A stretch of DNA of 64,000 bases from a bacterium EF100-94H03 bin56 (GTDB lineage Bacteria > Pseudomonadota > Alphaproteobacteria > SP197): NCBI GenBank assembly GCA_002238685.1, contig MPMV01000005.1, positions 62,001 through 126,000 on the forward strand, written 5' to 3'. Position numbers and translations under genes: made by a program. Numbering within the stretch: the stretch's first letter is position 1; each line of letters begins with the position of its first letter. The notes beneath the pieces are model-generated. The model saw nothing but the letters and a program-made list of their open reading frames with translations, was not told the DNA's origin and did no database searches. Positions 1 through 64,000 of this stretch are shown one piece after another.

Positions 1-1
1 T

Positions 2-40
2 CGCCAGGCCCATGGCGACGACAAGAACCTAGAACTGTGA
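2..40 (+). CDS. 3' end of an upstream gene (partial)
   Basis: Reading from base 2 the frame stays open for 12 codons and ends in TGA at 38-40, giving a charged C-terminal tail (RQAHGDDKNLEL). The stop lies 11 bases before the ATG of the Rieske oxygenase, which fits a co-transcribed upstream gene cut by the window edge. Nothing about its product can be read from so short a tail, and the open frame could be chance. Confidence 0.3.
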   Translation, partial: RQAHGDDKNLEL

Positions 41-51
41 CGGAGGTCTCC

Positions 52-1170
52 ATGAATTCGTATACGGCGACGGCACTGGGCATCGATATCCGGGAGATTG
101 ACCGCCGACTTGCGGAGAACTGGAGTCTGCCCACCCGGTTCTATTCGGATCCGGAAATCTTCAGTCTCGAGCTTGAGGCGATCTTTGCGCGGCGTTGGCA
201 GTTCTTCTGCCCGCTCCACAGGGTGAAGAATCCCGGAGACGCGGCGGTAAGGCAGGTGGGCCGCTTTCCCGTTGTCGTCGTTCGCGGCCGCGACGGCCGC
301 CTCAACGGATTTCTCAATGTCTGCCGGCACCGGGGCTACACCGTCGTCGACAAGGACAAGCGTTCCTGCGTGCGCCTCGTCTGCCGGTACCACGGTTGGT
401 CCTACAATCTCGACGGTTCGCTGGCTCATGCGCCCGACGCCGCCGGTGACGCCGGGTTCCGTTCCGCAGACCTTGGTCTCAGACGAGTGGCGGTCGACGA
501 GTGGGGCGCCATGGTGCTGGTCCATCCCGACCCCGAGGCGGCACCCCTGCGTGCCACCTATCCCGAGATGTTTCGTACGGCCCGTGAGACCGGATTCGAC
601 ATCGATGCAAACGACTGGATCCCCTACAGGGAGGTCGTCTATGACATCCCCACCAACTGGAAGTTGTGGTACGACAACGGAACCGAGTGCTACCACTGTC
701 CCAACATCCACTCCGCTTCCTTCGGAGATGCCTTCAACGTGGATCCCGAACTGACCACCATCCGGCTGGGTGAAGGGTTCACCTCGTACACCTTCATGAG
801 CAGGAAAGAGAGGTCGTCTAACAATCTGACGGCGAACAATTTCCTGTCCTTTCAGCTATTTCCTGGAATGACCTACATCGTACACGATGATTTCATGCAC
901 ATGACCGGCATGACCCCCCTGGAGCCCGGCCTGACTCGGCACACAGCCTTCTACATGGGGATGAGGGGAGTTGACGAGGAACGGCTCGACGGCTGGTTCA
1001 GGATCTGGGACGACACCTATCGCGAGGACAACGAGGTGACGGCGGTGCAGTACGAGAACCTCAAGTGTGCTCGACAACCCTACAACCGCTATGTCGCCGG
1101 ACGTGAAGCACCGGCACAGCACATGAATGCCATGGTGTGGAAGGACTGCAAGGCAGCCCTGCTCGCCTGA
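52..1170 (+). CDS. Rieske non-heme iron oxygenase, alpha subunit
   Basis: A 372-residue ring-hydroxylating/demethylating oxygenase alpha subunit, the family of GbcA, stachydrine demethylase and CntA. The Rieske [2Fe-2S] ligands are visible as C91-x-H93 and C111-x2-H114 (CRH and CRYH). The mononuclear iron site is in NGTECYHC at about residue 209, with H215 and H220; Glu precedes the Cys where many dioxygenases have the bridging Asp, a change also known in carnitine oxygenase. I chose ATG 52 because GGAGG sits 5 bases upstream; a GTG at 37 is in frame but has no Shine-Dalgarno. It stands next to a 3-hydroxyisobutyrate-dehydrogenase-like gene and converges on a DMGDH/MttB operon, so N-demethylation of a quaternary amine is the likeliest role. 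The substrate is inferred. No reductase partner is adjacent; the flavin reductase at 8.6 kb is not an obvious one. Confidence 0.9.
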   Translation: MNSYTATALGIDIREIDRRLAENWSLPTRFYSDPEIFSLELEAIFARRWQFFCPLHRVKNPGDAAVRQVGRFPVVVVRGRDGRLNGFLNVCRHRGYTVVDKDKRSCVRLVCRYHGWSYNLDGSLAHAPDAAGDAGFRSADLGLRRVAVDEWGAMVLVHPDPEAAPLRATYPEMFRTARETGFDIDANDWIPYREVVYDIPTNWKLWYDNGTECYHCPNIHSASFGDAFNVDPELTTIRLGEGFTSYTFMSRKERSSNNLTANNFLSFQLFPGMTYIVHDDFMHMTGMTPLEPGLTRHTAFYMGMRGVDEERLDGWFRIWDDTYREDNEVTAVQYENLKCARQPYNRYVAGREAPAQHMNAMVWKDCKAALLA

Positions 1171-1252
1171 CGGCCAAACCCCGGCTGAGAAATGCCGAAC
1201 GCCTGAGAAGAAGGAAGGCGATCATCCCGGAGTTGTCTGAAGGAGGACCGTC

Positions 1253-2113
1253 ATGCATGGCACGATCTGCATGGTCGGGTTGGGAACCATGGGCCGTCCC
1301 ATGGCCCGGCGTCTTGGCTCGGCAGGATGCGACGTGACCGGATGGGACAGCGATGCCGAAGCGAGAGAGGGGCTGGCCCTGGCATCCCTCGAGGAGACAG
1401 CGCTCGGGGCCGGCACCGTGATCACCATGCTCCCGGATGGCGGAAGTGTCGCCTCGGTGGTCGAAAGCCTCCTTGAGCAGCGGCAGGATCGCATCTTTCT
1501 CGACTGTTCCTCCATTGATGTGGCCACCACGCGCCGTCTTGCCGGGATGGCGGCAGCGGCGGGCTGCGGATTTGTCGATGCACCGGTGTCGGGCGGCCCC
1601 GAAGGTGCTCGCGACGGAACCCTGAGTTTCATGGTCGGCGGATCGCACGACCACGTCGCCCGCGTCCGGCTCTTGCTCGACATCATGGGAAAACGGATCA
1701 TTCATTTCGGCAAGAGCGGGTCGGGCCAGGCCGCCAAGGCCTGCCATAACATGATCTGCGGCATCACCATGCTTGGTGTTTGCGAGGCCTTCGCCCTGGC
1801 GGAGTCCCTTGATCTCGATGCCCAAAAATTCCTCGAACTGTGCCGCGGAGCCGCGGCACAGAGCTGGATTCTGGACAACCGCTGTCCGGTGCCGGGACTG
1901 GTTCCCGAGGCACCGGCGACCCATGGCTACGCCCCGGGATTTTCCGCACGGCTGATGGCCAAGGATCTTTCTCTCGCCCAGGAGGCGGCATCAACCTCCG
2001 GGCAGACAACTCCTTTCGGCGACGAGGCCGCCCGGCGGTTCGCACGCTTTGCCGCATCCGGACATGGCGACCTCGACATCTCCGCCATCTACCGGGCCAT
2101 CCGTTCTGGGTGA
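1253..2113 (+). CDS. NAD(P)-dependent 3-hydroxyisobutyrate dehydrogenase family protein
   Basis: A 286-residue beta-hydroxyacid dehydrogenase. The N-terminal Rossmann motif GLGTMGRPMARRL starts at residue 8, the substrate-binding stretch DAPVSGGPEGARDGTLSF follows near residue 107, and the catalytic Lys lies in GSGQAAKACHNM. Length and motif order match 3-hydroxyisobutyrate, tartronate-semialdehyde and related reductases; sequence alone does not separate these. A clear AAGGAGG lies upstream of the ATG. It is 82 bases downstream of the Rieske oxygenase on the same strand and probably co-transcribed. Its stop is 2 bases from the stop of the convergent FAD-GcvT gene, leaving no room for a conventional terminator between them. 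Confidence 0.88.
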   Translation: MHGTICMVGLGTMGRPMARRLGSAGCDVTGWDSDAEAREGLALASLEETALGAGTVITMLPDGGSVASVVESLLEQRQDRIFLDCSSIDVATTRRLAGMAAAAGCGFVDAPVSGGPEGARDGTLSFMVGGSHDHVARVRLLLDIMGKRIIHFGKSGSGQAAKACHNMICGITMLGVCEAFALAESLDLDAQKFLELCRGAAAQSWILDNRCPVPGLVPEAPATHGYAPGFSARLMAKDLSLAQEAASTSGQTTPFGDEAARRFARFAASGHGDLDISAIYRAIRSG

Positions 2114-2115
2114 TG

Positions 2116-4521
2116 TCAGGCCTTCAGGCGAGCGTTGCCGGGATCGTAGAAGGGCAGGGGAGCCGGCGCTGCGGGGCAGTCGTTCCCGAGGATCCTGATG
2201 GACCAGACGCCCGAAGACGTGTTGGCCCTGACGTAGCCCAGAGCGAGACGCTTCATCATGCGAAAGCCGGTGCCGGCCGATGTCACGTAGCCGACCGGGA
2301 CGGAATCGAGGAGGATCGGATCACCGGGCAGTGCGTCCGCGTCGCTGTCGGCAATGATGAATCCGGCGAATTGCCAGGTGGATCCGGTCTGGCGCTCGCG
2401 CACCACGGCATCGCGGCCGATGAAGTTCTCCCTGTCGAAGGCAACGAAGCGATCCAGTCCGGCATCGAAGGGAGTGTATTCGATCCCGATGTCGAGCCCC
2501 CAGGCGTGATAACCCTTTTCGAGACGCAGTGAATCAAGGGCCCATGAGCCGAAGTCGACGAGACCGCATTCCCGTCCGGAGTGCCGCAGGGCGTCATGGA
2601 CCGCCCGGAGGTCGGCGGAAGCGAGATGGAGTTCCCAGCCCAGTTCGCCGGCATAGGAGACGCGCAGTGCCGTCGTGGCATGTCCGGCGACCGTGACGGG
2701 GGCCGCGGTGAGCCATGGCATCGCACTGTTCCCGAGGTCGGCATCGGTCACGGTCGCCAGAAGATCGCGTGACAGGGGGCCGGCCAGCATGAGGGTAGCG
2801 TCCTTCGCGCATCCGCGCCTGAGTGTGACACGCCGTCCCGCCGGCAGGGCTTCTCGCAACCAGTCGTGATCACGCTGTTCGGCCAGGGTCGGACCACACA
2901 GGAGGTAGCGGTTCTCGCCCAGGCGAGTGATGGTGGCTTCGCTCCAGATCCTGCCCGATGGAGTGAGCATGTAGGCAAGGCGCGTGCGGAACACTCCCGG
3001 CATCCGGCCACAGAACACCCGCTCCAGGTATCGCGTCGCGTCCGGTCCCTCGACCTCGAACTTGGAGAAACCGCCGTGGTCCATGATGCCCACGCGATCG
3101 CGGACCCCCTCGCATTCACGCCGCACCGCATCACGCCACGGTTCCCGGTCGCGGAAACTCAAGGCGGCATCATCCCTTCTGCCATCGATATCGAACCAGA
3201 AGGCACGCTCCCAGCCACCGATCTCTCCGAATACCGCTCCCCTGGAAGTCAGGAGACGATAGAGGGGCGTTGTCCTCATGGGCCGCGATGAGGAGAGTAG
3301 GCGCCGGGGGTAGGGAATGGCGTACTGCAGGCCATAGACCTCGACCGCTCGTTCGACGGCCATCTTTCTCGTGGCCCAGTCGCCGAAGCGGCGGGGATCC
3401 CAGGCCGCCATGTCCCACTCGGTTTCGCCTTCGCTGATCCACTCCGCGATGGCCTTGCCGGCGGCGGCAGAATGGGTGATGCCGATCTGGATGCCACAGG
3501 CATGGAAGAAGTTCTTCAGACCATAGGCCGGACCGCACAGCGGCAGGGCATCCGGGGCGTAGGCGATGGGGCCATTGACGAAACGCCGGATTCCGGCCTC
3601 CCGAAGCAGCGGAAAATGACCAAGCGCCTTTCCAAAGGCCTCCGCGATATCATCGGGTGACTCGCTGAAGAGCTGGTGGGCGAAGTCCTGTGGCAGTTCG
3701 TCGACGAAGACCGGGCGGCCGGGATGATCATAGGATCCCAACAACACTCCGGCGCCTTCGCGCCTCAGGTAGAACCCGAGCTCGGGATCCCGCACCAGGG
3801 GGAAGGGATCATTCGAGTCCATGAGAGCGCAGAGGGGCTCGGTGACCAGGTACTGATGCTTGAGTGTTGCCACCGGGATGGATTGTCCGGCAAGGCGCGC
3901 CATGGCGCCACCATAGAAGCCGGCGGCATTGACAATCGTCTGCGTGACGACGTCTCCCCTGTCGGTCGTCACCTGCCATTCTCCGCTGCGTGTGGCTGAA
4001 AGGTCCGTGACCCGGGTGAACCGCTCGATTGCTGCACCGGCCTGCCGGGCTTGCCTGGCGAGCGCTTGAGTGAGTTGGGAGGGATCGATGTCCCCCTCAC
4101 CGGGATCGAAAATGCCGCCGATGACATCCGTTCCGGTCGTGTAGTGGGGATGCAGCGCCTCCATCTCGCCAGGCGTGATCATCACGAGATCCACGCCGGC
4201 GGAGGTCGCCAGCCCGGTGAGATGCCGGAAGAGGTCCATGCGGTCCTCGCCGTGCGCCGGCCAGAAAGCGCCGGTATGGTGATAGGTGACGTCTTCGCCA
4301 AGAGCGCCATAGAGACGCCGGGCATAGGCGCCGGCACGCATGCCGAGCCAGCTTGTCGCATAGATCGGGATGTTTCCCGCAGCATGCCAGGTCGAGCCGG
4401 ATGTGAGTTCATCCCTTTCGATCAGCAGGCAGTCAGTGATGCCGGCCTGGGCCAGGTGCCACAGGCAGGACACACCGACAGCGCCGCCGCCGATGACAAC
4501 GACCCGGGCCGATTTCTGCAT
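2116..4521 (-). CDS. FAD-dependent dimethylglycine/sarcosine dehydrogenase-like protein with GcvT domain
   Basis: An 801-residue two-domain enzyme. Residues 1-370 form a DAO-type FAD oxidoreductase: dinucleotide motif VVIGGGAVGVSC at 8-19 and TWHAAG at 44-49, where H46 corresponds to the His that carries covalent FAD in dimethylglycine dehydrogenase. Residues 400-790 are an aminomethyltransferase (GcvT)-like domain that in this family passes the released one-carbon unit to tetrahydrofolate. The length matches dimethylglycine/sarcosine dehydrogenases. It is the last gene of a minus-strand operon after mttB, SRPBCC and racemase genes (3-base gap to the racemase). The expected reaction is oxidative N-demethylation of a secondary or tertiary methylamine; the exact substrate is unknown. 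Confidence 0.88.
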   Translation of the reverse strand: MQKSARVVVIGGGAVGVSCLWHLAQAGITDCLLIERDELTSGSTWHAAGNIPIYATSWLGMRAGAYARRLYGALGEDVTYHHTGAFWPAHGEDRMDLFRHLTGLATSAGVDLVMITPGEMEALHPHYTTGTDVIGGIFDPGEGDIDPSQLTQALARQARQAGAAIERFTRVTDLSATRSGEWQVTTDRGDVVTQTIVNAAGFYGGAMARLAGQSIPVATLKHQYLVTEPLCALMDSNDPFPLVRDPELGFYLRREGAGVLLGSYDHPGRPVFVDELPQDFAHQLFSESPDDIAEAFGKALGHFPLLREAGIRRFVNGPIAYAPDALPLCGPAYGLKNFFHACGIQIGITHSAAAGKAIAEWISEGETEWDMAAWDPRRFGDWATRKMAVERAVEVYGLQYAIPYPRRLLSSSRPMRTTPLYRLLTSRGAVFGEIGGWERAFWFDIDGRRDDAALSFRDREPWRDAVRRECEGVRDRVGIMDHGGFSKFEVEGPDATRYLERVFCGRMPGVFRTRLAYMLTPSGRIWSEATITRLGENRYLLCGPTLAEQRDHDWLREALPAGRRVTLRRGCAKDATLMLAGPLSRDLLATVTDADLGNSAMPWLTAAPVTVAGHATTALRVSYAGELGWELHLASADLRAVHDALRHSGRECGLVDFGSWALDSLRLEKGYHAWGLDIGIEYTPFDAGLDRFVAFDRENFIGRDAVVRERQTGSTWQFAGFIIADSDADALPGDPILLDSVPVGYVTSAGTGFRMMKRLALGYVRANTSSGVWSIRILGNDCPAAPAPLPFYDPGNARLKA

Positions 4522-4524
4522 CGT

Positions 4525-5229
4525 CTAGTGTTCTGCCAGGAGACGACCGAAGCCGTCGATCGGGTCCGTGATCCCGAGATGCCGCAGGGTCTGCCAGTAG
4601 AGGGCCGCGTTGCAGGCCACCACCGGTTTTCCGGTGAGTGCCTCCAGGGAGGCGATGAGGCTGCAGACCGGAAGTGCCGTTCCCACCTGGAGGATGGCGT
4701 CGCAGTCACTGGCGGCGACCTCGCGAAAGGCCGCCTCGATGTCCTCTGGTGGAGTCTCGCAGATTTCCGGCAACGATGGTGCGTCCGTACCGGCCACCGC
4801 CGCCACTGTGAAACCGGCATCTGCCGCATTGCCGGCGACAACCCGACTGGTGTCGGCATCGAAGGGGGTGACGATGGAGATCCTCCTGGCATCGAGGCGC
4901 CGCAGGGCCGTGTGGCAGGCGGTCGACGCATTGAAGACCGGAACGCCCAGTGACGACGCAAGACCGCGGCAGCGTTCCTGGAGTTTCCTGACGCCACCTG
5001 GCCCGGCATCCGTGGTCAGTCCGATCGCCAGGGCTGCCGGGTGACAGTCCATGAGCCTGACGGCCTCGCTGTCGAGATCGTCCGAAATCCGGTCGCCGCC
5101 CAGGCGGAATCTCTGCATCTGGTTTGTCACGCCAGGTGGACGCAGGGATTCGAGCTCCGGCTGCACGACGGTGTTCATCGCCGGTGTCATCACACCGACG
5201 ATGGAGCGATAGCCCAGAGTGTCGGTCAT
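4525..5229 (-). CDS. Maleate cis-trans isomerase / Asp-Glu racemase-like protein
   Basis: A 234-residue protein of the Asp/Glu/hydantoin racemase superfamily, closest in layout to maleate isomerase and arylmalonate decarboxylase. It opens with GYRSIVGVMTPAMNT, has an ILQVGTALPV turn near residue 190, and ends with GKPVVACNAALYWQTLRHLG, typical of maleate isomerases. The N-terminal position where the family normally has a nucleophilic Cys reads IGLTTDAG; other Cys residues occur (ERC, TAC, PVC), so the chemistry may differ. Its start touches the stop of the SRPBCC gene with no gap, so it is translationally coupled. A role in processing a dicarboxylate or malonate-type product of this island is only inference. 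Confidence 0.75.
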   Translation of the reverse strand: MTDTLGYRSIVGVMTPAMNTVVQPELESLRPPGVTNQMQRFRLGGDRISDDLDSEAVRLMDCHPAALAIGLTTDAGPGGVRKLQERCRGLASSLGVPVFNASTACHTALRRLDARRISIVTPFDADTSRVVAGNAADAGFTVAAVAGTDAPSLPEICETPPEDIEAAFREVAASDCDAILQVGTALPVCSLIASLEALTGKPVVACNAALYWQTLRHLGITDPIDGFGRLLAEH

Positions 5230-5667
5230 TCAGCTGTCTTCCATCAGCCAGGCGGCAAGCCCTTTCATCCCATCGCGGTAGATGAGGTCGCCGACGATCG
5301 TTTCCAGCTTCGCTTCATCCTCCCTGGCACAGTCGAAGGTCCCTTCCCAGATGCCAAGTGTCCAGTTGCCTTGCGTGATCGGGATGAAGCGATGGGTGGA
5401 GAGATAGTTGGAGCAGGGCAAGGGCCCTTCGATGATGTCGTAGGTATAGAAATGGTCGACATCGGAGTGCGCCAGGAGCGTTTCGCGAAAGATGGTGCCG
5501 TCGACGACGTCGAGATGTCGCACCGACCCGACCGCAGTCGATGTTCCGGTCTCCATGCGGGCGGCCGAAACAGCCGGGTTCCACGAACCCACACTGTCGA
5601 ATTCCCGGACGGCCGCCCATGTTCTGTCAATGGGCGCCTCGATGATGATGCTGCGAAAGACGTGCAT
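5230..5667 (-). CDS. SRPBCC (START/Bet v1-like) domain protein
   Basis: A 145-residue single-domain protein of the polyketide cyclase/SRPBCC fold. The start MHVFRSIIIEAPIDRTWAAV followed by a Trp-rich first strand region (VGSWNPAVSA) is the usual opening of this fold, and a C-terminal long helix (GDLIYRDGMKGLAAWL) closes it. The fold binds hydrophobic ligands; no catalytic residues can be named. It lies between mttB and the racemase with zero-base junctions on both sides, so the three are surely co-translated. This suggests that it handles the same small molecule, perhaps as a lyase or carrier. Confidence 0.75.
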   Translation of the reverse strand: MHVFRSIIIEAPIDRTWAAVREFDSVGSWNPAVSAARMETGTSTAVGSVRHLDVVDGTIFRETLLAHSDVDHFYTYDIIEGPLPCSNYLSTHRFIPITQGNWTLGIWEGTFDCAREDEAKLETIVGDLIYRDGMKGLAAWLMEDS

Positions 5668-7197
5668 TCACTCGTCTCCAGTCCCTGGAAGTCTGATGGG
5701 GAAGCGCGAGCGGATGGCCTGATCCGCTGTCGCCTCAAGGTGAGCCGGCGCCGGGTCGCCGGCGATCTTGGTGACTCTGGATCTTGCCCTTTCCCAAATT
5801 GATTCAGGACCGGATTCGATCCACTCGTGGACGCCGCGCCTGTCCCCCAGGCACGGGTAGACATATTCGCTTTTCATGAGCGCAAGTGTCTGCGGTTCGC
5901 CAAGGTAGTGGCCATCGCCGCAGACAACGCGCTCCATGGCGTCAAGATCGATGGCCTCCGGCGTAACGTCAACGCCGCGAACCGAACGCAGGATGGCGCC
6001 CAGCATCTCGTCGTCGATGACAAGGGCCTCCGGAGAGGCCACCGTGATGGATCCCAGCATGCCTACGGAAAGGTTGATCATGTCTGCCCCCGCGTGAGCC
6101 GCCAGGGCAATGGTATAGGCCTTCTCGTACCCGGCCTGGACATCCGCCTCCTTGGAGTCGGTCATGCCGGCGGCGACGGTGGATGGCAGCTGAAGGTGGC
6201 GCAGGAGCTGTGCCGCTGCGGCATTCGCAATGGCCGATTCGCCGCCTCCACCACTCATGGCGCCGGTTCTCAGATCGGATATGAATGGCATGAAGGCATG
6301 GATGGCGTGGTGGCCGGGCTTGAGGAGGTCCACCACCATGAGGCCGGCGAGAGTCTCTGCGAGGCCCTGGGCGAGGGCGCCCGCGAGCGTGACGGGGCTG
6401 GTGGCGCCCGCCTGACCCGCCGAACATGTCTGCAGCGGCATGCCTTCGGCAATGGCGGCACGCATGATGTCGACGCCATCGGGCGCATAGCGAAGTGGTG
6501 AGACGGCATGCACCACAACTGCCATGCAGAAGGGTTGCCGGTGAAAGCCGCCTTCAGTTTCAAGCGCGCGGTCGAACATGGACACCACCGGGGCGACGTG
6601 CGCGGCATGGGCGAACGACGTGCCGATGGGCTTGCTCGTTCCGGCAAGGCAGGCGTAGGCGGTGTTGATGTCGAGTTCGAAGGTGTCGGTCATGTCCCGT
6701 GCCACCAGGGGACGGATGCCGTAGTGCACGTTGGGGCACGCATCGACCACCCGCATGATGGAAAGGAGGTCGTGAAGCGTGGAGTCGCGATAGCGACCGG
6801 TTGCGGCATCGAGCACGTCGATGGCAGCGCCACCGGTACCGGTATGGACCAGACCGGAACCCGCATCGATACCCCTGTCCTCGACAAAGCCCGGCACGGC
6901 CACGCTCCTGGCTGCCCGCGCCAGCGCCTTCTCGACTCGCGGTCGTGGAAAGAGAAGGCGGCCGTCCCCGCGTCGCCTGGCGCCATCATCGCTTGCCAAC
7001 CGGATGAACCAGTCCGGAGCCGATGCCATGCCGATCCGCTCGAGAATGGAAAAGGCGTTATCGATGATCGTGTCGCGGGACGTGTCATCGAGTGGCGAGA
7101 ACCGGCCACCCCATTCCCTGCGGGGAACGGTTGCCGGGAGACTGGCCGATCTTCGGGAATTCGACCGCGCCACTCTCTGGTTGTCAGACCGGCTCAT
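5668..7197 (-). CDS. Trimethylamine methyltransferase (MttB) family protein, non-pyrrolysine type
   Basis: A 509-residue MttB-superfamily protein with the family's central barrel sequences (TGTGGAAIDVLDAATG, GGGGESAIANAAAAQLLRH, DMINLSVGMLGS). The frame is uninterrupted with no internal TAG, so it belongs to the non-pyrrolysine branch; characterised members demethylate glycine betaine, proline betaine or carnitine and pass the methyl group to a corrinoid protein. No corrinoid protein or its activator is visible nearby. It is the first gene of the four-gene minus-strand operon. The first ~35 residues are basic and Ser/Arg-rich and probably disordered; a later start is possible. Confidence 0.88.
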   Translation of the reverse strand: MSRSDNQRVARSNSRRSASLPATVPRREWGGRFSPLDDTSRDTIIDNAFSILERIGMASAPDWFIRLASDDGARRRGDGRLLFPRPRVEKALARAARSVAVPGFVEDRGIDAGSGLVHTGTGGAAIDVLDAATGRYRDSTLHDLLSIMRVVDACPNVHYGIRPLVARDMTDTFELDINTAYACLAGTSKPIGTSFAHAAHVAPVVSMFDRALETEGGFHRQPFCMAVVVHAVSPLRYAPDGVDIMRAAIAEGMPLQTCSAGQAGATSPVTLAGALAQGLAETLAGLMVVDLLKPGHHAIHAFMPFISDLRTGAMSGGGGESAIANAAAAQLLRHLQLPSTVAAGMTDSKEADVQAGYEKAYTIALAAHAGADMINLSVGMLGSITVASPEALVIDDEMLGAILRSVRGVDVTPEAIDLDAMERVVCGDGHYLGEPQTLALMKSEYVYPCLGDRRGVHEWIESGPESIWERARSRVTKIAGDPAPAHLEATADQAIRSRFPIRLPGTGDE

Positions 7198-7282
7198 GGA
7201 CGATTTTTGTCACGCCCCGTCTGCAGGTTCAATTCCGAATGTGGGCGATCGTCCTTGCCATTCGTCTGCGGCGGACAGCAAA

Positions 7283-7309
7283 TCACACCATGGTCATTTG
7301 ACGGTGTGA
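7283..7309. promoter_or_regulatory. Inverted repeat in the mttB / EamA divergent region
   Basis: TCACACC at 7283-7289 and GGTGTGA at 7303-7309 form a perfect 7-bp inverted repeat with a 13-base spacer. It lies 86 bases upstream of the mttB start, in the 372-base divergent region between mttB (-) and the EamA gene (+). This is a plausible binding site for a dimeric regulator; no regulator gene is adjacent. The rest of that region (7198-7569) shows no gene I can support. Confidence 0.4.
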
Positions 7310-7569
7310 GCGGGCCGTCTGTGCCCTGGCGCGGGACGTGTCGGACAGCGTCTCCAGCAAAAATCTGCGGACGTAAGATGAGACAACCGGCAACGTTCGG
7401 GCCGCTCGTTGTCGACTCGCTCGTGTGTCGGGTCGCTGGGATACCGCACAGCGGTCACAGCACACTGTTGCTGGCCATGGCTCCCGGGATAGAGTGGCTT
7501 GTGCCACCCACGGGACGAGAGCTCAGCTGTCTTCCTGGCGACGGAACGACAGTGAAGAGTGCATCCACC

Positions 7570-8460
7570 ATGGGTCGACAGTTGTGGCTGACAGCCTGCC
7601 TGCTCTACATCGGTATCGCCTGGGGCCTGGTGCCGAGTCTGGCGCGTCTGGCCACCAGCGAGGGGGCGGACGCTCTCAATGCGACGTTCCTGCAATCCCT
7701 GGTGGGAGGAGTCGTGCTGCTGGCCCTGACGCTTGTACGCGGCAAGAGGTTTCACCTGTCGTGGCGTCACCTGTGGTTCTACACGGTGTGCGGCTTCGCC
7801 GGGACCACGATCCCGACAGCCATCGTTTTCGCTGCCGCTCCCGAGGTCGGGGCCGGCATGATCGCCATCATCATCGCGCTCGCACCGATCCTCACCTATT
7901 TCGGCGCTCTCGTTCTCGGACTTGAGCCGCACGGCTTCTGGCGTCTTGCCGGCATTGGCCTGGGCTTTGCCGCCGTGCTTCTCATCGTTCTCCCGGATCT
8001 CGAGATCGAGGTGGGGTCCCTGACCGCATGGCTCCTCATTACCTTGTTCATTCCAATCTGTTATGCCATTGAAAGCCTGATCATTGCTCTCAGACGACCC
8101 CCCGAAGGCGATGCCATGATGCTGGTGGCGGGCATGCTGCTTTCGAGCGCACTGGTCCTGTTGCCGGTGGTCCTCCTTGGCGGCGCAGCGAACGACATCC
8201 TGCCAGGGTGGGACACGGCATCGATCGCCGTGGGCAGCATCGCTGCCATCAATGTGACTGCCTACGTCATCTTTCTCTACCTGATTTCGGCTGCTGGCCC
8301 GGTCTTCGCGACGTTCGCCGGCTACCTCAACATGGTGGCCGGCGTGATCTGGGGTATCGTTCTGTGGCAGGAAAGCCATTCATCATGGGTCTGGGGCGCG
8401 GTCGTCCTGCTGGCGGTGGCGATGTATCTCGTCAGCGAACGCAGGCCTCGGGGGACGTGA
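7570..8460 (+). CDS. EamA/DMT-family transporter
   Basis: A 296-residue integral membrane protein of the drug/metabolite transporter superfamily with about ten hydrophobic segments and the internal duplication of two EamA repeats. Marks include the N-terminal helix LWLTACLLYIGIAWGLVPSL, the APILTYFGALVLG helix closing the first repeat and the final helix before the RRPRGT tail. The open frame extends back to 6508, but the upstream part is antisense to mttB. ATG 7570 fits the family length, with a GAAGAG about 11 bases upstream; a GTG at 7552 is an alternative. It probably exports an amino acid or similar metabolite; the substrate cannot be read. Confidence 0.85.
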   Translation: MGRQLWLTACLLYIGIAWGLVPSLARLATSEGADALNATFLQSLVGGVVLLALTLVRGKRFHLSWRHLWFYTVCGFAGTTIPTAIVFAAAPEVGAGMIAIIIALAPILTYFGALVLGLEPHGFWRLAGIGLGFAAVLLIVLPDLEIEVGSLTAWLLITLFIPICYAIESLIIALRRPPEGDAMMLVAGMLLSSALVLLPVVLLGGAANDILPGWDTASIAVGSIAAINVTAYVIFLYLISAAGPVFATFAGYLNMVAGVIWGIVLWQESHSSWVWGAVVLLAVAMYLVSERRPRGT

Positions 8461-8635
8461 CCCGCATCTCCAGGTGTCCTGGCAGCGCAAGCGCATGTGT
8501 TGAGAATGCGCAGCCGAGTACCGACGTGCTCATGCCGGGACTCCTGACAGATGTCGTGGGCCAAGGGCCGCATTGCATGACATGAAGCTCCTTGTGGCGG
8601 TTGGAAGCCTTAGCTGGTACAACCTCAGGGAGAGC

Positions 8636-9163
8636 ATGGGTGATGGCATGAGTCGCAAGCGGACCTTCACCAAACGCCAGTTGCGTGATGCGCTGGGCAT
8701 GTTCGCAACCGGTGTGACGATCATCACTTCCTCGACACGCGACGGCGAACTCCTCGGAATCACGGCCAATTCCTTCAATGCGGTGTCACTCGACCCGCCC
8801 ATGGTGCTGTTCAGCCTGTCCCGCGAAGCGCACAGCCTCAACAAGTTCGAGACATCGGACTTTTTCGCCGTCAACATCCTGTCGACGCGTCAACGCGCCC
8901 TCTCCGACCGTTTCGCCCGTGCATCGGTCGACAAGTGGAAGGATGTCGCCTTTGAAACCGGCGTGACGGGATGCCCGATGTTCCCGGGTTCACTGGCGCG
9001 TTTCGAGTGTTACACGCGGTTTCACTATGATGGCGGCGATCACGTCATCTTTGTCGGTGAAGCCTTTTCGATGATGCTGGGTGATCCGGCCGATCCTCTC
9101 CTCTACTTCCAGGGAAACTATCGTTCGCTGACACCCGATGTCTCCGACCTTGAATGGTCCTGA
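8636..9163 (+). CDS. Flavin reductase domain protein (NADH:FMN oxidoreductase type)
   Basis: A 175-residue flavin reductase-like (HpaC/RutF type) protein. The family signature runs LRDALGMFATGVTIIT, then GITANSFNAVSLDPPMVLFS, NKFETSDFFAVNIL, and a C-terminal PLLYFQGNYRSL. Such proteins reduce FMN or FAD with NAD(P)H and pass it to a flavin monooxygenase. AGGGAG lies 3 bases before ATG 8636; ATG 8648 is an equally reasonable start. The last 46 bases overlap the 3' end of the convergent N-formylglutamate amidohydrolase gene. A partner monooxygenase is not adjacent; the LLM-class protein at 24.6 kb is one distant candidate. Confidence 0.88.
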   Translation: MGDGMSRKRTFTKRQLRDALGMFATGVTIITSSTRDGELLGITANSFNAVSLDPPMVLFSLSREAHSLNKFETSDFFAVNILSTRQRALSDRFARASVDKWKDVAFETGVTGCPMFPGSLARFECYTRFHYDGGDHVIFVGEAFSMMLGDPADPLLYFQGNYRSLTPDVSDLEWS

Positions 9164-9975
9164 AGCGGCGCGCGGGAGCCGGCGTCGCTGGTGATCCAGT
9201 CGAGGGCTGCTGTCACGTACCGGGTGATGAGGTCGGAAACTGACTGAGCGGAGTTGTCGCGCCAGCGCAGGGGCAGGGTCTCTTCCATGTAGATCGCCTG
9301 TGAGAGTTCCAGCTGGACGGCATGAACGCCTCGTGACGGCCTGCCGTAATGACGGGTGATGTAGCCCCCTTTGAAACGGCCATTGATGGCAACGCTGAAG
9401 GTGTCCTGTTCGCTCAGCGGGGCCACGACACGCTCAAGGAGTTCGGGGTGTGCCGCTACGCCGTCCGCTGTTCCGACATTGAAGTCGGCAAGCCTGCCAT
9501 CGAAGAGCCGCGGCACTTCGGAGCGGATGGAGTGACCATCGAGGAGGACGATCTGCCGGTGGTGCTTCAACAGCCTGGCGATCTCGTTCGCGAGAGTGTC
9601 GTGCCACGGTTTCCAGTAGAGGGCGATGCGCTCCTCGATGGCCCGGGCGTCGGGACGCTGTCCGGGGAGGTAGATCTCCTCGTAATCAAAGGTTGTGAGG
9701 GGGACCAGTTCGGAGGTGTCTTCTCCCGGATAGAGGACCCGTTCGTCCGTCGCCCGGTTGAGATCAACGACATAGCGGGAATGGGTGGCAGTCACCACAG
9801 TCGCACCGAGGTCTTCGGTACAGGAATAGAGCCTGTCGACATGCCAGTCGGTGTCGGGAAGGTGCCGGGCGATTGGTGTCATCCGGTCGGAGATCGCTGC
9901 AGGGAGCCGGGTGCCGACATGGGGGAAACTGATCAGTAGGGGAGCTCGGCCCCGTTTCACGATGGATGTCTGCAC
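9118..9975 (-). CDS. N-formylglutamate amidohydrolase (HutG-like)
   Basis: A 285-residue zinc-dependent N-formylglutamate amidohydrolase family protein. The early ISFPHVGTRLP (usual SxPHxG), DTDWHVDRLY, ATHSRYVVDLNR and LDGHSIRSEVPRL blocks are the conserved metal and substrate segments, and ITRHYGRPSRGVHAVQLELS near residue 230 is the C-terminal signature. Characterised members release formate from N-formyl-L-glutamate in histidine degradation, but no other hut gene is present here, so another N-formyl or N-acyl amino acid is possible. It lies 11 bases downstream of the penicillin-acylase gene, consistent with one minus-strand transcript that also includes the CaiB-like gene. Confidence 0.88.
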   Translation of the reverse strand: MQTSIVKRGRAPLLISFPHVGTRLPAAISDRMTPIARHLPDTDWHVDRLYSCTEDLGATVVTATHSRYVVDLNRATDERVLYPGEDTSELVPLTTFDYEEIYLPGQRPDARAIEERIALYWKPWHDTLANEIARLLKHHRQIVLLDGHSIRSEVPRLFDGRLADFNVGTADGVAAHPELLERVVAPLSEQDTFSVAINGRFKGGYITRHYGRPSRGVHAVQLELSQAIYMEETLPLRWRDNSAQSVSDLITRYVTAALDWITSDAGSRAPLQDHSRSETSGVSER

Positions 9976-9986
9976 GGGCGGGTCCT

Positions 9987-12377
9987 TTATGGTGTTGTCA
10001 GGCTGGCGGGCACGAGGATGAGGTGGTTGGCGGCATGGGCGATCCTGCTGCCTGGAGCAATTGTCACAGGCTGGTTGGCATGCCAGCGCTCCACCATATT
10101 GTCATAGTACGGCGAAAAGGGATTGCCTGACTGGCCGGGCATGGTGATGAAGTGTCCTGTCACGGGATCGCCGAGATCGATCACGGCACGCAGGGCCGGA
10201 CCGTGGAAGGTGTTGAACGTCTCATTTCCGGACGCGAGACGGTAGCTCGTGGCCGAGATGCTGTAGCCGTCACCGCCCAAGGGTACGTTGACGCCAGTCA
10301 GGGCGTCGAGAATGGGGACCAGACCGAAGAGCGGATGGCGCAGGTGCATCACGTGGACATCACCCCAGATCCAGCCGGACGGGTCGCCGCCAAGTGCCCT
10401 GACAAGGGTGTCCGCTGCTTCGTCGAGGGCGCGGCCGGAGACTTCGGCGCACGTGAGGGTCTCTCCGGCCACGGTATCGTTGCACCAGCCGTGTGTATCA
10501 TCGTCGAGAGTTGCAAGAACAAACAGCGGGCGGTCCCTCCATGCCTCAGCGAAGAGGTCGCCCAGCTCGTCTGCATAGATGGCCCGCGTGAGAGCGCGGT
10601 ACCAGGTATGGAAAATCGTGGGCGCAACGAGGTCGGCATCCATGGAGTAGTCCCAGTCCTCCAGGCGAATCTGCAACAATCGCCCGTTCGTGGTCTGCGG
10701 CTTCCCGGCGAGGGCATGGGGGACCAGGGCCGAGGCAAGACCCGACCAGGTGTCAAGCTGGAGGCGGGAGAAGCTGGCCGGGTCGTGACGTGTCCCGGAA
10801 TTCAGAACATCGTGAATTCGCTGAGCCCGCCATTCCGGTTCCCATCGATGACCGAGGAAATAGGGGTAGTCCTTGCCGACTGGGCGGTTGTTGGCGGCCG
10901 CAATGATGCCGGACGGCGGATCGATGACGCGGGGCAGTTCGTCGAAGGGGATGCGCCCCACCCAGTCCGCTTCGCCGGAACTCCCGTCGACGGGAAGGCG
11001 ACCGTCACCGGAGCGGCGCACGGGCACGAACCCTGGGGACAGCATTCCGATGGATCCATCCCTGCCGGCATAGATGATGTTCTGCATCGGACCGGCGAAG
11101 TTGCGGCCAGCGCTGTAGAAGGTCTGCCAGTTCTCGGCCGTGTGAAGGAGAAGCGCCGCACTCGCGCTCTGGTCATCGTCATGCAGCATGGTCCAGGCAA
11201 GTGCGAGCACCTCGTCATCATCGGTGTCGCCTTCGAGGGAACTGACCATTCCCGTCAGCACGGGTCCGTGTCGGGTTTCGAGCATCGTGACCTGCCGGTT
11301 TCTGGAAAACCTGACGGCAATGGTTTCGTTGCGCACCGCAAAAGGCAGTGGTCCGGCGGGTGTCGCGTAGCGACCCGGGTTGTCGGGGTCACGCCGTTCG
11401 ACAAAGAGATCCTGGGTGTCAGGTCCGGTGTTGGAGAGCGTCCAGGCGATGGCGCCGTTCGTGCCGACGAGAACCAGTGGCAGGCCAGGCAGGGTGGCGC
11501 CGGCAACGCTCAGTCCTGGCGCCGCCATGTGGGCGAGATACCAGACCGAGGGGATGGCGAAGCCGAGATGCGGATCGTTGGCGGCGAGCGGGGACCCCGA
11601 AACGGTATGCTCGCCGCTCACCGCCCAGTTGTTGGAGCCGTTGTTGGTATCGGGAAGGAGGCGGGCGAAGAATGTGGCGAATGCCGCAAAGTCAATCCCT
11701 TCCTCGAGATCGATGATGGTTGTGTCGCTGTCGGGAGACGGGGGAAGAAAGCTCGCGGCCTTCTCCGGTCCCAGTCGTTGTACCAGCGCAGCATGCAGTG
11801 CCTCCTCGCGCCAGTTTCCCGAGAGCATGAGGGCCATGACCTTGAGCCAGGAGACGGAATCGGCGGGATGCCAGGGTTCCGGTTCATTGGCCAGAAGAAG
11901 CGCCAGTTCCGGTGCCGGGGGTCCGGAGCGTGTGGCGAGCCAGGCATTCACGCCTGCCGCGTAGGCTTCGAGGGCCACACGCGTCTCGGGAGGCAGCGTG
12001 GCAAGGGATGAACGCGCCGCCCGGTAGAGGTCGAGCAGGCGCAGGAACCGGTCGTTGTCGATAGCCAGCGACCCCACGAGTTCGGCGATCCGTCCCTGGG
12101 CGCCGCGGCGTTGCATCTCCATCTGGAAGAAGCGGTCCTGGGCGTGGGCGAAACCGAGCCCGAAGTAGGCATCCTCGGGTGACCCGGCATGGATATGGGG
12201 AATGCCCCATTCATCGCGCAGTATGTCGACCGGCCCGGAGATGCCTTCGACAGTGATCGAGCCGTCAATGTCGGGAAGGGAGGTCCGGAGCCAGAGATAG
12301 AGGCCCGCGCCGATGGCTGTAATCATCAGCATGATGATGAGGATCACGCCGGCCAAACGGCGCACGAACTTCCTCAT
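9987..12377 (-). CDS. Penicillin acylase family protein (Ntn hydrolase)
   Basis: A 796-residue penicillin amidase/N-acylhomoserine-lactone-acylase family precursor. Residues 7-29 form a hydrophobic N-terminal helix (signal or anchor), so the enzyme acts in the periplasm. The alpha chain contains DILRDEWGIPHIHA at about 51 and GFAHAQDRFFQMEMQRR at about 75. S248 in NNGSNNWAVSG is the expected autoproteolysis site and catalytic N-terminal Ser of the beta chain; LAANDPHLGF follows. The family hydrolyses N-acyl bonds in beta-lactams, acyl-homoserine lactones or acylated amino acids. The ATG overlaps the stop of the CaiB-like gene by one base (TGATG), showing translational coupling. Confidence 0.9.
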   Translation of the reverse strand: MRKFVRRLAGVILIIMLMITAIGAGLYLWLRTSLPDIDGSITVEGISGPVDILRDEWGIPHIHAGSPEDAYFGLGFAHAQDRFFQMEMQRRGAQGRIAELVGSLAIDNDRFLRLLDLYRAARSSLATLPPETRVALEAYAAGVNAWLATRSGPPAPELALLLANEPEPWHPADSVSWLKVMALMLSGNWREEALHAALVQRLGPEKAASFLPPSPDSDTTIIDLEEGIDFAAFATFFARLLPDTNNGSNNWAVSGEHTVSGSPLAANDPHLGFAIPSVWYLAHMAAPGLSVAGATLPGLPLVLVGTNGAIAWTLSNTGPDTQDLFVERRDPDNPGRYATPAGPLPFAVRNETIAVRFSRNRQVTMLETRHGPVLTGMVSSLEGDTDDDEVLALAWTMLHDDDQSASAALLLHTAENWQTFYSAGRNFAGPMQNIIYAGRDGSIGMLSPGFVPVRRSGDGRLPVDGSSGEADWVGRIPFDELPRVIDPPSGIIAAANNRPVGKDYPYFLGHRWEPEWRAQRIHDVLNSGTRHDPASFSRLQLDTWSGLASALVPHALAGKPQTTNGRLLQIRLEDWDYSMDADLVAPTIFHTWYRALTRAIYADELGDLFAEAWRDRPLFVLATLDDDTHGWCNDTVAGETLTCAEVSGRALDEAADTLVRALGGDPSGWIWGDVHVMHLRHPLFGLVPILDALTGVNVPLGGDGYSISATSYRLASGNETFNTFHGPALRAVIDLGDPVTGHFITMPGQSGNPFSPYYDNMVERWHANQPVTIAPGSRIAHAANHLILVPASLTTP

Positions 12378-13537
12378 CAGACAGGATCTCTGGAGCGAAG
12401 TTCCCGCAGAATGGCCTCGCGATGCTCGTCAAGGCCCGGGACGCTGCCGCGTCGTGGAGGATCCTCGAAAGCGGAAGACTTGATGGGGTTGCCTGGCATT
12501 CTGATGGAACCCGCCCGGGCATCCTCGGCGGTGACGATCATGTTGCGTGAGGCAACGTGCGGGTCAGTCATGACATCCGCGACCGTGTTGATGGAGCCGC
12601 AGGGAACTCCGGCATCCTGCAATGCGGTGAGCCAGTGATCACCCGGCCTGGTGGCCAGCACCTTCTCCAGCTCCTCATGGAGGGCGTCCACGTGCGCCGC
12701 CCGCATGGCGTTGGTGGCAAAGCGTTTGTCATCGGCAAGGCCAGAGAGTCCGAGGACATCACAGAGCTTTATGAAGAGATCGTCATTGCCTGCCGCAATG
12801 ACGATATGGCCGTCAACGGTTCTGAATGCGTCAAAGGGAACGATTGACGGATGGCGGGTGCCAAGCGGACCCGGGACCTCACCGGTGGCGGCGTGGCGGA
12901 CGATTGCATTTTCCAGAATGGCGATCTGGCAATCGAGCATCGCCACATCGATCATTGCTCCCTCACCGGTCCCGGCCCTGTGGTGGAGGGCTGACGTGAT
13001 GCCGATTGTCGTGAAGAGGGCCGCCGCGATGTCACCGATCGAGGTGCCGACACGCGTCGGTTCGCCTTCCGGATGTCCGGTGAGACTCATGACACCGCCC
13101 ATGGCCTGGACAACCAGATCGTATGCCGGCCGGTGGCTGTAGGGGCCGTTCTGGCCAAATCCGGAGACCGCGGCATAGACGAGGCCCGGATTCCGTTCCT
13201 TCAGGAATGCCCACGGATAGCCGAGACGTTCCATGACACCGGGGCGAAAATTCTCGATGAGCACATCGGCGGAACCGAGCAGGGCCTCGAACACCTCGCG
13301 GTCACTATCGTTCCTGAGATCGAGAGCGATGCTCTCCTTGCCGCGGTTGATCGAGGCAAAATAGCCCGAAAGCGTCCCCAGGAACGGTCCGATTTCCCTG
13401 GCATCATCGCCGGTCTCCGGTTGTTCGACCTTGATGACCCGTGCACCGAGGTCATGCAGCATCATGGTGCAGTAGGGTCCGGCGAGGACCCGTGTCAGGT
13501 CGATGACCGTGATGCCATTGAGTGGCCCGTCGGGCAT
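12377..13537 (-). CDS. CaiB/BaiF family (class III) CoA-transferase
   Basis: A 386-residue class III CoA-transferase. It opens with PLNGITVIDLTRVLAGPYC, then VIKVEQPETGDDAR, FASINRGKESIALDLR and ENFRPGVMERLG, the standard order in CaiB, Frc and BaiF. The catalytic Asp should be in the DVAMLDCQ segment near residue 190. These enzymes move CoA between carboxylic acids such as carnitine, oxalate, formate or succinate. ATG 13537 has AGGAGG nine bases upstream and is preferred over the in-frame TTG at 13570. Overlap with the penicillin-acylase gene and proximity of the HutG-like gene suggest a three-gene unit for an N-acylated or carboxylated compound. Confidence 0.9.
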   Translation of the reverse strand: MPDGPLNGITVIDLTRVLAGPYCTMMLHDLGARVIKVEQPETGDDAREIGPFLGTLSGYFASINRGKESIALDLRNDSDREVFEALLGSADVLIENFRPGVMERLGYPWAFLKERNPGLVYAAVSGFGQNGPYSHRPAYDLVVQAMGGVMSLTGHPEGEPTRVGTSIGDIAAALFTTIGITSALHHRAGTGEGAMIDVAMLDCQIAILENAIVRHAATGEVPGPLGTRHPSIVPFDAFRTVDGHIVIAAGNDDLFIKLCDVLGLSGLADDKRFATNAMRAAHVDALHEELEKVLATRPGDHWLTALQDAGVPCGSINTVADVMTDPHVASRNMIVTAEDARAGSIRMPGNPIKSSAFEDPPRRGSVPGLDEHREAILRELRSRDPV

Positions 13538-13596
13538 GAACGACAACCCTCCTGGAATGCGGCCGGACAATCACACGAAGCAGGGTCCTTCGTCCA

Positions 13597-14661
<1,065 letters not shown>

Positions 14662-14677
14662 TTACCTGGACCGGTCG

Positions 14678-14718
14678 ACGGCGGAACGGGACGCAAGATT
14701 GAGGTCCCGTTCCGCCGT
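14678..14718. promoter_or_regulatory. Perfect 15-bp hairpin upstream of hemB
   Basis: ACGGCGGAACGGGAC at 14678-14692 pairs perfectly with its inverted copy at 14704-14718 across an 11-base loop. It sits 71 bases upstream of hemB on the strand that would be transcribed into hemB. No T-run follows on either strand, so it is not a standard intrinsic terminator. It may be a leader hairpin, a regulator site, or a boundary between hemB and the 6S RNA candidate. Confidence 0.5.
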
Positions 14719-14782
14719 GCCACTACCCCGTCAGGGCCGCTCCGCCGCCAGAAGATATGGCCGCTGCCGGGATAATCCCGTA

Positions 14783-14945
14783 GACTTCCGTCGCCGTCGT
14801 GTGCCGACGGCGGTGTTTCCGTGATGCTGTTCGGGTAGGCAAGACTGGTCTCCGGTCCCTTCAGGGCCCACGGAGATCCATCCGTGGCGCTTTAGCGGTT
14901 GGTGTCGCGGACGCAAGCTGCCCTATCAAATCCCGCGGATCCACC
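14783..14945 (+). ncRNA. ssrS: Probable 6S RNA
   Basis: A roughly 160-base non-coding segment resembles 6S RNA, the regulator that holds sigma70 RNA polymerase in stationary phase. The stretch GTGGCGCTTTAGCGGTTGG at 14883-14901 closely parallels GUGGCGCUCCGCGGUUGG of E. coli 6S RNA. A terminal hairpin (TCTCCG at 14850-14855 with CGGAGA at 14871-14876, inner CCCT/AGGG) sits at the centre, and GGGTAG pairs with CTGCCC further out, giving the near-symmetric rod expected. A GATAAT -10-like box at 14771-14776 would place the start at about 14783; no good -35 is visible. The ends are estimates. The likeness is from memory, not a covariance search. Confidence 0.62.
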
Positions 14946-14961
14946 CCAAGGGGGGATCATC

Positions 14962-14986
14962 AAGGGGCGAAATGTCCCCTTTGTTC
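14962..14986 (+). terminator. Possible terminator after the 6S RNA candidate
   Basis: AAGGGG and CCCCTT form a 6-bp stem with an 8-base loop, followed on the plus strand by TTTGTT. A second hairpin made of the GATCC...GGATC arms lies just upstream. This is a weak intrinsic terminator in the right place and orientation to end a plus-strand small RNA. Confidence 0.4.
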
Positions 14987-14989
14987 CGT

Positions 14990-15018
14990 TATCTATGTTC
15001 TCGGATCGCGATTGTCAA
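14990..15018 (-). promoter_or_regulatory. Sigma70-like promoter reading toward hemB
   Basis: On the minus strand TTGACA (15018-15013) is a perfect -35 and is followed after 17 bases by TAGATA (14995-14990), a 3-of-6 match to the -10; GATAAC two bases further on is the alternative. The start would be near 14983, giving a leader of about 375 bases for hemB that runs antisense through the 6S RNA candidate. Confidence 0.45.
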
Positions 15019-15037
15019 CGCTCTCCCGTCAGCAACT

Positions 15038-16234
15038 TCAGCCGGTGAAGGCCTGGATGCCGGTCTGGGCGCGGCCGAGAATGAGGGCATGGATGTCGTG
15101 GGTGCCTTCATAGGTGTTGACTGCTTCGAGATTCAGCAAGTGGCGAATGACACCGTACTGATCGCTCACACCATTGCCGCCATGCATGTCGCGGGACGCG
15201 CGGGCAATATCGAGTGCCTTGCCGCATGAATTGCGCTTGATGAGGGAGATCATCTCGGGCGTTGCCCGGCCTTCGTTCTTGAGGCGGCCCACCCTCAGGC
15301 AGGCCTCAAGCCCGATGGCAATCTCCGTCTGCATGTCGGCAAGCTTCTTCTGAATGAGCTGGTTGGCGGCAAGGGGCCGGCCGAACTGGGTTCGTTCCAG
15401 GGTGTAAGAGCGGGCTGCCTGCCAGCAGTAGGTGGCTGCCCCGAGAGCCCCCCAGGCGATACCGTAGCGGGCATTGTTGAGGCAGCCGAAGGGTCCTTTC
15501 AGGCCGCGGATCTTCGGGAAGGCACTCTCCTCCGGACAGAAGACATTCTCCATGACGATCTCGCCGGTCGGACTGGCGCGCAGACTGAACTTTCCCTCGA
15601 TTCCCGGAGTCGACAGTCCCTCCATGCCACGCTCGAGAAGGAATCCCCTGATGGCGCCCTCGTCATCCTTTGCCCAGACCACCATCACATCGGCGATCGG
15701 CGCATTCGAGATCCACATCTTGGCGCCGCTCAACCGGTATCCGCCGGCCACCGCGCGCGCGCGGGTTGTCATGGAACCGGGATCCGAGCCGTGATCGGGC
15801 TCCGTGAGACCGAATGCCCCGACCATGGCGCCGCAGGCCAGTGCCGGAAGATACTTCTGACGCTGTTCTTCGGTTCCATAAGCGTGAATGGGGTGCATCA
15901 CCAGACTCGACTGCACCGAGGCCGACGAACGGTAGGCACTGTCGATCCGCTCAATCTCGAAGGCGATGAGACCGTACGCAACCTGACTGATGCCGGCACA
16001 GCCATAACCGTCGATTGTCGCCCCGAGCAGTCCCATCTCGCCCATGCGGCGGATGATTTCGCGGTCTCCGGTCTCCTCGCGAAAGTCCCTCGTCACCCGC
16101 TGCGCCAGGTAGTCTTCGCAGAACTGCCGCGTCGAATCGCGGATCATGCGTTCCTCCTCGTCGAGCTGTTCGTCGATCAGGAACGGGTCGTCCCACCTGA
16201 AGGAGGGACGGGAAGGGATCGTGTTCACGGTCAT
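15038..16234 (-). CDS. gcdH: Glutaryl-CoA dehydrogenase-type acyl-CoA dehydrogenase
   Basis: A 398-residue acyl-CoA dehydrogenase with features of glutaryl-CoA dehydrogenase: [20 protein letters not shown] and [18 protein letters not shown] in the FAD region, LARTQFG-like [17 protein letters not shown], and the C-terminal [20 protein letters not shown] in which the Glu is the catalytic base. It oxidises and decarboxylates glutaryl-CoA to crotonyl-CoA in lysine and tryptophan breakdown, passing electrons to ETF. ATG 16234 ([11 protein letters not shown]) matches the usual N-terminus better than the in-frame start at 16264. No CoA-transferase gene sits beside it, although a CaiB-like one lies 1.5 kb away. 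Confidence 0.93.
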
Positions 16235-16700
16235 TGTCTTTCTGAAGTGACGGAACACCGGCAACCTAATCCGAATTCCTTCTCGCGATCAATTGCGTCG
16301 ACGCTGCCGGCTGCGCACGCATGACTTTCCCTGCCGGGTTCATGATTCCAGGCCGTGTAATCTGGTCGTCCAGGTGCGTTTCCGCTGAGGAAGATCATGA
16401 CTTCAGGACGCTCGTCCAGAATCTGTTCGAGGCACCGGGGCCCGGGAGACATCTCGACATCGGGCCAGGACAACGTGACGGATTGCGTGCCGTCATGGCT
16501 TTGATCGAATCGCCCTTCTCGATGTGGTTTGTTCTCACTGGCCCCGACCCCGGATGAGAGTTTGCGGAGTTGCTCCATATCCACCAGGGCCGAAGGCAAC
16601 TTCGTGAAGTTTGCGAAACGCAACATGCGCGGGTTACCTGTCCTTACCGCTGCCTGGTTTTCCGGCTTTCACCTGAAGCCGGAAGGAACGGAGAGGATGA
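16235..16700. other. Divergent intergenic region with a hairpin before the serine hydrolase
   Basis: No gene in this 466-base divergent region can be supported; the minus-strand frame over 16231-16626 has no recognisable domain. TTCCGGCTT at 16660-16668 and AAGCCGGAA at 16676-16684 form a perfect 9-bp hairpin with a 7-base loop, ending 16 bases before the ATG of the serine hydrolase and just ahead of its GGAGAGG. It could affect access to that ribosome binding site. Confidence 0.45.
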
Positions 16701-18095
16701 ATGACGAAGTGGCTCAACAACGCAATTCGCTATGTGGACGAGTGGCTCGACTTCCAGATGCGCCTGACCCGACAACCGGGTTGTGTCCTTGCATTCGCCA
16801 ACAAGGGGCGCCTGATCTTCGAGAAGGCCTATGGCCATGCCGATGTCGTGCACCGCAGGCGGATGACTCCGCGCCATCGTTTTCGGGTTGCCTCCCATTC
16901 CAAGAGCTTCACCGCGGCGGCCATCCTTCGTCTGAAGGAAGAAGGGAAGCTGCGCCTTGACGATCTGGCGGGAACATACGTCGAAGGACTTCACCCGTCC
17001 GTTGCCCGGGTCACGCTCTCTCAACTCCTCTCTCACGGTGCCGGTGTCGTGCGCGACGGAAGGGATGCCGGCCAATGGAGTGACGAGCGTGCGTTCGCCG
17101 ACAGAACTGAACTTCGTGCGGCGCTTGCCGAACCGCTCGTGATTCCGCCCGACAGCCGCATGAAATACTCCAATCATGGTTTCGGTTTGCTAGGCCTGGT
17201 GATCGAATCGGTCACCGGCGAAACCTACGGGTCGTGGATCACGCGTAACATTGTTCGTACATCTGGTCTTCGCGAGACGACGCCCGATATGCCGGTTGCC
17301 CGGGGAACGCCCCTGGCACGGGGGCACGGTAGCCACCTTCCGCTGGACAGACGTGTCGTCATTCCCGCCGACAATTGCACGCGTGGCCTGGCACCGGCGA
17401 CCGGCTTCGTCTCGACGGCGGGCGATCTGGCCCGTTTCTTCGCAAGCCTTGATCCCGACTCCCGGCGGAGTGTCCTCACACCCGAAAGCCGGCGGGCCAT
17501 GATTCACTGGCAGTGGCGTGACCCTCATTCGTCGGATGATGGCGGTTATGGCCTCGGTATGTGCTTGGGGTTCTTCGGTGGGTTGGAGTGGGCGGGGCAT
17601 GGTGGCGCGTTCCAGGGTGTCAGAAGCTGCACCGTGATGTTGCCGGGCTCGGGACTCTGTTTTTCCGTGCTCGCCAACGCCACCGACGGACTTGCCGAGC
17701 CATGGGCGGAAGGCATCGTGCGGATCCTCCGGGTGTTCCGGGACAATCCACTTCCGGGACCCTCCGCACGTTCATGGACCGGCAGGTGGTGGAATTCCGG
17801 TGAGGCTGTCGATCTCGTGGCTTTCGGCAACCGCGTCCTGGTGGCACAGCCGGACCGTCTTGATCCGTTCAAGGCGGCCGACGAAATCACCCTGACCGAA
17901 GAGCACCAGGGAACCATCAGCCTTTCCGGCGGCTACGGCATTCACGGCGAGCCAGCAAGACTGGAACGCGGGCGCGATGGCAAGGTGAACGAGGTCTGGT
18001 TCGGCGGCTTTCGCTGGGTGGGAGAGCGCCGCCACCGGGCCGAGCTGAAACGGAAGTACATGGGCCGTCATGGAAGTCGACGGCTGTCGCCATGA
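16701..18095 (+). CDS. Serine hydrolase, beta-lactamase/DD-peptidase-like (SxxK family)
   Basis: A 464-residue penicillin-binding-protein-like serine hydrolase. The nucleophile motif is S65-H-S-K68 within RVASHSKSFTAAAILRL, the second motif is Y156-S-N158, and the third is GHGG in EWAGHGGAFQG near residue 302. The family includes class C beta-lactamases, D-aminopeptidases and esterases such as EstB; the absence of an obvious signal peptide favours a cytoplasmic peptidase or esterase over a secreted beta-lactamase. The C-terminal ~110 residues form an extra domain like that of D-aminopeptidase-type members. GGAGAGG lies 4 bases before the ATG. It is probably monocistronic. Confidence 0.87.
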   Translation: MTKWLNNAIRYVDEWLDFQMRLTRQPGCVLAFANKGRLIFEKAYGHADVVHRRRMTPRHRFRVASHSKSFTAAAILRLKEEGKLRLDDLAGTYVEGLHPSVARVTLSQLLSHGAGVVRDGRDAGQWSDERAFADRTELRAALAEPLVIPPDSRMKYSNHGFGLLGLVIESVTGETYGSWITRNIVRTSGLRETTPDMPVARGTPLARGHGSHLPLDRRVVIPADNCTRGLAPATGFVSTAGDLARFFASLDPDSRRSVLTPESRRAMIHWQWRDPHSSDDGGYGLGMCLGFFGGLEWAGHGGAFQGVRSCTVMLPGSGLCFSVLANATDGLAEPWAEGIVRILRVFRDNPLPGPSARSWTGRWWNSGEAVDLVAFGNRVLVAQPDRLDPFKAADEITLTEEHQGTISLSGGYGIHGEPARLERGRDGKVNEVWFGGFRWVGERRHRAELKRKYMGRHGSRRLSP

Positions 18096-18506
18096 CAACC
18101 CGGCACGATCACCCAAGAGCCGGGATTCTCCAGAGGGCAGGTCTGGACACCGCTCCATGAGCCGCAATGCCGGGAAGGCACGGGCCTCGTTGAAATAGTA
18201 TTGTGAGCCCAGGGGCGTCGCGGCACCGCCTCGAACTCGCCGATAGTGTTGAGGTCAAGCTGCTCTGTGACAGTGCACCAGATCGCGCCTTCCATCACCG
18301 GATAAGTGGCAGGCGATCAAGGGTTCGGTGCCCGACGGCAGAGCGCGGGCATCCGGACAGGTGAGGCACCTGGCCCCGGCGACCCGAGCTTTCCCGCAGC
18401 ACGTGGTTCTCACGATCGCCACGTCTCCGGCATTGGGAGAGTGGCTGCGGTGGACCCGGGGATCATGTAGAATCCGCAAGAACCAGATTGCGGGGAGGGA
18501 GAGGAG
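18096..18506. other. 411-base gap without a supported gene
   Basis: No convincing gene was found between the serine hydrolase and the phytanoyl-CoA dioxygenase-like gene. Near the 3' end TAGAAT at about 18471 may be a -10 element for the downstream gene, and a run of GGGAGGGAGAGGAG directly before ATG 18507 is an unusually strong Shine-Dalgarno. Confidence 0.4.
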
Positions 18507-19400
18507 ATGAGTGTCGACACCATCACGACGGTCGATCCCGATACGTCGAGCGAAGAGATCGGCGCCATTCTCGAGCGCGATGGCTGCATCATCGTCAGGG
18601 ACGCCATCGATCACGCGACGATTGACGCCCTCCTCGGGGATCTCGATCCCTATCTCCAGCGCAAGCCCTGCGGCAACGGCAACTTTGTCGGTTACCAGAC
18701 AAAACGCCTGCATTCACTCTTCGGAAAGTCTCGGCGGGTCCAGGACTTTGTCCTCCACGAGCGGGTGCTTGACATCATGGACCTGACTCTGTTGCCGTGG
18801 TGCGAGAACTACCAGCTCAACTCGAATTCGATCACGGCGATCGGGCCGGACGAGACACCGCAACCGCTGCATCGCGACGATTTGCTCTATCCCCTTGCCC
18901 ATCCCAGCGAACGCAACGCGACATCCACTGTCTTCTGGGCCCTGTCCGATTTCCGGGAAGAAAATGGCGCCACGCGAATCATCCCCGGAAGCCACAAGTG
19001 GGACGATCACAGGGTGCCGCGGGACGAAGAGACCTGCGCCGCGATCATGACGAAGGGGTCGTTCTGCGTCTTTGTCGGCGGCGTCTATCACGGTGGAGGG
19101 CGTAATCTCACACCCGATGTCTGGCGCATCGGCATGTTCACGGGCTTCACCCTTGGCTGGTTGCGCCAGGAACAGAACTGGTATCTTTCCGTGACGCCGG
19201 AAGAGGTGAGGGAAATGCCCGAGAGGCTGGCGCGCTTGCTCGGCTTCAACATTCACCGGCCATTCCTCGGCTGGGTCCAGGACTTCCAGGATCCCTACGA
19301 CGTCATCAGGGGCTATGAGGAACTGTCGTCCGGTGGCAATGATCTTTACGCCGAGGGCGCTACAAGGCCGGTGCCGGGAACCGGCGTCAGGGTTGCGTGA
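18507..19400 (+). CDS. Phytanoyl-CoA dioxygenase family protein
   Basis: A 297-residue Fe(II)/2-oxoglutarate-dependent oxygenase. The iron triad is seen as H122-x-D124 in PLHRDD and H195 in GGVYHGGGRN, with R199 available for 2-oxoglutarate. The N-terminal ILERDGCIIVRDAI and central ENGATRIIPGSHKW are standard for PhyH/ectoine-hydroxylase-like proteins. It hydroxylates an unactivated carbon in an unknown small substrate. Translation starts from a near-perfect ribosome site. A second PhyH-family gene lies 1.4 kb downstream on the other strand, with a toxin-antitoxin pair between them; the two proteins are not close copies. Confidence 0.88.
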   Translation: MSVDTITTVDPDTSSEEIGAILERDGCIIVRDAIDHATIDALLGDLDPYLQRKPCGNGNFVGYQTKRLHSLFGKSRRVQDFVLHERVLDIMDLTLLPWCENYQLNSNSITAIGPDETPQPLHRDDLLYPLAHPSERNATSTVFWALSDFREENGATRIIPGSHKWDDHRVPRDEETCAAIMTKGSFCVFVGGVYHGGGRNLTPDVWRIGMFTGFTLGWLRQEQNWYLSVTPEEVREMPERLARLLGFNIHRPFLGWVQDFQDPYDVIRGYEELSSGGNDLYAEGATRPVPGTGVRVA

Positions 19401-19578
19401 CCCGGCAAGGCTCGGCGTTCGATGACCAAAGGCTTGCCCCTGTCCATCCGGCGCTTCGGCTTGAGTGCCTCGAAACCGCCACGCCGGTAATCCAGTCCCT
19501 GATGGTCTGTTCGGCAATCCAGGTGCGCTGCGACCCGGGATCCAGCTAAGCTCTCGTTCTGGAAGGTGTCTACTGCTC

Positions 19579-19607
19579 TTGACGTTACTACTCTTTATAG
19601 GTAGTAT
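19579..19607 (+). promoter_or_regulatory. Promoter with built-in inverted repeat for the toxin-antitoxin pair
   Basis: TTGACG (19579-19584) and TAGTAT (19602-19607) are spaced by 17 bases in a locally AT-rich stretch. TACTAC at 19586-19591 and GTAGTA at 19601-19606 form a 6-bp inverted repeat lying between and into these boxes, and a related TTAGTAA follows at 19620. This is the arrangement expected of an autorepressed toxin-antitoxin promoter. The start would be about 100 bases ahead of the antitoxin gene. The 19401-19578 stretch shows nothing else. Confidence 0.55.
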
Positions 19608-19714
19608 GATCATTAATAGTTAGTAAGAATAAACAAACTGGAGAGGTCTGAGACGAGCCTCCACCGGAACGTTCTCAAGACACATTTGTACACAGATGAA
19701 AGCGAAGGAACTGC

Positions 19715-20092
19715 ATGTCGAAGTACGCCCTTCTTGAAGCCCATCTGCGGAAATTTGGTGGCAGGGACGTGCCCATGACTTTCGCCGAGATCGAGGAGGT
19801 CATTGGCAATCAATTGCCATCATCGGCTTTCAAGCACCGGCCTTGGTGGTCGAACAACCCGTCCAACAGCGTCATCACCCACGCCTGGCTTCGGGCAGGG
19901 TACGTGTCGGCCGAAGTCGACATGGCTGGCTTCAGGCTGGTCTTCCGCAAGTCGAACGCCGTCAATTCGCATACCGATGCGGAGGAATTCGATTTCTCAC
20001 GCATCTACGGTGCGTTGGAAGGCACGGTGACGATAAGACCGGGGATCGATCTGACAGAGCCTGTGGACGTGGAATGGGACTCGGCGCGGTAG
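19715..20092 (+). CDS. Putative antitoxin with DUF7662-like N-terminal domain
   Basis: A 125-residue protein. Residues 1-75 (start MSKYALLEAHL, TFAEIEEVIGNQLPSSAF, WWSNNPSNSVITHAWLRAGY) match the small domain annotated as DUF7662, thought to bind nucleic acid. The C-terminal tail ALEGTVTIRPGIDLTEP followed by an acidic Trp-containing end is the kind of segment by which VapB-type antitoxins occupy PIN toxins. AAGGAA precedes the ATG. It lies 12 bases ahead of the PIN toxin gene behind an AT-rich promoter with an inverted repeat, so I read it as the cognate antitoxin and likely repressor. The domain label is from memory. Confidence 0.75.
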   Translation: MSKYALLEAHLRKFGGRDVPMTFAEIEEVIGNQLPSSAFKHRPWWSNNPSNSVITHAWLRAGYVSAEVDMAGFRLVFRKSNAVNSHTDAEEFDFSRIYGALEGTVTIRPGIDLTEPVDVEWDSAR

Positions 20093-20104
20093 TCGGACAG
20101 ACCT

Positions 20105-20512
20105 GTGTTGCTGCTTGATACCTGCGCGGTGATCTGGATCGCGCACGGCGATCCGATACGCAGACCCGCCTCGGATGCCTTGACGGAACCAAGTAGGCCC
20201 GACCTTGCGATCTTCGTCTCCCCCATGACCGCATGGGAAATCGCGATGCTTGCGGCGAAGAATAGAATCTCTCTTTCGTTGAACCCCGAAATCTGGTTCG
20301 ACCGATTCTGCGCCCTTCCGGGAGTAACGCTTGCCAGGATGCCACCGTCGGTGCTTGTTGCTTCCTGCTCGCTGCCGGGTTCGCCGCCTGCCGATCCGGT
20401 GGACCGCATTCTCGCTGCTACCGCGCGGGCATTCGGATACACCCTGGTGACCCGTGACCGTCGCCTGCTCGACTACGGAGCAGAGGGCCATGTGCGGGCC
20501 ATGGAGTGCTGA
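20105..20512 (+). CDS. vapC: PIN-domain ribonuclease toxin (VapC family)
   Basis: A 135-residue PIN-domain protein. The acidic metal site is visible: D5 in LLLDTCAVIW, E45 in MTAWEIAMLA, D97/D100 in ADPVDRILAATA, and D118 in TLVTRDRRLLDYG. Such toxins cut tRNA, rRNA or mRNA when freed from their antitoxin. It starts with GTG, 12 bases after the antitoxin stop, with only a weak ribosome site, which would keep toxin output below antitoxin output. All catalytic positions are intact, so it looks active. The 257 bases after it (20513-20769) hold nothing I can identify. Confidence 0.9.
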   Translation: MLLLDTCAVIWIAHGDPIRRPASDALTEPSRPDLAIFVSPMTAWEIAMLAAKNRISLSLNPEIWFDRFCALPGVTLARMPPSVLVASCSLPGSPPADPVDRILAATARAFGYTLVTRDRRLLDYGAEGHVRAMEC

Positions 20513-20769
20513 GAGCCAGTTCGACGCCTTGGTCGAGCAGGGCACGGACCGGGTTCGATCGCCTCGTGCAACCATCCAGATTGCACGGCAAGGCGGTTGG
20601 GCCGAGACCTTGACCCAGGCGTTCAGCACCCAGCCTTTGCCGCGCTGAAAACCGCACCTTGATGAAACCGCCGACACGCCTCGTTGGCCGCGTCAGGGAT
20701 TTCGACAGGGACGACAGCACACGTGACCAGAGGTGGGCGCGCTGGAGCAGCAGGGGAATCCGGGTGTCT

Positions 20770-21627
20770 TCAGCTGAGATCGGGAAAACTGTCGCGCACG
20801 AAGATCGTGTAGCCCTCGTCGCCGGGGTCCTCAAGATCGATGAGCGGGGTGGACGAGAAGACACCGTCGTAGGCGCCTTGCTCAAGTGAATCGTCAGGAG
20901 CCGTCGTCATCGTCTTGAATGCATGGTGCTTCTGGTCCGGGAACACTGGAGCGTTGCTGATTGCGTTGTATGAGAACTCGAGGAGAATGCGGTTCCAAGG
21001 TGCCCGGTTGTCGCCCGAGGCGTGCACGGTGTTGCAGTGAAAGAAGAGACCGTCGCCAGGTTCGAGTTCGATGGCGACATCCTCGAAACGTTCCAGCATG
21101 GCCCTGGCGCGCAGCGGATGGATGTTGGAGTAGGCGTGATCGTCTCGGATGCGATCAACCCTTCCCATGTGGTGCGAGCCCTTCAGTATGTGGAGACATC
21201 CGCTTTCCTCCGTCGCCCCGGTCAACGCCACGATACAGGTCAGCATGTCCGGCTTCAGGCACCCGTCCTGGTACCAGCCGCCGAAGTCCTGGTGCCAGAC
21301 AACCCGGCCACTGCGTCCAGCCGGTTTCTGGACGATCTTCGAATGGTAATGGTAGACGGGTTCGCCGATCAGGGCCTCGGCGCCGTTCACAATGCGGGCG
21401 AGACGCGTTGCCGTGCCGAGCCAGTCGTCACCATGACGCACCCAGCCAAGGTAGTCGTGCTGCGTCCTCTCGCTGCCATCGTGAATGGTCGCAAGGCGCC
21501 CGCCAATGCCGGGGTCCTCGTTGATCGCCTGGCGAAGCGGTGCCAGTTCCGAATTCGAGAAGAACCCCGGCAGCAGGAGATAGCCATCCCGGTGATATCG
21601 GGCAATGTCGTCGGGAGCGAGTGTCAT
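20770..21627 (-). CDS. Phytanoyl-CoA dioxygenase family protein
   Basis: A 285-residue Fe(II)/2-oxoglutarate oxygenase. The triad is H112-x-D114 in WHQDFGGWYQDG and H202 in NTVHASGDN, with R208 or R213 for 2-oxoglutarate. The start DDIARYHRDGYLLLPGFF and ESGCLHILKGSHHMG are typical of ectoine-hydroxylase-like PhyH proteins. It lies 57 bases downstream of an acyl-CoA ligase gene and in line with a polyamine-type binding protein, so it is probably the last gene of a minus-strand uptake and catabolism operon. The substrate is unknown. Confidence 0.88.
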   Translation of the reverse strand: MTLAPDDIARYHRDGYLLLPGFFSNSELAPLRQAINEDPGIGGRLATIHDGSERTQHDYLGWVRHGDDWLGTATRLARIVNGAEALIGEPVYHYHSKIVQKPAGRSGRVVWHQDFGGWYQDGCLKPDMLTCIVALTGATEESGCLHILKGSHHMGRVDRIRDDHAYSNIHPLRARAMLERFEDVAIELEPGDGLFFHCNTVHASGDNRAPWNRILLEFSYNAISNAPVFPDQKHHAFKTMTTAPDDSLEQGAYDGVFSSTPLIDLEDPGDEGYTIFVRDSFPDLS

Positions 21628-21684
21628 CGTCGAACCGCATGGTGGGTGGGCATCATGGCACCGTAGGTGGCGTGCCGGCCAGCG

Positions 21685-23295
21685 TCATCGCTTCAGGGTG
21701 ACACCTGCCTTCTCGCGGTCGAAGGTGGAGGACGTGACACCGGCATGGCGCAGGGCCACCTTCCTGATCTTGCCGGTGGGGGTCTTGGGAAGGCTTGTTG
21801 CAACATCGATGTAACGCGGCACCATGAAACGGGCCATCCTCGGCTCGAGGAAACGGACGAGGGTTTCCGGGTCGAGTGTGCATCCGGGTTGTGGAATCAC
21901 CGTGGCCATCACCTCGTCCTCGGTATGTTCGCTCGGCACGGGAAAGACCGCGCACTCAAGGACATCCGCGTGGAGGTTGATTTCATTCTCCACCTCGAGG
22001 GAGGAGATATTTTCGCCGCGCCTGCGGATGGAATCACTCATGCGGTCGACAAAGTAGTAACGGCCGTCGCTCGTCTTCATCATGGCATCGCCCGAGTGCA
22101 GCCACAGGTTGGACCAGGCTCTCTCCGTCCAATCCGGGTGGCGCCAGTAGCCCGACATGAGGAGCCAGGGTTCCTTGCCGCGAATGACGAACTCGCCAAC
22201 AGTGCCGTCCGGCACCTCTTCGTCGTTGGCATCGACAATCCGCGCCTCGTAGAATTCGTCCGCCAGCCTGCCGCAGGTCTTCCAGTCGGGATCGTTCCAG
22301 TCCATTCGGTGTGGCGCGGACACTTCCGTTGACCCGTAGGTGGTCTTGATCTTCATGTCGAATCGGCTCGCAAAGCTGCCGGCATCCGGAAACATCGGGA
22401 CGACGAGTGCGCGTTCGATGGGGACGTCGCCGTCATCGGGCTTCCGGGGCTGGCGCGCCAGGAAGTTCGCCATGGCCCCGAGAAAGAACGTGACCGTTGC
22501 TCCGAATCGCCTGGCATCGCTCCAGAAGCGTTCGACACTGAATCGTTCCGTCACTACGGCTGCGGAGCCGGCGATCATCGACGAGTAGCACATGGCCCAC
22601 TGCCCGGCGATGTGGAAGAGCGGCAGCGGTGCGTAGTAGATGTCGCCTGGCTTGAGGTCCATGAGCTCGAAGTTCCCGTGGGCATAGCCATAGGCCTGGC
22701 GCTGGGAAATCATGACTCCCTTGGAGGGGCCCGTGGTGCCCGAGGTATACATCACCGCCTTGAGGTCGTGGTGGCGAGGAAGGTCGCCTGGCGGTGCGTC
22801 ATGCGCTTCGAGCAGCTGAGGGAAATCAATCCTGTCGAGGTGAGAAAGCACGTGCGGAAGCGGGGGTTGCGCACCCGCCGGATTGAAGACGACGAGGCGC
22901 TCGAGATGCTCGAGATCACCGGCCACCTCGCCAAGGCAGTCGAGAAAACCCGTCGCGACGATCATCGTGCGGGCGGACGAATCATTGATGATGTGGGTGA
23001 GAAGGTTGCCGCGCAATGCGGTGTTGACGGGTACCTGGACGGCGCCGGTCTTGCCCAGACCAAGCCACACGAGGATGAACTCGACGACATTCGGCATCAC
23101 CACCAGCACGGCCTCGCCGGACTCGATTCCAAGTTCCGTAATCCCGTTGGCGAGCCTGTTGGAGTCACGATGGGCCTCACCATAGGTGAGGGTACGCCGG
23201 TCAGACAGAACAAAGGGCGCATCCGGCGCCTCGGTTGCCCGGTGGTGAAGAATGCGCCCCACGCTCTGCCGGTCAGGGGGATCCCTTTGCGGCAT
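21685..23295 (-). CDS. AMP-forming acyl-CoA ligase (crotonobetaine/carnitine-CoA ligase-like)
   Basis: A 536-residue ANL-superfamily adenylate-forming ligase. The phosphate-binding loop is YTSGTTGPSKGVMIS near residue 180, the A5 motif is TTYGSTEVSAPHRMDW, the hinge Asp lies in LHSGDAMMKTSDGRYYFVDR, and the C-terminal catalytic Lys is in PKTPTGKIRK. It activates a carboxylic acid through an acyl-adenylate and joins it to CoA. The context (binding protein, PhyH oxygenase) suggests a small imported acid such as a betaine or carnitine analogue; this is inferred. A second, related ligase is at 44.9-46.5 kb. Confidence 0.9.
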   Translation of the reverse strand: MPQRDPPDRQSVGRILHHRATEAPDAPFVLSDRRTLTYGEAHRDSNRLANGITELGIESGEAVLVVMPNVVEFILVWLGLGKTGAVQVPVNTALRGNLLTHIINDSSARTMIVATGFLDCLGEVAGDLEHLERLVVFNPAGAQPPLPHVLSHLDRIDFPQLLEAHDAPPGDLPRHHDLKAVMYTSGTTGPSKGVMISQRQAYGYAHGNFELMDLKPGDIYYAPLPLFHIAGQWAMCYSSMIAGSAAVVTERFSVERFWSDARRFGATVTFFLGAMANFLARQPRKPDDGDVPIERALVVPMFPDAGSFASRFDMKIKTTYGSTEVSAPHRMDWNDPDWKTCGRLADEFYEARIVDANDEEVPDGTVGEFVIRGKEPWLLMSGYWRHPDWTERAWSNLWLHSGDAMMKTSDGRYYFVDRMSDSIRRRGENISSLEVENEINLHADVLECAVFPVPSEHTEDEVMATVIPQPGCTLDPETLVRFLEPRMARFMVPRYIDVATSLPKTPTGKIRKVALRHAGVTSSTFDREKAGVTLKR

Positions 23296-23308
23296 GGTTC
23301 ACAATTCA

Positions 23309-23341
23309 TGCATCAGCGGGCCGTGGAAGCCCGCTGATGCA
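23309..23341 (-). promoter_or_regulatory. Intercistronic 13-bp hairpin between binding-protein and ligase genes
   Basis: A perfect 13-bp stem (TGCATCAGCGGGC and its inverse) with a 7-base loop fills most of the 58-base gap between the solute-binding-protein stop and the ligase start. No U-rich tail follows on the minus strand. Such hairpins after binding-protein genes often stabilise the upstream message and reduce read-through, giving excess binding protein over downstream enzymes. Confidence 0.6.
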
Positions 23342-23353
23342 GTACGGCCAGGA

Positions 23354-24514
23354 TCAGAAACCGGCCTTGATCTCGTCGAACAGCGCAATGTACTTCTCGC
23401 GGACTTCCGGCCTGATCTCGGCGAAGAAGCGGCTGTCCTTCATGAAGGCCACCGGATCGGAGATTCCGAGATCGTCGAGCGTGCTCTGGTCCACCAGATC
23501 AAAGGCCTTCTGGTTGCAGTGGCCATATCCGTAGTTGCTGATGATGAACTCACCGGTTTCGGGTGCCGACACGGCATTCAGGAAATCGTAGGTCTTGTCG
23601 TCGGACCCTTCGCCCGTGGCGATGTGAACATTTCCACACACCCAGGTGTAAATTCCCTCCTTCGGGTTCATGTACTCGACCTCGATACCCTGGTTCTTGA
23701 GTTCGATGACAGAACTGTTCCAGGCATACGAGGCGACGAGTTCGCCCGTCGCGAGGCCCTGCTCGACGGCCGTAATGTCGGTCCAGTACCAGCGCAGGAC
23801 TTCGCGCTGCTTGCGCATCCACGTGGCCGCTTCCTCGAGTTCCTCGTCGGTCATGTCGAAGGGATCCTCCGCGCCGATGAGGGCGCCGACCACACCGAAG
23901 ACACCGTCGACCGAATCGTAGATTCCCAGGCGCCCGGCGTACTTCTCGTCGAACAGGATCATCCAGGAATGGTTGTCCGGGCCGGCGTATTCCGGCGCCA
24001 GGTCCGGACGGAACAGAACCGAACTGTTGCCCCAGTCGACGGGAACGAAGACCTGGTTCCCCTCGATGACCGCCCCCGTCACGGTCTGCAGACTGGGAAA
24101 CACGTCGTCCCAGTGTTCGAGACGGGACGTGTCGAGTGGCGCAAGCAGTCCGGCATCCCACCAGCGCTGCAGACTGTAGGTGCAGGGCGCTGCAATGTCG
24201 GGCTTGAACCCCGCGCGCATCTTCTGGAACCCTTCCTCTTCCTCGCCCCACAGCGTGAAGGCCGGAGTCGTGCCGTGTTTGTCGATGTAGCTCGTATGGA
24301 GTTCCGGAATGTCGTAACCGGACCAGGTGAAGACAGTCAGGTCACTGTCAATGTCGAAATCTGCCGCTTCTTCCTCCTGGGCGTGGCTTGCCACGAGCGG
24401 CATGGCAACGGTGGCCACGCCTGCCGATGCCAGTACCCTGTTGATATCCCGGCGCGAGATATCGTGGTTGGCCAGACGTGAGCGAAATTCGTCAACATCC
24501 ATGATTGGGGTCAT
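23354..24514 (-). CDS. ABC transporter solute-binding protein, PotD-like (spermidine/putrescine type)
   Basis: A 386-residue periplasmic binding protein. The N-terminus has a twin-arginine-like signal (SRRDINRVLASAGV, then a hydrophobic run to SHAQEEE) after an unusually long 18-residue n-region, suggesting Tat export. The mature part shows PotD-family blocks such as LTVFTWSGYDIPELHTSYI, PVDWGNSSVLFRPD and YDFLNAVSAPETGEFI. GGGAGGAG lies just before the ATG. The matching PotABC-type genes are at 27.3-30.1 kb, separated by two oppositely oriented genes, so the importer is split over two transcripts. Polyamine or another cationic small molecule is the expected ligand. Confidence 0.88.
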   Translation of the reverse strand: MTPIMDVDEFRSRLANHDISRRDINRVLASAGVATVAMPLVASHAQEEEAADFDIDSDLTVFTWSGYDIPELHTSYIDKHGTTPAFTLWGEEEEGFQKMRAGFKPDIAAPCTYSLQRWWDAGLLAPLDTSRLEHWDDVFPSLQTVTGAVIEGNQVFVPVDWGNSSVLFRPDLAPEYAGPDNHSWMILFDEKYAGRLGIYDSVDGVFGVVGALIGAEDPFDMTDEELEEAATWMRKQREVLRWYWTDITAVEQGLATGELVASYAWNSSVIELKNQGIEVEYMNPKEGIYTWVCGNVHIATGEGSDDKTYDFLNAVSAPETGEFIISNYGYGHCNQKAFDLVDQSTLDDLGISDPVAFMKDSRFFAEIRPEVREKYIALFDEIKAGF

Positions 24515-24638
24515 TGTGCTCCTCCCATGAGCAGTGGTTGGTCCACATGTGCAGGAACCTTATGCGAATCGACCCAATGGTGAAAGAACCATCATCCCGG
24601 GTTGACGCCGGATGATCATTCGTGACCTTTGTCATGCC

Positions 24639-25667
24639 ATGCGATTCAGCTTCTATCTACCGTGCTACTGGCCCGACCTTTCCTACCCGGCGCACCGTCT
24701 CTATGAGGACGCCATCGAGGAAAGCGTCCTCGCCGAGGCCCTCGGTTTCGACACCCTGTGCATCCCCGAACATCACTTCATCAACTATCTCACCCATCCC
24801 CAGCCCTTGCTGACGGCCGTGAAGGTCGCCAGCCGGACGCGCGCGATTCGCATCATCACGTCCGTCCTCGTCCTTCCCGTCCATGACATGCGACGTCTCG
24901 CCGGGGAGATCTGTCAGGCCGACTGCCTGATGGAAGGCAGGCTGGAACTCGGTGTCGGTCGGGGCGCCTTCGCCTACGAGTTCGACAGGTTCAACGTGCC
25001 GCCGGAAGAGAGCCGGGAGCGTTTCGATGATGCCCTGGCCCTCCTCGAGGCGCTCCTGTCGGGCCGGGAAACCGGCTGGAAGAGCCGGTGGTACGACTTC
25101 GAGCCTGTTGCCATCACACCCCATTCTCTTCAGAAACCCATTCCACTGTGGATCGCTGCCCTGGGCTACGAGGCGATCTACCACTCTGTCCGCCGCGGCT
25201 ATCATGTGCAGACGACACCGTTGAGGGGCGGCATGGAGACGGTCCGGATGCAGGCCGGCGCCTTCAACGACGCCCGCCGTGACGGAGGTGCGGCATGTGA
25301 CGGGGCACGGTTTTCCATGCTGCGCATGGTCTACGTCGCGGAGAACGAGGCTGACAGGCGAGAGAAGATCGCCATGGCCCACGACAACCATCGCAGGTTC
25401 TGCAACGTCTTCCATACCCCAGGCACTGTGTCGAACGGGGAGATCGTGCCCCTGGATATCGCCGAATCGATGGATGACATTGCCGATGCGCTGCCGATCG
25501 GAACCGCCCGGGAGGTGGTGGACAAGCTGGGCGATTATGAGAATCTCGACGTCATGGATCTCCTCTGCAACATGTCCTTTGGCGCCAGTCATCGGGATGT
25601 CATGGCCTCCATGGAGAGATTTGCCCGTGATGTCATGCCTCACTTTGAAAGACAGGGAACGCCATGA
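24639..25667 (+). CDS. LLM-class flavin-dependent oxidoreductase (bacterial luciferase-like)
   Basis: A 342-residue luciferase-like monooxygenase. It begins MRFSFYLPCYWPD, then EAEALGFDTL-type VLAEALGFDTLCIPEHHF, followed by the barrel segments AIRIITSVLVLPVHDMRRLA and LMEGRLELGVGRGAFAYEF. Family members use FMNH2 or F420 to oxidise or reduce small molecules; the flavin reductase at 8.6 kb could supply reduced flavin but is distant. ATG 24612 is in frame but gives an odd leader, so ATG 24639 is preferred. Its ATGA overlap with the M19 gene shows co-translation. Confidence 0.85.
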   Translation: MRFSFYLPCYWPDLSYPAHRLYEDAIEESVLAEALGFDTLCIPEHHFINYLTHPQPLLTAVKVASRTRAIRIITSVLVLPVHDMRRLAGEICQADCLMEGRLELGVGRGAFAYEFDRFNVPPEESRERFDDALALLEALLSGRETGWKSRWYDFEPVAITPHSLQKPIPLWIAALGYEAIYHSVRRGYHVQTTPLRGGMETVRMQAGAFNDARRDGGAACDGARFSMLRMVYVAENEADRREKIAMAHDNHRRFCNVFHTPGTVSNGEIVPLDIAESMDDIADALPIGTAREVVDKLGDYENLDVMDLLCNMSFGASHRDVMASMERFARDVMPHFERQGTP

Positions 25668-26668
25668 CGAACCTCCACGAACGCTCTCTCGTCATCGACG
25701 GTCTCAACTTCCATGGCGACGGTGATCCGGGTGTGCTGCGCCGAGCCGGGGTGACGGCGGTCAACATGACAGTGAGTCACTTCGAGGCCGACTTCGAGGA
25801 GGCCATGGATGGCCTGGCGCGCTGGCACGCCATACTCGTGAAACCCGATTCGGGTTGGCGTCTGGTGAGAAAGGCCGCGGACATCGAGACCTGCCACGCG
25901 GACGGCACCACCGGTCTCATCATGGGTTGGCAGAATCTCCGTCCTGTCGGCGACAAGGTCGAGCGGTTGGCGATGCTCCACGCACTGGGACTGCGTGTGG
26001 CCCAGCTCACCTACAACGGGCGCACTCTCCTTGGAGACGGATGCCTCGAACCGGAGGATCGGGGTCTCACGGCGCTGGGCCGCGAGGTCATCGCCATGAT
26101 GAACTCCCTTGGCATGGCGATTGATCTTTCCCATGTCGGCCAGAGAACCTCCGTCGAGGCGGCTACGGCGTCAACAAGGCCCGTTTTCGCCACCCACGCG
26201 AACGCCCGTTCGATCACGCCGGCCTTGCGGAACAAGTCCGACGAAGCCATTCGGTCCATAGCCGCTTCGGGAGGTGTCATCGGCATCAGCATCTATGGAC
26301 CGATGTGCTGGGACGGCGACAGCCGTCGACACCCGTCGCTGGATGATTTCATGCGCCATCTCGAACATGTCGTGACCCTTGCCGGAATTGATCATGTCGG
26401 CATCGGAACCGATCTGCCCGCAGTGGCCGACAGCAATGCGGTGAACCACATCACCGCCTTCACCCTGGAGAACTATCCGGCCGCCATCAGGGCCTACGCC
26501 GAGGCCTTCAGCAACCGTATCGAGGACCGCTACCTTGCCGACTGCCGCAGCCACGGTGAACTCTCCCGCATCACCGACCGCCTTCTCGGGTCCGGTTGGG
26601 ATCAGGCCGACATCGCCAGGCTCCTCGGCGACAACTTCCTGAGGGCCTTTCGCGCCAACTGGGGGTGA
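25664..26668 (+). CDS. Membrane dipeptidase (peptidase M19) family protein, variant metal site
   Basis: A 334-residue amidohydrolase-fold protein of the M19/renal dipeptidase family. Later metal-site segments are normal (AIDLSHVGQRTS near 148, FATHANARSITPALRNKSDEA, DHVGIGTDLP near 247). The first HxD motif, usually DGHND, reads DGLNFHGDGD, and the bridging-Glu segment reads IMGWQNL with no Glu. This is the pattern of a divergent M19 subgroup, so dipeptidase activity should not be assumed. It overlaps the LLM oxidoreductase gene by four bases and so probably acts on the same compound. Confidence 0.82.
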   Translation: MTNLHERSLVIDGLNFHGDGDPGVLRRAGVTAVNMTVSHFEADFEEAMDGLARWHAILVKPDSGWRLVRKAADIETCHADGTTGLIMGWQNLRPVGDKVERLAMLHALGLRVAQLTYNGRTLLGDGCLEPEDRGLTALGREVIAMMNSLGMAIDLSHVGQRTSVEAATASTRPVFATHANARSITPALRNKSDEAIRSIAASGGVIGISIYGPMCWDGDSRRHPSLDDFMRHLEHVVTLAGIDHVGIGTDLPAVADSNAVNHITAFTLENYPAAIRAYAEAFSNRIEDRYLADCRSHGELSRITDRLLGSGWDQADIARLLGDNFLRAFRANWG

Positions 26669-26685
26669 TCCTCCGGGCATTCAGG

Positions 26686-27342
26686 TCAGGCAGGGTCCCG
26701 GTGGCCGTCGAGGGTCGCGATCAGGTTGTCCAGCAAGGGGCCACTGACCGGGCGGGCGTGAACCAGGTCGAAGAGACGACGCGTCGCCGGCATGGTGTCG
26801 AGGATGTCGAGGGTCGTGTCGAAGCCGTAACAGATCCAGACACTGAGGTGGAGATCCAGCAGACTGAGGCGATCGCCCAGATGGTAGGGTCCGTTTGCTT
26901 CCAGCCAGTCCTCGAGAACCTGCCAGCGCTCCGCGGCCATGGCCTGTGAGAGTTTGCGGAAAGCCTCCGTGTCACTGTCTCTCAGCGCCCAGCGCCGGGG
27001 GTAGTAGCAATGCTTGAGTGCGGGCTGGATGTCGTTGGTGAAGTAGAAGAGCTTGGAGAGGAAGATGCCGCGCAACGGGTCTGTCGGCAGCGGCGCCATC
27101 TCCTCGTTTCCGTGCCTGTCCGCCAGCCACAGGCAGATGGCTGCGGCCTCGTGCAGGACTGTGCCCTCCGGAGTCACCAGGGCGGGCACGTATCCTGCGG
27201 GATTGATGGCACGGAACGCTTCGCTGCGGTGCTCCTGGGCCGCAATGTCGACATTGCGCAGTTCGTAGGCGAGCGAGGACTCTTCCAGCACCATCTGGAC
27301 CGCCAGCGACCGGGTCAGGTTGCCACCATGGAGAATGTACAT
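26686..27342 (-). CDS. Glutathione S-transferase family protein
   Basis: A 218-residue GST with an N-terminal thioredoxin-like domain (YILHGGNLTRSLAVQMVLEE, then NPAGYVPALVTPEGTVLHEAAAICLWLAD, giving the cis-Pro and Glu-Ala/Ser glutathione sites) and a helical C-terminal domain (GDRLSLLDLHLSVWI). ATG 27342 has AAGGAA eight bases upstream and sits just after the permease stop, so it is the last gene of the ABC operon; the in-frame start at 27366 would overlap the permease. Its place beside a polyamine-type importer is unexplained. Confidence 0.87.
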   Translation of the reverse strand: MYILHGGNLTRSLAVQMVLEESSLAYELRNVDIAAQEHRSEAFRAINPAGYVPALVTPEGTVLHEAAAICLWLADRHGNEEMAPLPTDPLRGIFLSKLFYFTNDIQPALKHCYYPRRWALRDSDTEAFRKLSQAMAAERWQVLEDWLEANGPYHLGDRLSLLDLHLSVWICYGFDTTLDILDTMPATRRLFDLVHARPVSGPLLDNLIATLDGHRDPA

Positions 27343-27347
27343 GGAGC

Positions 27348-28151
27348 CTATTCCTTTGGTGTCCACGCGCCGAGCAGTTTCGGTAGATCACCAAACCGGG
27401 CCACGAGGCTGAAGATGACGACGGCAAACAGGATGAACATCACGGAAGCGGCAGCGATAATCGGCGAATAGCCGGATCTCAGGCTGGCAAGCAGCTGTAC
27501 CGGCAGGGTGATCGTGGCGTGCTGCCCGAGGAAATACGAGATGATGTACTCGTTCATCGACAGCACGATGACGAAGGCGTAGCCGGCCACCATGTAGGGC
27601 AGCACCATGGGAAAGACGATGGTCGTGAAGATGCGTCGCGAATCCGCTCCCATGGTGCGCGCCGCCTCGAGTATCTCATCATCGATGGATTCAAGGCCCA
27701 GGGAGATCATGACCAGCGGCAGGGTCACCAGAAAGACACCATGGCCGATCATGATGTTCCAGATCTGTCCGACATGGCCGACCTCGACCCAGAAGATCAG
27801 CATGCCAAGCGCCGTGATCACGGGCGGCAGGGCAAAGGGAACGATTCCCGCCAGGAAGAGTGCCTTGGCGTAGAGCACCTTGTGGCGCCACAGGAAATAG
27901 GCGATCGGCAAGGCAATCGAGATGGCGATGATGCCCGCGGTAATGGCAACGATCACGCTTGTGGTCAGTGCCTCCAGCCACTGGTTGGTTTCGAACACCG
28001 CCGGGTACCACTGCAACGAGAGCCCCTTGGGCGGAAAGAACATGAGCTTCTTTGCGTTGAGCGACACGCCCGCAACGATGAGTAGGGGCGCGGCAAGCAT
28101 GCCGAACATGGCAGTGATGAAGGCCGCCTTGCTCCAGCGCACCAGGTTCAT
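27348..28151 (-). CDS. ABC transporter permease, PotC-like
   Basis: A 267-residue inner-membrane permease with six predicted helices and the EAA cytoplasmic loop (EILEAARTMGADSRRIFTTIVFPM region) that docks on the ATPase. The start (VRWSKAAFITAMFGMLAAPL) and the GYSPIIAAASVMFILFAVV end are typical of PotC. It overlaps the PotB-like gene by four bases (ATGA), so the two permease halves are made together. It imports the cargo of the PotD-like binding protein. Confidence 0.9.
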   Translation of the reverse strand: MNLVRWSKAAFITAMFGMLAAPLLIVAGVSLNAKKLMFFPPKGLSLQWYPAVFETNQWLEALTTSVIVAITAGIIAISIALPIAYFLWRHKVLYAKALFLAGIVPFALPPVITALGMLIFWVEVGHVGQIWNIMIGHGVFLVTLPLVMISLGLESIDDEILEAARTMGADSRRIFTTIVFPMVLPYMVAGYAFVIVLSMNEYIISYFLGQHATITLPVQLLASLRSGYSPIIAAASVMFILFAVVIFSLVARFGDLPKLLGAWTPKE

Positions 28152-29056
28152 GTCTGTCCTACCGGATCACCACGGCGCAGTCTGACCGTGATCAGGCTGA
28201 GAATGATTGTCACCGCCATGAAGAACATGGAAAGCGCCGCTGCAAACGGAATGTTGCCGCGATTGAGCGCCTGATTGGCGATCAGCTGGGCCATCATCGT
28301 GTCCTCGGGGCGTCCGAGCCAGGTCGGGGTGACAAAGGCGCCCATGGTGAACACGAAGAGCAGCACGAGGGCCGCCATGATCGTCCGGTCGAGCAGGGGC
28401 AGCACGATCGTCAAGAAACTCTTGAACGGCGATGCCCCCATGGTCTGTGCCGCTTCGGTCAGTTCCCGATCGAGCCTGGTGCAGGAGGGAAACAGGATGA
28501 GAACGGCGAACGGAATGTTGAAGAAGCTCAGACCGAAGAGATTGGCCAGATATCCGGGATACCAGGAGCGCGCCCTGTCGATGAGACCGAGCCACTCCAC
28601 AAAGCTTGGCAGACCGCTCGATCGGCTCATCACGACCGACAGGGAGTAGGCGACGATAACCTCGGAGAGTGTCAGGACACACAGCAGGAAGACCAGCGCA
28701 ATGACCTGTGGTCGCCTCCGGAACCGGCTTATGAAGTAGGTGAAGGGGACTGCCGCCATGACTGACAGAATGCTGGCGAGAACGGAAAACTGCACCGAGA
28801 CAAGAAGGTGTGTGGTAAAGAGCGGCGAGAAGAAGCGGGCATAGTGGGTAAATTCGAAACCTGGCTCATAGGTTGATTCCGTCCGTGTGGCGAAACTCAC
28901 CACGAGCATGATGATGAAGGGAATGAGGAAGAAGACGCTCATCATGAACGTCGGGTAGAGACCGATCGGAAAGCGCTTCAGAGGCAGCAGGAACTGCTCC
29001 CTCCAAACCGGTCCGACGGCGTCTTCCTGTCGCCGATTCACGGCGGCATCGCTCAT
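28148..29056 (-). CDS. ABC transporter permease, PotB-like
   Basis: A 302-residue permease with a cytoplasmic N-terminal tail and six transmembrane helices, starting at YPTFMMSVFFLIPFIIMLV. The EAA loop is LTEAAQTMGASPFKSFLTIV. ATG 29056 overlaps the ATPase stop (ATGA) and is preferred to the in-frame start at 29074. With the PotC-like protein it forms the membrane channel of the importer. Confidence 0.9.
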   Translation of the reverse strand: MSDAAVNRRQEDAVGPVWREQFLLPLKRFPIGLYPTFMMSVFFLIPFIIMLVVSFATRTESTYEPGFEFTHYARFFSPLFTTHLLVSVQFSVLASILSVMAAVPFTYFISRFRRRPQVIALVFLLCVLTLSEVIVAYSLSVVMSRSSGLPSFVEWLGLIDRARSWYPGYLANLFGLSFFNIPFAVLILFPSCTRLDRELTEAAQTMGASPFKSFLTIVLPLLDRTIMAALVLLFVFTMGAFVTPTWLGRPEDTMMAQLIANQALNRGNIPFAAALSMFFMAVTIILSLITVRLRRGDPVGQT

Positions 29057-30108
29057 GCCTTGAGGACCACGCAACTTTCAGCCGGCAGCTCGACCTTGAC
29101 CTTCTCGCCCTTGTGAACGTCCGGTCGTTCCTTCGGTGTCGCCATGGCGATGATCTGCAGGCCGTCACATTCGACGAACGTCTCGACGCTGGCACCCACA
29201 TCACGCACGAACGTGACGACGCCGTCGAGCTGATTGGCGCCGTCACGGCTTTCCGGGTACACGTGAACGTCTTCCGGACGAATCGAGACAATGACGCTGG
29301 ATCCTGCGCCAAGCTGGTCCGGCACCCCTTCGGTCCGGCATGGGCGTCCGGCGATGACAACGGTCGAACCGGTGTCCAGACGTGCCTTGATGAGATTGCT
29401 GGTACCGATGAACTCGGCGACAAAGGCGGAAGCCGGGTTGCGGTAGATCTCCAGAGGGGGTCCCATCTGCTGGATGCGCGCCGTCGACATGACCACCACT
29501 TCATCCGACATCGTCATCGCCTCACGCTGGTCGTGGGTGACCACAACGGTCGTGATCGCAAGGCGTTCCTGCAGCATGCGCAACTCGACCTGCATGTCTT
29601 CGCGCAACTTGGCATCGAGCGCCGACAACGGTTCGTCGAGCAGGAACAGTTTCGGCTCCAGGTTGAGGGCCCGGGCGATGGCCACGCGTTGCCTCTGGCC
29701 ACCCGAAAGCTGCGCGATATTTCGATCGGCAACTCCCGGCAGACGCACCAGTTCGAGGAGTTCCTCGGCGCGCCGCCGTCGCGCCGCCTTGCCGACGCCC
29801 CTGATCCTCTGCGAGTAGGTGATGTTTTCACCCACGGAGAGATGGGGGAACAGTGCCAGGGACTGGAACACCATGCCGATGTTCCTGTTGTGGGTCGGCC
29901 TGTCGGTCAGATCCTCATTGTCGAGCATGATGCGTCCCGTCGTCGCCGTTTCGAGACCGGCGATCAGGCGCAGCAGGGTTGTCTTGCCACAGCCGGAGGG
30001 ACCAAGGAATGAGACGAACCGGCCTTCCGGTATCTCGAGGTTGATGTCTGTGACGGCTGTGACGGATCCGAATTTCTTGGAAATGTTGCTGAGTAACAGG
30101 CCACTCAT
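29053..30108 (-). CDS. ABC transporter ATP-binding protein, PotA-like
   Basis: A 351-residue ATPase. Walker A is GPSGCGKTT near residue 37, the signature is LSGGQRQRVAIARA, Walker B is KLFLLDEPLSALDAKLRE, and the switch His is in VVTHDQREAM. A C-terminal TOBE domain (residues 270-350) is present as in PotA and other MOI/CUT1 ATPases. It powers import by the PotBC pair. The gene is 84 bases downstream of the aminotransferase gene on the same strand, which may begin the operon. Confidence 0.93.
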   Translation of the reverse strand: MSGLLLSNISKKFGSVTAVTDINLEIPEGRFVSFLGPSGCGKTTLLRLIAGLETATTGRIMLDNEDLTDRPTHNRNIGMVFQSLALFPHLSVGENITYSQRIRGVGKAARRRRAEELLELVRLPGVADRNIAQLSGGQRQRVAIARALNLEPKLFLLDEPLSALDAKLREDMQVELRMLQERLAITTVVVTHDQREAMTMSDEVVVMSTARIQQMGPPLEIYRNPASAFVAEFIGTSNLIKARLDTGSTVVIAGRPCRTEGVPDQLGAGSSVIVSIRPEDVHVYPESRDGANQLDGVVTFVRDVGASVETFVECDGLQIIAMATPKERPDVHKGEKVKVELPAESCVVLKA

Positions 30109-30192
30109 CAGGATCCATCCCCGGCTGACGTCCCTTGATAAAGCCTGACCGGATTCACCGGATTTGTAAACGCCCTTCGACCGTGACCGCCA

Positions 30193-31491
30193 CTACAGGG
30201 CGGCAAGGGCTGCATCGGCAGCATCGAGAGTCGTGGCGATGTCATCATCGCTCAAGATGGCCGGAACGAACCATGTTCCGCGAAGTGTCACGCGCACCCC
30301 GCGGTCCTGCAGTCCCTGGATGAAGGCTTCGCGCATGGGCGTATCGGTCGCCTTGTAGTCGCGATAGTCGACGAGAGGCGGGGAGTCGGTAAAAACGGTC
30401 GAGAAGATGGCGCCAAGTCCCTGGACGTGAAGCGGAACACCACGTCTTCGGCCGCACTCCGCAAGCCCGGACATGAGCTGCTGGCCGTCGCGCTCCACCT
30501 TGTCGTAGACCGCAGCTCCATCGGCGGCAAGCATGTCAAGAGTGGCGATACCGGCGGCGATGCTTGACGTGATGCCATTGTAGGTGCCGCCGTGAACGGC
30601 GCCCTGGGTGACTCCCGACATGATGGCGCGCCTTCCGGCGACCGCCGCGAGGGGGAAGCCGCTGGCCATCGCCTTGGCAAAGACGGCGACATCGGGGGTC
30701 ACGCGGTATCGCTGTTGGGCGCCTCCCAGGGCCACCCTGAATCCCGTGATGACCTCGTCGAAAATGAGCACTATTCCATGCTGGTCGCACAGGCGCCGCA
30801 ATGCCTCGAGATAACCGGGCAGGGGTTCGATGACGCCACAGTTGCAGGCCACCGGTTCCACGACGATGGCGGCAGTCTCCTCACCGTGGCGGGACAGGGT
30901 CTCCTCAAGCACCGCGATGTCGTTGAAGGGCTGGACAATGAGGTTGTCGCGAATGTTGTCGGGTTGGCCGCTGCTCTGGGCAAGCACTTCCGGGTGGTCG
31001 CGGGGTCCGGCACGGTTGAGTTCGGGAGCCACGCTGGCAAAGATGTTGTCCGCCCATCCGTGGTAGTGGCCTTCGAACTTCACCACCCTGGTACGCCCGG
31101 TGTGGTGGCGGGCAAGGCGCATCGCGATCTGATCCACCTGTGTTCCGGACGTGTCGAACCGCACCAGTTCGGCACAGGGAACGATTTTCCTGATGCGTTG
31201 TGCCAGGGCAATCTCGCCGGCATGGACAGTGGTGAAGGCCTGCCCGGTGTCCAGGGAGGCGCGAACCGCGTCAAGCACTGGTTCGGGACTGTGCCCGAGA
31301 AATGCCGGACCATTGCCGCTGACATAGTCGATGTAGCGGTTGCCGTCGGCATCCCACAGGTAGGGTCCTTCGCCACGCTCGATGGCGAGCGGTACGGGAA
31401 TGGGGTGATAACGGAAGTTGCTCGATACGCCTCCGGCCAGCACCGTGCATGCCTTCCGGTAACGCGCGATCGAGGTATCGTATCGGCCCAT
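30193..31491 (-). CDS. Class III aminotransferase, glutamate-1-semialdehyde aminomutase-like
   Basis: A 432-residue PLP enzyme of the GSA-aminomutase/class III aminotransferase group. The PLP-holding segments are VRFDTSGTQVDQIAMRLARH near 107, IFDEVITGFRVALGG near 242, and the Schiff-base Lys in VFAKAMASGFPLAAVAG near 270. Despite the likeness to HemL, its catabolic context (polyamine-type ABC operon) favours an amino-acid or omega-amine aminotransferase; a true HemL is expected elsewhere. It probably acts on the imported compound or a breakdown product. Confidence 0.86.
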   Translation of the reverse strand: MGRYDTSIARYRKACTVLAGGVSSNFRYHPIPVPLAIERGEGPYLWDADGNRYIDYVSGNGPAFLGHSPEPVLDAVRASLDTGQAFTTVHAGEIALAQRIRKIVPCAELVRFDTSGTQVDQIAMRLARHHTGRTRVVKFEGHYHGWADNIFASVAPELNRAGPRDHPEVLAQSSGQPDNIRDNLIVQPFNDIAVLEETLSRHGEETAAIVVEPVACNCGVIEPLPGYLEALRRLCDQHGIVLIFDEVITGFRVALGGAQQRYRVTPDVAVFAKAMASGFPLAAVAGRRAIMSGVTQGAVHGGTYNGITSSIAAGIATLDMLAADGAAVYDKVERDGQQLMSGLAECGRRRGVPLHVQGLGAIFSTVFTDSPPLVDYRDYKATDTPMREAFIQGLQDRGVRVTLRGTWFVPAILSDDDIATTLDAADAALAAL

Positions 31492-31745
31492 GTCGATCTC
31501 CTCGCGATGCCCCGTGCGTTCCAGTCCTTGCAGACGGTGGACGGGAAGCGCGACACGCCTCTCCCGGCCCTCTCGAGGCAGTGTGTTTGCAGCAGGCCAG
31601 TTCGTGCGTCAAGCGAAGCAACGACGGGGCGTTCATCGTGTCGGCCGCTCTGCGGATGCCGAACCATGACTTCTCAATGAGTTCGCAGAGTCGGCACAGG
31701 TCCATCCCGCGGGATGGGATGTTCTGGCTGAGGGGCGGGACTCGC

Positions 31746-32042
31746 TCACGGCCTGACCCCGCAGCGGGCATCGTCCAGGATCACCTCCCAGCGGGCCACA
31801 TCTTGGACACCGGATGAGGATGCGGTCGCAGCAGGGTGCCACGTGGGCCGGCACCGGTCGACATCAGCCCCCACCTTCGATGGCAACCATGGAACAATCG
31901 GGATGGTGGCACGCAGCAATTCATCCCTGTTGGCGAAGAGGTTACGGACGGTCTGGCGTGTGACGCCAGCCTCTCCGGCGACGTCGTTCATCGTCACAAG
32001 CTTCAGGCCTGGCGCGAAAACATCCGGAATGCAGCGTAGCAT
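31746..32042 (-). pseudogene. Truncated TetR-family regulator (DNA-binding domain only)
   Basis: A 98-residue frame whose N-terminal half is a recognisable TetR helix-turn-helix: VTMNDVAGEAGVTRQTV followed by NLFANRDELLRATI. The rest (HPAATASSSGVQDVARWEV and beyond) is not a TetR ligand-binding domain, and the length is half the usual 190-210 residues, so this is a remnant or a stand-alone DNA-binding domain. It points away from the IorA gene, the normal place for that operon's repressor. The 254 bases beyond it (31492-31745) hold nothing I recognise. Confidence 0.65.
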
Positions 32043-32107
32043 GTGAAAATCAGGAACCGGGCGCGGTGCTCGTGCTGTAGGCCATTCGAACAACCAGGGA
32101 GTCGGCG

Positions 32108-32575
32108 ATGCGAACGAACTTGAGAGTCAACGGCCGCATTGTCGATGTCGATGTTCCCGACGGCATGCCACTGCTGTGGGTTCTGCGTGACGAACTGAAG
32201 CTGACCGGTACCAAGTACGGCTGCGGGGTGGCTTCCTGTGGAGCGTGTACGGTGCACGTGGATGGTGTTCCTGTCCGGTCCTGCGTGACGCTGCCCGAGG
32301 ATGTCGAGGGCACTGAGGTCACGACCATCGAAGGGCTCGCCACGAGGCAAGGACGCGCCGTGCAGCAGGCTTGGGCCGAACTCAATGTTGTGCAATGCGG
32401 CTATTGCCAGTCGGGACAGATCATGTCGGCGGCGGGTCTCCTTGCGGAGAACGACCAACCGGATACTGACGGGATCGACGAATTCATGGCCGGAAATGTG
32501 TGCCGCTGCGCCACCTACCAGAGAATCCGGGCGGCTGTGGCGCGTGCCGCCGAACTCCTGGAGGACGACAGCTGA
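32108..32575 (+). CDS. Isoquinoline 1-oxidoreductase-type alpha subunit, [2Fe-2S] protein
   Basis: A 155-residue small iron-sulfur subunit of the xanthine dehydrogenase/aldehyde oxidase family. The plant-ferredoxin-type cluster is held by CGVASCGACTVHVDG and a following Cys (RSC), and the second cluster by CGYCQSGQIM and CRCATYQRI, all eight ligands being visible. It carries electrons from the Mo site to a membrane or soluble acceptor. AGGGAG precedes the ATG. Its stop overlaps the start of the large subunit by one base (TGATG). No FAD subunit is encoded, as in IorAB-type enzymes. Confidence 0.93.
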   Translation: MRTNLRVNGRIVDVDVPDGMPLLWVLRDELKLTGTKYGCGVASCGACTVHVDGVPVRSCVTLPEDVEGTEVTTIEGLATRQGRAVQQAWAELNVVQCGYCQSGQIMSAAGLLAENDQPDTDGIDEFMAGNVCRCATYQRIRAAVARAAELLEDDS

Positions 32576-34749
32576 TGACCGTGACCCTCTCTCGCCGGAA
32601 TCTCCTCCATGCGGCCTCTGCCGTGGCGCTCGTGGTGGGTTTCTCGCCACGCGGCGCGCTGGCGGTCACGCCAACCGATGGTGGCCACTTCAACCCCTTC
32701 GTGAAGATTGATGCGGACGGCCGTGTTACCGCAGTCGTCAAGCACTTCGAGATGGGGCAGGGAACGAGTACCGGCCTTCCTACCCTGATAGCGGAGGAAC
32801 TTGGTGTCGACCTTGACACTGTGGCCGTCGAGTTTGCTCCCTCCGATGCCAGACGCTACGCCAATCTTCGCTTTCGCACGCAGGGGACGGGGGCATCGAC
32901 CTCGATGGCCAACTCCTACCTGCAGTACAGGCAGGCAGGCGCTGCCGCGAGGGAGATGTTGCTCGCCGCCGCCGCTCAAGAGTGGAATGCCGATCCGTCA
33001 ACGCTGTTTCTGTCGAGGGGCATGATCGCCGGTGCCGGGCGCAGCGAACCCATTTCCCGGTTCGTTGGCGCGGCCGCGGCCATGAAGGTGCCGGAAAGGC
33101 CGACGCTGAAGAATCCCGGTACGTTCACGTTGATCGGCAATCCGCAGACATCGCGACGGGACAACGGACCCAAGATTGACGGATCGGTCCGGTTCGCCAT
33201 GGATGTGCAGCTGGAAAACCAGCTTGTCGCTGTCGTCAGGCGCAGTCCCCGCTTCGGGGGAACGGTGGTGTCCATGGATGCTTCGGCGGCCGGTGACGTG
33301 CCGGGTTTCGTCAATGCCGCTACCCTGCCGTCCAATGCCGGGGTCGTTGTCTACGCCCGTGACACCTGGTCGGCATTCCAGGCCCGCGAGGCGGTTGCCG
33401 TTGAGTGGAGTTTCACGAACGCCGAGAGCCGCAGTTCCGCCGAGATCAGGTCGACACTTCTAGGTGCGGTCAATGCGCCACCCGAATTTGTCGTCAGGGA
33501 AGGCCCGGGGATGGACACAGCCGCGGCCGCTCTCGGTCGCTCCGTGCAGACCGTCGAGGCCGAGTTCTTTCTTCCCTGGCTCTGTCATGCGCCCATGGAA
33601 CCCTTGACATGCACCATCGAGCCGACAGCGGACGGGGTCACGCTCCATGACGGATGCCAGTCCCCGTCCAGTGCACACCGGGCGCTCGCGGCGGTTCTCG
33701 GACTGCCAATGGGGAGCATCCGGATCAATACACTCTATGCCGGCGGTTCGTTCGGACGCCGTGCCACCATGACGGCGGACTACATCGTCGAGGCCGCGCA
33801 GGCCTTCGTCATGACCGACCGCACCCGGCCGGTCAAGCTCGTCTGGTCACGCGAGGACGACCTTGCAGGCGGCGCCTATCGGCCGGCTGTGGCCCACAGG
33901 GTGCGCGTTGGTCTCGATGGAAACGGAGACATCCTCGCCTGGGACCATCGGATAGCCGGCAAGTCCATCTTCAAGGGATCATCGTTCGAGCAGTGGGTTG
34001 TCAGGAATGGTGTCGATCACTCCTCCGTAGAAGGTGTGCCCGACACGCTCTACCGCATACCGGGGATGTTCGTCGGCCTGACCGATCTTGAGTCGCCAAT
34101 CACCGTGAGCTGGTGGCGTTCGGTTGGTCACAGCCATACCGCCTTCGTCATGGAATCCATGATGGACATGGCGGCCAAGGCCGCTGGACGTGACCCTGTG
34201 TCCTGGCGGCTTGATCATCTCCGGGATGGCTCGTCGGACCAACGGCGCCTTGCCGATGTTCTGCGGCTGGCCGCAAGGGAGTCGGGCTGGGACCGGCCAA
34301 CTGAACCTGGGCGGGCACGCGGTGTTGCCGCTCACAAGTCCTTCGGCACGTATGTCGCGCAGGTGGTCGAGGTCTCGCGCGACGCAGCCGGAGCGACAGC
34401 GATCGAAAGGATCACTTGTGCCGTAGACTGCGGCCTGGCGGTCAATCCCGATGTCGTCAAGGCACAGATGGAAGGCGGTATCGGCTACGGTATCGGCCAC
34501 GTGATGCGAAACGAGATCACATTCGACCAGGGCGAGGTCGTCGAGTGGAACTTTCCCGATTACGAACCCTTGCGGATATCCGACATCGACCGCATCGATG
34601 TCCACATCATGCAGTCGTCAGCGCCGCCGACCGGGGTTGGGGAACCCGGTGTGCCACCGGCCGGTCCGGCACTGGCCAATGCCATTGCCGTCGACGGCCC
34701 GCGGGTGACCATGCTGCCCGTGGCGCACAATGGTGTCCGCTTCGCCTGA
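32575..34749 (+). CDS. Molybdopterin-binding large subunit, IorB/aldehyde dehydrogenase type
   Basis: A 724-residue Mo-cofactor subunit of the xanthine dehydrogenase superfamily. A twin-arginine signal (SRRNLLHAASAVALVVGF) opens the protein, so the complex is exported folded to the periplasm as for IorB-like enzymes. Mo-cofactor segments include KHFEMGQGTSTGLPTLIAEE near 40, the central GGSFGRRATMTADYIVEAA, and the C-terminal PPTGVGEPGVPPAGPALANA holding the catalytic Glu. ATG 32575 overlaps the small-subunit stop; the longer upstream frame is a shadow. It hydroxylates an N-heterocycle or aldehyde; the substrate is unknown. Confidence 0.92.
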   Translation: MTVTLSRRNLLHAASAVALVVGFSPRGALAVTPTDGGHFNPFVKIDADGRVTAVVKHFEMGQGTSTGLPTLIAEELGVDLDTVAVEFAPSDARRYANLRFRTQGTGASTSMANSYLQYRQAGAAAREMLLAAAAQEWNADPSTLFLSRGMIAGAGRSEPISRFVGAAAAMKVPERPTLKNPGTFTLIGNPQTSRRDNGPKIDGSVRFAMDVQLENQLVAVVRRSPRFGGTVVSMDASAAGDVPGFVNAATLPSNAGVVVYARDTWSAFQAREAVAVEWSFTNAESRSSAEIRSTLLGAVNAPPEFVVREGPGMDTAAAALGRSVQTVEAEFFLPWLCHAPMEPLTCTIEPTADGVTLHDGCQSPSSAHRALAAVLGLPMGSIRINTLYAGGSFGRRATMTADYIVEAAQAFVMTDRTRPVKLVWSREDDLAGGAYRPAVAHRVRVGLDGNGDILAWDHRIAGKSIFKGSSFEQWVVRNGVDHSSVEGVPDTLYRIPGMFVGLTDLESPITVSWWRSVGHSHTAFVMESMMDMAAKAAGRDPVSWRLDHLRDGSSDQRRLADVLRLAARESGWDRPTEPGRARGVAAHKSFGTYVAQVVEVSRDAAGATAIERITCAVDCGLAVNPDVVKAQMEGGIGYGIGHVMRNEITFDQGEVVEWNFPDYEPLRISDIDRIDVHIMQSSAPPTGVGEPGVPPAGPALANAIAVDGPRVTMLPVAHNGVRFA

Positions 34750-34811
34750 ACCGGTCCGGGGCGGAGTTGTTTCGCCATGTCAATGGTGGAAGCGTCCGTT
34801 GCCCTGCGGTT

Positions 34812-35228
34812 TCATGGAAGCAGGCGCTTGATGACACCGCTCGATGTAAGACAGGTCCTTTCGCCGACAACGACGTCGCAGGAAACGAAGCTGAACTGCC
34901 GGGTGCGGCGGACCACCCTGGTCCGGGTCTCGAGGAAATCGCCGATCTTCGCCCCCGCCACGAAGTTGCTGGTGGCGCTCACAGTAATGGCGCCTTCAGC
35001 GGCATCGTGCCAACGCGAGTTCATGCAAAGCGCGGCATCGGCCATGGTCATCATGACACCTCCGTGAACCCACCCGTACTCGTTGGCATGGCGCTCGTCG
35101 GCAAGCACACCGACCTCGATGCGGCCGCTGCCCATGTCGTTGTACCAGTGCACACCGATGATACCCTCGAAGGGATCATCCGGTTCGACCGCGACAAACC
35201 CATCCGGAATCTCCGTCGGTATGTCCAT
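34812..35228 (-). CDS. PaaI-family hotdog thioesterase
   Basis: A 138-residue hotdog-fold protein. HANEYGWVHGGVMMTMADAALCM is the central helix with the HGG motif and downstream Asp used for thioester hydrolysis, and the C-terminal strands (FLETRTRVVRRTRQFSFVSC) match the PaaI/YbgC group. The start at ATG 35228 (MDIPTEIPDGF) is preferred to the in-frame start at 35285. It lies between and opposite to the IorB and acyl-CoA dehydrogenase genes. It probably releases CoA from aberrant or aromatic acyl-CoAs. Confidence 0.85.
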   Translation of the reverse strand: MDIPTEIPDGFVAVEPDDPFEGIIGVHWYNDMGSGRIEVGVLADERHANEYGWVHGGVMMTMADAALCMNSRWHDAAEGAITVSATSNFVAGAKIGDFLETRTRVVRRTRQFSFVSCDVVVGERTCLTSSGVIKRLLP

Positions 35229-35360
35229 CGCCTGCTCACGCGCCGCCACGTGCACTCTTTGCCGGAAACAGGCAGCCGCGGTCAAGGATTCGCCACGTTC
35301 GGGATTGGCGAAGGTCCGGTCACGGGGTTAGGGTCGTGGCGCCTCCCGCAGGATGCCGAT

Positions 35361-36542
35361 ATGGCGCTCGACCAGCAGACCATCGCACAGCTCCTCGATA
35401 CCTTGTCACGGTTTGTCAGGGAACGCCTGATTCCGGCGGAAGCCGCGGTGGATGCCGAAGATCGCATTCCCGACGACATCATGGCAGACATGAAGGATCT
35501 CGGCCTCTTCGGCCTGACAATCCCCGAGCAATACGCAGGGATGGGTCTGACGACGGTGGAAGAGGTCGAGGTGGCATGGACCATCACCCACGCGGCACCG
35601 GCCTTCCGTTCCGTCTTCGGCACCAATGTGACCATTGGTTCCCAGGGCATCGTCATGGGCGGTACCGAACAACAGAAGATGTCATGGCTGCCGCGCATGG
35701 CGCGGGGCGAGGTCATTGCGTCCTTCGCACTGACCGAACCCGAAGCCGGATCCGATGCCGCATCACTGAGAACCCGGGCCGAGCGACACGGGAACGGATA
35801 CTTGCTCAACGGTGTCAAGCGGTTCATCACCAACGCGCCGGTGGCCGATGTCTTCACCGTGATGGCACGCACCGATCCGCAGAAGACAGGGGCTGACGGC
35901 ATTTCCGCCTTCATTGTCGATGCCGCCAGCGACGGCATCCGCCTCGGTCTTCCCTACGACAAGATCGGCCAGAAGGGAGCGCGCGTGTGCGATGTCATCT
36001 TCGAGGATTGCCACGTTCCCGCCGAGGCGTTGATCGGTGGCGTCGAGGGCAAAGGCTTCAGGATCGCCATGCAGGTTCTCGACCGTGGCCGCCTCCACCT
36101 CGCTGCAACATGTTGCGGACTGGCCGACAGGATCATTGACGAGGCCCTTGACCACGCACTTGACCGCCGCCAGTTCGGCAGGCCCATCGGCGACTTCCAG
36201 CTGGTTCAGGCGATGCTGGCGGACAGCCGCACCGAGCACGATTCCGCCTGGGCCTTCGTGCGCGACGTGGCACGCCGGGCAACTGCCGGTGAGTCCATCA
36301 CCCGGCTGGCCTCCCAGGCGAAGTACCTCGCCAGCGAGATGGTGGGGCGGGTGGCGGACCGGGCCGTGCAGATTCATGGCGGTGCCGGCTACATCAACGA
36401 GACAGCAGTGGCCAGGCTCTACCGGGATGTGCGTCTCTACAGGCTCTACGAGGGAACATCCGAGATCCAGAAGCTCCTGATTGCTCGTCACATGATTCGC
36501 GAAAGGCGGGAACTCGGGCCTTCCCAGGGTGCTGGCAGATGA
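35361..36542 (+). CDS. Acyl-CoA dehydrogenase
   Basis: A 393-residue flavoprotein dehydrogenase. Family marks are FALTEPEAGSDAASLRTRA and GVKRFITNAPVADVF in the FAD/substrate region, RRQFGRPIGDFQLVQAML, IHGGAGYINE and the C-terminal YEGTSEIQKLLIARHM, where the Glu is the catalytic base of short/medium-chain enzymes. It makes a 2-enoyl-CoA and passes electrons to ETF. The open frame continues upstream to 34416 but that part is antisense to the thioesterase; ATG 35361 fits the family. The acyl chain is not specified by sequence. Confidence 0.93.
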   Translation: MALDQQTIAQLLDTLSRFVRERLIPAEAAVDAEDRIPDDIMADMKDLGLFGLTIPEQYAGMGLTTVEEVEVAWTITHAAPAFRSVFGTNVTIGSQGIVMGGTEQQKMSWLPRMARGEVIASFALTEPEAGSDAASLRTRAERHGNGYLLNGVKRFITNAPVADVFTVMARTDPQKTGADGISAFIVDAASDGIRLGLPYDKIGQKGARVCDVIFEDCHVPAEALIGGVEGKGFRIAMQVLDRGRLHLAATCCGLADRIIDEALDHALDRRQFGRPIGDFQLVQAMLADSRTEHDSAWAFVRDVARRATAGESITRLASQAKYLASEMVGRVADRAVQIHGGAGYINETAVARLYRDVRLYRLYEGTSEIQKLLIARHMIRERRELGPSQGAGR

Positions 36543-36623
36543 CGGCCCCACCCGGTCTCCAGGCTCATCCGGAACACGATTGGCAGTGGTTCCGGTCAAT
36601 TGTTCATCCGGGAGTGTTGAGTC

Positions 36624-38603
36624 ATGCATGAACCTTGCGCGGAAGGAAGACACCTCTTCACCTTTGCTGTCGTCGCCGACTCCCACGTCACCGAGGAGGA
36701 GGCCATGGCCATCGGCGGATATGATGCCGACACCGTCCTGCTCAACATCGAGCGATGCCGATACGTGGTCGAGGAGATCAATCGCCGGGCCCCTGACTTC
36801 GTGGTCCACCTGGGGGACATCACGCATCCCGGACCCGGCACACCGGCCTACGAGGAGTCGGCCGAGAGGTTCCATCGGGTCTTCCAGGAACTCGAGTGTC
36901 CACTCCATCTCGTCCCCGGCAACCATGACATTGGCGAGAAGGCCTTTCCCGGTGATCCCCTGGCTGATCAGGATGCACGACTCACGGTCAACGACGACAT
37001 GATAGTCGAGTACGAACGCCTCTTTCAGTCCCAGTACCACGCTTTTGAGCACGAGGACTGCCTGTTCGTGGTGATGAACGGGATGATCGTGAACTCGGGC
37101 CTTGCGGCAGAGGACCGGCAGAGGAGATGGCTCGAATCGTTGCTCGCCGACAACAGTGGCCGGCGCATCTTCGTTTTCTCCCACTACCCCCCCTACCTGT
37201 CGCATGGCGGCGAAACCGGCCACTATGACGCCACCGATGAACCGGGACGGTCATGGCTGCTCGGGCTTTTTGCGCACCATGGGGTGGAGGCGCAGTTTGC
37301 CGGCCACGTGCATAACTTCTTCTTCAACCGTCATCACGGGACAAGCATGTATGTCCTTCCTTCGACAAGCTTCCTGCGCCACGACTACCACGAGCTCTTT
37401 CGCGCGGCGCCCGGTTTCAAGCAGGGTCGGCACGACACCGCAAAACTTGGCTACGGCGTCGTTGACGTGCACGAGACCGGTCATCTCCTGCATGTCATCC
37501 GCACCTTTGGCCGCACGTGCGACGCGGACGGGGAACCTGTAGCGCCTCCCGTCCATGGTCTCGGACCGGGTCAGCGCGGTATTGGCCTCGACCTGCGCCA
37601 GCCATGGTGCGAGAGTGCCCACATTCCCACGCCCTGGGGTCTCGACAGCTTCAGGCGCAAGCCCATCCGCAACGATTATCCCCTGCTGGCCCTGTGGGAG
37701 ATGGGTGTGAACCAGTTGCGGGTGCCACTCGATGATCTTGCCGATCCTGACACCGGTCAGCGCATGACCGAACTCGCCGCCTTCGGCCACCGCTTCACAG
37801 CCTTTTCGTATGGGCTGCCCGGGGCAGGCGCGCGCAAGGCGCTTGTGGAACACGGCCACCATCTCGCCTTCTGGGAGGTCGTTGCTCCGGTCCTTGCCCT
37901 GCCCGATCTGCTTCGCGGGATCGCCGGGCTCCGGGGCAATGTGCCTGTTCTCTTCAACGCCTTTCGTCCGGAAAGCGGAATGTTCAGTTGCAGTCACGGT
38001 CTCGGGGCCGACGAACGCGGTGTCGTGGAGAGTCTCCTATCTCTTGACGGCGCTCAAAGCACCCTCGACGGCGTGGTGTTCGGCATCGACAGGAAGGACT
38101 CTCCGGCGAAAGCCATCGAGGGTGCGCAGGCCAGCGTTGCGGGACTGGGTGTCAAGGCTGTCGCGCATGTCCGGTTCACCCGGCATACCCCCCTGGAGCG
38201 GGAGGAGGACGCGAGGCTTGATGCGAACCGCGTGGCCGAATCCGTTACGGCGGCCATGTGCTTCGACGATGTTGCGGTGGTGCTCGACAACTTCACCGGG
38301 ATCGATCGCGGTTACCATTTCAGTGGCGGACTGGTCGACCGTCTCTACAATCCGCAAGTCGGTGCGGCCATCGTGCGCAACCTTCACCGCTCGCTCAAGG
38401 CCGGGTGCCGGTTGAAGTCGGTCACGCAGAGGCCGTCGGTCACGCTCCTGAACCTTGAGGGCGCGGCCCGGGCCCTGCTGCTTCCGTCACCCGAAGTGCG
38501 CGATGTACCTGTGCCAGAGGTCCGTGGAGTGGTGCGTGATCTCGTCACGGGCGATGCCATATCGGGACGATTGCCGGGACCGGCTCTGGTATTGGAACGG
38601 TGA
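36624..38603 (+). CDS. Metallophosphoesterase with a large C-terminal domain
   Basis: A 659-residue protein. Residues 10-300 are a calcineurin-like phosphoesterase with all metal motifs: VADSH near 16, LGDITH near 65, GNHD near 95, SHYPPY and GHVHNFF. Residues 320-659 form a second domain (GLDLRQPWCESAHIPTPWG, MGVNQLRVPLDDLAD, FGHRFTAFSYGLPG, later DRKDSPAKAIEGAQASV) with the spaced strand-helix look of a TIM barrel; I do not recognise it. GGAG precedes the ATG. Its stop overlaps the GTG of the IMPase-family gene (GTGA), so a phosphoester product may be shared between the two. Confidence 0.82.
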   Translation: MHEPCAEGRHLFTFAVVADSHVTEEEAMAIGGYDADTVLLNIERCRYVVEEINRRAPDFVVHLGDITHPGPGTPAYEESAERFHRVFQELECPLHLVPGNHDIGEKAFPGDPLADQDARLTVNDDMIVEYERLFQSQYHAFEHEDCLFVVMNGMIVNSGLAAEDRQRRWLESLLADNSGRRIFVFSHYPPYLSHGGETGHYDATDEPGRSWLLGLFAHHGVEAQFAGHVHNFFFNRHHGTSMYVLPSTSFLRHDYHELFRAAPGFKQGRHDTAKLGYGVVDVHETGHLLHVIRTFGRTCDADGEPVAPPVHGLGPGQRGIGLDLRQPWCESAHIPTPWGLDSFRRKPIRNDYPLLALWEMGVNQLRVPLDDLADPDTGQRMTELAAFGHRFTAFSYGLPGAGARKALVEHGHHLAFWEVVAPVLALPDLLRGIAGLRGNVPVLFNAFRPESGMFSCSHGLGADERGVVESLLSLDGAQSTLDGVVFGIDRKDSPAKAIEGAQASVAGLGVKAVAHVRFTRHTPLEREEDARLDANRVAESVTAAMCFDDVAVVLDNFTGIDRGYHFSGGLVDRLYNPQVGAAIVRNLHRSLKAGCRLKSVTQRPSVTLLNLEGAARALLLPSPEVRDVPVPEVRGVVRDLVTGDAISGRLPGPALVLER

Positions 38604-39391
38604 CGATACACGCGATCGACCTTGCTCAAGCTGCCTCGGTTGCGCGGCGGGCGGCCGAGGCGCCGTCTTCGCGTCTCCTCGAGATTGCGCGAACGGGGTC
38701 GTTCCGGACATCGCTCAAGAACGACGGCAGCCCGCAAACGTCGGCCGACACGATGGCCGAACGCCTGGTGCGCCAGACGCTCCAGGCGAGCGCCTATCCA
38801 GCCGAAGCAGCCGTCCTCGGTGAAGAGGAGGGCGAGACAGGAGAGGGCTCAAAGTGGCGCTGGGTCGTCGATCCCATCGATGGCACCATGGCCTTTGCCC
38901 GCGATATTCCCGTCTGGGGCACCCTGGTGGCCCTGCAGTGTGTCGAAACCGGACGTGTGGTGGCAGGCGCCATCAGACTCCCGGGCACGGATGAAACCTT
39001 CTGGGCCTGGCAGGGAGGTGGCGCCTGGCGCAATGGCGAACGCATTCATGTGTCCACCACTGCAGAGCTGTCCCGGGCAACGGTGGCCGCAGGCCTCCTC
39101 GGGCAGTTCCGGACGAGTGGCGTCGAACATTTTCTCGGGCCCCTGGTCGATGCGGTTGATGACCTGCGCATCTTCGGTGACGTGTTCGCCCATGTTGCGG
39201 CGGCCCGCGGCGCCGTCGACGCCGTCGTCGATCCCGATCTTTCCTTGTGGGACTTTGCCGCATCCCGCATTCTCATCGAGGAGGCTGGCGGCACCATCCT
39301 CGTGCGCCACACGGGCCGCGGCCGCGGACACGACGTGCTGCTCGGTACGCCGGCGGTTGTCAACCGCCTTGCCCTGTTGCTCGAATTCTAG
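38600..39391 (+). CDS. Inositol-monophosphatase family phosphatase (HisN/SuhB-like)
   Basis: A 263-residue Mg-dependent, Li-sensitive-type phosphatase. The metal motifs are GEEEGE near 74, WVVDPIDGTMAFARDIPVWG near 90, and LSLWDFAASRILIEEAGG near 215. Family substrates include inositol-1-phosphate, histidinol-phosphate, PAP and FBP; the sequence does not decide. It begins with GTG overlapping the upstream stop by four bases and so is translated with the metallophosphoesterase fusion. Confidence 0.88.
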   Translation: MTIHAIDLAQAASVARRAAEAPSSRLLEIARTGSFRTSLKNDGSPQTSADTMAERLVRQTLQASAYPAEAAVLGEEEGETGEGSKWRWVVDPIDGTMAFARDIPVWGTLVALQCVETGRVVAGAIRLPGTDETFWAWQGGGAWRNGERIHVSTTAELSRATVAAGLLGQFRTSGVEHFLGPLVDAVDDLRIFGDVFAHVAAARGAVDAVVDPDLSLWDFAASRILIEEAGGTILVRHTGRGRGHDVLLGTPAVVNRLALLLEF

Positions 39392-39406
39392 GAAGGGCGG
39401 GATCCA

Positions 39407-40108
39407 TTGGAAAGCGGCGAGAAGAAGAGGATTGGTGAAGCCGTCAACAGGGCATTCTCGCAGGAGCGGCGCGGCCGGTCCTCGGCGAGGAACCTTCTCC
39501 TCATCGTCGGGGTGCTTGTCATCGCCTTTGCCCTGCGCGAGACAGGTCTCATCGGTGACACGCATCAGGTCAACAGCACGGTGACCGGCAACATAGCCGC
39601 CCTGGTGGAGGACCTGCCGCAGGCCAACCGGCTTGGCAACCCCGATGGCGAGACCGTTCTCTTTGTCTTTACCGACTATCTGTGCAGTCACTGTCGTCGC
39701 CTGGCTCCGGCCATCGACGAATTCCTGGAGGTGAATCCGGATGCCCGGGCGGTCGTCATCGATCTTCCCGGCGAGGCTGGGCAATCGGTGAGTGCGGCAC
39801 GCTACGCCCTTGCCGCCGGACTTCAGGGAGCGTGGCCTCGCTATCACCGGGCCCTGATGTATGCCGCTGTTCCGGTGGATGACGCCGGTCTTGCCGGGGT
39901 CGGCGAGGCTCTCGGACTTGATCCCGGGCAACTGACCGCCGACGCCGGATCACAGACCATTGCGGACACCCTGGCCGCCAATCGCGATTTCGCGACACAG
40001 CTGGGCATCGAGCATGTGCCGACCATCGTCATGGGGGACCAGATGATTGTCGGCTTTGTCGACTCGTCCAGTCTCAAGGACCTCGTCGCCAAGTTCGTGC
40101 GCCGATGA
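39407..40108 (+). CDS. Membrane-anchored DsbA-family thiol oxidoreductase
   Basis: A 233-residue protein with a cytoplasmic basic N-terminus, one transmembrane helix (NLLLIVGVLVIAFALRE, residues 29-45) and a periplasmic DsbA/thioredoxin-fold domain. The active site is CSHC in FTDYLCSHCRRLAPAI and the cis-Pro loop is VPTIVMGDQM. The only in-frame start near the beginning is TTG 39407. It is the first of two tandem DsbA-like genes; the second starts 41 bases after this stop. It may reduce or isomerise disulfides in exported proteins or hold a partner protein. Confidence 0.85.
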   Translation: MESGEKKRIGEAVNRAFSQERRGRSSARNLLLIVGVLVIAFALRETGLIGDTHQVNSTVTGNIAALVEDLPQANRLGNPDGETVLFVFTDYLCSHCRRLAPAIDEFLEVNPDARAVVIDLPGEAGQSVSAARYALAAGLQGAWPRYHRALMYAAVPVDDAGLAGVGEALGLDPGQLTADAGSQTIADTLAANRDFATQLGIEHVPTIVMGDQMIVGFVDSSSLKDLVAKFVRR

Positions 40109-40149
40109 TGGTCTCGCCAACACCCTGCAGGAAGGGACACGGAGCCACC

Positions 40150-40863
40150 ATGCTGAGAATCGTCGTTGCAGTTGTTCTCCTGTTCACGCTGACGCCGGCA
40201 ATGGCGGACGATCAGACGATGACCAGGACCGAAGTCGAGGCGATCATCGAGGACTTCCTCACCCGCAATCCGGAGGTTGTCATCCGGGCGTTGGAAGCAT
40301 GGGAACGCACGCGCGAAGAGCGCGAAGCGGATGCGGCAAGGCAGGCCATTGCCCGTTACGACGATGATATTCATCATGACCCCGACACACCGTGGGGAGG
40401 TGATCCTGACGGCGAGAACGTGATCGTCGAGTTCTTCGACTACCAGTGTGGCTATTGCCGCCTGAGCGCGCCCGGTCTTTTTGCTGTCAGGGACACGGTT
40501 CCCGGTACCAAGGTGATCTACAAGGAATTTCCGATTCTGGGAGAGGACTCCCTGCGTGCCGCAAAGGCGGCCCTGGCTGCCCGCGAACAGGGACTCTACG
40601 AGCCCTACCATCAAGCCCTCATGCTCGAGGGAGAGGACTACACCGAGGCCGGTCTCATGGCGCTCGCGCACGCCGTGGGTCTCGACACCGGGCGCCTGAG
40701 CGCCGATATGAACGATCCCGCCATCGAGGCCTATCTCGAGCGGACCCACCAGCTGGCCAGTGCCATCGGCATCAACGGAACGCCGGCATTCATCATCAAT
40801 GGCGATCTCTATCCCGGCGCCATCAGGCCCGGAGACTTCGAGACCATTCTCGGCATCGAGTAG
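40150..40863 (+). CDS. Periplasmic DsbA-family protein (Com1-like)
   Basis: A 237-residue secreted thiol oxidoreductase. A Sec signal peptide (MLRIVVAVVLLFTLTPAMA) is followed by an N-terminal helical segment (VIIEDFLTRNPEVV-like, residues 30-60) typical of Com1/ScsC-type proteins, the active site CGYC in DYQCGYCRLSAPGLF, and cis-Pro in NGTPAFIING. GGAGCC lies just before ATG 40150, which gives the signal peptide directly; the in-frame start at 40105 overlaps the previous gene and is unlikely. It probably works with the membrane-anchored DsbA encoded just upstream. Confidence 0.9.
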   Translation: MLRIVVAVVLLFTLTPAMADDQTMTRTEVEAIIEDFLTRNPEVVIRALEAWERTREEREADAARQAIARYDDDIHHDPDTPWGGDPDGENVIVEFFDYQCGYCRLSAPGLFAVRDTVPGTKVIYKEFPILGEDSLRAAKAALAAREQGLYEPYHQALMLEGEDYTEAGLMALAHAVGLDTGRLSADMNDPAIEAYLERTHQLASAIGINGTPAFIINGDLYPGAIRPGDFETILGIE

Positions 40864-40886
40864 GTTCCGCCCCTGGTGTTCGCCGG

Positions 40887-43328
40887 ATGAAGAGTCTGCA
40901 CGATGATCTTCATGTGACTGCACCCGGGCCAGAATCATGCCTGCGGCATTCTACATCCTTGCCGGAAGCCGTCGGCCACTGGTTCATGGCTCGCGGCTGG
41001 CAACCCCGCCGGCACCAGTTGGACACCCTTGCCGCGATGACACAGGGCCACTCGTGTCTTGTCATCGCGCCAACCGGTGGTGGCAAGACCATGGCAGGGT
41101 TCCTTTTTTCCCTTGCCGATCTCGCCTCCTCCGGAGGGAGCGGACTGCATACACTCTATGTGGCGCCGCTGAAGGCTCTGTGTGTCGACATGGCACGCAA
41201 CCTCGGCGCCGTCGTGGACGAGACCGGCATCTCCGCGAGGATCGAGACCCGCACCGGCGATACTCCGCAAGCGTGTCGTCGCCGGCAGCGCAGCGATCCG
41301 CCCGACATCCTGCTCACCACGCCGGAATCCGTCGCCCTGCTGGCCTCCTGGCCGGAAGCGGGGCACATTTTCGGCCATCTCCGGGTCGTCATCGTTGACG
41401 AAATCCACGAACTGGCAGGAACAAAGAGGGGAGATCAGCTGGCGCTCGCGCTGACGCGTCTGTCAGCACTGTCTCCCGGCCATCGCCGTATCGGTCTATC
41501 AGCCACCGTGGCCGAACCGATGAAGCTCAGGAGCTATCTCGACGATGGCGCCGGTGTCATGATCATCCGGGCTGATGGCGGGGCGTTCCCCGACATCACC
41601 ATCATGGAGGCCGGCAACCGCATTCCACTTGCCGGTCATACCGCACGGCATGCCGTGCCGGACATCTATCGCGCGATCCGTGACGTTGGCACCGCTCTTG
41701 TTTTCGTCAACACGCGCAGTCAGGCCGAGCGCGTGTTCCAGGATCTCTGGGAGATCAACGACGACAACCTCGGTATCGCCCTTCACCACGGCTCCCTTGC
41801 CCGCGAGCAGAGGCTGAAAGTCGAGTCGGCGATGGCCGAAGGATCCTTGCGGGCCGTAGTGGCGACCTCGACTCTCGATCTCGGCGTGGACTGGGGGGCT
41901 GTCGATCTTGTCGTCCAGATCGGTGCCCCAAAGGGCGTGGCCCGCATGCTGCAGCGCATTGGCCGGGCCGGTCACCGCATGGATGAACCGTCACGGGCGC
42001 TGCTGGTGCCGGCCAACCGTTTCGAACTCCTGGAATGTCAGGCGGTTCTCGATGCCATAGGGGAAGGCGTCCTCGACGGTGCTCCGCGGGAGCGCGGCGG
42101 CATCGATGTTCTTGCCCAGCATGTCCTTGCAACCGCCGCCAGCGGGCCCTTCGATCCCGACACCCTCTACCGTGACGTGATCAAGGCTCCTCCCTACGCG
42201 AGCCTCGAACGCGGCCTGTTCGACCGGATTGTCGACTATGTTGCCACAGGCGGTTATGCACTCGCGGCCTATGAGCGCTTCCGGCGCCTCACGGCATGTG
42301 ACGATGGGACGTTGCGCATTTCCAACGAGGCGACGGCACGGCGTTTTCGCATGAACGCGGGCACCATTGTCGAGGATGCCAGGCTGAAGGTGCGGATGAG
42401 GAACGGCAAGGTCATCGGCGAGGTCGAGGAACACTTCGTGCTCGGCCTTTCTGTCGGCGAAACCTTTGCCTTTGCAGGTGATGTGTGGGCGCTCGTCGGT
42501 ATCAGGCAGACCGATGCGATCGTCACGAGGGCGCGTGATCGCGATCCGCGAGTGCCGGTCTATGGCGGCGGTTCCTTTCCTCCCACAACCAACGTTGCCG
42601 GATTTCTCAGAAAGATCCTGGCGGAACCGGACCGGCGCGCCGTCCTCCCTGACGACGTGAGGGAGTGGCTCGACATCCAGACGAAATTGTCGGCCCTGCC
42701 CGGGGTCGACGATCTCCTCGTCGAGACCTTTCCCCGGGCCGGCAAGATGTTTCTCGTCGCCTTTCCCTTCGAGGGGAGACCCGCCCACCAGACACTGGGC
42801 ATGCTGATGACAAGGCGCATGGAGCGCATGGGAGCCGGGCCTCTGGGGTTCGTCGCCAATGACTATGCTCTTGCCATCTGGAGTCTCAGACGCGTCCTGG
42901 ATATCGAGACTCTCGTTGACGAGTCGCTTCTGCTGGAGGATCTCGACGACTGGCTTGCCGGATCCAGCCTCCTGAAACGGTCTTTTCGAAAGGTGGCGAC
43001 GGTGGCCGGCCTCATCGAACGCCAGCATCCCGGCTATCGCAAGACCGGGCGCCAGGTCACGTTTTCCACCGACCTCATCTATGATGTGCTGCGTCGCCAT
43101 GAGCCCGACCATGTCCTCCTCGAAGCTGCGCGAAAGGAAGCCATGGACACGCTTCTGGAAACCCGCCGCCTTGAGGACATGCTGGTAAGGGTGAGGGGAC
43201 GCATTCTCCAGCGCGACCTTGACACGGTCTCACCTCTTGCCCTTCCGGTGATGCTGGAGGTCGGGCGACAGATGGTGGCCTCCTCGGCCCTTGACGATCT
43301 CATCGACGCATTTGGTGGCGATCCGTGA
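40887..43328 (+). CDS. Ligase-associated DNA-damage-response DEXH-box helicase (Lhr-like)
   Basis: An 813-residue superfamily 2 helicase. Motif I is IAPTGGGKTMAGF near 66, motif II VDEIHELAG (DEIH) near 175, motif III LSATVAE, and the C-terminal RecA domain has TSTLDLGVDWG and QRIGRAGHRMDEPSR (motif VI). Length and C-terminal winged-helix/WYL-like region match the bacterial Lhr-type helicase normally encoded with a DNA ligase, an exonuclease and PdeM. ATG 40887 is used; the frame upstream is antisense-free but belongs to the DsbA gene region in another frame. Only PdeM accompanies it here. Confidence 0.92.
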   Translation: MKSLHDDLHVTAPGPESCLRHSTSLPEAVGHWFMARGWQPRRHQLDTLAAMTQGHSCLVIAPTGGGKTMAGFLFSLADLASSGGSGLHTLYVAPLKALCVDMARNLGAVVDETGISARIETRTGDTPQACRRRQRSDPPDILLTTPESVALLASWPEAGHIFGHLRVVIVDEIHELAGTKRGDQLALALTRLSALSPGHRRIGLSATVAEPMKLRSYLDDGAGVMIIRADGGAFPDITIMEAGNRIPLAGHTARHAVPDIYRAIRDVGTALVFVNTRSQAERVFQDLWEINDDNLGIALHHGSLAREQRLKVESAMAEGSLRAVVATSTLDLGVDWGAVDLVVQIGAPKGVARMLQRIGRAGHRMDEPSRALLVPANRFELLECQAVLDAIGEGVLDGAPRERGGIDVLAQHVLATAASGPFDPDTLYRDVIKAPPYASLERGLFDRIVDYVATGGYALAAYERFRRLTACDDGTLRISNEATARRFRMNAGTIVEDARLKVRMRNGKVIGEVEEHFVLGLSVGETFAFAGDVWALVGIRQTDAIVTRARDRDPRVPVYGGGSFPPTTNVAGFLRKILAEPDRRAVLPDDVREWLDIQTKLSALPGVDDLLVETFPRAGKMFLVAFPFEGRPAHQTLGMLMTRRMERMGAGPLGFVANDYALAIWSLRRVLDIETLVDESLLLEDLDDWLAGSSLLKRSFRKVATVAGLIERQHPGYRKTGRQVTFSTDLIYDVLRRHEPDHVLLEAARKEAMDTLLETRRLEDMLVRVRGRILQRDLDTVSPLALPVMLEVGRQMVASSALDDLIDAFGGDP

Positions 43329-44005
43329 TCGTCAACGGCACGGCACTGCAGCCGGATCCCACCGGAGTCCTCCACTGGGCTGAAGCGCGCCTGATTGCGG
43401 TCGCCGACCTCCACCTCGGCAAGGGGAAGGCTTTCGCCCGTCACGGATCGCTGCTGCCTCCCCATGACACGAACGCCACCATACGGCGCCTGGCTGAAGC
43501 CATCACCCGTCTTGAGCCCGAGTGCGTCGTCTGTCTCGGCGACAGCTTTCACGACCGCGAAGCCGTTTCCGGACTGGACCAGGCCTCTCTCGCGGCGCTC
43601 GAGGATCTGGCACGCGGACGCGACTGGATCTGGATTGCCGGCAATCACGACCCGGCGCCACCCGCCATGCTTTCCGGGCGCGCCATGGAAGCATTCACGA
43701 ATGGCGGACTGACATTCCGCCACGAACCGTCATGCGCTATGGTGGCGGGCGAGGTCTCGGGTCACCTTCATCCTTCGGCTGTCATTGCTCCGAAGGGGAC
43801 GAGAATTCGACGCCGCTGCTTTGCCAGCGACGGGAGGCGGGTGATCCTGCCGGCTTTTGGCGCCTATGCGGGCGGGCTTGATGTTCACGAAAGGGCTTTT
43901 TCCGGACTGTTCCCGGCGGGTTTCGATGTCTGGCTTGTCGGGGGCAGGGAGATGCGGCGTATCCGCGGGAATCGTCTGGTCCGGCCCGCATGGATTGAAT
44001 CGTGA
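43325..44005 (+). CDS. pdeM: Ligase-associated DNA-damage-response endonuclease PdeM
   Basis: A 226-residue calcineurin-like phosphoesterase. Metal motifs are VADLHLGKGKAFARHG near 26, CLGDSFHDRE near 72, IAGNHDP near 107, and GEVSGHLHPSAV near 140. This set and the length define PdeM, an endonuclease encoded with ligase-associated helicases. It starts with GTG overlapping the helicase stop (GTGA), so both are made as a unit for DNA repair. The ligase and exonuclease of the usual four-gene set are absent from the window. Confidence 0.92.
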   Translation: MIVNGTALQPDPTGVLHWAEARLIAVADLHLGKGKAFARHGSLLPPHDTNATIRRLAEAITRLEPECVVCLGDSFHDREAVSGLDQASLAALEDLARGRDWIWIAGNHDPAPPAMLSGRAMEAFTNGGLTFRHEPSCAMVAGEVSGHLHPSAVIAPKGTRIRRRCFASDGRRVILPAFGAYAGGLDVHERAFSGLFPAGFDVWLVGGREMRRIRGNRLVRPAWIES

Positions 44006-44025
44006 CCGGTGAGGAGATGCGGCAC

Positions 44026-44694
44026 ATGACCAACGCGCAAGCACATCCGCCGGAACAGCCCAGACGCAGGATATGGGCGCGCCTGCGGGCCTACTTCATC
44101 ACCGGCATCATCGTCGTGGCGCCCTTGGCCCTGACGGTCTATCTCGTCACGTTCATCGTCGGATTCATCGACGAGAATGTGCTGCCGCTGCTGGGCGAAA
44201 CCTGGAATCCGGAGAACTACCTGCCGTTTGCCGTGCCGGGTATCGGAGTGGTCATCTTCGTGGTCGCCATCACCTTCATCGGCTGGCTGGCCACCGGGCT
44301 GATCGGCCGCACAGTGGTCAACATGGGAGAGCGGTTGCTCGAACGCATGCCGGTGGTCCGTTCGGTGTATTCGGTGTTCAAGCAGATATTCGAAACCGTC
44401 TTTTCACACGATTCCAGAGCCTTTCGCGATGTCGTGCTGATCTCGTGGCCACGCCCCGGGTGCTGGGCGGTCGGGTTTGCCACCGGTTCCGCGAAAGGAG
44501 AGGTGCGGGACGCCATCGGCGACGACGTGGTCAATGTCTTCCTGCCGACAACACCCAATCCGACGTCAGGCTACCTGCTGTTCTTACCCAAGAAGGACGT
44601 GATCTTCCTCGACATGACGGTCGAACAGGGCATCAAGCTGGTGATTTCCGGTGGCGTGGTGACGCCCGAGATGGTGGCCGCCAACACCCGCTGA
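44026..44694 (+). CDS. DUF502 family membrane protein
   Basis: A 222-residue inner-membrane protein with a short cytoplasmic start (RRRIWARLRAYF), two hydrophobic helices (ITGIIVVAPLALTVYLVTF and AVPGIGVVIFVVAITFIGW), and a conserved soluble C-terminal domain (RMPVVRSVYSVFKQIFETVF, then FLPTTPNPTSGYLLFLP). This is the DUF502 family, of unknown function. GAGGAG lies nine bases before ATG 44026; a GTG at 44002 overlapping the pdeM stop is the alternative. It is the last gene of the plus-strand run. Confidence 0.88.
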   Translation: MTNAQAHPPEQPRRRIWARLRAYFITGIIVVAPLALTVYLVTFIVGFIDENVLPLLGETWNPENYLPFAVPGIGVVIFVVAITFIGWLATGLIGRTVVNMGERLLERMPVVRSVYSVFKQIFETVFSHDSRAFRDVVLISWPRPGCWAVGFATGSAKGEVRDAIGDDVVNVFLPTTPNPTSGYLLFLPKKDVIFLDMTVEQGIKLVISGGVVTPEMVAANTR

Positions 44695-44918
44695 CCAGGA
44701 CCTCGGCAGCGAGGCCGCACGTCAACCGCTGCGTGCATGTCCCTGTGCTGTTCCATGCGAGAACAACGCCGGACAGGGTGATGTGCCCAGGTCCGCATCT
44801 GACCCAAAGCGGCTCCCCTTTGCCGTTACCCACCTTGTCTGTTTTCGCAGGCAATGCTCCTGCATTTCGCCGTGCCGCGCCGCATTGTGATTCGGTCGAT
44901 CCGTTGACCTCGATTCCG

Positions 44919-46550
44919 TCAACGCCAAGTGTCATCAACCCGATCGTACGCGCCAACCGTGAGGTCCTCGACACCCTCCACAAGCTGATTCTTGGCAACC
45001 TTGTCGTCGCTGGCCGTCATCGGGAAGGACTGAGCGTACGCGAGGTAACGGGGGATCTTGAAGGCGGACAGATGCTCGCCACAATGGGCCAGGACCATCT
45101 GCGGCGTGATCTGTCGGGACGTCAGGCCGGACTTCAGTTGCACATAGGCTTTGATTTCCTCGCCACGTTTGACGTCTGGCACGGAAACCACAGCCGCCAT
45201 GACGACACCTGACAGCTTGCACAGGCAAGCCTCCACCTCTGCAGCGGAGATGTTCTCACCGGAGCGCTTGATCATGTCCTTCAGGCGGCCAACCAGATAG
45301 TAGCCACCGTCCACGTCCCGTCGCATGAGATCGCCTGTCCGAAACCAGCGCCCGCGGAAGCTGTCGCGGTTCGCAGCGGTCTTCCGGTAGTAGCCGTGCA
45401 AGTGGCCGGGCCCTGCGGTCCAGGCCTCTCCAACTTCTCCGTCGGGAACATCATGGCCGTCGTTGTCGACAATGCGAATTTCGCGCCAAGGCACTGGAAT
45501 CCCCACCGATCCGCGACTCACCAGGTCCGGCCGGTCGACCGGGACGTAGAGACACAGGCCATTCTCGGTCATGGCGTAGCTGTCCCGAGCAACGACCTCG
45601 AAACGTTTCTCGATACGCTCCAGCCAGTCACCGTGGAAGTACCAGGCGTGCACCCACTTGAGGCTTTGCCCCATCTCTGCCGGATGCTGATCCATGATGT
45701 GCACGGCCGGAACGGGAAAAGCGCAATAATCGATGGAATAGCGATCGATCCACTCCAGGAACCTGGAAATGCTCGGTTTCGCCGGGCAGTAGACGGTTCC
45801 ATTGCTGAGCAGCGACACAATGAAAACAGCGTTGCCCTGAATGTAGAACATCGGCTCGTAGATCAGTGTATTGCGGGGTGTGTGCCCGCCCATACAGTAG
45901 AGACCGCAGGTGCCGATCTGCAGCCAGTAGCGATGATCGAGTATGCAACCCTTCGGGAATCCCGTCGTTCCGGATGTATAGAGAATAGTCATCACATCGT
46001 GCTCGAAGACATCCGCGCGCGGTTCGGGCGGCAACGGCTCGCACCGCTCCAGGTTCTCCCAGGCGCTATAGGGGTGGCGTGCCGCGCCGCCGGCACGCAC
46101 AAAGATGTTCTCGTCAGGCAGGCGCTCGCTGCGCGCCCGCATGGCCCCGAGCGATGCCAGGCAGGTTTCGTCGACGATCAGGTAGTCGACATCCGAGTCG
46201 TTCAGCACGTAATCGAGCTCTCTGCCCGTAAAGTTCGGATTGAGCTGAACGGAGACCGCACCGACCCAGGCCATGGCGAGCCAGGTCACGGGAAACTCCA
46301 TGACATTGGGAAGCATCATGGCGATGTGGGTGCCTTTGCGGACTCCCGTCTTCACGAGCCCGTTGGCTACACGCCTCACTTTTTCATCCAGCTCCGCGTA
46401 GGTGACTGAGACGCCATGATCGAAGAACACCAGGACTTCCCGATCCGGCGTCTTGTCCACCTGGTCGCGGAGCATCTGCGGGATGCTCTTTGGCATGCCC
46501 GCAGTCAGCTCATCTTCTCTTGGGTGAGAAACAGTGCAGTCGATGCTCAT
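44919..46550 (-). CDS. AMP-forming acyl-CoA ligase (CaiC-like)
   Basis: A 543-residue ANL-superfamily ligase. The P-loop is YTSGTTGFPKGCILDH near 193, the hinge region FRTGDLMRRDVDGGYYLVGR and KRSGENISAAEVEACL follow, and the family end motif holding the catalytic Lys is ASDDKVAKNQLVE. It resembles crotonobetaine/carnitine-CoA and similar ligases. It lies 56 bases downstream of a MaoC-like gene on the same strand; ligase plus hydratase would normally form an enoyl-CoA module, but that MaoC-like protein is altered. The convergent gap to DUF502 (44695-44918) has only short, tail-less hairpins. Confidence 0.9.
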   Translation of the reverse strand: MSIDCTVSHPREDELTAGMPKSIPQMLRDQVDKTPDREVLVFFDHGVSVTYAELDEKVRRVANGLVKTGVRKGTHIAMMLPNVMEFPVTWLAMAWVGAVSVQLNPNFTGRELDYVLNDSDVDYLIVDETCLASLGAMRARSERLPDENIFVRAGGAARHPYSAWENLERCEPLPPEPRADVFEHDVMTILYTSGTTGFPKGCILDHRYWLQIGTCGLYCMGGHTPRNTLIYEPMFYIQGNAVFIVSLLSNGTVYCPAKPSISRFLEWIDRYSIDYCAFPVPAVHIMDQHPAEMGQSLKWVHAWYFHGDWLERIEKRFEVVARDSYAMTENGLCLYVPVDRPDLVSRGSVGIPVPWREIRIVDNDGHDVPDGEVGEAWTAGPGHLHGYYRKTAANRDSFRGRWFRTGDLMRRDVDGGYYLVGRLKDMIKRSGENISAAEVEACLCKLSGVVMAAVVSVPDVKRGEEIKAYVQLKSGLTSRQITPQMVLAHCGEHLSAFKIPRYLAYAQSFPMTASDDKVAKNQLVEGVEDLTVGAYDRVDDTWR

Positions 46551-46606
46551 GTTCCGTCTATCACCTTGATTTCCCCGTCAATGCGGCTGCGGTGTGTCGT
46601 CGACCT

Positions 46607-47068
46607 CTATTTTCTCCATGCGGTCAGCCATTCTCCGACCAGGGCGGGGCGTTCCGTGCCTTCAATTTCGATCTCGACGTCGATCGGAATAATGGTGACC
46701 GCCCCCCGTTTCGTGACGCCACATTCAGCGGTCCGGAAACACCCCCGAATCCGTGCCCCCAACGGGATGGGTTCTATCAGACGCATTCGATTGAAACCGT
46801 AGTTGAGAAGGTAGCCTTCCGGTACTGCGCTTCCGGAGCCGTCGATCTGCAGGGCACTGGTCATCAGGTCGGACAAGAGCGACAAGGTCAGGAATCCGTG
46901 TGCAAACCGCTGGCCATCAATCTGCATGGGCACCGGGTCACGTGTGACGACGGCGAACGCCTGGTTCATGTCTTCGTCGATGACAAGCCAGTCCGAAACG
47001 CCAAGACTGGACCCGGCCTGCAGCAACCTTTGGGAAACGCTGGCGGCTGCTCCTGGTGTGCTGTTCAT
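46607..47068 (-). CDS. MaoC-like hotdog dehydratase lacking the catalytic His
   Basis: A 153-residue single-hotdog protein with GVSDWLVIDEDMNQAFAVVT, then FAHGFLTLSLLSDLM and a normal C-terminal half (LNYGFNRMRLIEPIPLGARIRG), the pattern of MaoC/NodN-type (R)-enoyl-CoA hydratases. The usual active-site stretch of the form DxxPxH with a following Asp/Ala-rich helix is shortened: only TRDPVPMQIDGQRFAHGF remains, about ten residues too few and without the His. It is probably inactive as a hydratase or altered to another role. Its ATG overlaps the stop of the decayed antitoxin frame. Confidence 0.8.
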   Translation of the reverse strand: MNSTPGAAASVSQRLLQAGSSLGVSDWLVIDEDMNQAFAVVTRDPVPMQIDGQRFAHGFLTLSLLSDLMTSALQIDGSGSAVPEGYLLNYGFNRMRLIEPIPLGARIRGCFRTAECGVTKRGAVTIIPIDVEIEIEGTERPALVGEWLTAWRK

Positions 47069-47523
47069 CTTTCGTCAGATCCATGTTCGTCAACTGCGGA
47101 CTTCGGCGTGGCCGACCGGGGCGCCGAACAGATTGGCGGCCGCGAAGAACAGATCGAGGCGGTCACGCGGCGACCCGCCCGATAGAGGCGGCGGACCCCG
47201 AGCCTGATCGGCTTCAGCCGCGGATCGACCAGAACCTCGGTGCGGGTCGGTACGGCGGTGGTGAAGCCAAGTTCATTGGCGGCGATCTTGCCGTCGATGA
47301 TGGCGCGATAGTCGGATACGGCCTGGCGCCCGGTCAGATCGTTCTTGCGTGGCCGGTCGTAGAGGCCGTGGCGAATGCGGCGAAGCTGGCTCGCGGCGGT
47401 GAGGTGCTGCAAGGTCTTGTCGATGTCGGCAGGATCCCCGGGTGTCGAGACCTCGTCCGAACTGGTTGCCGCGCGAGCGAGTAGCCGGGAGCGAAGACTG
47501 GTTTCTTGTGCCAGACTTGTCAT
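47065..47523 (-). pseudogene. Decayed AbiEi/DUF6088-type antitoxin
   Basis: The 152-residue frame begins like a DUF6088/AbiEi antitoxin: a winged helix (SLRSRLLARAATSSDE, then IDKTLQHLTAASQLRRIRHGLYDRPR) and LTGRQAVSDYRAIID. The link to the next block is shortened (IIDGKIAANELGFTTAVPT) and the last ~45 residues (RRVTASICSSRPPICSAP) look frame-shifted. The nucleotidyltransferase toxin AbiEii that normally follows is missing; a MaoC-like gene takes its place. This is a toxin-antitoxin remnant. Confidence 0.72.
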
Positions 47524-47541
47524 GTCCCAAATATGACAAGT
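47515..47541. promoter_or_regulatory. Palindromic operator over the antitoxin start
   Basis: ACTTGTCAT (47515-47523) and ATGACAAGT (47533-47541) are perfect 9-bp inverted arms with a 9-base spacer. The left arm contains the ATG of the DUF6088 frame on the minus strand. Antitoxins of this group repress their own promoters by binding such repeats, so this is the likely old operator. Confidence 0.6.
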
Positions 47542-47571
47542 GTTTCTGACCAAGCAAGTGACGTCCGAGAA

Positions 47572-47850
47572 ATGCTGCAAGCTTCGGACGGGACGGCGGA
47601 ATCCCGAAGTCGGTTGCACGTGACCAGGTCACGATCGAGAAACCTTGAGAACTTCGACTTGGGGGCGAGAATTGACGCCATGGCTGCCAGCATGCTTGAA
47701 GGCGTCGACCGGGAGGAGTGCAACCTCTCGGAGGGCGACGTGATGTTCGCACTCACCCGGGGTCCGATCATGTTGCGGATCAACAGTATCGAACTCGGAC
47801 TGAAGCACATCCTGGACAGCGAGATGGGGAACTCTCCCCAGGAAGCATGA
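47572..47850 (+). CDS. Small hypothetical protein
   Basis: A 92-residue frame between the antitoxin remnant and recG. The last 57 residues (from MAASMLEGVDREE) have strong G/C bias at third codon positions and a helix-rich, plausible composition (LSEGDVMFALTRGP, INSIELGLKHILDSEMG); the first part does not. ATG 47680 could be the true start. I do not recognise a family. The opposite strand has a competing open frame with poor composition. Confidence 0.35.
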   Translation: MLQASDGTAESRSRLHVTRSRSRNLENFDLGARIDAMAASMLEGVDREECNLSEGDVMFALTRGPIMLRINSIELGLKHILDSEMGNSPQEA

Positions 47851-47971
47851 CCTTCGTCGTTCATTGGAACAGCGTCAACTTTATGCCGCGACACGAGTCC
47901 GGGCGGGCCACTGGTATTCCCGCCATTCGGAAAGGATTCCTGAATCACGAGAGCCTGACGCCTGATGGATC

Positions 47972-50056
47972 TTACCCCGATGCGAGGAGTCTGATGGCGT
48001 CCTGCCGTTCGAAGAGATGGAGCAGGATCGTGAGGGCGCGGCCGCGTTCGCTCTTGAGGTCCGGGTCGCGGGCAACGATGAGCCGGGCATCGTCGTGGGC
48101 GGCCTGGAGAAGGCGTGTTGCGGCATGCTGGTCGGCCAGACGAAACCTTGGCAGGCCGCTTTGCCTGGCGCCGAGCAGTTCTCCCCCTCCTCTCAGACGC
48201 AGGTCCTCCTCGGCAATCTCGAAACCGTCATTGCTGTGTCTGAGGATGTCGAGACGTCTGCGCGCTGATTCGTTGAGTGGAGGAGCATAGAGCAGCAGGC
48301 ACGATGACGGGGTGTTGCCGCGCCCGACCCGGCCGCGGAGCTGGTGCAGTTGGGCGAGACCGAAGCGCTCTGCTTGTTCGATCACCATGATAGTGGCCGC
48401 ACCCACGTCGAGTCCGACCTCGACCGCCGTCGTTGCCACGAGGACGGCAATGGCGCCGCTTGTGAATCTCTCCATGACCTCGTCCTTGTCGGCGGCGCTC
48501 ATGCGTCCGTGGACAAGTCCGGCAAGCTCTCCGAAGACTCGGCTGAGATGGCGGTACCGGTCCTCGGCAGAGACCGTGTCGTCGGATTCACTTCGTTCGA
48601 TGACAGGACAGATCCAGTAGGCCCGCCCGCCACGCCCGATGGCGCGGCCAAGAGCTGCCACTACTTCGTCGAGGCGCCCGGTTGGCATGGCCCGCGTGGT
48701 GACCTCCTGGCGCCCTGGCAGGCGTTCGTCAAGGCGCGTGACGTCGAGCCCGCCATAGTCTGTCATCTGCAGGGTACGCGGTATCGGCGTAGCGGTCATG
48801 ACAAGGGTGTCGACGGAGTGTCCCTTGGCCGCCAGTGCAATGCGCTGGTGAACGCCGAAACGATGCTGTTCATCCACGACGATTAGCGCCAGGTCATGGA
48901 ACTCGGTGCCTTCGGAGAGCAGGGCATGGGTGCCGACAACCAGGTGGGACGTCCCGTTGGCAACTCCCCGCAGACTGGCGCTGCGTTTTGCTCCCCGGTC
49001 GCGCCCGGTGACGAGAACAACGTCGATGCCGGTGTCGCGTGTGAGATCGGCGATGGTGCGACGATGCTGCCGGGCCAGAAGATCCGTGGGCGCCAGCAAT
49101 GCGGCCTGATGACCGGCCTCCACCGCTGCCAGCATGGCCTGCACGGCCACCAGTGTCTTGCCGCTTCCCACATCGCCCTGCAGGAGGCGCAGCATGGGGA
49201 AGGGCGCCTCCATGTCGAGAGATATGTCGCGGATCGCGTTGACCTGTGCCTGCGTCATGCGGAACGGAAGCGCGTGTGTGATCTTCGTGCGCAAACTGCC
49301 ATCGCCCCTGAGCGAGCGGCCAGGCGTTGAGCGTCGTCTGGCCCTCACCAGGGCCAGGGCGAGCTGGTCGCCGAGGAGTTCGTCAAAGGCGAGTCGATCA
49401 CGCGCACCCGGGTCTCCTGCAAGTTCATCCAGGTCCCGGGGATGGTGAATACGTCTGACCGCGTCTGACCATGACGGCCAACCGTTCTGCTCCAGCCATG
49501 CCCGGTCCTGCCACTCGGGCAGTTCGGGGTTGCGTTCCAGCGCCAGTGAGATGATCCGTTGCATGGTTGGCGCACCGAGACCGTCCACAAGGGAATAGAC
49601 CGGTTCCAGGTGCGGCAGGCTGTCGCTGTCTCCTGGCGCCGCAACGTGATCGGGATGAACCATCTCCAGGCGGTCAGCAAATTGCTCGATCCGGCCGCTC
49701 ACCAGCCTCCTTGATCCGGCCGGAAGAAGCTTCGTGAGCCACGACTCGCGGGCACGGAAATAGACGAGATCAAGTTTCCGGCCGGCATCGTCTGTGGTCA
49801 CGATGCGCCAGGGATGACGTGGTGTTCCGGGTCGCCTGTGGCGCTCCACCGTCACATGGACACTGACCTGGCTTCCCGGGGTTGCACTTTCGAGATCGGA
49901 AAGTTGCTGGCGATTGATGATGGACGTCGGAAGGTGCCAGATAAGATCCACAATTCTGGGACCGGCCAGGCTTGAAATCAGGGAAGCGGTCCTGTGGCCG
50001 ACACGTGAAATAGCGGTCACCGGCTCGAACAGCCGATAGAGAATCTCCGGTCTCAT
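47972..50056 (-). CDS. recG: ATP-dependent DNA helicase RecG
   Basis: A 694-residue branch-migration helicase that rescues stalled forks. An N-terminal OB/wedge domain (VTVERHRRPGTPRHPWR region) is followed by helicase motifs: Walker A LLQGDVGSGKTLVAVQ near 290, DEQH in VVDEQHRFGVHQR near 394, VMTATPIPRT, and TTAVEVGLDVGAATIMVIE and HQLRGRVGRG in the second RecA domain. Length and order match RecG. It is divergent from sdhE and mfd, with an 87-base intergenic region. Confidence 0.96.
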   Translation of the reverse strand: MRPEILYRLFEPVTAISRVGHRTASLISSLAGPRIVDLIWHLPTSIINRQQLSDLESATPGSQVSVHVTVERHRRPGTPRHPWRIVTTDDAGRKLDLVYFRARESWLTKLLPAGSRRLVSGRIEQFADRLEMVHPDHVAAPGDSDSLPHLEPVYSLVDGLGAPTMQRIISLALERNPELPEWQDRAWLEQNGWPSWSDAVRRIHHPRDLDELAGDPGARDRLAFDELLGDQLALALVRARRRSTPGRSLRGDGSLRTKITHALPFRMTQAQVNAIRDISLDMEAPFPMLRLLQGDVGSGKTLVAVQAMLAAVEAGHQAALLAPTDLLARQHRRTIADLTRDTGIDVVLVTGRDRGAKRSASLRGVANGTSHLVVGTHALLSEGTEFHDLALIVVDEQHRFGVHQRIALAAKGHSVDTLVMTATPIPRTLQMTDYGGLDVTRLDERLPGRQEVTTRAMPTGRLDEVVAALGRAIGRGGRAYWICPVIERSESDDTVSAEDRYRHLSRVFGELAGLVHGRMSAADKDEVMERFTSGAIAVLVATTAVEVGLDVGAATIMVIEQAERFGLAQLHQLRGRVGRGNTPSSCLLLYAPPLNESARRRLDILRHSNDGFEIAEEDLRLRGGGELLGARQSGLPRFRLADQHAATRLLQAAHDDARLIVARDPDLKSERGRALTILLHLFERQDAIRLLASG

Positions 50057-50143
50057 GAGGGAGGAGCATACACCGGCGTTGGAGTGTCCGTGACATCACG
50101 TGCATCACGCTGTAGACGGATCCTCCCCGGGACCGGCGTTGGC

Positions 50144-50404
50144 ATGACAGACGACAACAACACTCGCCTGCAACGGCTTCGCTACCGGGCCGCACGCCGC
50201 GGTTCCCGTGAGCTTGATCTGTTGCTCGGGCGATATGCCGAATACGCGCTGGAGTCGATGAACGAGAACGAGCTTGAGGAGTTTGGCGCGTTTCTCAGGT
50301 GCCCGGATCCCCTCATCCAGGCATGGATCGTGAACGGTGACGATGCTGCCGCAGGGGAGTTCAGGGAGTTGGTAAGACGGATTAGAATGTTTCATGCACA
50401 TTGA
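50144..50404 (+). CDS. sdhE: Succinate dehydrogenase assembly factor SdhE (DUF339)
   Basis: An 86-residue flavinylation factor for succinate dehydrogenase. The hallmark YRAARRGSRELDLLLGRYAE (RGxxE) is at residues 14-33, followed by LEEFGAFLRCPDPLIQAWI. ATG 50144 gives the normal small size; an earlier in-frame GTG at 50084 adds an unlikely tail. It overlaps mfd by 11 bases, an arrangement common in alphaproteobacteria together with recG on the other strand. Confidence 0.92.
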   Translation: MTDDNNTRLQRLRYRAARRGSRELDLLLGRYAEYALESMNENELEEFGAFLRCPDPLIQAWIVNGDDAAAGEFRELVRRIRMFHAH

Positions 50405-53400
50405 TACATTGCAGGGCCATGTCATTGATTCACTGGATCCCGGTGTTCTGAACACGGTATCAGGTGTTCCGGAAGGGGTGGACGCCGTTCTGCTCGCAGG
50501 ACTGCGTCAACACCATCCCGACCGCGATATCCTGATGGTGCTCCACGACGAGGAACGGGCACGAAGGCTGGTCGGCGCTCTCGCTTTCCTTGGCGCCGGC
50601 GGATGCACACGGCTCTTTCCCGCCTGGGACTGTCTTCCCTATGACAGGGTGTCGCCGCACCCCGCTGTGGCGGGAGTCCGTCTCGCCCTCATGGGAGACC
50701 TGTGTGAAAGACCACGGGGCTCCAGCGGTCTTGTCGTGCTCACCACGGCACGAGCGATGCTGCAGCGGGTGCCGCCACGCACGACATGGCACGGCCGGCG
50801 CCGGCATCTTCACAAGGGTGCCAGGACGGATCCGGCCGCGCTCCTTCGCGATCTCCTCACCATGGGTTACTCCAGGACAGGCGTGGTCATGGAACAGGGA
50901 GACTGTGCGGCGCGAGGTGACATTCTCGATGTCTTTCCGCCAGCCATGGCAGAACCCGCACGTCTCGACTTCTTCGGCGACGAGATCACCGGCATCCGTA
51001 CCTTTGACCCATTGAACCAGCGTTCGACAGGACTCCTGGAGAGACTTTCAATCGATCCGGCGAGTGAAGTGGCGCTCGATCCTGCCTCGATCGAGCGGTT
51101 CCGTGATCACTGGCGCGAACTCTTTGGCATGAATGCACTGGCCGATCCCATCTATGAATCGGCCGTCGAGGGTGTGCGGACACCGGGTATGGAACACTGG
51201 CTGGGCCTCTTTCACCAGACCCTTGACACATTCCCCGACTATCTTGCCAAGGACTGGATCCTGGTCTTCACCGGAGATGTCGAGGACGCATTGCGCGCCC
51301 ACCTCGACACCGTTGAGGACCACTACGAGCACCGCGCGTCCGGAAACGGCGATGACGGCGTCGCCTATCACGCTCCGCCTCCTGATGGACTCTATCTTTC
51401 GATCGATGACTGGACGGCGATGGCGCGAACGCGCACGGCGATCAAGCTGCTGGCTGACGCCCCTGACACGACGTCCAGCGGAGTGATCGATGCCGGTGGC
51501 CTGAGAGCCCGGGACTTTCGGCTCGAGCGGGTGAATGTCCGCATGCAGCTCTTCGATTCAGTTGCCCGGCACATCGCTGACGAGAAGCTGAAGGGCCGTC
51601 GGGTCATTGTTGCCGCACTGGGAGAAGCGAGTCAGGGCAACCTGGCGACCATGCTGGAGAGTCACGGTGTCGGTGACGTGGCCAGGGCAGGGGAGGAAGA
51701 CTGGCTCCGGATGCCGGACTCATCCGTCCCCGTCGTCGTTCTGCCGCTCGAACACGGGTTTGTGACCACGGATCTCAGTGTTGTCGCCGAGCAGGATATT
51801 CTCGGCGACCGGATCATGGCACCACGCCGGCGGCGCACGAAGCGCGATGCCGAACGGTTTCTTCTTGAGGTGTCGCAGCTCGCCGAAGGCGACCACGTCG
51901 TCCACATCGACCACGGCATCGGTGTGTTCGAAGGCCTTCACACGATCACGCTTGGTGGTGCGCCGCACGACTGCCTGCGCATTCACTACGCGGGCGGTGA
52001 TGCGTTGCTGGTGCCGGTCGAGAACATCGATACCCTGTCCCGCTACGGTTCGCATGATGCCCGTGTCCAGCTGGACCGTCTTGGAAGCGCTGCCTGGCAG
52101 GCGCGCCAGGCGCGTCTTGCGAACCGCATCGAGGAGATGGCGGGAGACCTCCTCAAGACGGCCTCCGAGAGACTCATGCAGTCGGGCCCTGTCATTCGTG
52201 TCGACGAGGAGACGTACACCGAATTTTGCTCGCGCTTTCCCTTCCAGGAGACCGAGGATCAGGCAAAGGCCATTGGCGAGGTGTTCGACGACCTGGCCTC
52301 GGGTCGCGCCATGGACAGGCTGGTGTGCGGCGACGTCGGATTCGGCAAGACCGAAGTGGCCCTGCGCGCCGCGCTCGCCACGGTTCTTGAAGGATACCAG
52401 GTGGCGGTGGTGGCCCCCACGACACTGCTCGCCCGGCAGCACCACGAGACCTTTGTCGATCGATTCAGGCATTTGCCTGTCAACATAGCCCTGTTGTCGC
52501 GTCTCGTGACTTCCGGCGAGGCAGCCAGGGTAAAGAAGGGGATGGCGGCCGGAACCATCGACATCGTGATCGGCACTCACGCCCTGCTGTCCCGCACCAT
52601 GTCCTTTTCCAACCTCGGTCTTCTCGTGATTGACGAGGAACAGCAGTTCGGCGTGGCCCACAAGGAAAGGCTCAAGCAGATCAAGGCCAATGTCCATGTC
52701 CTCACCCTGACTGCGACACCGATTCCGCGGACCCTGCAGATGGCCCTGAGCGGAGTGCGCGACCTCAGCCTTATCGTCACTCCGCCGGTCGACCGGCTCG
52801 CCATCAGGACGTTTGTGGGTACGTACGATTCGGTCACCATTCGCGAGGCGATCAGGCGCGAGCGCATGCGGGGCGGCCAGACCTATGTCGTGTGTCCCAG
52901 GGTTTCGGACCTCGGACGTATGCGCAAGGATCTGCAAAAGCTGGTTCCGGAAGCACGGATCGCCACGGCACATGGCAAGCTGGATCCAGACAATCTCGAG
53001 AGCGTCATGACGGCCTTCTACGATGGCCGAATCGACGTTCTGGTCTCGACCACGATCATCCAGTCGGGACTCGACATTCCCAACGCCAACACGATGATCA
53101 TCCACCGTTGCGATCGCTTCGGCCTGGGACAGCTCTACCAACTGCGAGGGCGCATCGGCCGCTCCCGTGTGCGCGCCTATGCCTACATCACCTTGCCGCC
53201 CGGCATGAAGCCGGGCAAGGACGCGATGCGCCGCCTCAAGGCACTCTCCCAGATGGATTCACTGGGTGCCGGGTTTTCACTGGCAAGCCGCGATCTCGAA
53301 ATTCGCGGCGCCGGCAATCTTCTCGGCCGGGAACAGTCCGGTCACATCCGTGAGGTCGGAGTGGAACTCTATCAGCAGATGGTCGAGGAGGCGGTCGAAA

Positions 53401-53924
53401 AGGTCCGTGCGGAACAGGATGGGCGGTCGCGGGAAACGCGGCATTCCTGGTCGCCGGAAGTAGGGGTCGGCTCGGCAGTCCTGATTCCGGATACCTGGGT
53501 TCGCGACCTTGACGTGAGACTCGTTCTCTACAGGCGCATTGCCGCGCTCGAGGACCGCGCCGGGATCGATGATCTGAGAGAGGAACTGGTCGATCGTTTT
53601 GGCGACCTTCCCGAAGAAGCCGACAATCTCCTGCGAATCATTGCCATCAAGGGCGACTGCCGACGTGCCGGAATTGCCCGGCTCGATGCCGGACCGCTCG
53701 GGGCCGTGGTCGCCTTTCACCAGGAGACATTCGCCGAACCTGAAGGCCTGATTTCCTGGATCACCGCACAGAACGGAAATGCAAGGATGCGCCCCGACCA
53801 TACATTGGTCGTGACCGGTTCCTGGGAAAGGGTGAGGGACCGCCTCGACGGTGCCGAGTGCCTTGCATCAGAACTCTCCGCAATCGCCTGCCGTGGTCAC
53901 GAGACGGTGCAACACCTCGGTTGA
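50394..53924 (+). CDS. mfd: Transcription-repair coupling factor Mfd
   Basis: A 1176-residue protein that removes stalled RNA polymerase and recruits UvrA. The N-terminal UvrB-like module (FPAWDCLPYDRVSPHP, GDILDVFPPAM) is followed by the polymerase-interaction domain (LAEGDHVVHIDHGIGVFEGL near 497) and translocase motifs: Walker A CGDVGFGKTEVALRA near 647, DEEQ in VIDEEQQFGVAHKERLK near 746, TATPIPRTLQMAL, and TIIQSGLDIPNANTMI. A C-terminal TRCF domain ends the protein. Its 3' end overlaps the convergent DsbA-like gene by 57 bases. Confidence 0.97.
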   Translation: MHIDTLQGHVIDSLDPGVLNTVSGVPEGVDAVLLAGLRQHHPDRDILMVLHDEERARRLVGALAFLGAGGCTRLFPAWDCLPYDRVSPHPAVAGVRLALMGDLCERPRGSSGLVVLTTARAMLQRVPPRTTWHGRRRHLHKGARTDPAALLRDLLTMGYSRTGVVMEQGDCAARGDILDVFPPAMAEPARLDFFGDEITGIRTFDPLNQRSTGLLERLSIDPASEVALDPASIERFRDHWRELFGMNALADPIYESAVEGVRTPGMEHWLGLFHQTLDTFPDYLAKDWILVFTGDVEDALRAHLDTVEDHYEHRASGNGDDGVAYHAPPPDGLYLSIDDWTAMARTRTAIKLLADAPDTTSSGVIDAGGLRARDFRLERVNVRMQLFDSVARHIADEKLKGRRVIVAALGEASQGNLATMLESHGVGDVARAGEEDWLRMPDSSVPVVVLPLEHGFVTTDLSVVAEQDILGDRIMAPRRRRTKRDAERFLLEVSQLAEGDHVVHIDHGIGVFEGLHTITLGGAPHDCLRIHYAGGDALLVPVENIDTLSRYGSHDARVQLDRLGSAAWQARQARLANRIEEMAGDLLKTASERLMQSGPVIRVDEETYTEFCSRFPFQETEDQAKAIGEVFDDLASGRAMDRLVCGDVGFGKTEVALRAALATVLEGYQVAVVAPTTLLARQHHETFVDRFRHLPVNIALLSRLVTSGEAARVKKGMAAGTIDIVIGTHALLSRTMSFSNLGLLVIDEEQQFGVAHKERLKQIKANVHVLTLTATPIPRTLQMALSGVRDLSLIVTPPVDRLAIRTFVGTYDSVTIREAIRRERMRGGQTYVVCPRVSDLGRMRKDLQKLVPEARIATAHGKLDPDNLESVMTAFYDGRIDVLVSTTIIQSGLDIPNANTMIIHRCDRFGLGQLYQLRGRIGRSRVRAYAYITLPPGMKPGKDAMRRLKALSQMDSLGAGFSLASRDLEIRGAGNLLGREQSGHIREVGVELYQQMVEEAVEKVRAEQDGRSRETRHSWSPEVGVGSAVLIPDTWVRDLDVRLVLYRRIAALEDRAGIDDLREELVDRFGDLPEEADNLLRIIAIKGDCRRAGIARLDAGPLGAVVAFHQETFAEPEGLISWITAQNGNARMRPDHTLVVTGSWERVRDRLDGAECLASELSAIACRGHETVQHLG

Positions 53925-54512
53925 CTGGGCACCGCCAATGGCAAGGCGGCGGTTGAATACAAAGAAGGGAACACTTCTGATACCCCCCTCCCGCGCCTTC
54001 CTGGCATCGTGGAGAAGACGCCTGGTCAGAGGAATGCTGTCGATCCAGCTCAGGGCCTCGACACGATTGAACCCGGCGCCTTCGGCAATGTCCGCCAGGA
54101 CTCCTGGATCGCCGATGTCCCGCCCGGCGACAAAATGACCCCTGAATATGCCGTCGATCACATCCCTCTGCCGGCCGCTGTCATGGACTCCCAGGATGAG
54201 TGCCTGTGCCCGCAGGGCCGAAGGCGTTCTCGAAATGGCACTGAATGCGAAGGGAATACCCTCTGCCAGGCCGTGCCGCGTGATGCGGTCAAGCGTCGTC
54301 TCGGCCAACCGGGAGTTGCCGAAGGCACGTGCCAGCCAGGCACTGCGTTCCATGCCGTCAGCCGGCATCGCCGGATTCAGCAGGAAGGCCCGCCACACGA
54401 TCCGCGGGCGGTTGCGACCGGAAAGACCGGTGAGAGCCTTCTTCAACCGCTGATGGCCGATGTAGCACCATGGACAGGTCGGATCCGACCATATGTCAAC
54501 GGTGGTTCTCAC
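53868..54512 (-). CDS. FrnE-like DsbA-family oxidoreductase
   Basis: A 214-residue cytoplasmic DsbA-fold protein (HCCA isomerase/FrnE type). The CPWC active site lies in WSDPTCPWCYIGHQRLKKAL near the N-terminus, and the cis-Pro-type loop RSVPFFVFNRRLAIGGAQ near the C-terminus closes the fold. GTG 54512 puts the usual DIWSDP start at the N-terminus and avoids overlap with the SDR stop; ATG 54572 is in frame but adds a leader unlike the family. It converges on mfd with a 57-base overlap. Confidence 0.87.
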   Translation of the reverse strand: MRTTVDIWSDPTCPWCYIGHQRLKKALTGLSGRNRPRIVWRAFLLNPAMPADGMERSAWLARAFGNSRLAETTLDRITRHGLAEGIPFAFSAISRTPSALRAQALILGVHDSGRQRDVIDGIFRGHFVAGRDIGDPGVLADIAEGAGFNRVEALSWIDSIPLTRRLLHDARKAREGGIRSVPFFVFNRRLAIGGAQSTEVLHRLVTTAGDCGEF

Positions 54513-54532
54513 GGTGATTGCCGGTTCGTCGT

Positions 54533-55288
54533 TCAGGGCTGGGGCGCCCGGGCGGTGAGTCCGCCATCGCACACGAAGAGCTGGCCGCTGGTGAATGCGG
54601 CCTCATCACTGGCGAGGAACAGGGCCAGGGCGGCGATATCAACCGGTTGGCCGATGCGCCCAACGGGCTGATTGGCGTCGAGCGCGCGGGCGGCCTCTGC
54701 GGGATCGGGTACGCTTGCCAGGTACGCATCCATCATGTCGGTCCGGATCCAGCCCGGACAGATGACGTTGCAGCGGATGCCGTCCGCGCCATGGTCGACG
54801 GCAATGGCGCGTGACAGCGCGTGAACCGCGCCCTTGGTGGCGCAGTAGGCGGCGAGTCCCGGGTCCGCCACGAATCCGTCGTAACTGCCAACGTTGATGA
54901 TGGCGCCGCCGCCCTGGCGCGTCATGACGGGAACGGATTCCCGGCAGAAAAGGAAGACGCTGCCCACATTGACGCGGAAGATGGCGTTCCACTCGTCCTC
55001 GCTGGTCTCGATGATCGTCTTTTCGATCTGCATGGCCGCATTGTTGACGAGGACATCGATTCCGCCGAGACGCTCCCTTGCGGTCTCCACGACGGTGGAG
55101 ACGTGGGTTGCGGAAGAGACGTCGCCTGGGACCCAGAACATGGAATCGCTGTCCCCGGCTGCCGGTGGCCGCCGCGCCGTGGCGATGACCTTCGCACCCT
55201 CACGGACAAAGCTCTCTGCGATTGCCCTGCCGATGCCTCTCGATGCGCCGGTGACAATGGCGCGCTTGCCGTTCAGTCTGCCGCCCAT
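54533..55288 (-). CDS. Short-chain dehydrogenase/reductase (FabG-like)
   Basis: A 251-residue classical SDR. The cofactor motif is VTGASRGIGRAIAESF near 13, NNAA is in VLVNNAAMQIEKT, and the catalytic Ser-Tyr-Lys set is in INVGSYDGFVADPGLAAYCATKGAV. ATG 55288 has GGAG about seven bases upstream and matches the family; the frame reaches back to 55378. It is followed closely by the FrnE-like gene. It reduces a ketone or oxidises an alcohol with NAD(P)(H); substrate unknown. Confidence 0.9.
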   Translation of the reverse strand: MGGRLNGKRAIVTGASRGIGRAIAESFVREGAKVIATARRPPAAGDSDSMFWVPGDVSSATHVSTVVETARERLGGIDVLVNNAAMQIEKTIIETSEDEWNAIFRVNVGSVFLFCRESVPVMTRQGGGAIINVGSYDGFVADPGLAAYCATKGAVHALSRAIAVDHGADGIRCNVICPGWIRTDMMDAYLASVPDPAEAARALDANQPVGRIGQPVDIAALALFLASDEAAFTSGQLFVCDGGLTARAPQP

Positions 55289-55717
55289 ACCTGTCTCCAC
55301 CTGTCTGATGTCCGGCAGGATATCGCGCCTCCACCATTGGTTCACAGGGGAGGATGCCGGGAAATCCTGCTTCGTCATGTGACGATTGGGGTCCAGGCGC
55401 TGATGGTTCCTTCGGAGGTGAACGATGATCTTGTCGCGGCCGCACTTGAGGCCCGCTCCGATCCCTGGCTTGTCAGCTCGAGTTCGGCATCGGGTCTCTC
55501 CGGTCCCTACCCATCAAACCGCAATCAAGCGATATCTGTTCCGGCCCCACCAGGGCGGACCGCAATGATAGTGCAAGCCGTTCCGCGGTTTGGTTGCGGT
55601 CCTTGCTTTCTCCGCCCTTGGCACGTCGAATCAACATTGGAATGGCCGGATTTCGCAGGTGCTGGGCGGGCCTCAACAGCGCTTGGCTCGCACGCTCTTG
55701 TCAGGGCAACAACGAGA
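55289..55717. other. 429-base gap without a supported gene
   Basis: The stretch between the SDR start and the end of the DUF1989 gene holds no frame with a recognisable domain. Small frames on the minus strand (55473-55676, 55525-55725) have no family likeness. No repeat or hairpin stood out. Confidence 0.4.
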
Positions 55718-56317
55718 TCAGCCACGGCCGATCAGCTCGATGGCGGCTCCCCGAGGTGTTCCCAGGCTGATATCGCCCACACTCGAGGGACAGGCGGAAC
55801 AAACGAGCACAACATCAGTCTCAGCGTGAAGCTCGATGTAGTCGTCGGCCGCTGCAGAGGCCGGTTCATCCATCAGCGAACCATCGGGTTTGACTATGGC
55901 ATGCTCGAACAGGTTCCAGGGACAGGGAATCGGTCCAAGGCAGACCCCGCGCTCCGCCATGACGCTCCTGAGGTTGTCCTCGCAGTTGGGACGGGGCGAC
56001 TCCACGCCAAAGAACCGGTTGCTTTCAGCACTGCAGGCAGCATGCAGTGTATCGTGAATTCCTGGAGAGGTGTCGGCCAGGATCGTCAGCATGGGACGAA
56101 ACCGGGTGCTGACCAGTGTGTCGCCTGGTTTGAACAGGATCCGGTATGTCGCAGACCTGCTGTGCTCCATTGAAAGGGCTTCGAGAGGGTCTGCTGAACA
56201 AAATGCCCAGGTGTCGACGACCTGGTGGCCTTCCGTATTGACGATTCGCACGATGTCACCTGTTTCAACAGTGACCCCACGCGCTTCGCCCGGCGGAACT
56301 GGAATCAGACGGTTCAC
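55718..56317 (-). CDS. DUF1989 family protein (urea-carboxylase-associated)
   Basis: A 199-residue protein of the DUF1989 family, often found with urea carboxylase and urea/amide uptake genes. Family blocks seen are GEARGVTVETGDIVRIVN, HQVVDTWAF, MEHSRSATYRI, GVESPRPNCEDNL, and IPCPWNLFEHA, in order; the Cys and His residues are likely metal ligands. GTG 56317 has GGGGAG eight bases upstream and removes a poor N-terminal extension. Its usual partners are not here; the guanidinase-like gene 6 kb away is a possible functional link through urea. Confidence 0.87.
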   Translation of the reverse strand: MNRLIPVPPGEARGVTVETGDIVRIVNTEGHQVVDTWAFCSADPLEALSMEHSRSATYRILFKPGDTLVSTRFRPMLTILADTSPGIHDTLHAACSAESNRFFGVESPRPNCEDNLRSVMAERGVCLGPIPCPWNLFEHAIVKPDGSLMDEPASAAADDYIELHAETDVVLVCSACPSSVGDISLGTPRGAAIELIGRG

Positions 56318-57062
56318 GCACTCTTCTCCCCGTAGCGAACATGCATGACGTCCCGCGAATGCTGCCATCCCATGCTCAACGTTTCACCGGTTGGAAAGTG
56401 TCCGACGCACGGCAAGTCCGCTTCCGTGGGCCAGATGATCCGTACCGACGCGTCGTGCGAGAGACACGGTGACACTCGTTACTCTGGATCCGGGGCAATG
56501 CGCAATGTCGATTGTTGGCGTCAAGGCGCGACCGGGAACGAATCCTCTCGGGGTGCGTTTCCAGGACTCTTCCACCATGCTTTGTGCCGAGGCAGCCACT
56601 CCTCTTGTCAGGATGTCGTGGTGAGTATCTATGGCTGGATTTCATTGTGGGGCACATGCAGGAACTTCGTCCGGGCGGGGCATGCTCCACGGCTCCGTTC
56701 CGTCAAGAGACGGTTTTCAGTCGTTGGAGGAGCGCGTCAGGAACACCCGTATGTGTCCCAGGCAAGAATGTGTCGACGACTGGATAAACGGTTTCGTTGG
56801 CGGATGCCAAGGCTGGCCAGCATGTTCATGCAGGATCGCCATGGGTGACAAATCCAGTGGAAGCTGATCCCGACCGCATTTTCGACGAGGAACCACTCCC
56901 GACGTGGTGCGCCTGGCAACGACGTGTCGGGTGAAGACAGGTTGTCTGCTCGATGGTGATCCTTGTGTTAACCCACGGATATTCCGTATGTATCAGGGAT
57001 CGGGATTCGGAGTTGATCAACGGTCTGCTACTCTGCGATCCATTCGGAGGGAGGTTCGTTGG
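56318..57062. other. 745-base region, possible promoter, no supported gene
   Basis: No frame here looks like a real protein; the plus-strand frame at 56345-56848 is Arg/Cys-rich without family likeness. TTGTGT (56963-56968) and TATGTA (56987-56992), spaced by 18 bases, may form a promoter for the downstream membrane-protein gene. GGAGGGAGG at 57046-57054 is that gene's ribosome site. The length suggests a decayed gene. Confidence 0.4.
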
Positions 57063-58403
57063 TTGAGGAAGCCGGACGCTTCAAGACTTGCCCCGCGGTT
57101 GGCCCGTCGCGGTGCTTTTTCCGGGCTGATGATCAGTGCGATGCTCGTGGCCTCCGTCGTGCATGAGCTGGCACCTGCGTTTCCGCGGGAGATTGGCATG
57201 CTGGCAGCCTGGGCCGCGGGGTGTGCCGTGTGGAACCGGCTGCCATCCCGCGCACAAGTGCAGGTTGCACTCATGTTTGGAATCGGGCTCGCATGCATCG
57301 CAGTGGCCATGGCTCGCGGCGGCGATGTCGCGTGGGGAATCGTGACGGGAGGCTCGCTGCCAATCCTCACCGTGCTCGCCGGGGTAGCGTTCTTGCGCCT
57401 GATTCAATCTGCCAACGCGATAGCAAGGACGGGCACACCCACGCACCGTGGTTTCGGCGCCTACCTGCGTACGATGGCAGGCGTTCATCTGTTCGGCGCC
57501 GTCATCAACATTTCCGCCGTGGTGGTTTTCGCCGAACAGCTGGCCCGGTCAGCACCGCTCACGCGCCGCGAAGTGGCGATGCTGGGGCGTTCATATTCGA
57601 TGGTTGCATTCTACTCGCCATTCATCGGAGGCGTGGCCCTCGCGCTGGGCCTGGTGCCGGGAGTGCATTTCTCCGGACTTGTGCTGGCAGGCGTCACACT
57701 CGCCTGCATCGGCTTCCTTGTTCTCGCCATTATCGGTCACTTCGAAGAAGGCGATGCGCTTTCCAGGTTCGAGGGATATCCGTTTCGTCTGGACAGTCTC
57801 TGGCTGCCGTTTGCGCTCGCGTGCACGACAGCAATCGCGCACTGGTTGTGGCCGTCATTGTCAATTTTGTTGCTGGTTGCGTTGATTGCGCCTTCGCTAG
57901 TCGCAGCGGTGCTCGTGGCACGAACCGGAACCAGCAGCGCCATGCGGACCCTGAAGCGATTCGTGCTCACCGAATTGTCCGGCATGAGCGGTGAATTCAC
58001 CCTTTTTCTCGCTGCCGGGGTGCTTGGAGGGGGCCTGACCAGCCTGGTGTCCGCGTACCCCATGATTGTGCCGAGTTTCACGCTCAATCCGGTCACCGGC
58101 ACCCTTGCGCTCGCCTGCATTGTTGGCGTGGCAATGGCCGGTGTGCATCCGCTGGTCTCGGTCACCACGCTCATCGCTGTAACCTTGCCTTCATCACCGG
58201 ATCCGACGCTTCTTGCTGCGGTCTGCGTTATGGGGTGGGGCATCGGTTCGGCCGGAAGTCCGTACTCCGGAATCAATCTGGTCCTCGCGACCCGTAGCGG
58301 AGTCTCCAGCTGGTTGTTTCCTCTCTGGAATGCACTTTACTGCACTATCATGGTCCTCGCGGCAGGTTCAGTGTTTGCTGGATACACTGCACTGGTGCGG
58401 TGA
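57063..58403 (+). CDS. Polytopic membrane protein of unknown function
   Basis: A 446-residue protein with about eleven hydrophobic segments, among them MISAMLVASVVHELAPAF, GVHLFGAVINISAVVVFAE, GFLVLAIIGHF, LSILLLVALIAPSLVAAVLV and GTLALACIVGVAMAGVHPLV. The two-half layout with a long cytoplasmic loop near the middle resembles ion-transporter-like permeases, and MGWGIGSAGSPYSGINLV could be a re-entrant loop, but I cannot assign a family. TTG 57063 is chosen because GGAGGGAGG lies eight bases upstream; the frame reaches back to 56904 without a good start. Confidence 0.75.
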   Translation: MRKPDASRLAPRLARRGAFSGLMISAMLVASVVHELAPAFPREIGMLAAWAAGCAVWNRLPSRAQVQVALMFGIGLACIAVAMARGGDVAWGIVTGGSLPILTVLAGVAFLRLIQSANAIARTGTPTHRGFGAYLRTMAGVHLFGAVINISAVVVFAEQLARSAPLTRREVAMLGRSYSMVAFYSPFIGGVALALGLVPGVHFSGLVLAGVTLACIGFLVLAIIGHFEEGDALSRFEGYPFRLDSLWLPFALACTTAIAHWLWPSLSILLLVALIAPSLVAAVLVARTGTSSAMRTLKRFVLTELSGMSGEFTLFLAAGVLGGGLTSLVSAYPMIVPSFTLNPVTGTLALACIVGVAMAGVHPLVSVTTLIAVTLPSSPDPTLLAAVCVMGWGIGSAGSPYSGINLVLATRSGVSSWLFPLWNALYCTIMVLAAGSVFAGYTALVR

Positions 58404-58706
58404 TTGGAGATTCACTGATCTTGTACAGGTGGGAATGCGGGCCTGAGCGTGATCGATGTCACGGCCGACGATCCGATTGACCTGGATCGTCCGCACAACG
58501 ACCGCCAGCCGATCGAAGGCGATCACTGCGGATGTCGGGTAACCCGGGGGTCTCGCATTGTCGGGACCCCAGACCCGAGACGGGCCGCCCGTCGTCGCAC
58601 ATCGGGCCATTCGGATACCTGTCTTGCGTGTGTGGTGTTTGGCGCAGTGGTCGAATGGGTCTATTCTCCGCGCCTTCACCAGGCGTGTTGACGGGAAGGA
58701 TTGGAC
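58404..58706. other. 303-base leader before the aldehyde ferredoxin oxidoreductase gene
   Basis: No gene was found. GGGGTC and GACCCC near 58548-58571 and the nearby GTCTCG/CGAGAC arms can form alternative hairpins, and CGCCT/AGGCG makes a small stem just before the ribosome site. This may be a structured leader; I cannot match it to the molybdenum or tungsten cofactor riboswitch. Confidence 0.35.
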
Positions 58707-60533
58707 ATGGGTTGGACTGGTCGGGTTTTGCGGGTCGATCTGGGCAGTGGTTGCTGTGAAGGAGAACCGCTGAATCAGGACTGGGCCGAACAGTTCCTCG
58801 GGCAACGGGGCCTGGCATCGAAGTATCTGATGGAATTGATGGATCCGGCGGTGGATTCCCTGGCACCCGGCAATGTGCTGATCTTTGCGACGGGACCACT
58901 CACCGGGACCATGGCGCCAACGGCGGGACGTTACTCCGTCGTCACCAAGGGGGCGCTTACCAATGCCATCGCCTGTTCCAATTCCGGCGGCAAGGTCGGT
59001 GCCGAGATCAAGCTTGCCGGTTGGGACATGGTCATTGTCGAAGGAGCCTCACCGCATCCGGTGTGGTTATGGATCGATGACGACCGCGCGGAATTGCGGG
59101 ACGCGCGCCACCTGTGGGGACGCTCGGTCTGGGAGGTCGAGCCGGCCATCAGGGCGGAACTCCAGGATCCCGCCGTGAAGATTGCCTCCATCGGCCGGGC
59201 AGGGGAGAGACGTGTCCGCTTCGCCTGTGTCGTCAACGACCTGCACCGTGCCGCGGGCCGGTCCGGCGTTGGCGCCGTCATGGGAGCCAAGAATCTCAAG
59301 GCGATTGCCGCACGGGGGAGCCGGGGCGTCAAGGTCAGCGACCCGGCGGCCTTCATGTCCGCCGTTGCCGAGGCGAAGGCAGGTCTTGCCACACATCCCT
59401 CCCGCGAACGCCTGGCACGGTACGGCACCCATGCCATGCTCGACATGACGCACAGTTACGGCAGCCTGCCGACCCGCAACGAACGCGAAGTGACGTTTGA
59501 GGGAACCGACCGGCTGAACGTGGCCGCCTCACAGCGCCCCCACGGCCCCAAGGACACCGTGAACCTGGTCACCAACAAGGCCTGTTTTGCCTGTACCATT
59601 GCCTGCGGCCGCATCGCCACGATCGATCCGGATCACTTCTCGGTGAAGGGGCGCCCGCAGTACCACACGGCATCGGGTGGGCTGGAGTACGAGAACGTCT
59701 TCGCGCTGGGTGCCATGGTGGGAGTGGACGACATCGATGCCGTCACCTTTGCGAATTTCGTGTGTAACGAACACGGGATGGACACGATCTCCTTTGGAGG
59801 GGCCCTCGCGGCGGCCATGGAACTCTTCGAGACGGGTGTCGTGACGATGGGCGAGACAGGTGTCGATCTTTCGTTCGGTTCCGCCGAAGGACTCGTCGCC
59901 ATGGTCGAGGCCTGCGCCAAGGGAGAGGGATTCGGGGCCGACGTCGGACTTGGTGCGGCAAGGCTGTGCGAAAAGTACGCGAGACCGGAATTCTCGATGA
60001 CGGTCAAGGGCCAGGAGTTTCCCGGATACGATCCGCGCGCCATGCAGGGCATGGCGCTTGCCTATGCCACGTCCAACCGGGGTGCCTGTCACCTGCGCGC
60101 CAGCCCCTTCGCCTCGGATTTCGCCACGACCGAGCTTGAGGGCAAGGCCGAAATCGTGCGTTCGACCCAGGACGAACGGGCGGCAACGTTCGATTCATCG
60201 GGAATGTGTGCCTTTACGGCGGCCGCTGTCTCCATCGAGAAGGTTGCGGCCATGCTGGATGGTGCCCTTCCATCCTCGTGGACCGCCGAGCGCCTGCGCG
60301 AGACAGGTGAGAGAATCTGGAACCTGGAGAGACTTTTCAACAATGCTGCCGGTCTCGGGCGACGCGACGACACACTGCCGCATCGCATGTTGAACGTCCC
60401 GGCGCCAGGCGGAACGGCGAAAGGCATGGTGGCCCGGCTCGGCGACATGCTGGACGACTACTACGAGATGCGTGGCTGGGACGAGAAAGGCGCTCCACGC
60501 GGCCAGACCCTTCATCGTCTTGGATTGTCATGA
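58707..60533 (+). CDS. Aldehyde:ferredoxin oxidoreductase family tungstoenzyme
   Basis: A 608-residue AOR-family protein, a bis-pterin tungsten enzyme that interconverts aldehydes and acids with ferredoxin. Domain 1 opens GWTGRVLRVDLGSG and includes GPLTGTMAPTAGRYSVVTK and NSGGKVGAEIKLAGWD for the pterins. The [4Fe-4S] ligands are C293, C296 and C300 (CFACTIAC) and C501 (SSGMCAF), the same C-x2-C-x3-C plus distant C layout as the archaeal enzyme. GGAAGGA lies six bases before ATG 58707. The gene overlaps a MoaD-like gene by four bases. Such enzymes are rare in alphaproteobacteria. Alternatives are related FOR/GOR-type oxidoreductases. Confidence 0.92.
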   Translation: MGWTGRVLRVDLGSGCCEGEPLNQDWAEQFLGQRGLASKYLMELMDPAVDSLAPGNVLIFATGPLTGTMAPTAGRYSVVTKGALTNAIACSNSGGKVGAEIKLAGWDMVIVEGASPHPVWLWIDDDRAELRDARHLWGRSVWEVEPAIRAELQDPAVKIASIGRAGERRVRFACVVNDLHRAAGRSGVGAVMGAKNLKAIAARGSRGVKVSDPAAFMSAVAEAKAGLATHPSRERLARYGTHAMLDMTHSYGSLPTRNEREVTFEGTDRLNVAASQRPHGPKDTVNLVTNKACFACTIACGRIATIDPDHFSVKGRPQYHTASGGLEYENVFALGAMVGVDDIDAVTFANFVCNEHGMDTISFGGALAAAMELFETGVVTMGETGVDLSFGSAEGLVAMVEACAKGEGFGADVGLGAARLCEKYARPEFSMTVKGQEFPGYDPRAMQGMALAYATSNRGACHLRASPFASDFATTELEGKAEIVRSTQDERAATFDSSGMCAFTAAAVSIEKVAAMLDGALPSSWTAERLRETGERIWNLERLFNNAAGLGRRDDTLPHRMLNVPAPGGTAKGMVARLGDMLDDYYEMRGWDEKGAPRGQTLHRLGLS

Positions 60534-60781
60534 GGGTGTCGGTAAGGCTCGCCGCCTACGCGGGCGAAACCGTTCCCGACATCGGTGTTGACGGTGTCGG
60601 CGAATGGGACCTGGCGGAAAACACGACACTTGCCGGCGCGCTCACCCGGCTCGGAACGTTGCAGGAGCGGCCGGCGCTGATCCTGGTCAATGATCGTGTT
60701 GTCAGGGAGGCCTCGCGGTCGGACTACCGACTCGCCGACGGCGACCGCCTGGTCGTCATGCCTCCGATCGATGGAGGGTAG
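60530..60781 (+). CDS. MoaD/ThiS-type sulfur carrier protein
   Basis: An 83-residue beta-grasp protein ending in MPPIDGG, the Gly-Gly tail adenylated and thiocarboxylated when it donates sulfur to the pterin. Internal marks are LAGALTRLG and ALILVNDRVV. It starts inside the AOR stop (ATGA), so it is made with the enzyme, which suggests a carrier dedicated to the tungsten pterin cofactor rather than the general MoaD. Confidence 0.88.
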   Translation: MRVSVRLAAYAGETVPDIGVDGVGEWDLAENTTLAGALTRLGTLQERPALILVNDRVVREASRSDYRLADGDRLVVMPPIDGG

Positions 60782-60787
60782 AGGAGC

Positions 60788-61687
60788 ATGGACCAACCAC
60801 GCCTGACCTGTTGCCTGACCTTTGATTTCGATGCCATGTCGGTGTGGATCGGCTCCTACCGGTCAAGCAATCCCAGCGAGATCTCACGGGGAGAATTCGG
60901 TGCTGTCGCCATCCCCCGCATTCTCGACCTGCTCCAGCGCCGATCGATCCTGGCAACCTTCTGTGTACCTGGACACACGGCCCTCGCATGGCCTGACCTG
61001 GTCAGGGCCATCCATGACGGCGGGCACGAAATCGCCCACCACGGCTGGGTTCATGAGAATCCGGCGAATTTTGACGAGGCGGGGGAACGGCGCAACCTGG
61101 AACGCGGTTTCGAGGCTCTCGGGAAGGCCTGCGGTGTGCGCCCCGTGGGCTACCGGTCACCGGCCTGGGACTTCAGCGAACGTACGGCGGATCTCCTTGA
61201 GGAGTTCGGCTTTCTCTACGATTCGAGCCTCATGGGAGACGACTTTACGCCCTACTACATGCGGACCGGGGACAATGCTCCGGCCACCGAGCCTTATGAG
61301 TTCGGCACACATCTCGAAATCGTCGAGTTGCCGGTCGCCTGGGGGCTCGACGACTTTCCCTACTTTGAACTCGACGACACTGGCGGTGGCCTCAAGCCCG
61401 CCTCCCATGTCGAGGAGATCTGGCGCCAGGAATTCACATGGGCACACACTCATGTGCCAGGCGGCATCTACAATCTCACCATGCATCCCCAGGTGATCGG
61501 CCGCGGCCATCGGCTGATGATGCTGGAGCGTCTGATCGACTTCTTTTGCGAACACGATGGCGTCGTGTTCGACACGCTGGCCGGGTATGCCGGCCGCTGG
61601 GCCACGAGCAATCCACTGGCGGACTGGATCGATGGTGAATCCCTGCACGTCCGTGGGCCTGCGCGATACCGGAAGACCGGCACATGA
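60788..61687 (+). CDS. Polysaccharide deacetylase-fold hydrolase (PuuE/allantoinase-like)
   Basis: A 299-residue NodB-fold protein. TFDFDAMSVW holds the first Asp, IAHHGWVHENP the metal His residues, and GYRSPAWDFSER the Arg/Trp segment; the C-terminal TMHPQVIGRGHRLMMLERLI is typical of the PuuE/cyclic-imide-hydrolase branch, which hydrolyses amide or imide bonds in small molecules. It follows the MoaD-like gene by six bases and overlaps djlA by four, so it belongs to the AOR operon; the link to aldehyde chemistry is unexplained. Confidence 0.87.
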   Translation: MDQPRLTCCLTFDFDAMSVWIGSYRSSNPSEISRGEFGAVAIPRILDLLQRRSILATFCVPGHTALAWPDLVRAIHDGGHEIAHHGWVHENPANFDEAGERRNLERGFEALGKACGVRPVGYRSPAWDFSERTADLLEEFGFLYDSSLMGDDFTPYYMRTGDNAPATEPYEFGTHLEIVELPVAWGLDDFPYFELDDTGGGLKPASHVEEIWRQEFTWAHTHVPGGIYNLTMHPQVIGRGHRLMMLERLIDFFCEHDGVVFDTLAGYAGRWATSNPLADWIDGESLHVRGPARYRKTGT

Positions 61688-62439
61688 GCGTCTGGGGCAA
61701 GGTTATCGGAGGCACAGTCGGCTTTTTTGCACTGGGAGGCCCGCTTGGCGCCCTCATGGGGATCGCCGCCGGACACCTTCTTGATCAGACACTGAAAGGA
61801 AAGAGACCCGCTGTCACACACCAGGGTTCGTCAACGGACGAACTTCAGGTTGCCTTCACCCTGGCCGTGATCGCCCTGGTCGCCAAACTTGCCAAGGCAG
61901 ACGGCCGCGTCACACGGGACGAGGTGCAGGCGCTCAAGCGCGTCCTCCCCATACCGGAATCGGCTTCGGCGGATGTCGGTCGCATTTTCAACGCCGCAAA
62001 GGAAAGCTCTGACGGCTACGAGTCCTATGCCCGTCAGATCGCGTCCCTGCTTGGACACTCGCGGGCAGTGAGGGAAGATCTCCTCGGCGCGCTGCTGATG
62101 GTCGCCCACGTGGATGGCCACTATCACGCCGCCGAGCGCGTCATCATCAACGATGTCGGGCGCATCTTCGGGTTCTCGTCCGCCGACATCAGGCGCCTCG
62201 AAGGCATGTTCACGGCAACCGGCGAAACCGTTGGCGACCCTTACGAGATTCTCGGTGTGTCGGCCGAGTCAAGTGATCGCGACGTGAAGGCGGCCTACCG
62301 CAAGCTGCTCCAGGAAAATCATCCCGATCGCGTCACCGCCCAGGGGCTGCCGGAAGAGTTCATCGAGGTTGCCAACCGCAAGATGGCCGAAATCAATGCC
62401 GCCTGGGACCGTATCAAGAAGGAACGCGGCCTGAACTGA
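61684..62439 (+). CDS. djlA: DjlA-like co-chaperone with TerB and J domains
   Basis: A 251-residue protein. A Gly-rich hydrophobic N-terminus (GGTVGFFALGGPLGALMGIA) is followed by a TerB-like helical domain (residues 55-170, KLAKADGRVTRDEV) and a C-terminal J domain with the HPD tripeptide in LQENHPDRVT. It stimulates DnaK. ATGA overlap with the deacetylase gene places it in the same transcript as the AOR; it may be a general gene attached by chance. Confidence 0.9.
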   Translation: MSVWGKVIGGTVGFFALGGPLGALMGIAAGHLLDQTLKGKRPAVTHQGSSTDELQVAFTLAVIALVAKLAKADGRVTRDEVQALKRVLPIPESASADVGRIFNAAKESSDGYESYARQIASLLGHSRAVREDLLGALLMVAHVDGHYHAAERVIINDVGRIFGFSSADIRRLEGMFTATGETVGDPYEILGVSAESSDRDVKAAYRKLLQENHPDRVTAQGLPEEFIEVANRKMAEINAAWDRIKKERGLN

Positions 62440-62504
62440 TCTCGTCGGGTCCGATGATCGTCAGATGGGGCCATAGAGGCAGGAGAACGGTGTGACAGCC
62501 CCGG

Positions 62505-62533
62505 TTGCATGGTGAAGGGCTGTCGGATATCTA
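62505..62533 (+). promoter_or_regulatory. Promoter for tRNA-Val, overlapping a hairpin
   Basis: TTGCAT (62505-62510) and TATCTA (62528-62533), 17 bases apart, place a start about ten bases ahead of the tRNA. An 8-bp stem (GACAGCCC at 62494-62501 and GGGCTGTC at 62517-62524) overlaps it and could end the djlA transcript, though no T-run follows. Confidence 0.5.
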
Positions 62534-62543
62534 GTCGCCGATG

Positions 62544-62618
62544 GGGCGCGTAGCTCAGCGGGAGAGCACTACGTTGACATCGTAGGGGTCGCTGGTTCAA
62601 TCCCAGCCGCGCCCACCA
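62544..62618 (+). tRNA. tRNA-Val (GAC anticodon)
   Basis: A complete cloverleaf: acceptor GGGCGCG/CGCGCCC, D arm GCTC...GAGC, anticodon stem CTACG/CGTAG with loop TTGACAT (anticodon GAC, reading GUC), T arm GCTGG TTCAATC CCAGC, discriminator A and an encoded CCA at 62616-62618. Confidence 0.97.
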
Positions 62619-62683
62619 TCCCACGTTGATTGATGATCCGCCCTCCGGCACTATCGCCCCGGCAAAACCCGGAGTACCGGAAC

Positions 62684-63868
62684 GTGGCTGACAGGGACGA
62701 CAAGGCCTTCAGGGGCACACGCAATCTCCATCGCTTGGCGCGCATTTCGCAGACCCGCCAGGAAGAGGAGATCCGGCGGGGGCTGGAACTCGGCCTTGAG
62801 GCCGCTGATTCCATCAATGACAGGACCATCTCGCTGTTCAGCCGCGGTCATCTGCCGGCGTTTGCCGGCATCAACACCTTCATGAAGGCGCCCTATTGCG
62901 AGGACATCAGGCGGATCGGCGACTACGAGGCCGCATTTGTCGGCATCCCCTTCGACACCGGGACAACGTACAGGCCGGGAACCCGGTTCGGTCCCCAGGC
63001 GGTGAGGCGAATATCGGCTGTCTATGACGGCTACAGCGTTGATGGAGGTATCGATCTTCCCGAAGAACTCGATCTTGCCGATGCCGGAGACGTCTTCGTC
63101 ATTCCGGGAAACATCGAGAAGACATTCGACCAGGTCTCGAAGGCGGTTTCCCACGTCTACACCTCGGGCGCCTTTCCCATCCTCGTGGGCGGTGATCACA
63201 GCCTCGGCTATCCCAACGTTCGTGGCATAGCGCCCCATATCGACGGAAATGTCGGCATCATTCACTTCGACCGGCATATCGACATGGCCGACATGGACAT
63301 GGACGAACGCATGCACACGACTCCATGGTACTGGACGTCGAACGACCACGAGAGCGTCGACCGGGCTGAGTCCCATCATGCCCATACCCACATGCACGAT
63401 GTCGGTCTCGCCAACTGCCCGCCGAAGAACCTCGTACAGATCGGCATTGGAGGCTGGTACGGCTCCAGGCGAGGCTCCGAGATTGCCCGCGAACGCGGCA
63501 CCAGTGTGCTCACCATGACCGATGTCGAGGAACTCGGCGTCAGGAAGACGGCGGAAGTCGCCCTCGAACTCGCCTGGAAGGGGGCGAAGGCTGTCTATCT
63601 CTCGTTCGACATCGATTCCATCGATCCCGGTTTCGCACCCGGCACCGGTACCCCCGAACCCGGCGGGTTCACACCGCGCGAAGCACTCGAGATGGTGCGT
63701 CTGATCGCCCGGGAAGGCCTGTGCGGCATGGAGGTCGTTGAAGTGTCGCCACCCTACGATGTCAACGACAACACGTCCCAGCTGGCCTGCCGGGTCATCC
63801 TCGATGCCGTCGGCACCATGGTGGTGGAAGGCAAGCTCGGCCACCGCGATCGTGTCATGATGGGTTGA
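62684..63868 (+). CDS. Ureohydrolase family protein, guanidinase-like, with His-rich insert
   Basis: A 394-residue arginase/agmatinase-fold enzyme. Metal ligands are H172 in VGGDHSLGYP, D196/H198/D200 in HFDRHIDM and D309/D311 in SFDIDSIDPGFAPG. HFDRH in place of the usual DAH, the following ERMHTTPW and the extended N-terminal region (LFSRGHLPAFAGINTF) recall the nickel-dependent guanidine hydrolase branch rather than agmatinase. Residues 231-238 read HHAHTHMH, an insert beside the active-site loop. GTG 62684 has GGAG upstream and clears the tRNA; ATG 62633 is the alternative. Guanidine to urea and ammonia is the inferred reaction. The 132 bases after it show no gene. Confidence 0.85.
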   Translation: MADRDDKAFRGTRNLHRLARISQTRQEEEIRRGLELGLEAADSINDRTISLFSRGHLPAFAGINTFMKAPYCEDIRRIGDYEAAFVGIPFDTGTTYRPGTRFGPQAVRRISAVYDGYSVDGGIDLPEELDLADAGDVFVIPGNIEKTFDQVSKAVSHVYTSGAFPILVGGDHSLGYPNVRGIAPHIDGNVGIIHFDRHIDMADMDMDERMHTTPWYWTSNDHESVDRAESHHAHTHMHDVGLANCPPKNLVQIGIGGWYGSRRGSEIARERGTSVLTMTDVEELGVRKTAEVALELAWKGAKAVYLSFDIDSIDPGFAPGTGTPEPGGFTPREALEMVRLIAREGLCGMEVVEVSPPYDVNDNTSQLACRVILDAVGTMVVEGKLGHRDRVMMG

Positions 63869-64000
63869 CCGAATCGCTCCTCCTTTCCCGGAACGTGTTT
63901 GTTGTCGACAGCAAGGCTGGAGACCCTGGTCCGAAAGATCAGGGGTCCGGCCGCGCTCATCTGCACGTCGGCGACCTCGGTGGAACTGCTTGAGCGCACT

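Follow-up and report, generated by a model that had tools for sequence, protein, structure and literature searches.

A conserved gene cassette around a divergent MttB-family methyltransferase, a candidate module for catabolism of a methylated nitrogen compound in an alphaproteobacterium

The window (the whole stretch of 64,000 nucleotides of DNA analysed, from an alphaproteobacterial genome assembly) carries near its beginning a minus-strand operon of four genes, together with neighbouring genes on the plus strand:

37-1170, plus strand: Rieske oxygenase (PF00355 + PF00848), a convergent neighbour
1253-2113, plus strand: HIBADH-like (3-hydroxyisobutyrate dehydrogenase-like) protein (TIGR01692), a conserved partner of the cassette
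4521-2116, minus strand: DMGDH-like FAD dehydrogenase with a GcvT-type tetrahydrofolate domain, 801 aa (DAO + FAO_M + GCV_T + GCV_T_C)
5229-4525, minus strand: maleate-isomerase/arylmalonate-decarboxylase/EutA-like protein, 234 aa (PF17645; TIGR02990 below cut-off)
5667-5230, minus strand: SRPBCC / Polyketide_cyc2 protein, 145 aa (PF10604, 72.7 bits)
7197-5668, minus strand: mttB, non-pyrrolysine MttB-superfamily methyltransferase of a divergent subfamily (PF06253)
7570-8460, plus strand: EamA-type transporter (PF00892), divergent from mttB, 7570 being the likely start

The open reading frames and the junction sequences confirm that the four genes of the operon lie head to tail with 0, 0 and 3 bases between them (TGA directly followed by ATG at the first two junctions, TAG-acg-ATG at the third), as described in an earlier note on this DNA, which also called them fused; they are instead adjacent genes with separate open reading frames. 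The HIBADH and Rieske genes run on the plus strand, tail to tail with the operon, and only 2 bp separate the HIBADH stop from the DMGDH stop. The Rieske gene, presented in the same note as facing the operon, does have the opposite orientation and is more exactly convergent with it, as is the HIBADH gene; it probably stands outside the core of the cassette. Membership of the EamA-type transporter in the pathway is not established.

The MttB protein matches PF06253 over residues 8-496 with 296.9 bits (gathering score 25), which places it in the superfamily, and reaches 259.6 bits against TIGR02369 (cut-off 525). A Met stands opposite MttB Pyl334 in the alignment, and the frame is open without stops. 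A pyrrolysine MttB, considered on account of an Rfam PYLIS_3 match, was discarded, the match lying within the coding sequence at a place with no stop codon. The MtgB contacts around glycine betaine were named by published docking, not from a ligand-bound structure (PMC6855144), and are Y, N, R, H and F at reference positions 95, 200, 310, 346 and 354 (letters of 9yce taken from the PDB search). At these positions the window protein reads G-H-T-L-I, and the 17 orthologous MttBs aligned with MAFFT read G-H-T-L-I or G-H-T-L-L, one partial row being without the first position. A hand-read HMMER pairwise alignment and the MAFFT one are a residue apart at 95 and 200, and neither restores the MtgB letters, the orthologs reading G or T, H or A, T, L, and I or L where covered; the mapping was made from sequence at low identity and could be off by one residue. 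Among the 16 other PF06253 paralogs of the genome, nine (C18, C48a, C48b, C40, C25a, C25b, C64, C76 and C33) retain the MtgB letters N (200), R (310) and H (346), and C67 has N and R. In the phylogenetic tree the MttB orthologs form one clade (support 100/99), to which the paralog C19 comes next (96/87), and a very long branch sets the group containing them off from the glycine-betaine-like paralogs. Because of the altered pocket letters and this long-branch separation, an ordinary glycine betaine demethylase activity is predicted to be unlikely.

The DMGDH-like protein matches human DMGDH (5l46) over its full length (492 bits) and combines an FAD domain bearing the covalent-flavin His motif with folate-binding GcvT domains, the STWHAAG motif being kept in the alignment with human and rat DMGDH. 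It thus follows the mitochondrial enzyme in domain order over the whole length and in the flavin-linkage motif, with a substrate that is here putative, and its taking over of a demethylated product, as previously suggested, is the natural reading. The HIBADH-like protein scores 281.6 bits over its full length against TIGR01692 (cut-off 291.6), the next family being far lower (155.2). In most relatives its gene lies close to those of MttB and DMGDH, and it is a better partner of the cassette than the Rieske gene, which is limited to the closest kin and convergent with the operon.

The structure model of the SRPBCC protein (pLDDT 89.5) adopts a helix-grip fold whose nearest solved counterparts are the XoxI-named 3cnw and 7tmu, and resembles uncharacterised bacterial proteins and plant abscisic acid receptors, a modelled likeness that tells little of function. 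The isomerase-like protein can be aligned with maleate isomerases, and its mediocre model (pLDDT 68.7) matches the maleate-isomerase fold at fold level only. It shares with maleate isomerase, arylmalonate decarboxylase and EutA this fold and a weak sequence match (79.8 bits against EutA TIGR02990, cut-off 318), but lacks the catalytic cysteines of Asp/Glu racemases, maleate isomerases and arylmalonate decarboxylases: the positions of maleate isomerase Cys76 and Cys194 are occupied by Gly70 and Gly183, invariant in the 12 orthologs examined. A racemase or maleate isomerase working by the known cysteine mechanism was rejected for this reason, and the label of racemase formerly given to this gene is doubtful. 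Neither protein fits a known betaine pathway, in agreement with the earlier note, and their roles here are those that gene association alone would suggest.

The distribution of the cassette was surveyed over 18 loci with an orthologous MttB (54-91% identical), namely the window, L011 (= G009), L012 (= G011), L013-L017, L052-L057, L079, L080 and the two plasmid loci L073 and L074, L074 being assigned by annotation alone and borne by nearly the same plasmid as L073. Their records are labelled Kiloniellales, Acidiferrobacterales and Ruegeria/Roseovarius; several of these are metagenome bins, placed here as labelled. The full four-gene set is present in several lineages, at 12 of the 18 loci, with mostly tight junctions: [0,0,3], [0,0,5], [-4,0,3] twice, [-4,1,3], [12,-4,2], [16,-4,1] and [-1,19,3] among the relatives, and [124,120,3] in one loose case. 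In an even sample of 385 genomes of the class, four have a close ortholog of the isomerase-like protein, and exactly these four also have one of MttB; two of them belong to the genus of the window, leaving about three independent cases. The cassette is rare, as a phylum sample of 398 genomes gave the window's genome alone. These data establish a real and conserved grouping of genes beyond chance; the full set at two thirds of the loci, the tight junctions and the concordant presence in the class sample support the conserved, dedicated pathway that had been proposed from the junctions of this single locus. Among the same 18 loci, the SRPBCC gene is present and the isomerase-like gene absent at L057, and neither gene is found at L015 (a short contig), L053, L054 and the plasmid loci L073/L074. 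On the tree, the presence or absence of the SRPBCC and isomerase genes requires about two changes within the ortholog clade. A literature search on this gene set and on homarine and beta-alanine betaine catabolism found no description of the cassette.

The MttB-type enzyme had been considered to need a corrinoid acceptor that is not encoded. This holds locally, as no corrinoid gene lies near the cassette, and does not hold for the genome, in which a profile search found 17 PF06253 genes and one PF02607 corrinoid protein, on contig C69. This protein also has a PF02310 domain, and its gene adjoins one of the two PF00809 (pterin-binding methyltransferase) genes of the genome. The only RACo_C_ter gene (PF14574), coding for a RamA-type activase, is on the same contig, the three genes lying within about 7 kb, and other open reading frames of this hub resemble MetF and a DUF1638 protein (labelled by eye). 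The genome is therefore equipped with a corrinoid-dependent methyltransferase system, consisting of corrinoid protein, pterin-binding methyltransferase and activase. The disproportion extends to the order, 16 genomes each having 10-18 MttBs for 1-2 PF02607 proteins. A further corrinoid gene could be missed, because the assembly consists of 102 contigs (98.45% complete, 4.2% contamination). No cobalamin riboswitch was matched by Rfam models in the window or in the hub region.

In its arrangement the C69 locus matches the MtgC/MtgD hub of Ruegeria pomeroyi, in which mutants of MtgC and MtgD lose both growth on glycine betaine and methionine synthesis (PMC12478193). The MtgB-MtgC-MtgD system, or split methionine synthase, likewise has a PF06253 methyltransferase whose gene lies apart from those for one shared corrinoid protein, a pterin-binding partner and RamA, and further N-demethylation is expected downstream. 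The present system differs from it by a divergent MttB subfamily with an altered pocket, two additional conserved genes (SRPBCC and isomerase-like) and the HIBADH gene, and by 17 paralogs versus the “up to seven” mentioned there. The same paper proposes that multiple PF06253 genes act on other methylated compounds and suggests branches of this kind, none of them, in the parts consulted, being assigned to this gene set. Desulfitobacterium MtgB (PDB 2qne, 9yce) is another non-pyrrolysine member of the superfamily, from which the window protein is distinguished by sharing no residue at any of the five docked contacts and by its aerobic-type partner, DMGDH. Eubacterium limosum, with MtcB and MtyB, has many MttB paralogs acting on different quaternary amines and feeding the corrinoid protein MtqC (PMC8604678); this comparison is made at the level of description, and unlike the organism studied here E. 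limosum is an anaerobic acetogen.

Altogether, we favour as probable that the four genes form a module, connected to the shared corrinoid hub, for breaking down a quaternary (trimethyl)ammonium compound distinct from glycine betaine. MttB would demethylate the quaternary nitrogen once and load the methyl group onto Co(I) of the single MtgC-type corrinoid protein, which it would have in common with the other MttB paralogs, and RamA would keep the cobalt reduced. MtgD, the pterin-binding partner, would then hand the methyl group to tetrahydrofolate for C1 oxidation or, working in reverse, serve methionine synthesis. The DMGDH-GcvT protein would oxidatively take off the remaining N-methyl group(s) as methylene-tetrahydrofolate, and conversion of the demethylated carbon skeleton would fall to the SRPBCC protein, the isomerase-like protein and the HIBADH-type dehydrogenase. 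The gene order and its conservation, the single corrinoid gene, the change of pocket and the loss of both cysteines are the observations from which we infer each of these reactions, that the substrate is an amine, and that this divergent MttB works through the hub; our confidence lies in the module structure. Transporters and carbon-skeleton enzymes adjoining the cassette loci (TRAP or SBP5, class III aminotransferase, ALDH, sulfatase) are counted in its favour.

The MttB subfamily might alternatively take its methyl group from a donor that is not a quaternary amine (e.g. a sulfonium, methoxy or tertiary amine compound), or chiefly supply methyl groups to the hub, with DMGDH acting on a related but separate intermediate. 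A pocket that has lost the Arg and His presumed to bind a carboxylate, and with them the aromatic residues of the docked positions, would suit such a donor, as would the diversity of the side modules, which include sulfatase, hydantoinase-like and glutamine-synthetase-like genes. We consider this unlikely in view of the constant companion being an N-demethylating DMGDH and of the characterised MttB-family members in the cited papers acting on methylated amines (PMC8604678, PMC6855144, PMC9842639). An ordinary glycine betaine operon, in which MttB would be MtgB, DMGDH would take dimethylglycine on to glycine and the remaining pair of genes would be passengers, is quite improbable. The pairing of MttB with a protein close to true DMGDH suits a route from betaine to dimethylglycine and sarcosine, and the MtgC hub is at hand; the earlier note had held that such a corrinoid set could make this MttB an ordinary betaine demethylase, and the set does exist, but the pocket and the tree oppose an ordinary enzyme. 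No ortholog keeps any of the five MtgB pocket residues while the key ones are retained in other paralogs of this genome, a long branch separates the orthologs, and the supposed passengers are conserved in distant lineages.

The first aerobic demethylation had been attributed to the Rieske oxygenase, the operon then finishing the product, a model that is poorly supported and now very improbable. The protein is related to betaine and carnitine oxygenases and its gene accompanies the cassette in the three closest genomes (85-88% identity in the two nearest), but it is absent from the other, more distant cassette loci, a distribution on which it was rejected as a core gene. It is convergent with the operon and overlaps by 4 bp a 2-oxoglutarate oxygenase gene near TRAP genes, which suggests a neighbouring unit of its own; its match to GbcA (glycine betaine monooxygenase) is partial (130.8 bits, cut-off 670), and MttB would be redundant if it took the first methyl group. 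That separate functions are packed together without a common pathway, as the varying gene order (divergent SRPBCC-isomerase pair in Ruegeria, L016 and L017) and the loci devoid of two of the four genes could suggest, is hardly credible given the concordance in the class sample and tight junctions conserved in several lineages.

Returning to the module for a quaternary ammonium compound, the genes flanking the cassette loci vary (LysR; class III aminotransferase with a DHDPS-like gene; ALDH with a D-glutamate-cyclase-like gene; sulfatase; HyuA-like and glutamine-synthetase-like genes; TRAP or SBP5 transporters) and single out no one substrate. Compounds resembling beta-alanine betaine are a weak guess, to which we give little credit. 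Carnitine, hydroxyproline betaine, homoserine betaine and taurine betaine (near xsc, plasmid) were also considered, and the neighbouring genes could not separate them. Several sister loci lack both the SRPBCC and the isomerase-like gene, an observation that goes against the module reading. More tentatively, and with less assurance than the module itself, the MttB subfamily with the G-H-T-L-I pocket, often accompanied by SRPBCC and a cysteine-free isomerase-like protein, may be a previously undescribed one that starts a new route, aerobic and B12-linked, for the use of a methylated nitrogen compound, in hosts whose 10-18 MttBs share a single corrinoid protein that also serves methionine. The MtgC hub would then be a general entry for many methylated compounds beyond glycine betaine, of which the cassette would represent one concrete branch with its own candidate enzymes.

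The window's genome carries 17 genes of the MttB superfamily (PF06253), spread over 15 contigs and including two in tandem on contig C25, against a single corrinoid protein (PF02607), which is a very high ratio. The window gene belongs to a divergent group together with those of contigs C19, C91 and C42, and the MttB of contig C36 looks more divergent than even this group. A further mttB match begins about 0.3-0.6 kb from a PF02607 domain match in several genomes of the same order (G007, G012, G013, G014 and G015, among others), but not in the window's genome.

The Rfam search returned a match above its threshold in the window mttB:

Window 6165-6066, minus strand: PYLIS_3 (pyrrolysine insertion sequence, mttB)

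The amber codon is absent from this gene, and the match seems to reflect coding homology being picked up.

Oxygenase genes were listed in the window, where the likeness was judged by eye, and in locus L049:

Window 18507-19400, plus strand: putative phytanoyl-CoA-dioxygenase-type oxygenase
Window 20770-21627, minus strand: putative phytanoyl-CoA-dioxygenase-type oxygenase
L049:11058-13171: a 2-oxoglutarate oxygenase gene and a Rieske gene that share a 4 bp overlap, with a TRAP system nearby

On the Rhodobacteraceae plasmid loci L073 and L074, an SBP5-type ABC transporter precedes the gene for the MttB ortholog, which is accompanied by two DMGDH genes. After these comes a cluster of TRAP and xsc (sulfoacetaldehyde acetyltransferase) genes. 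A Salipiger plasmid locus joins the isomerase-like and glutamate-cyclase-like families, which alternate in MttB loci:

L089:5044-9886: TRAP transporter genes, then one isomerase-like and one glutamate-cyclase-like gene
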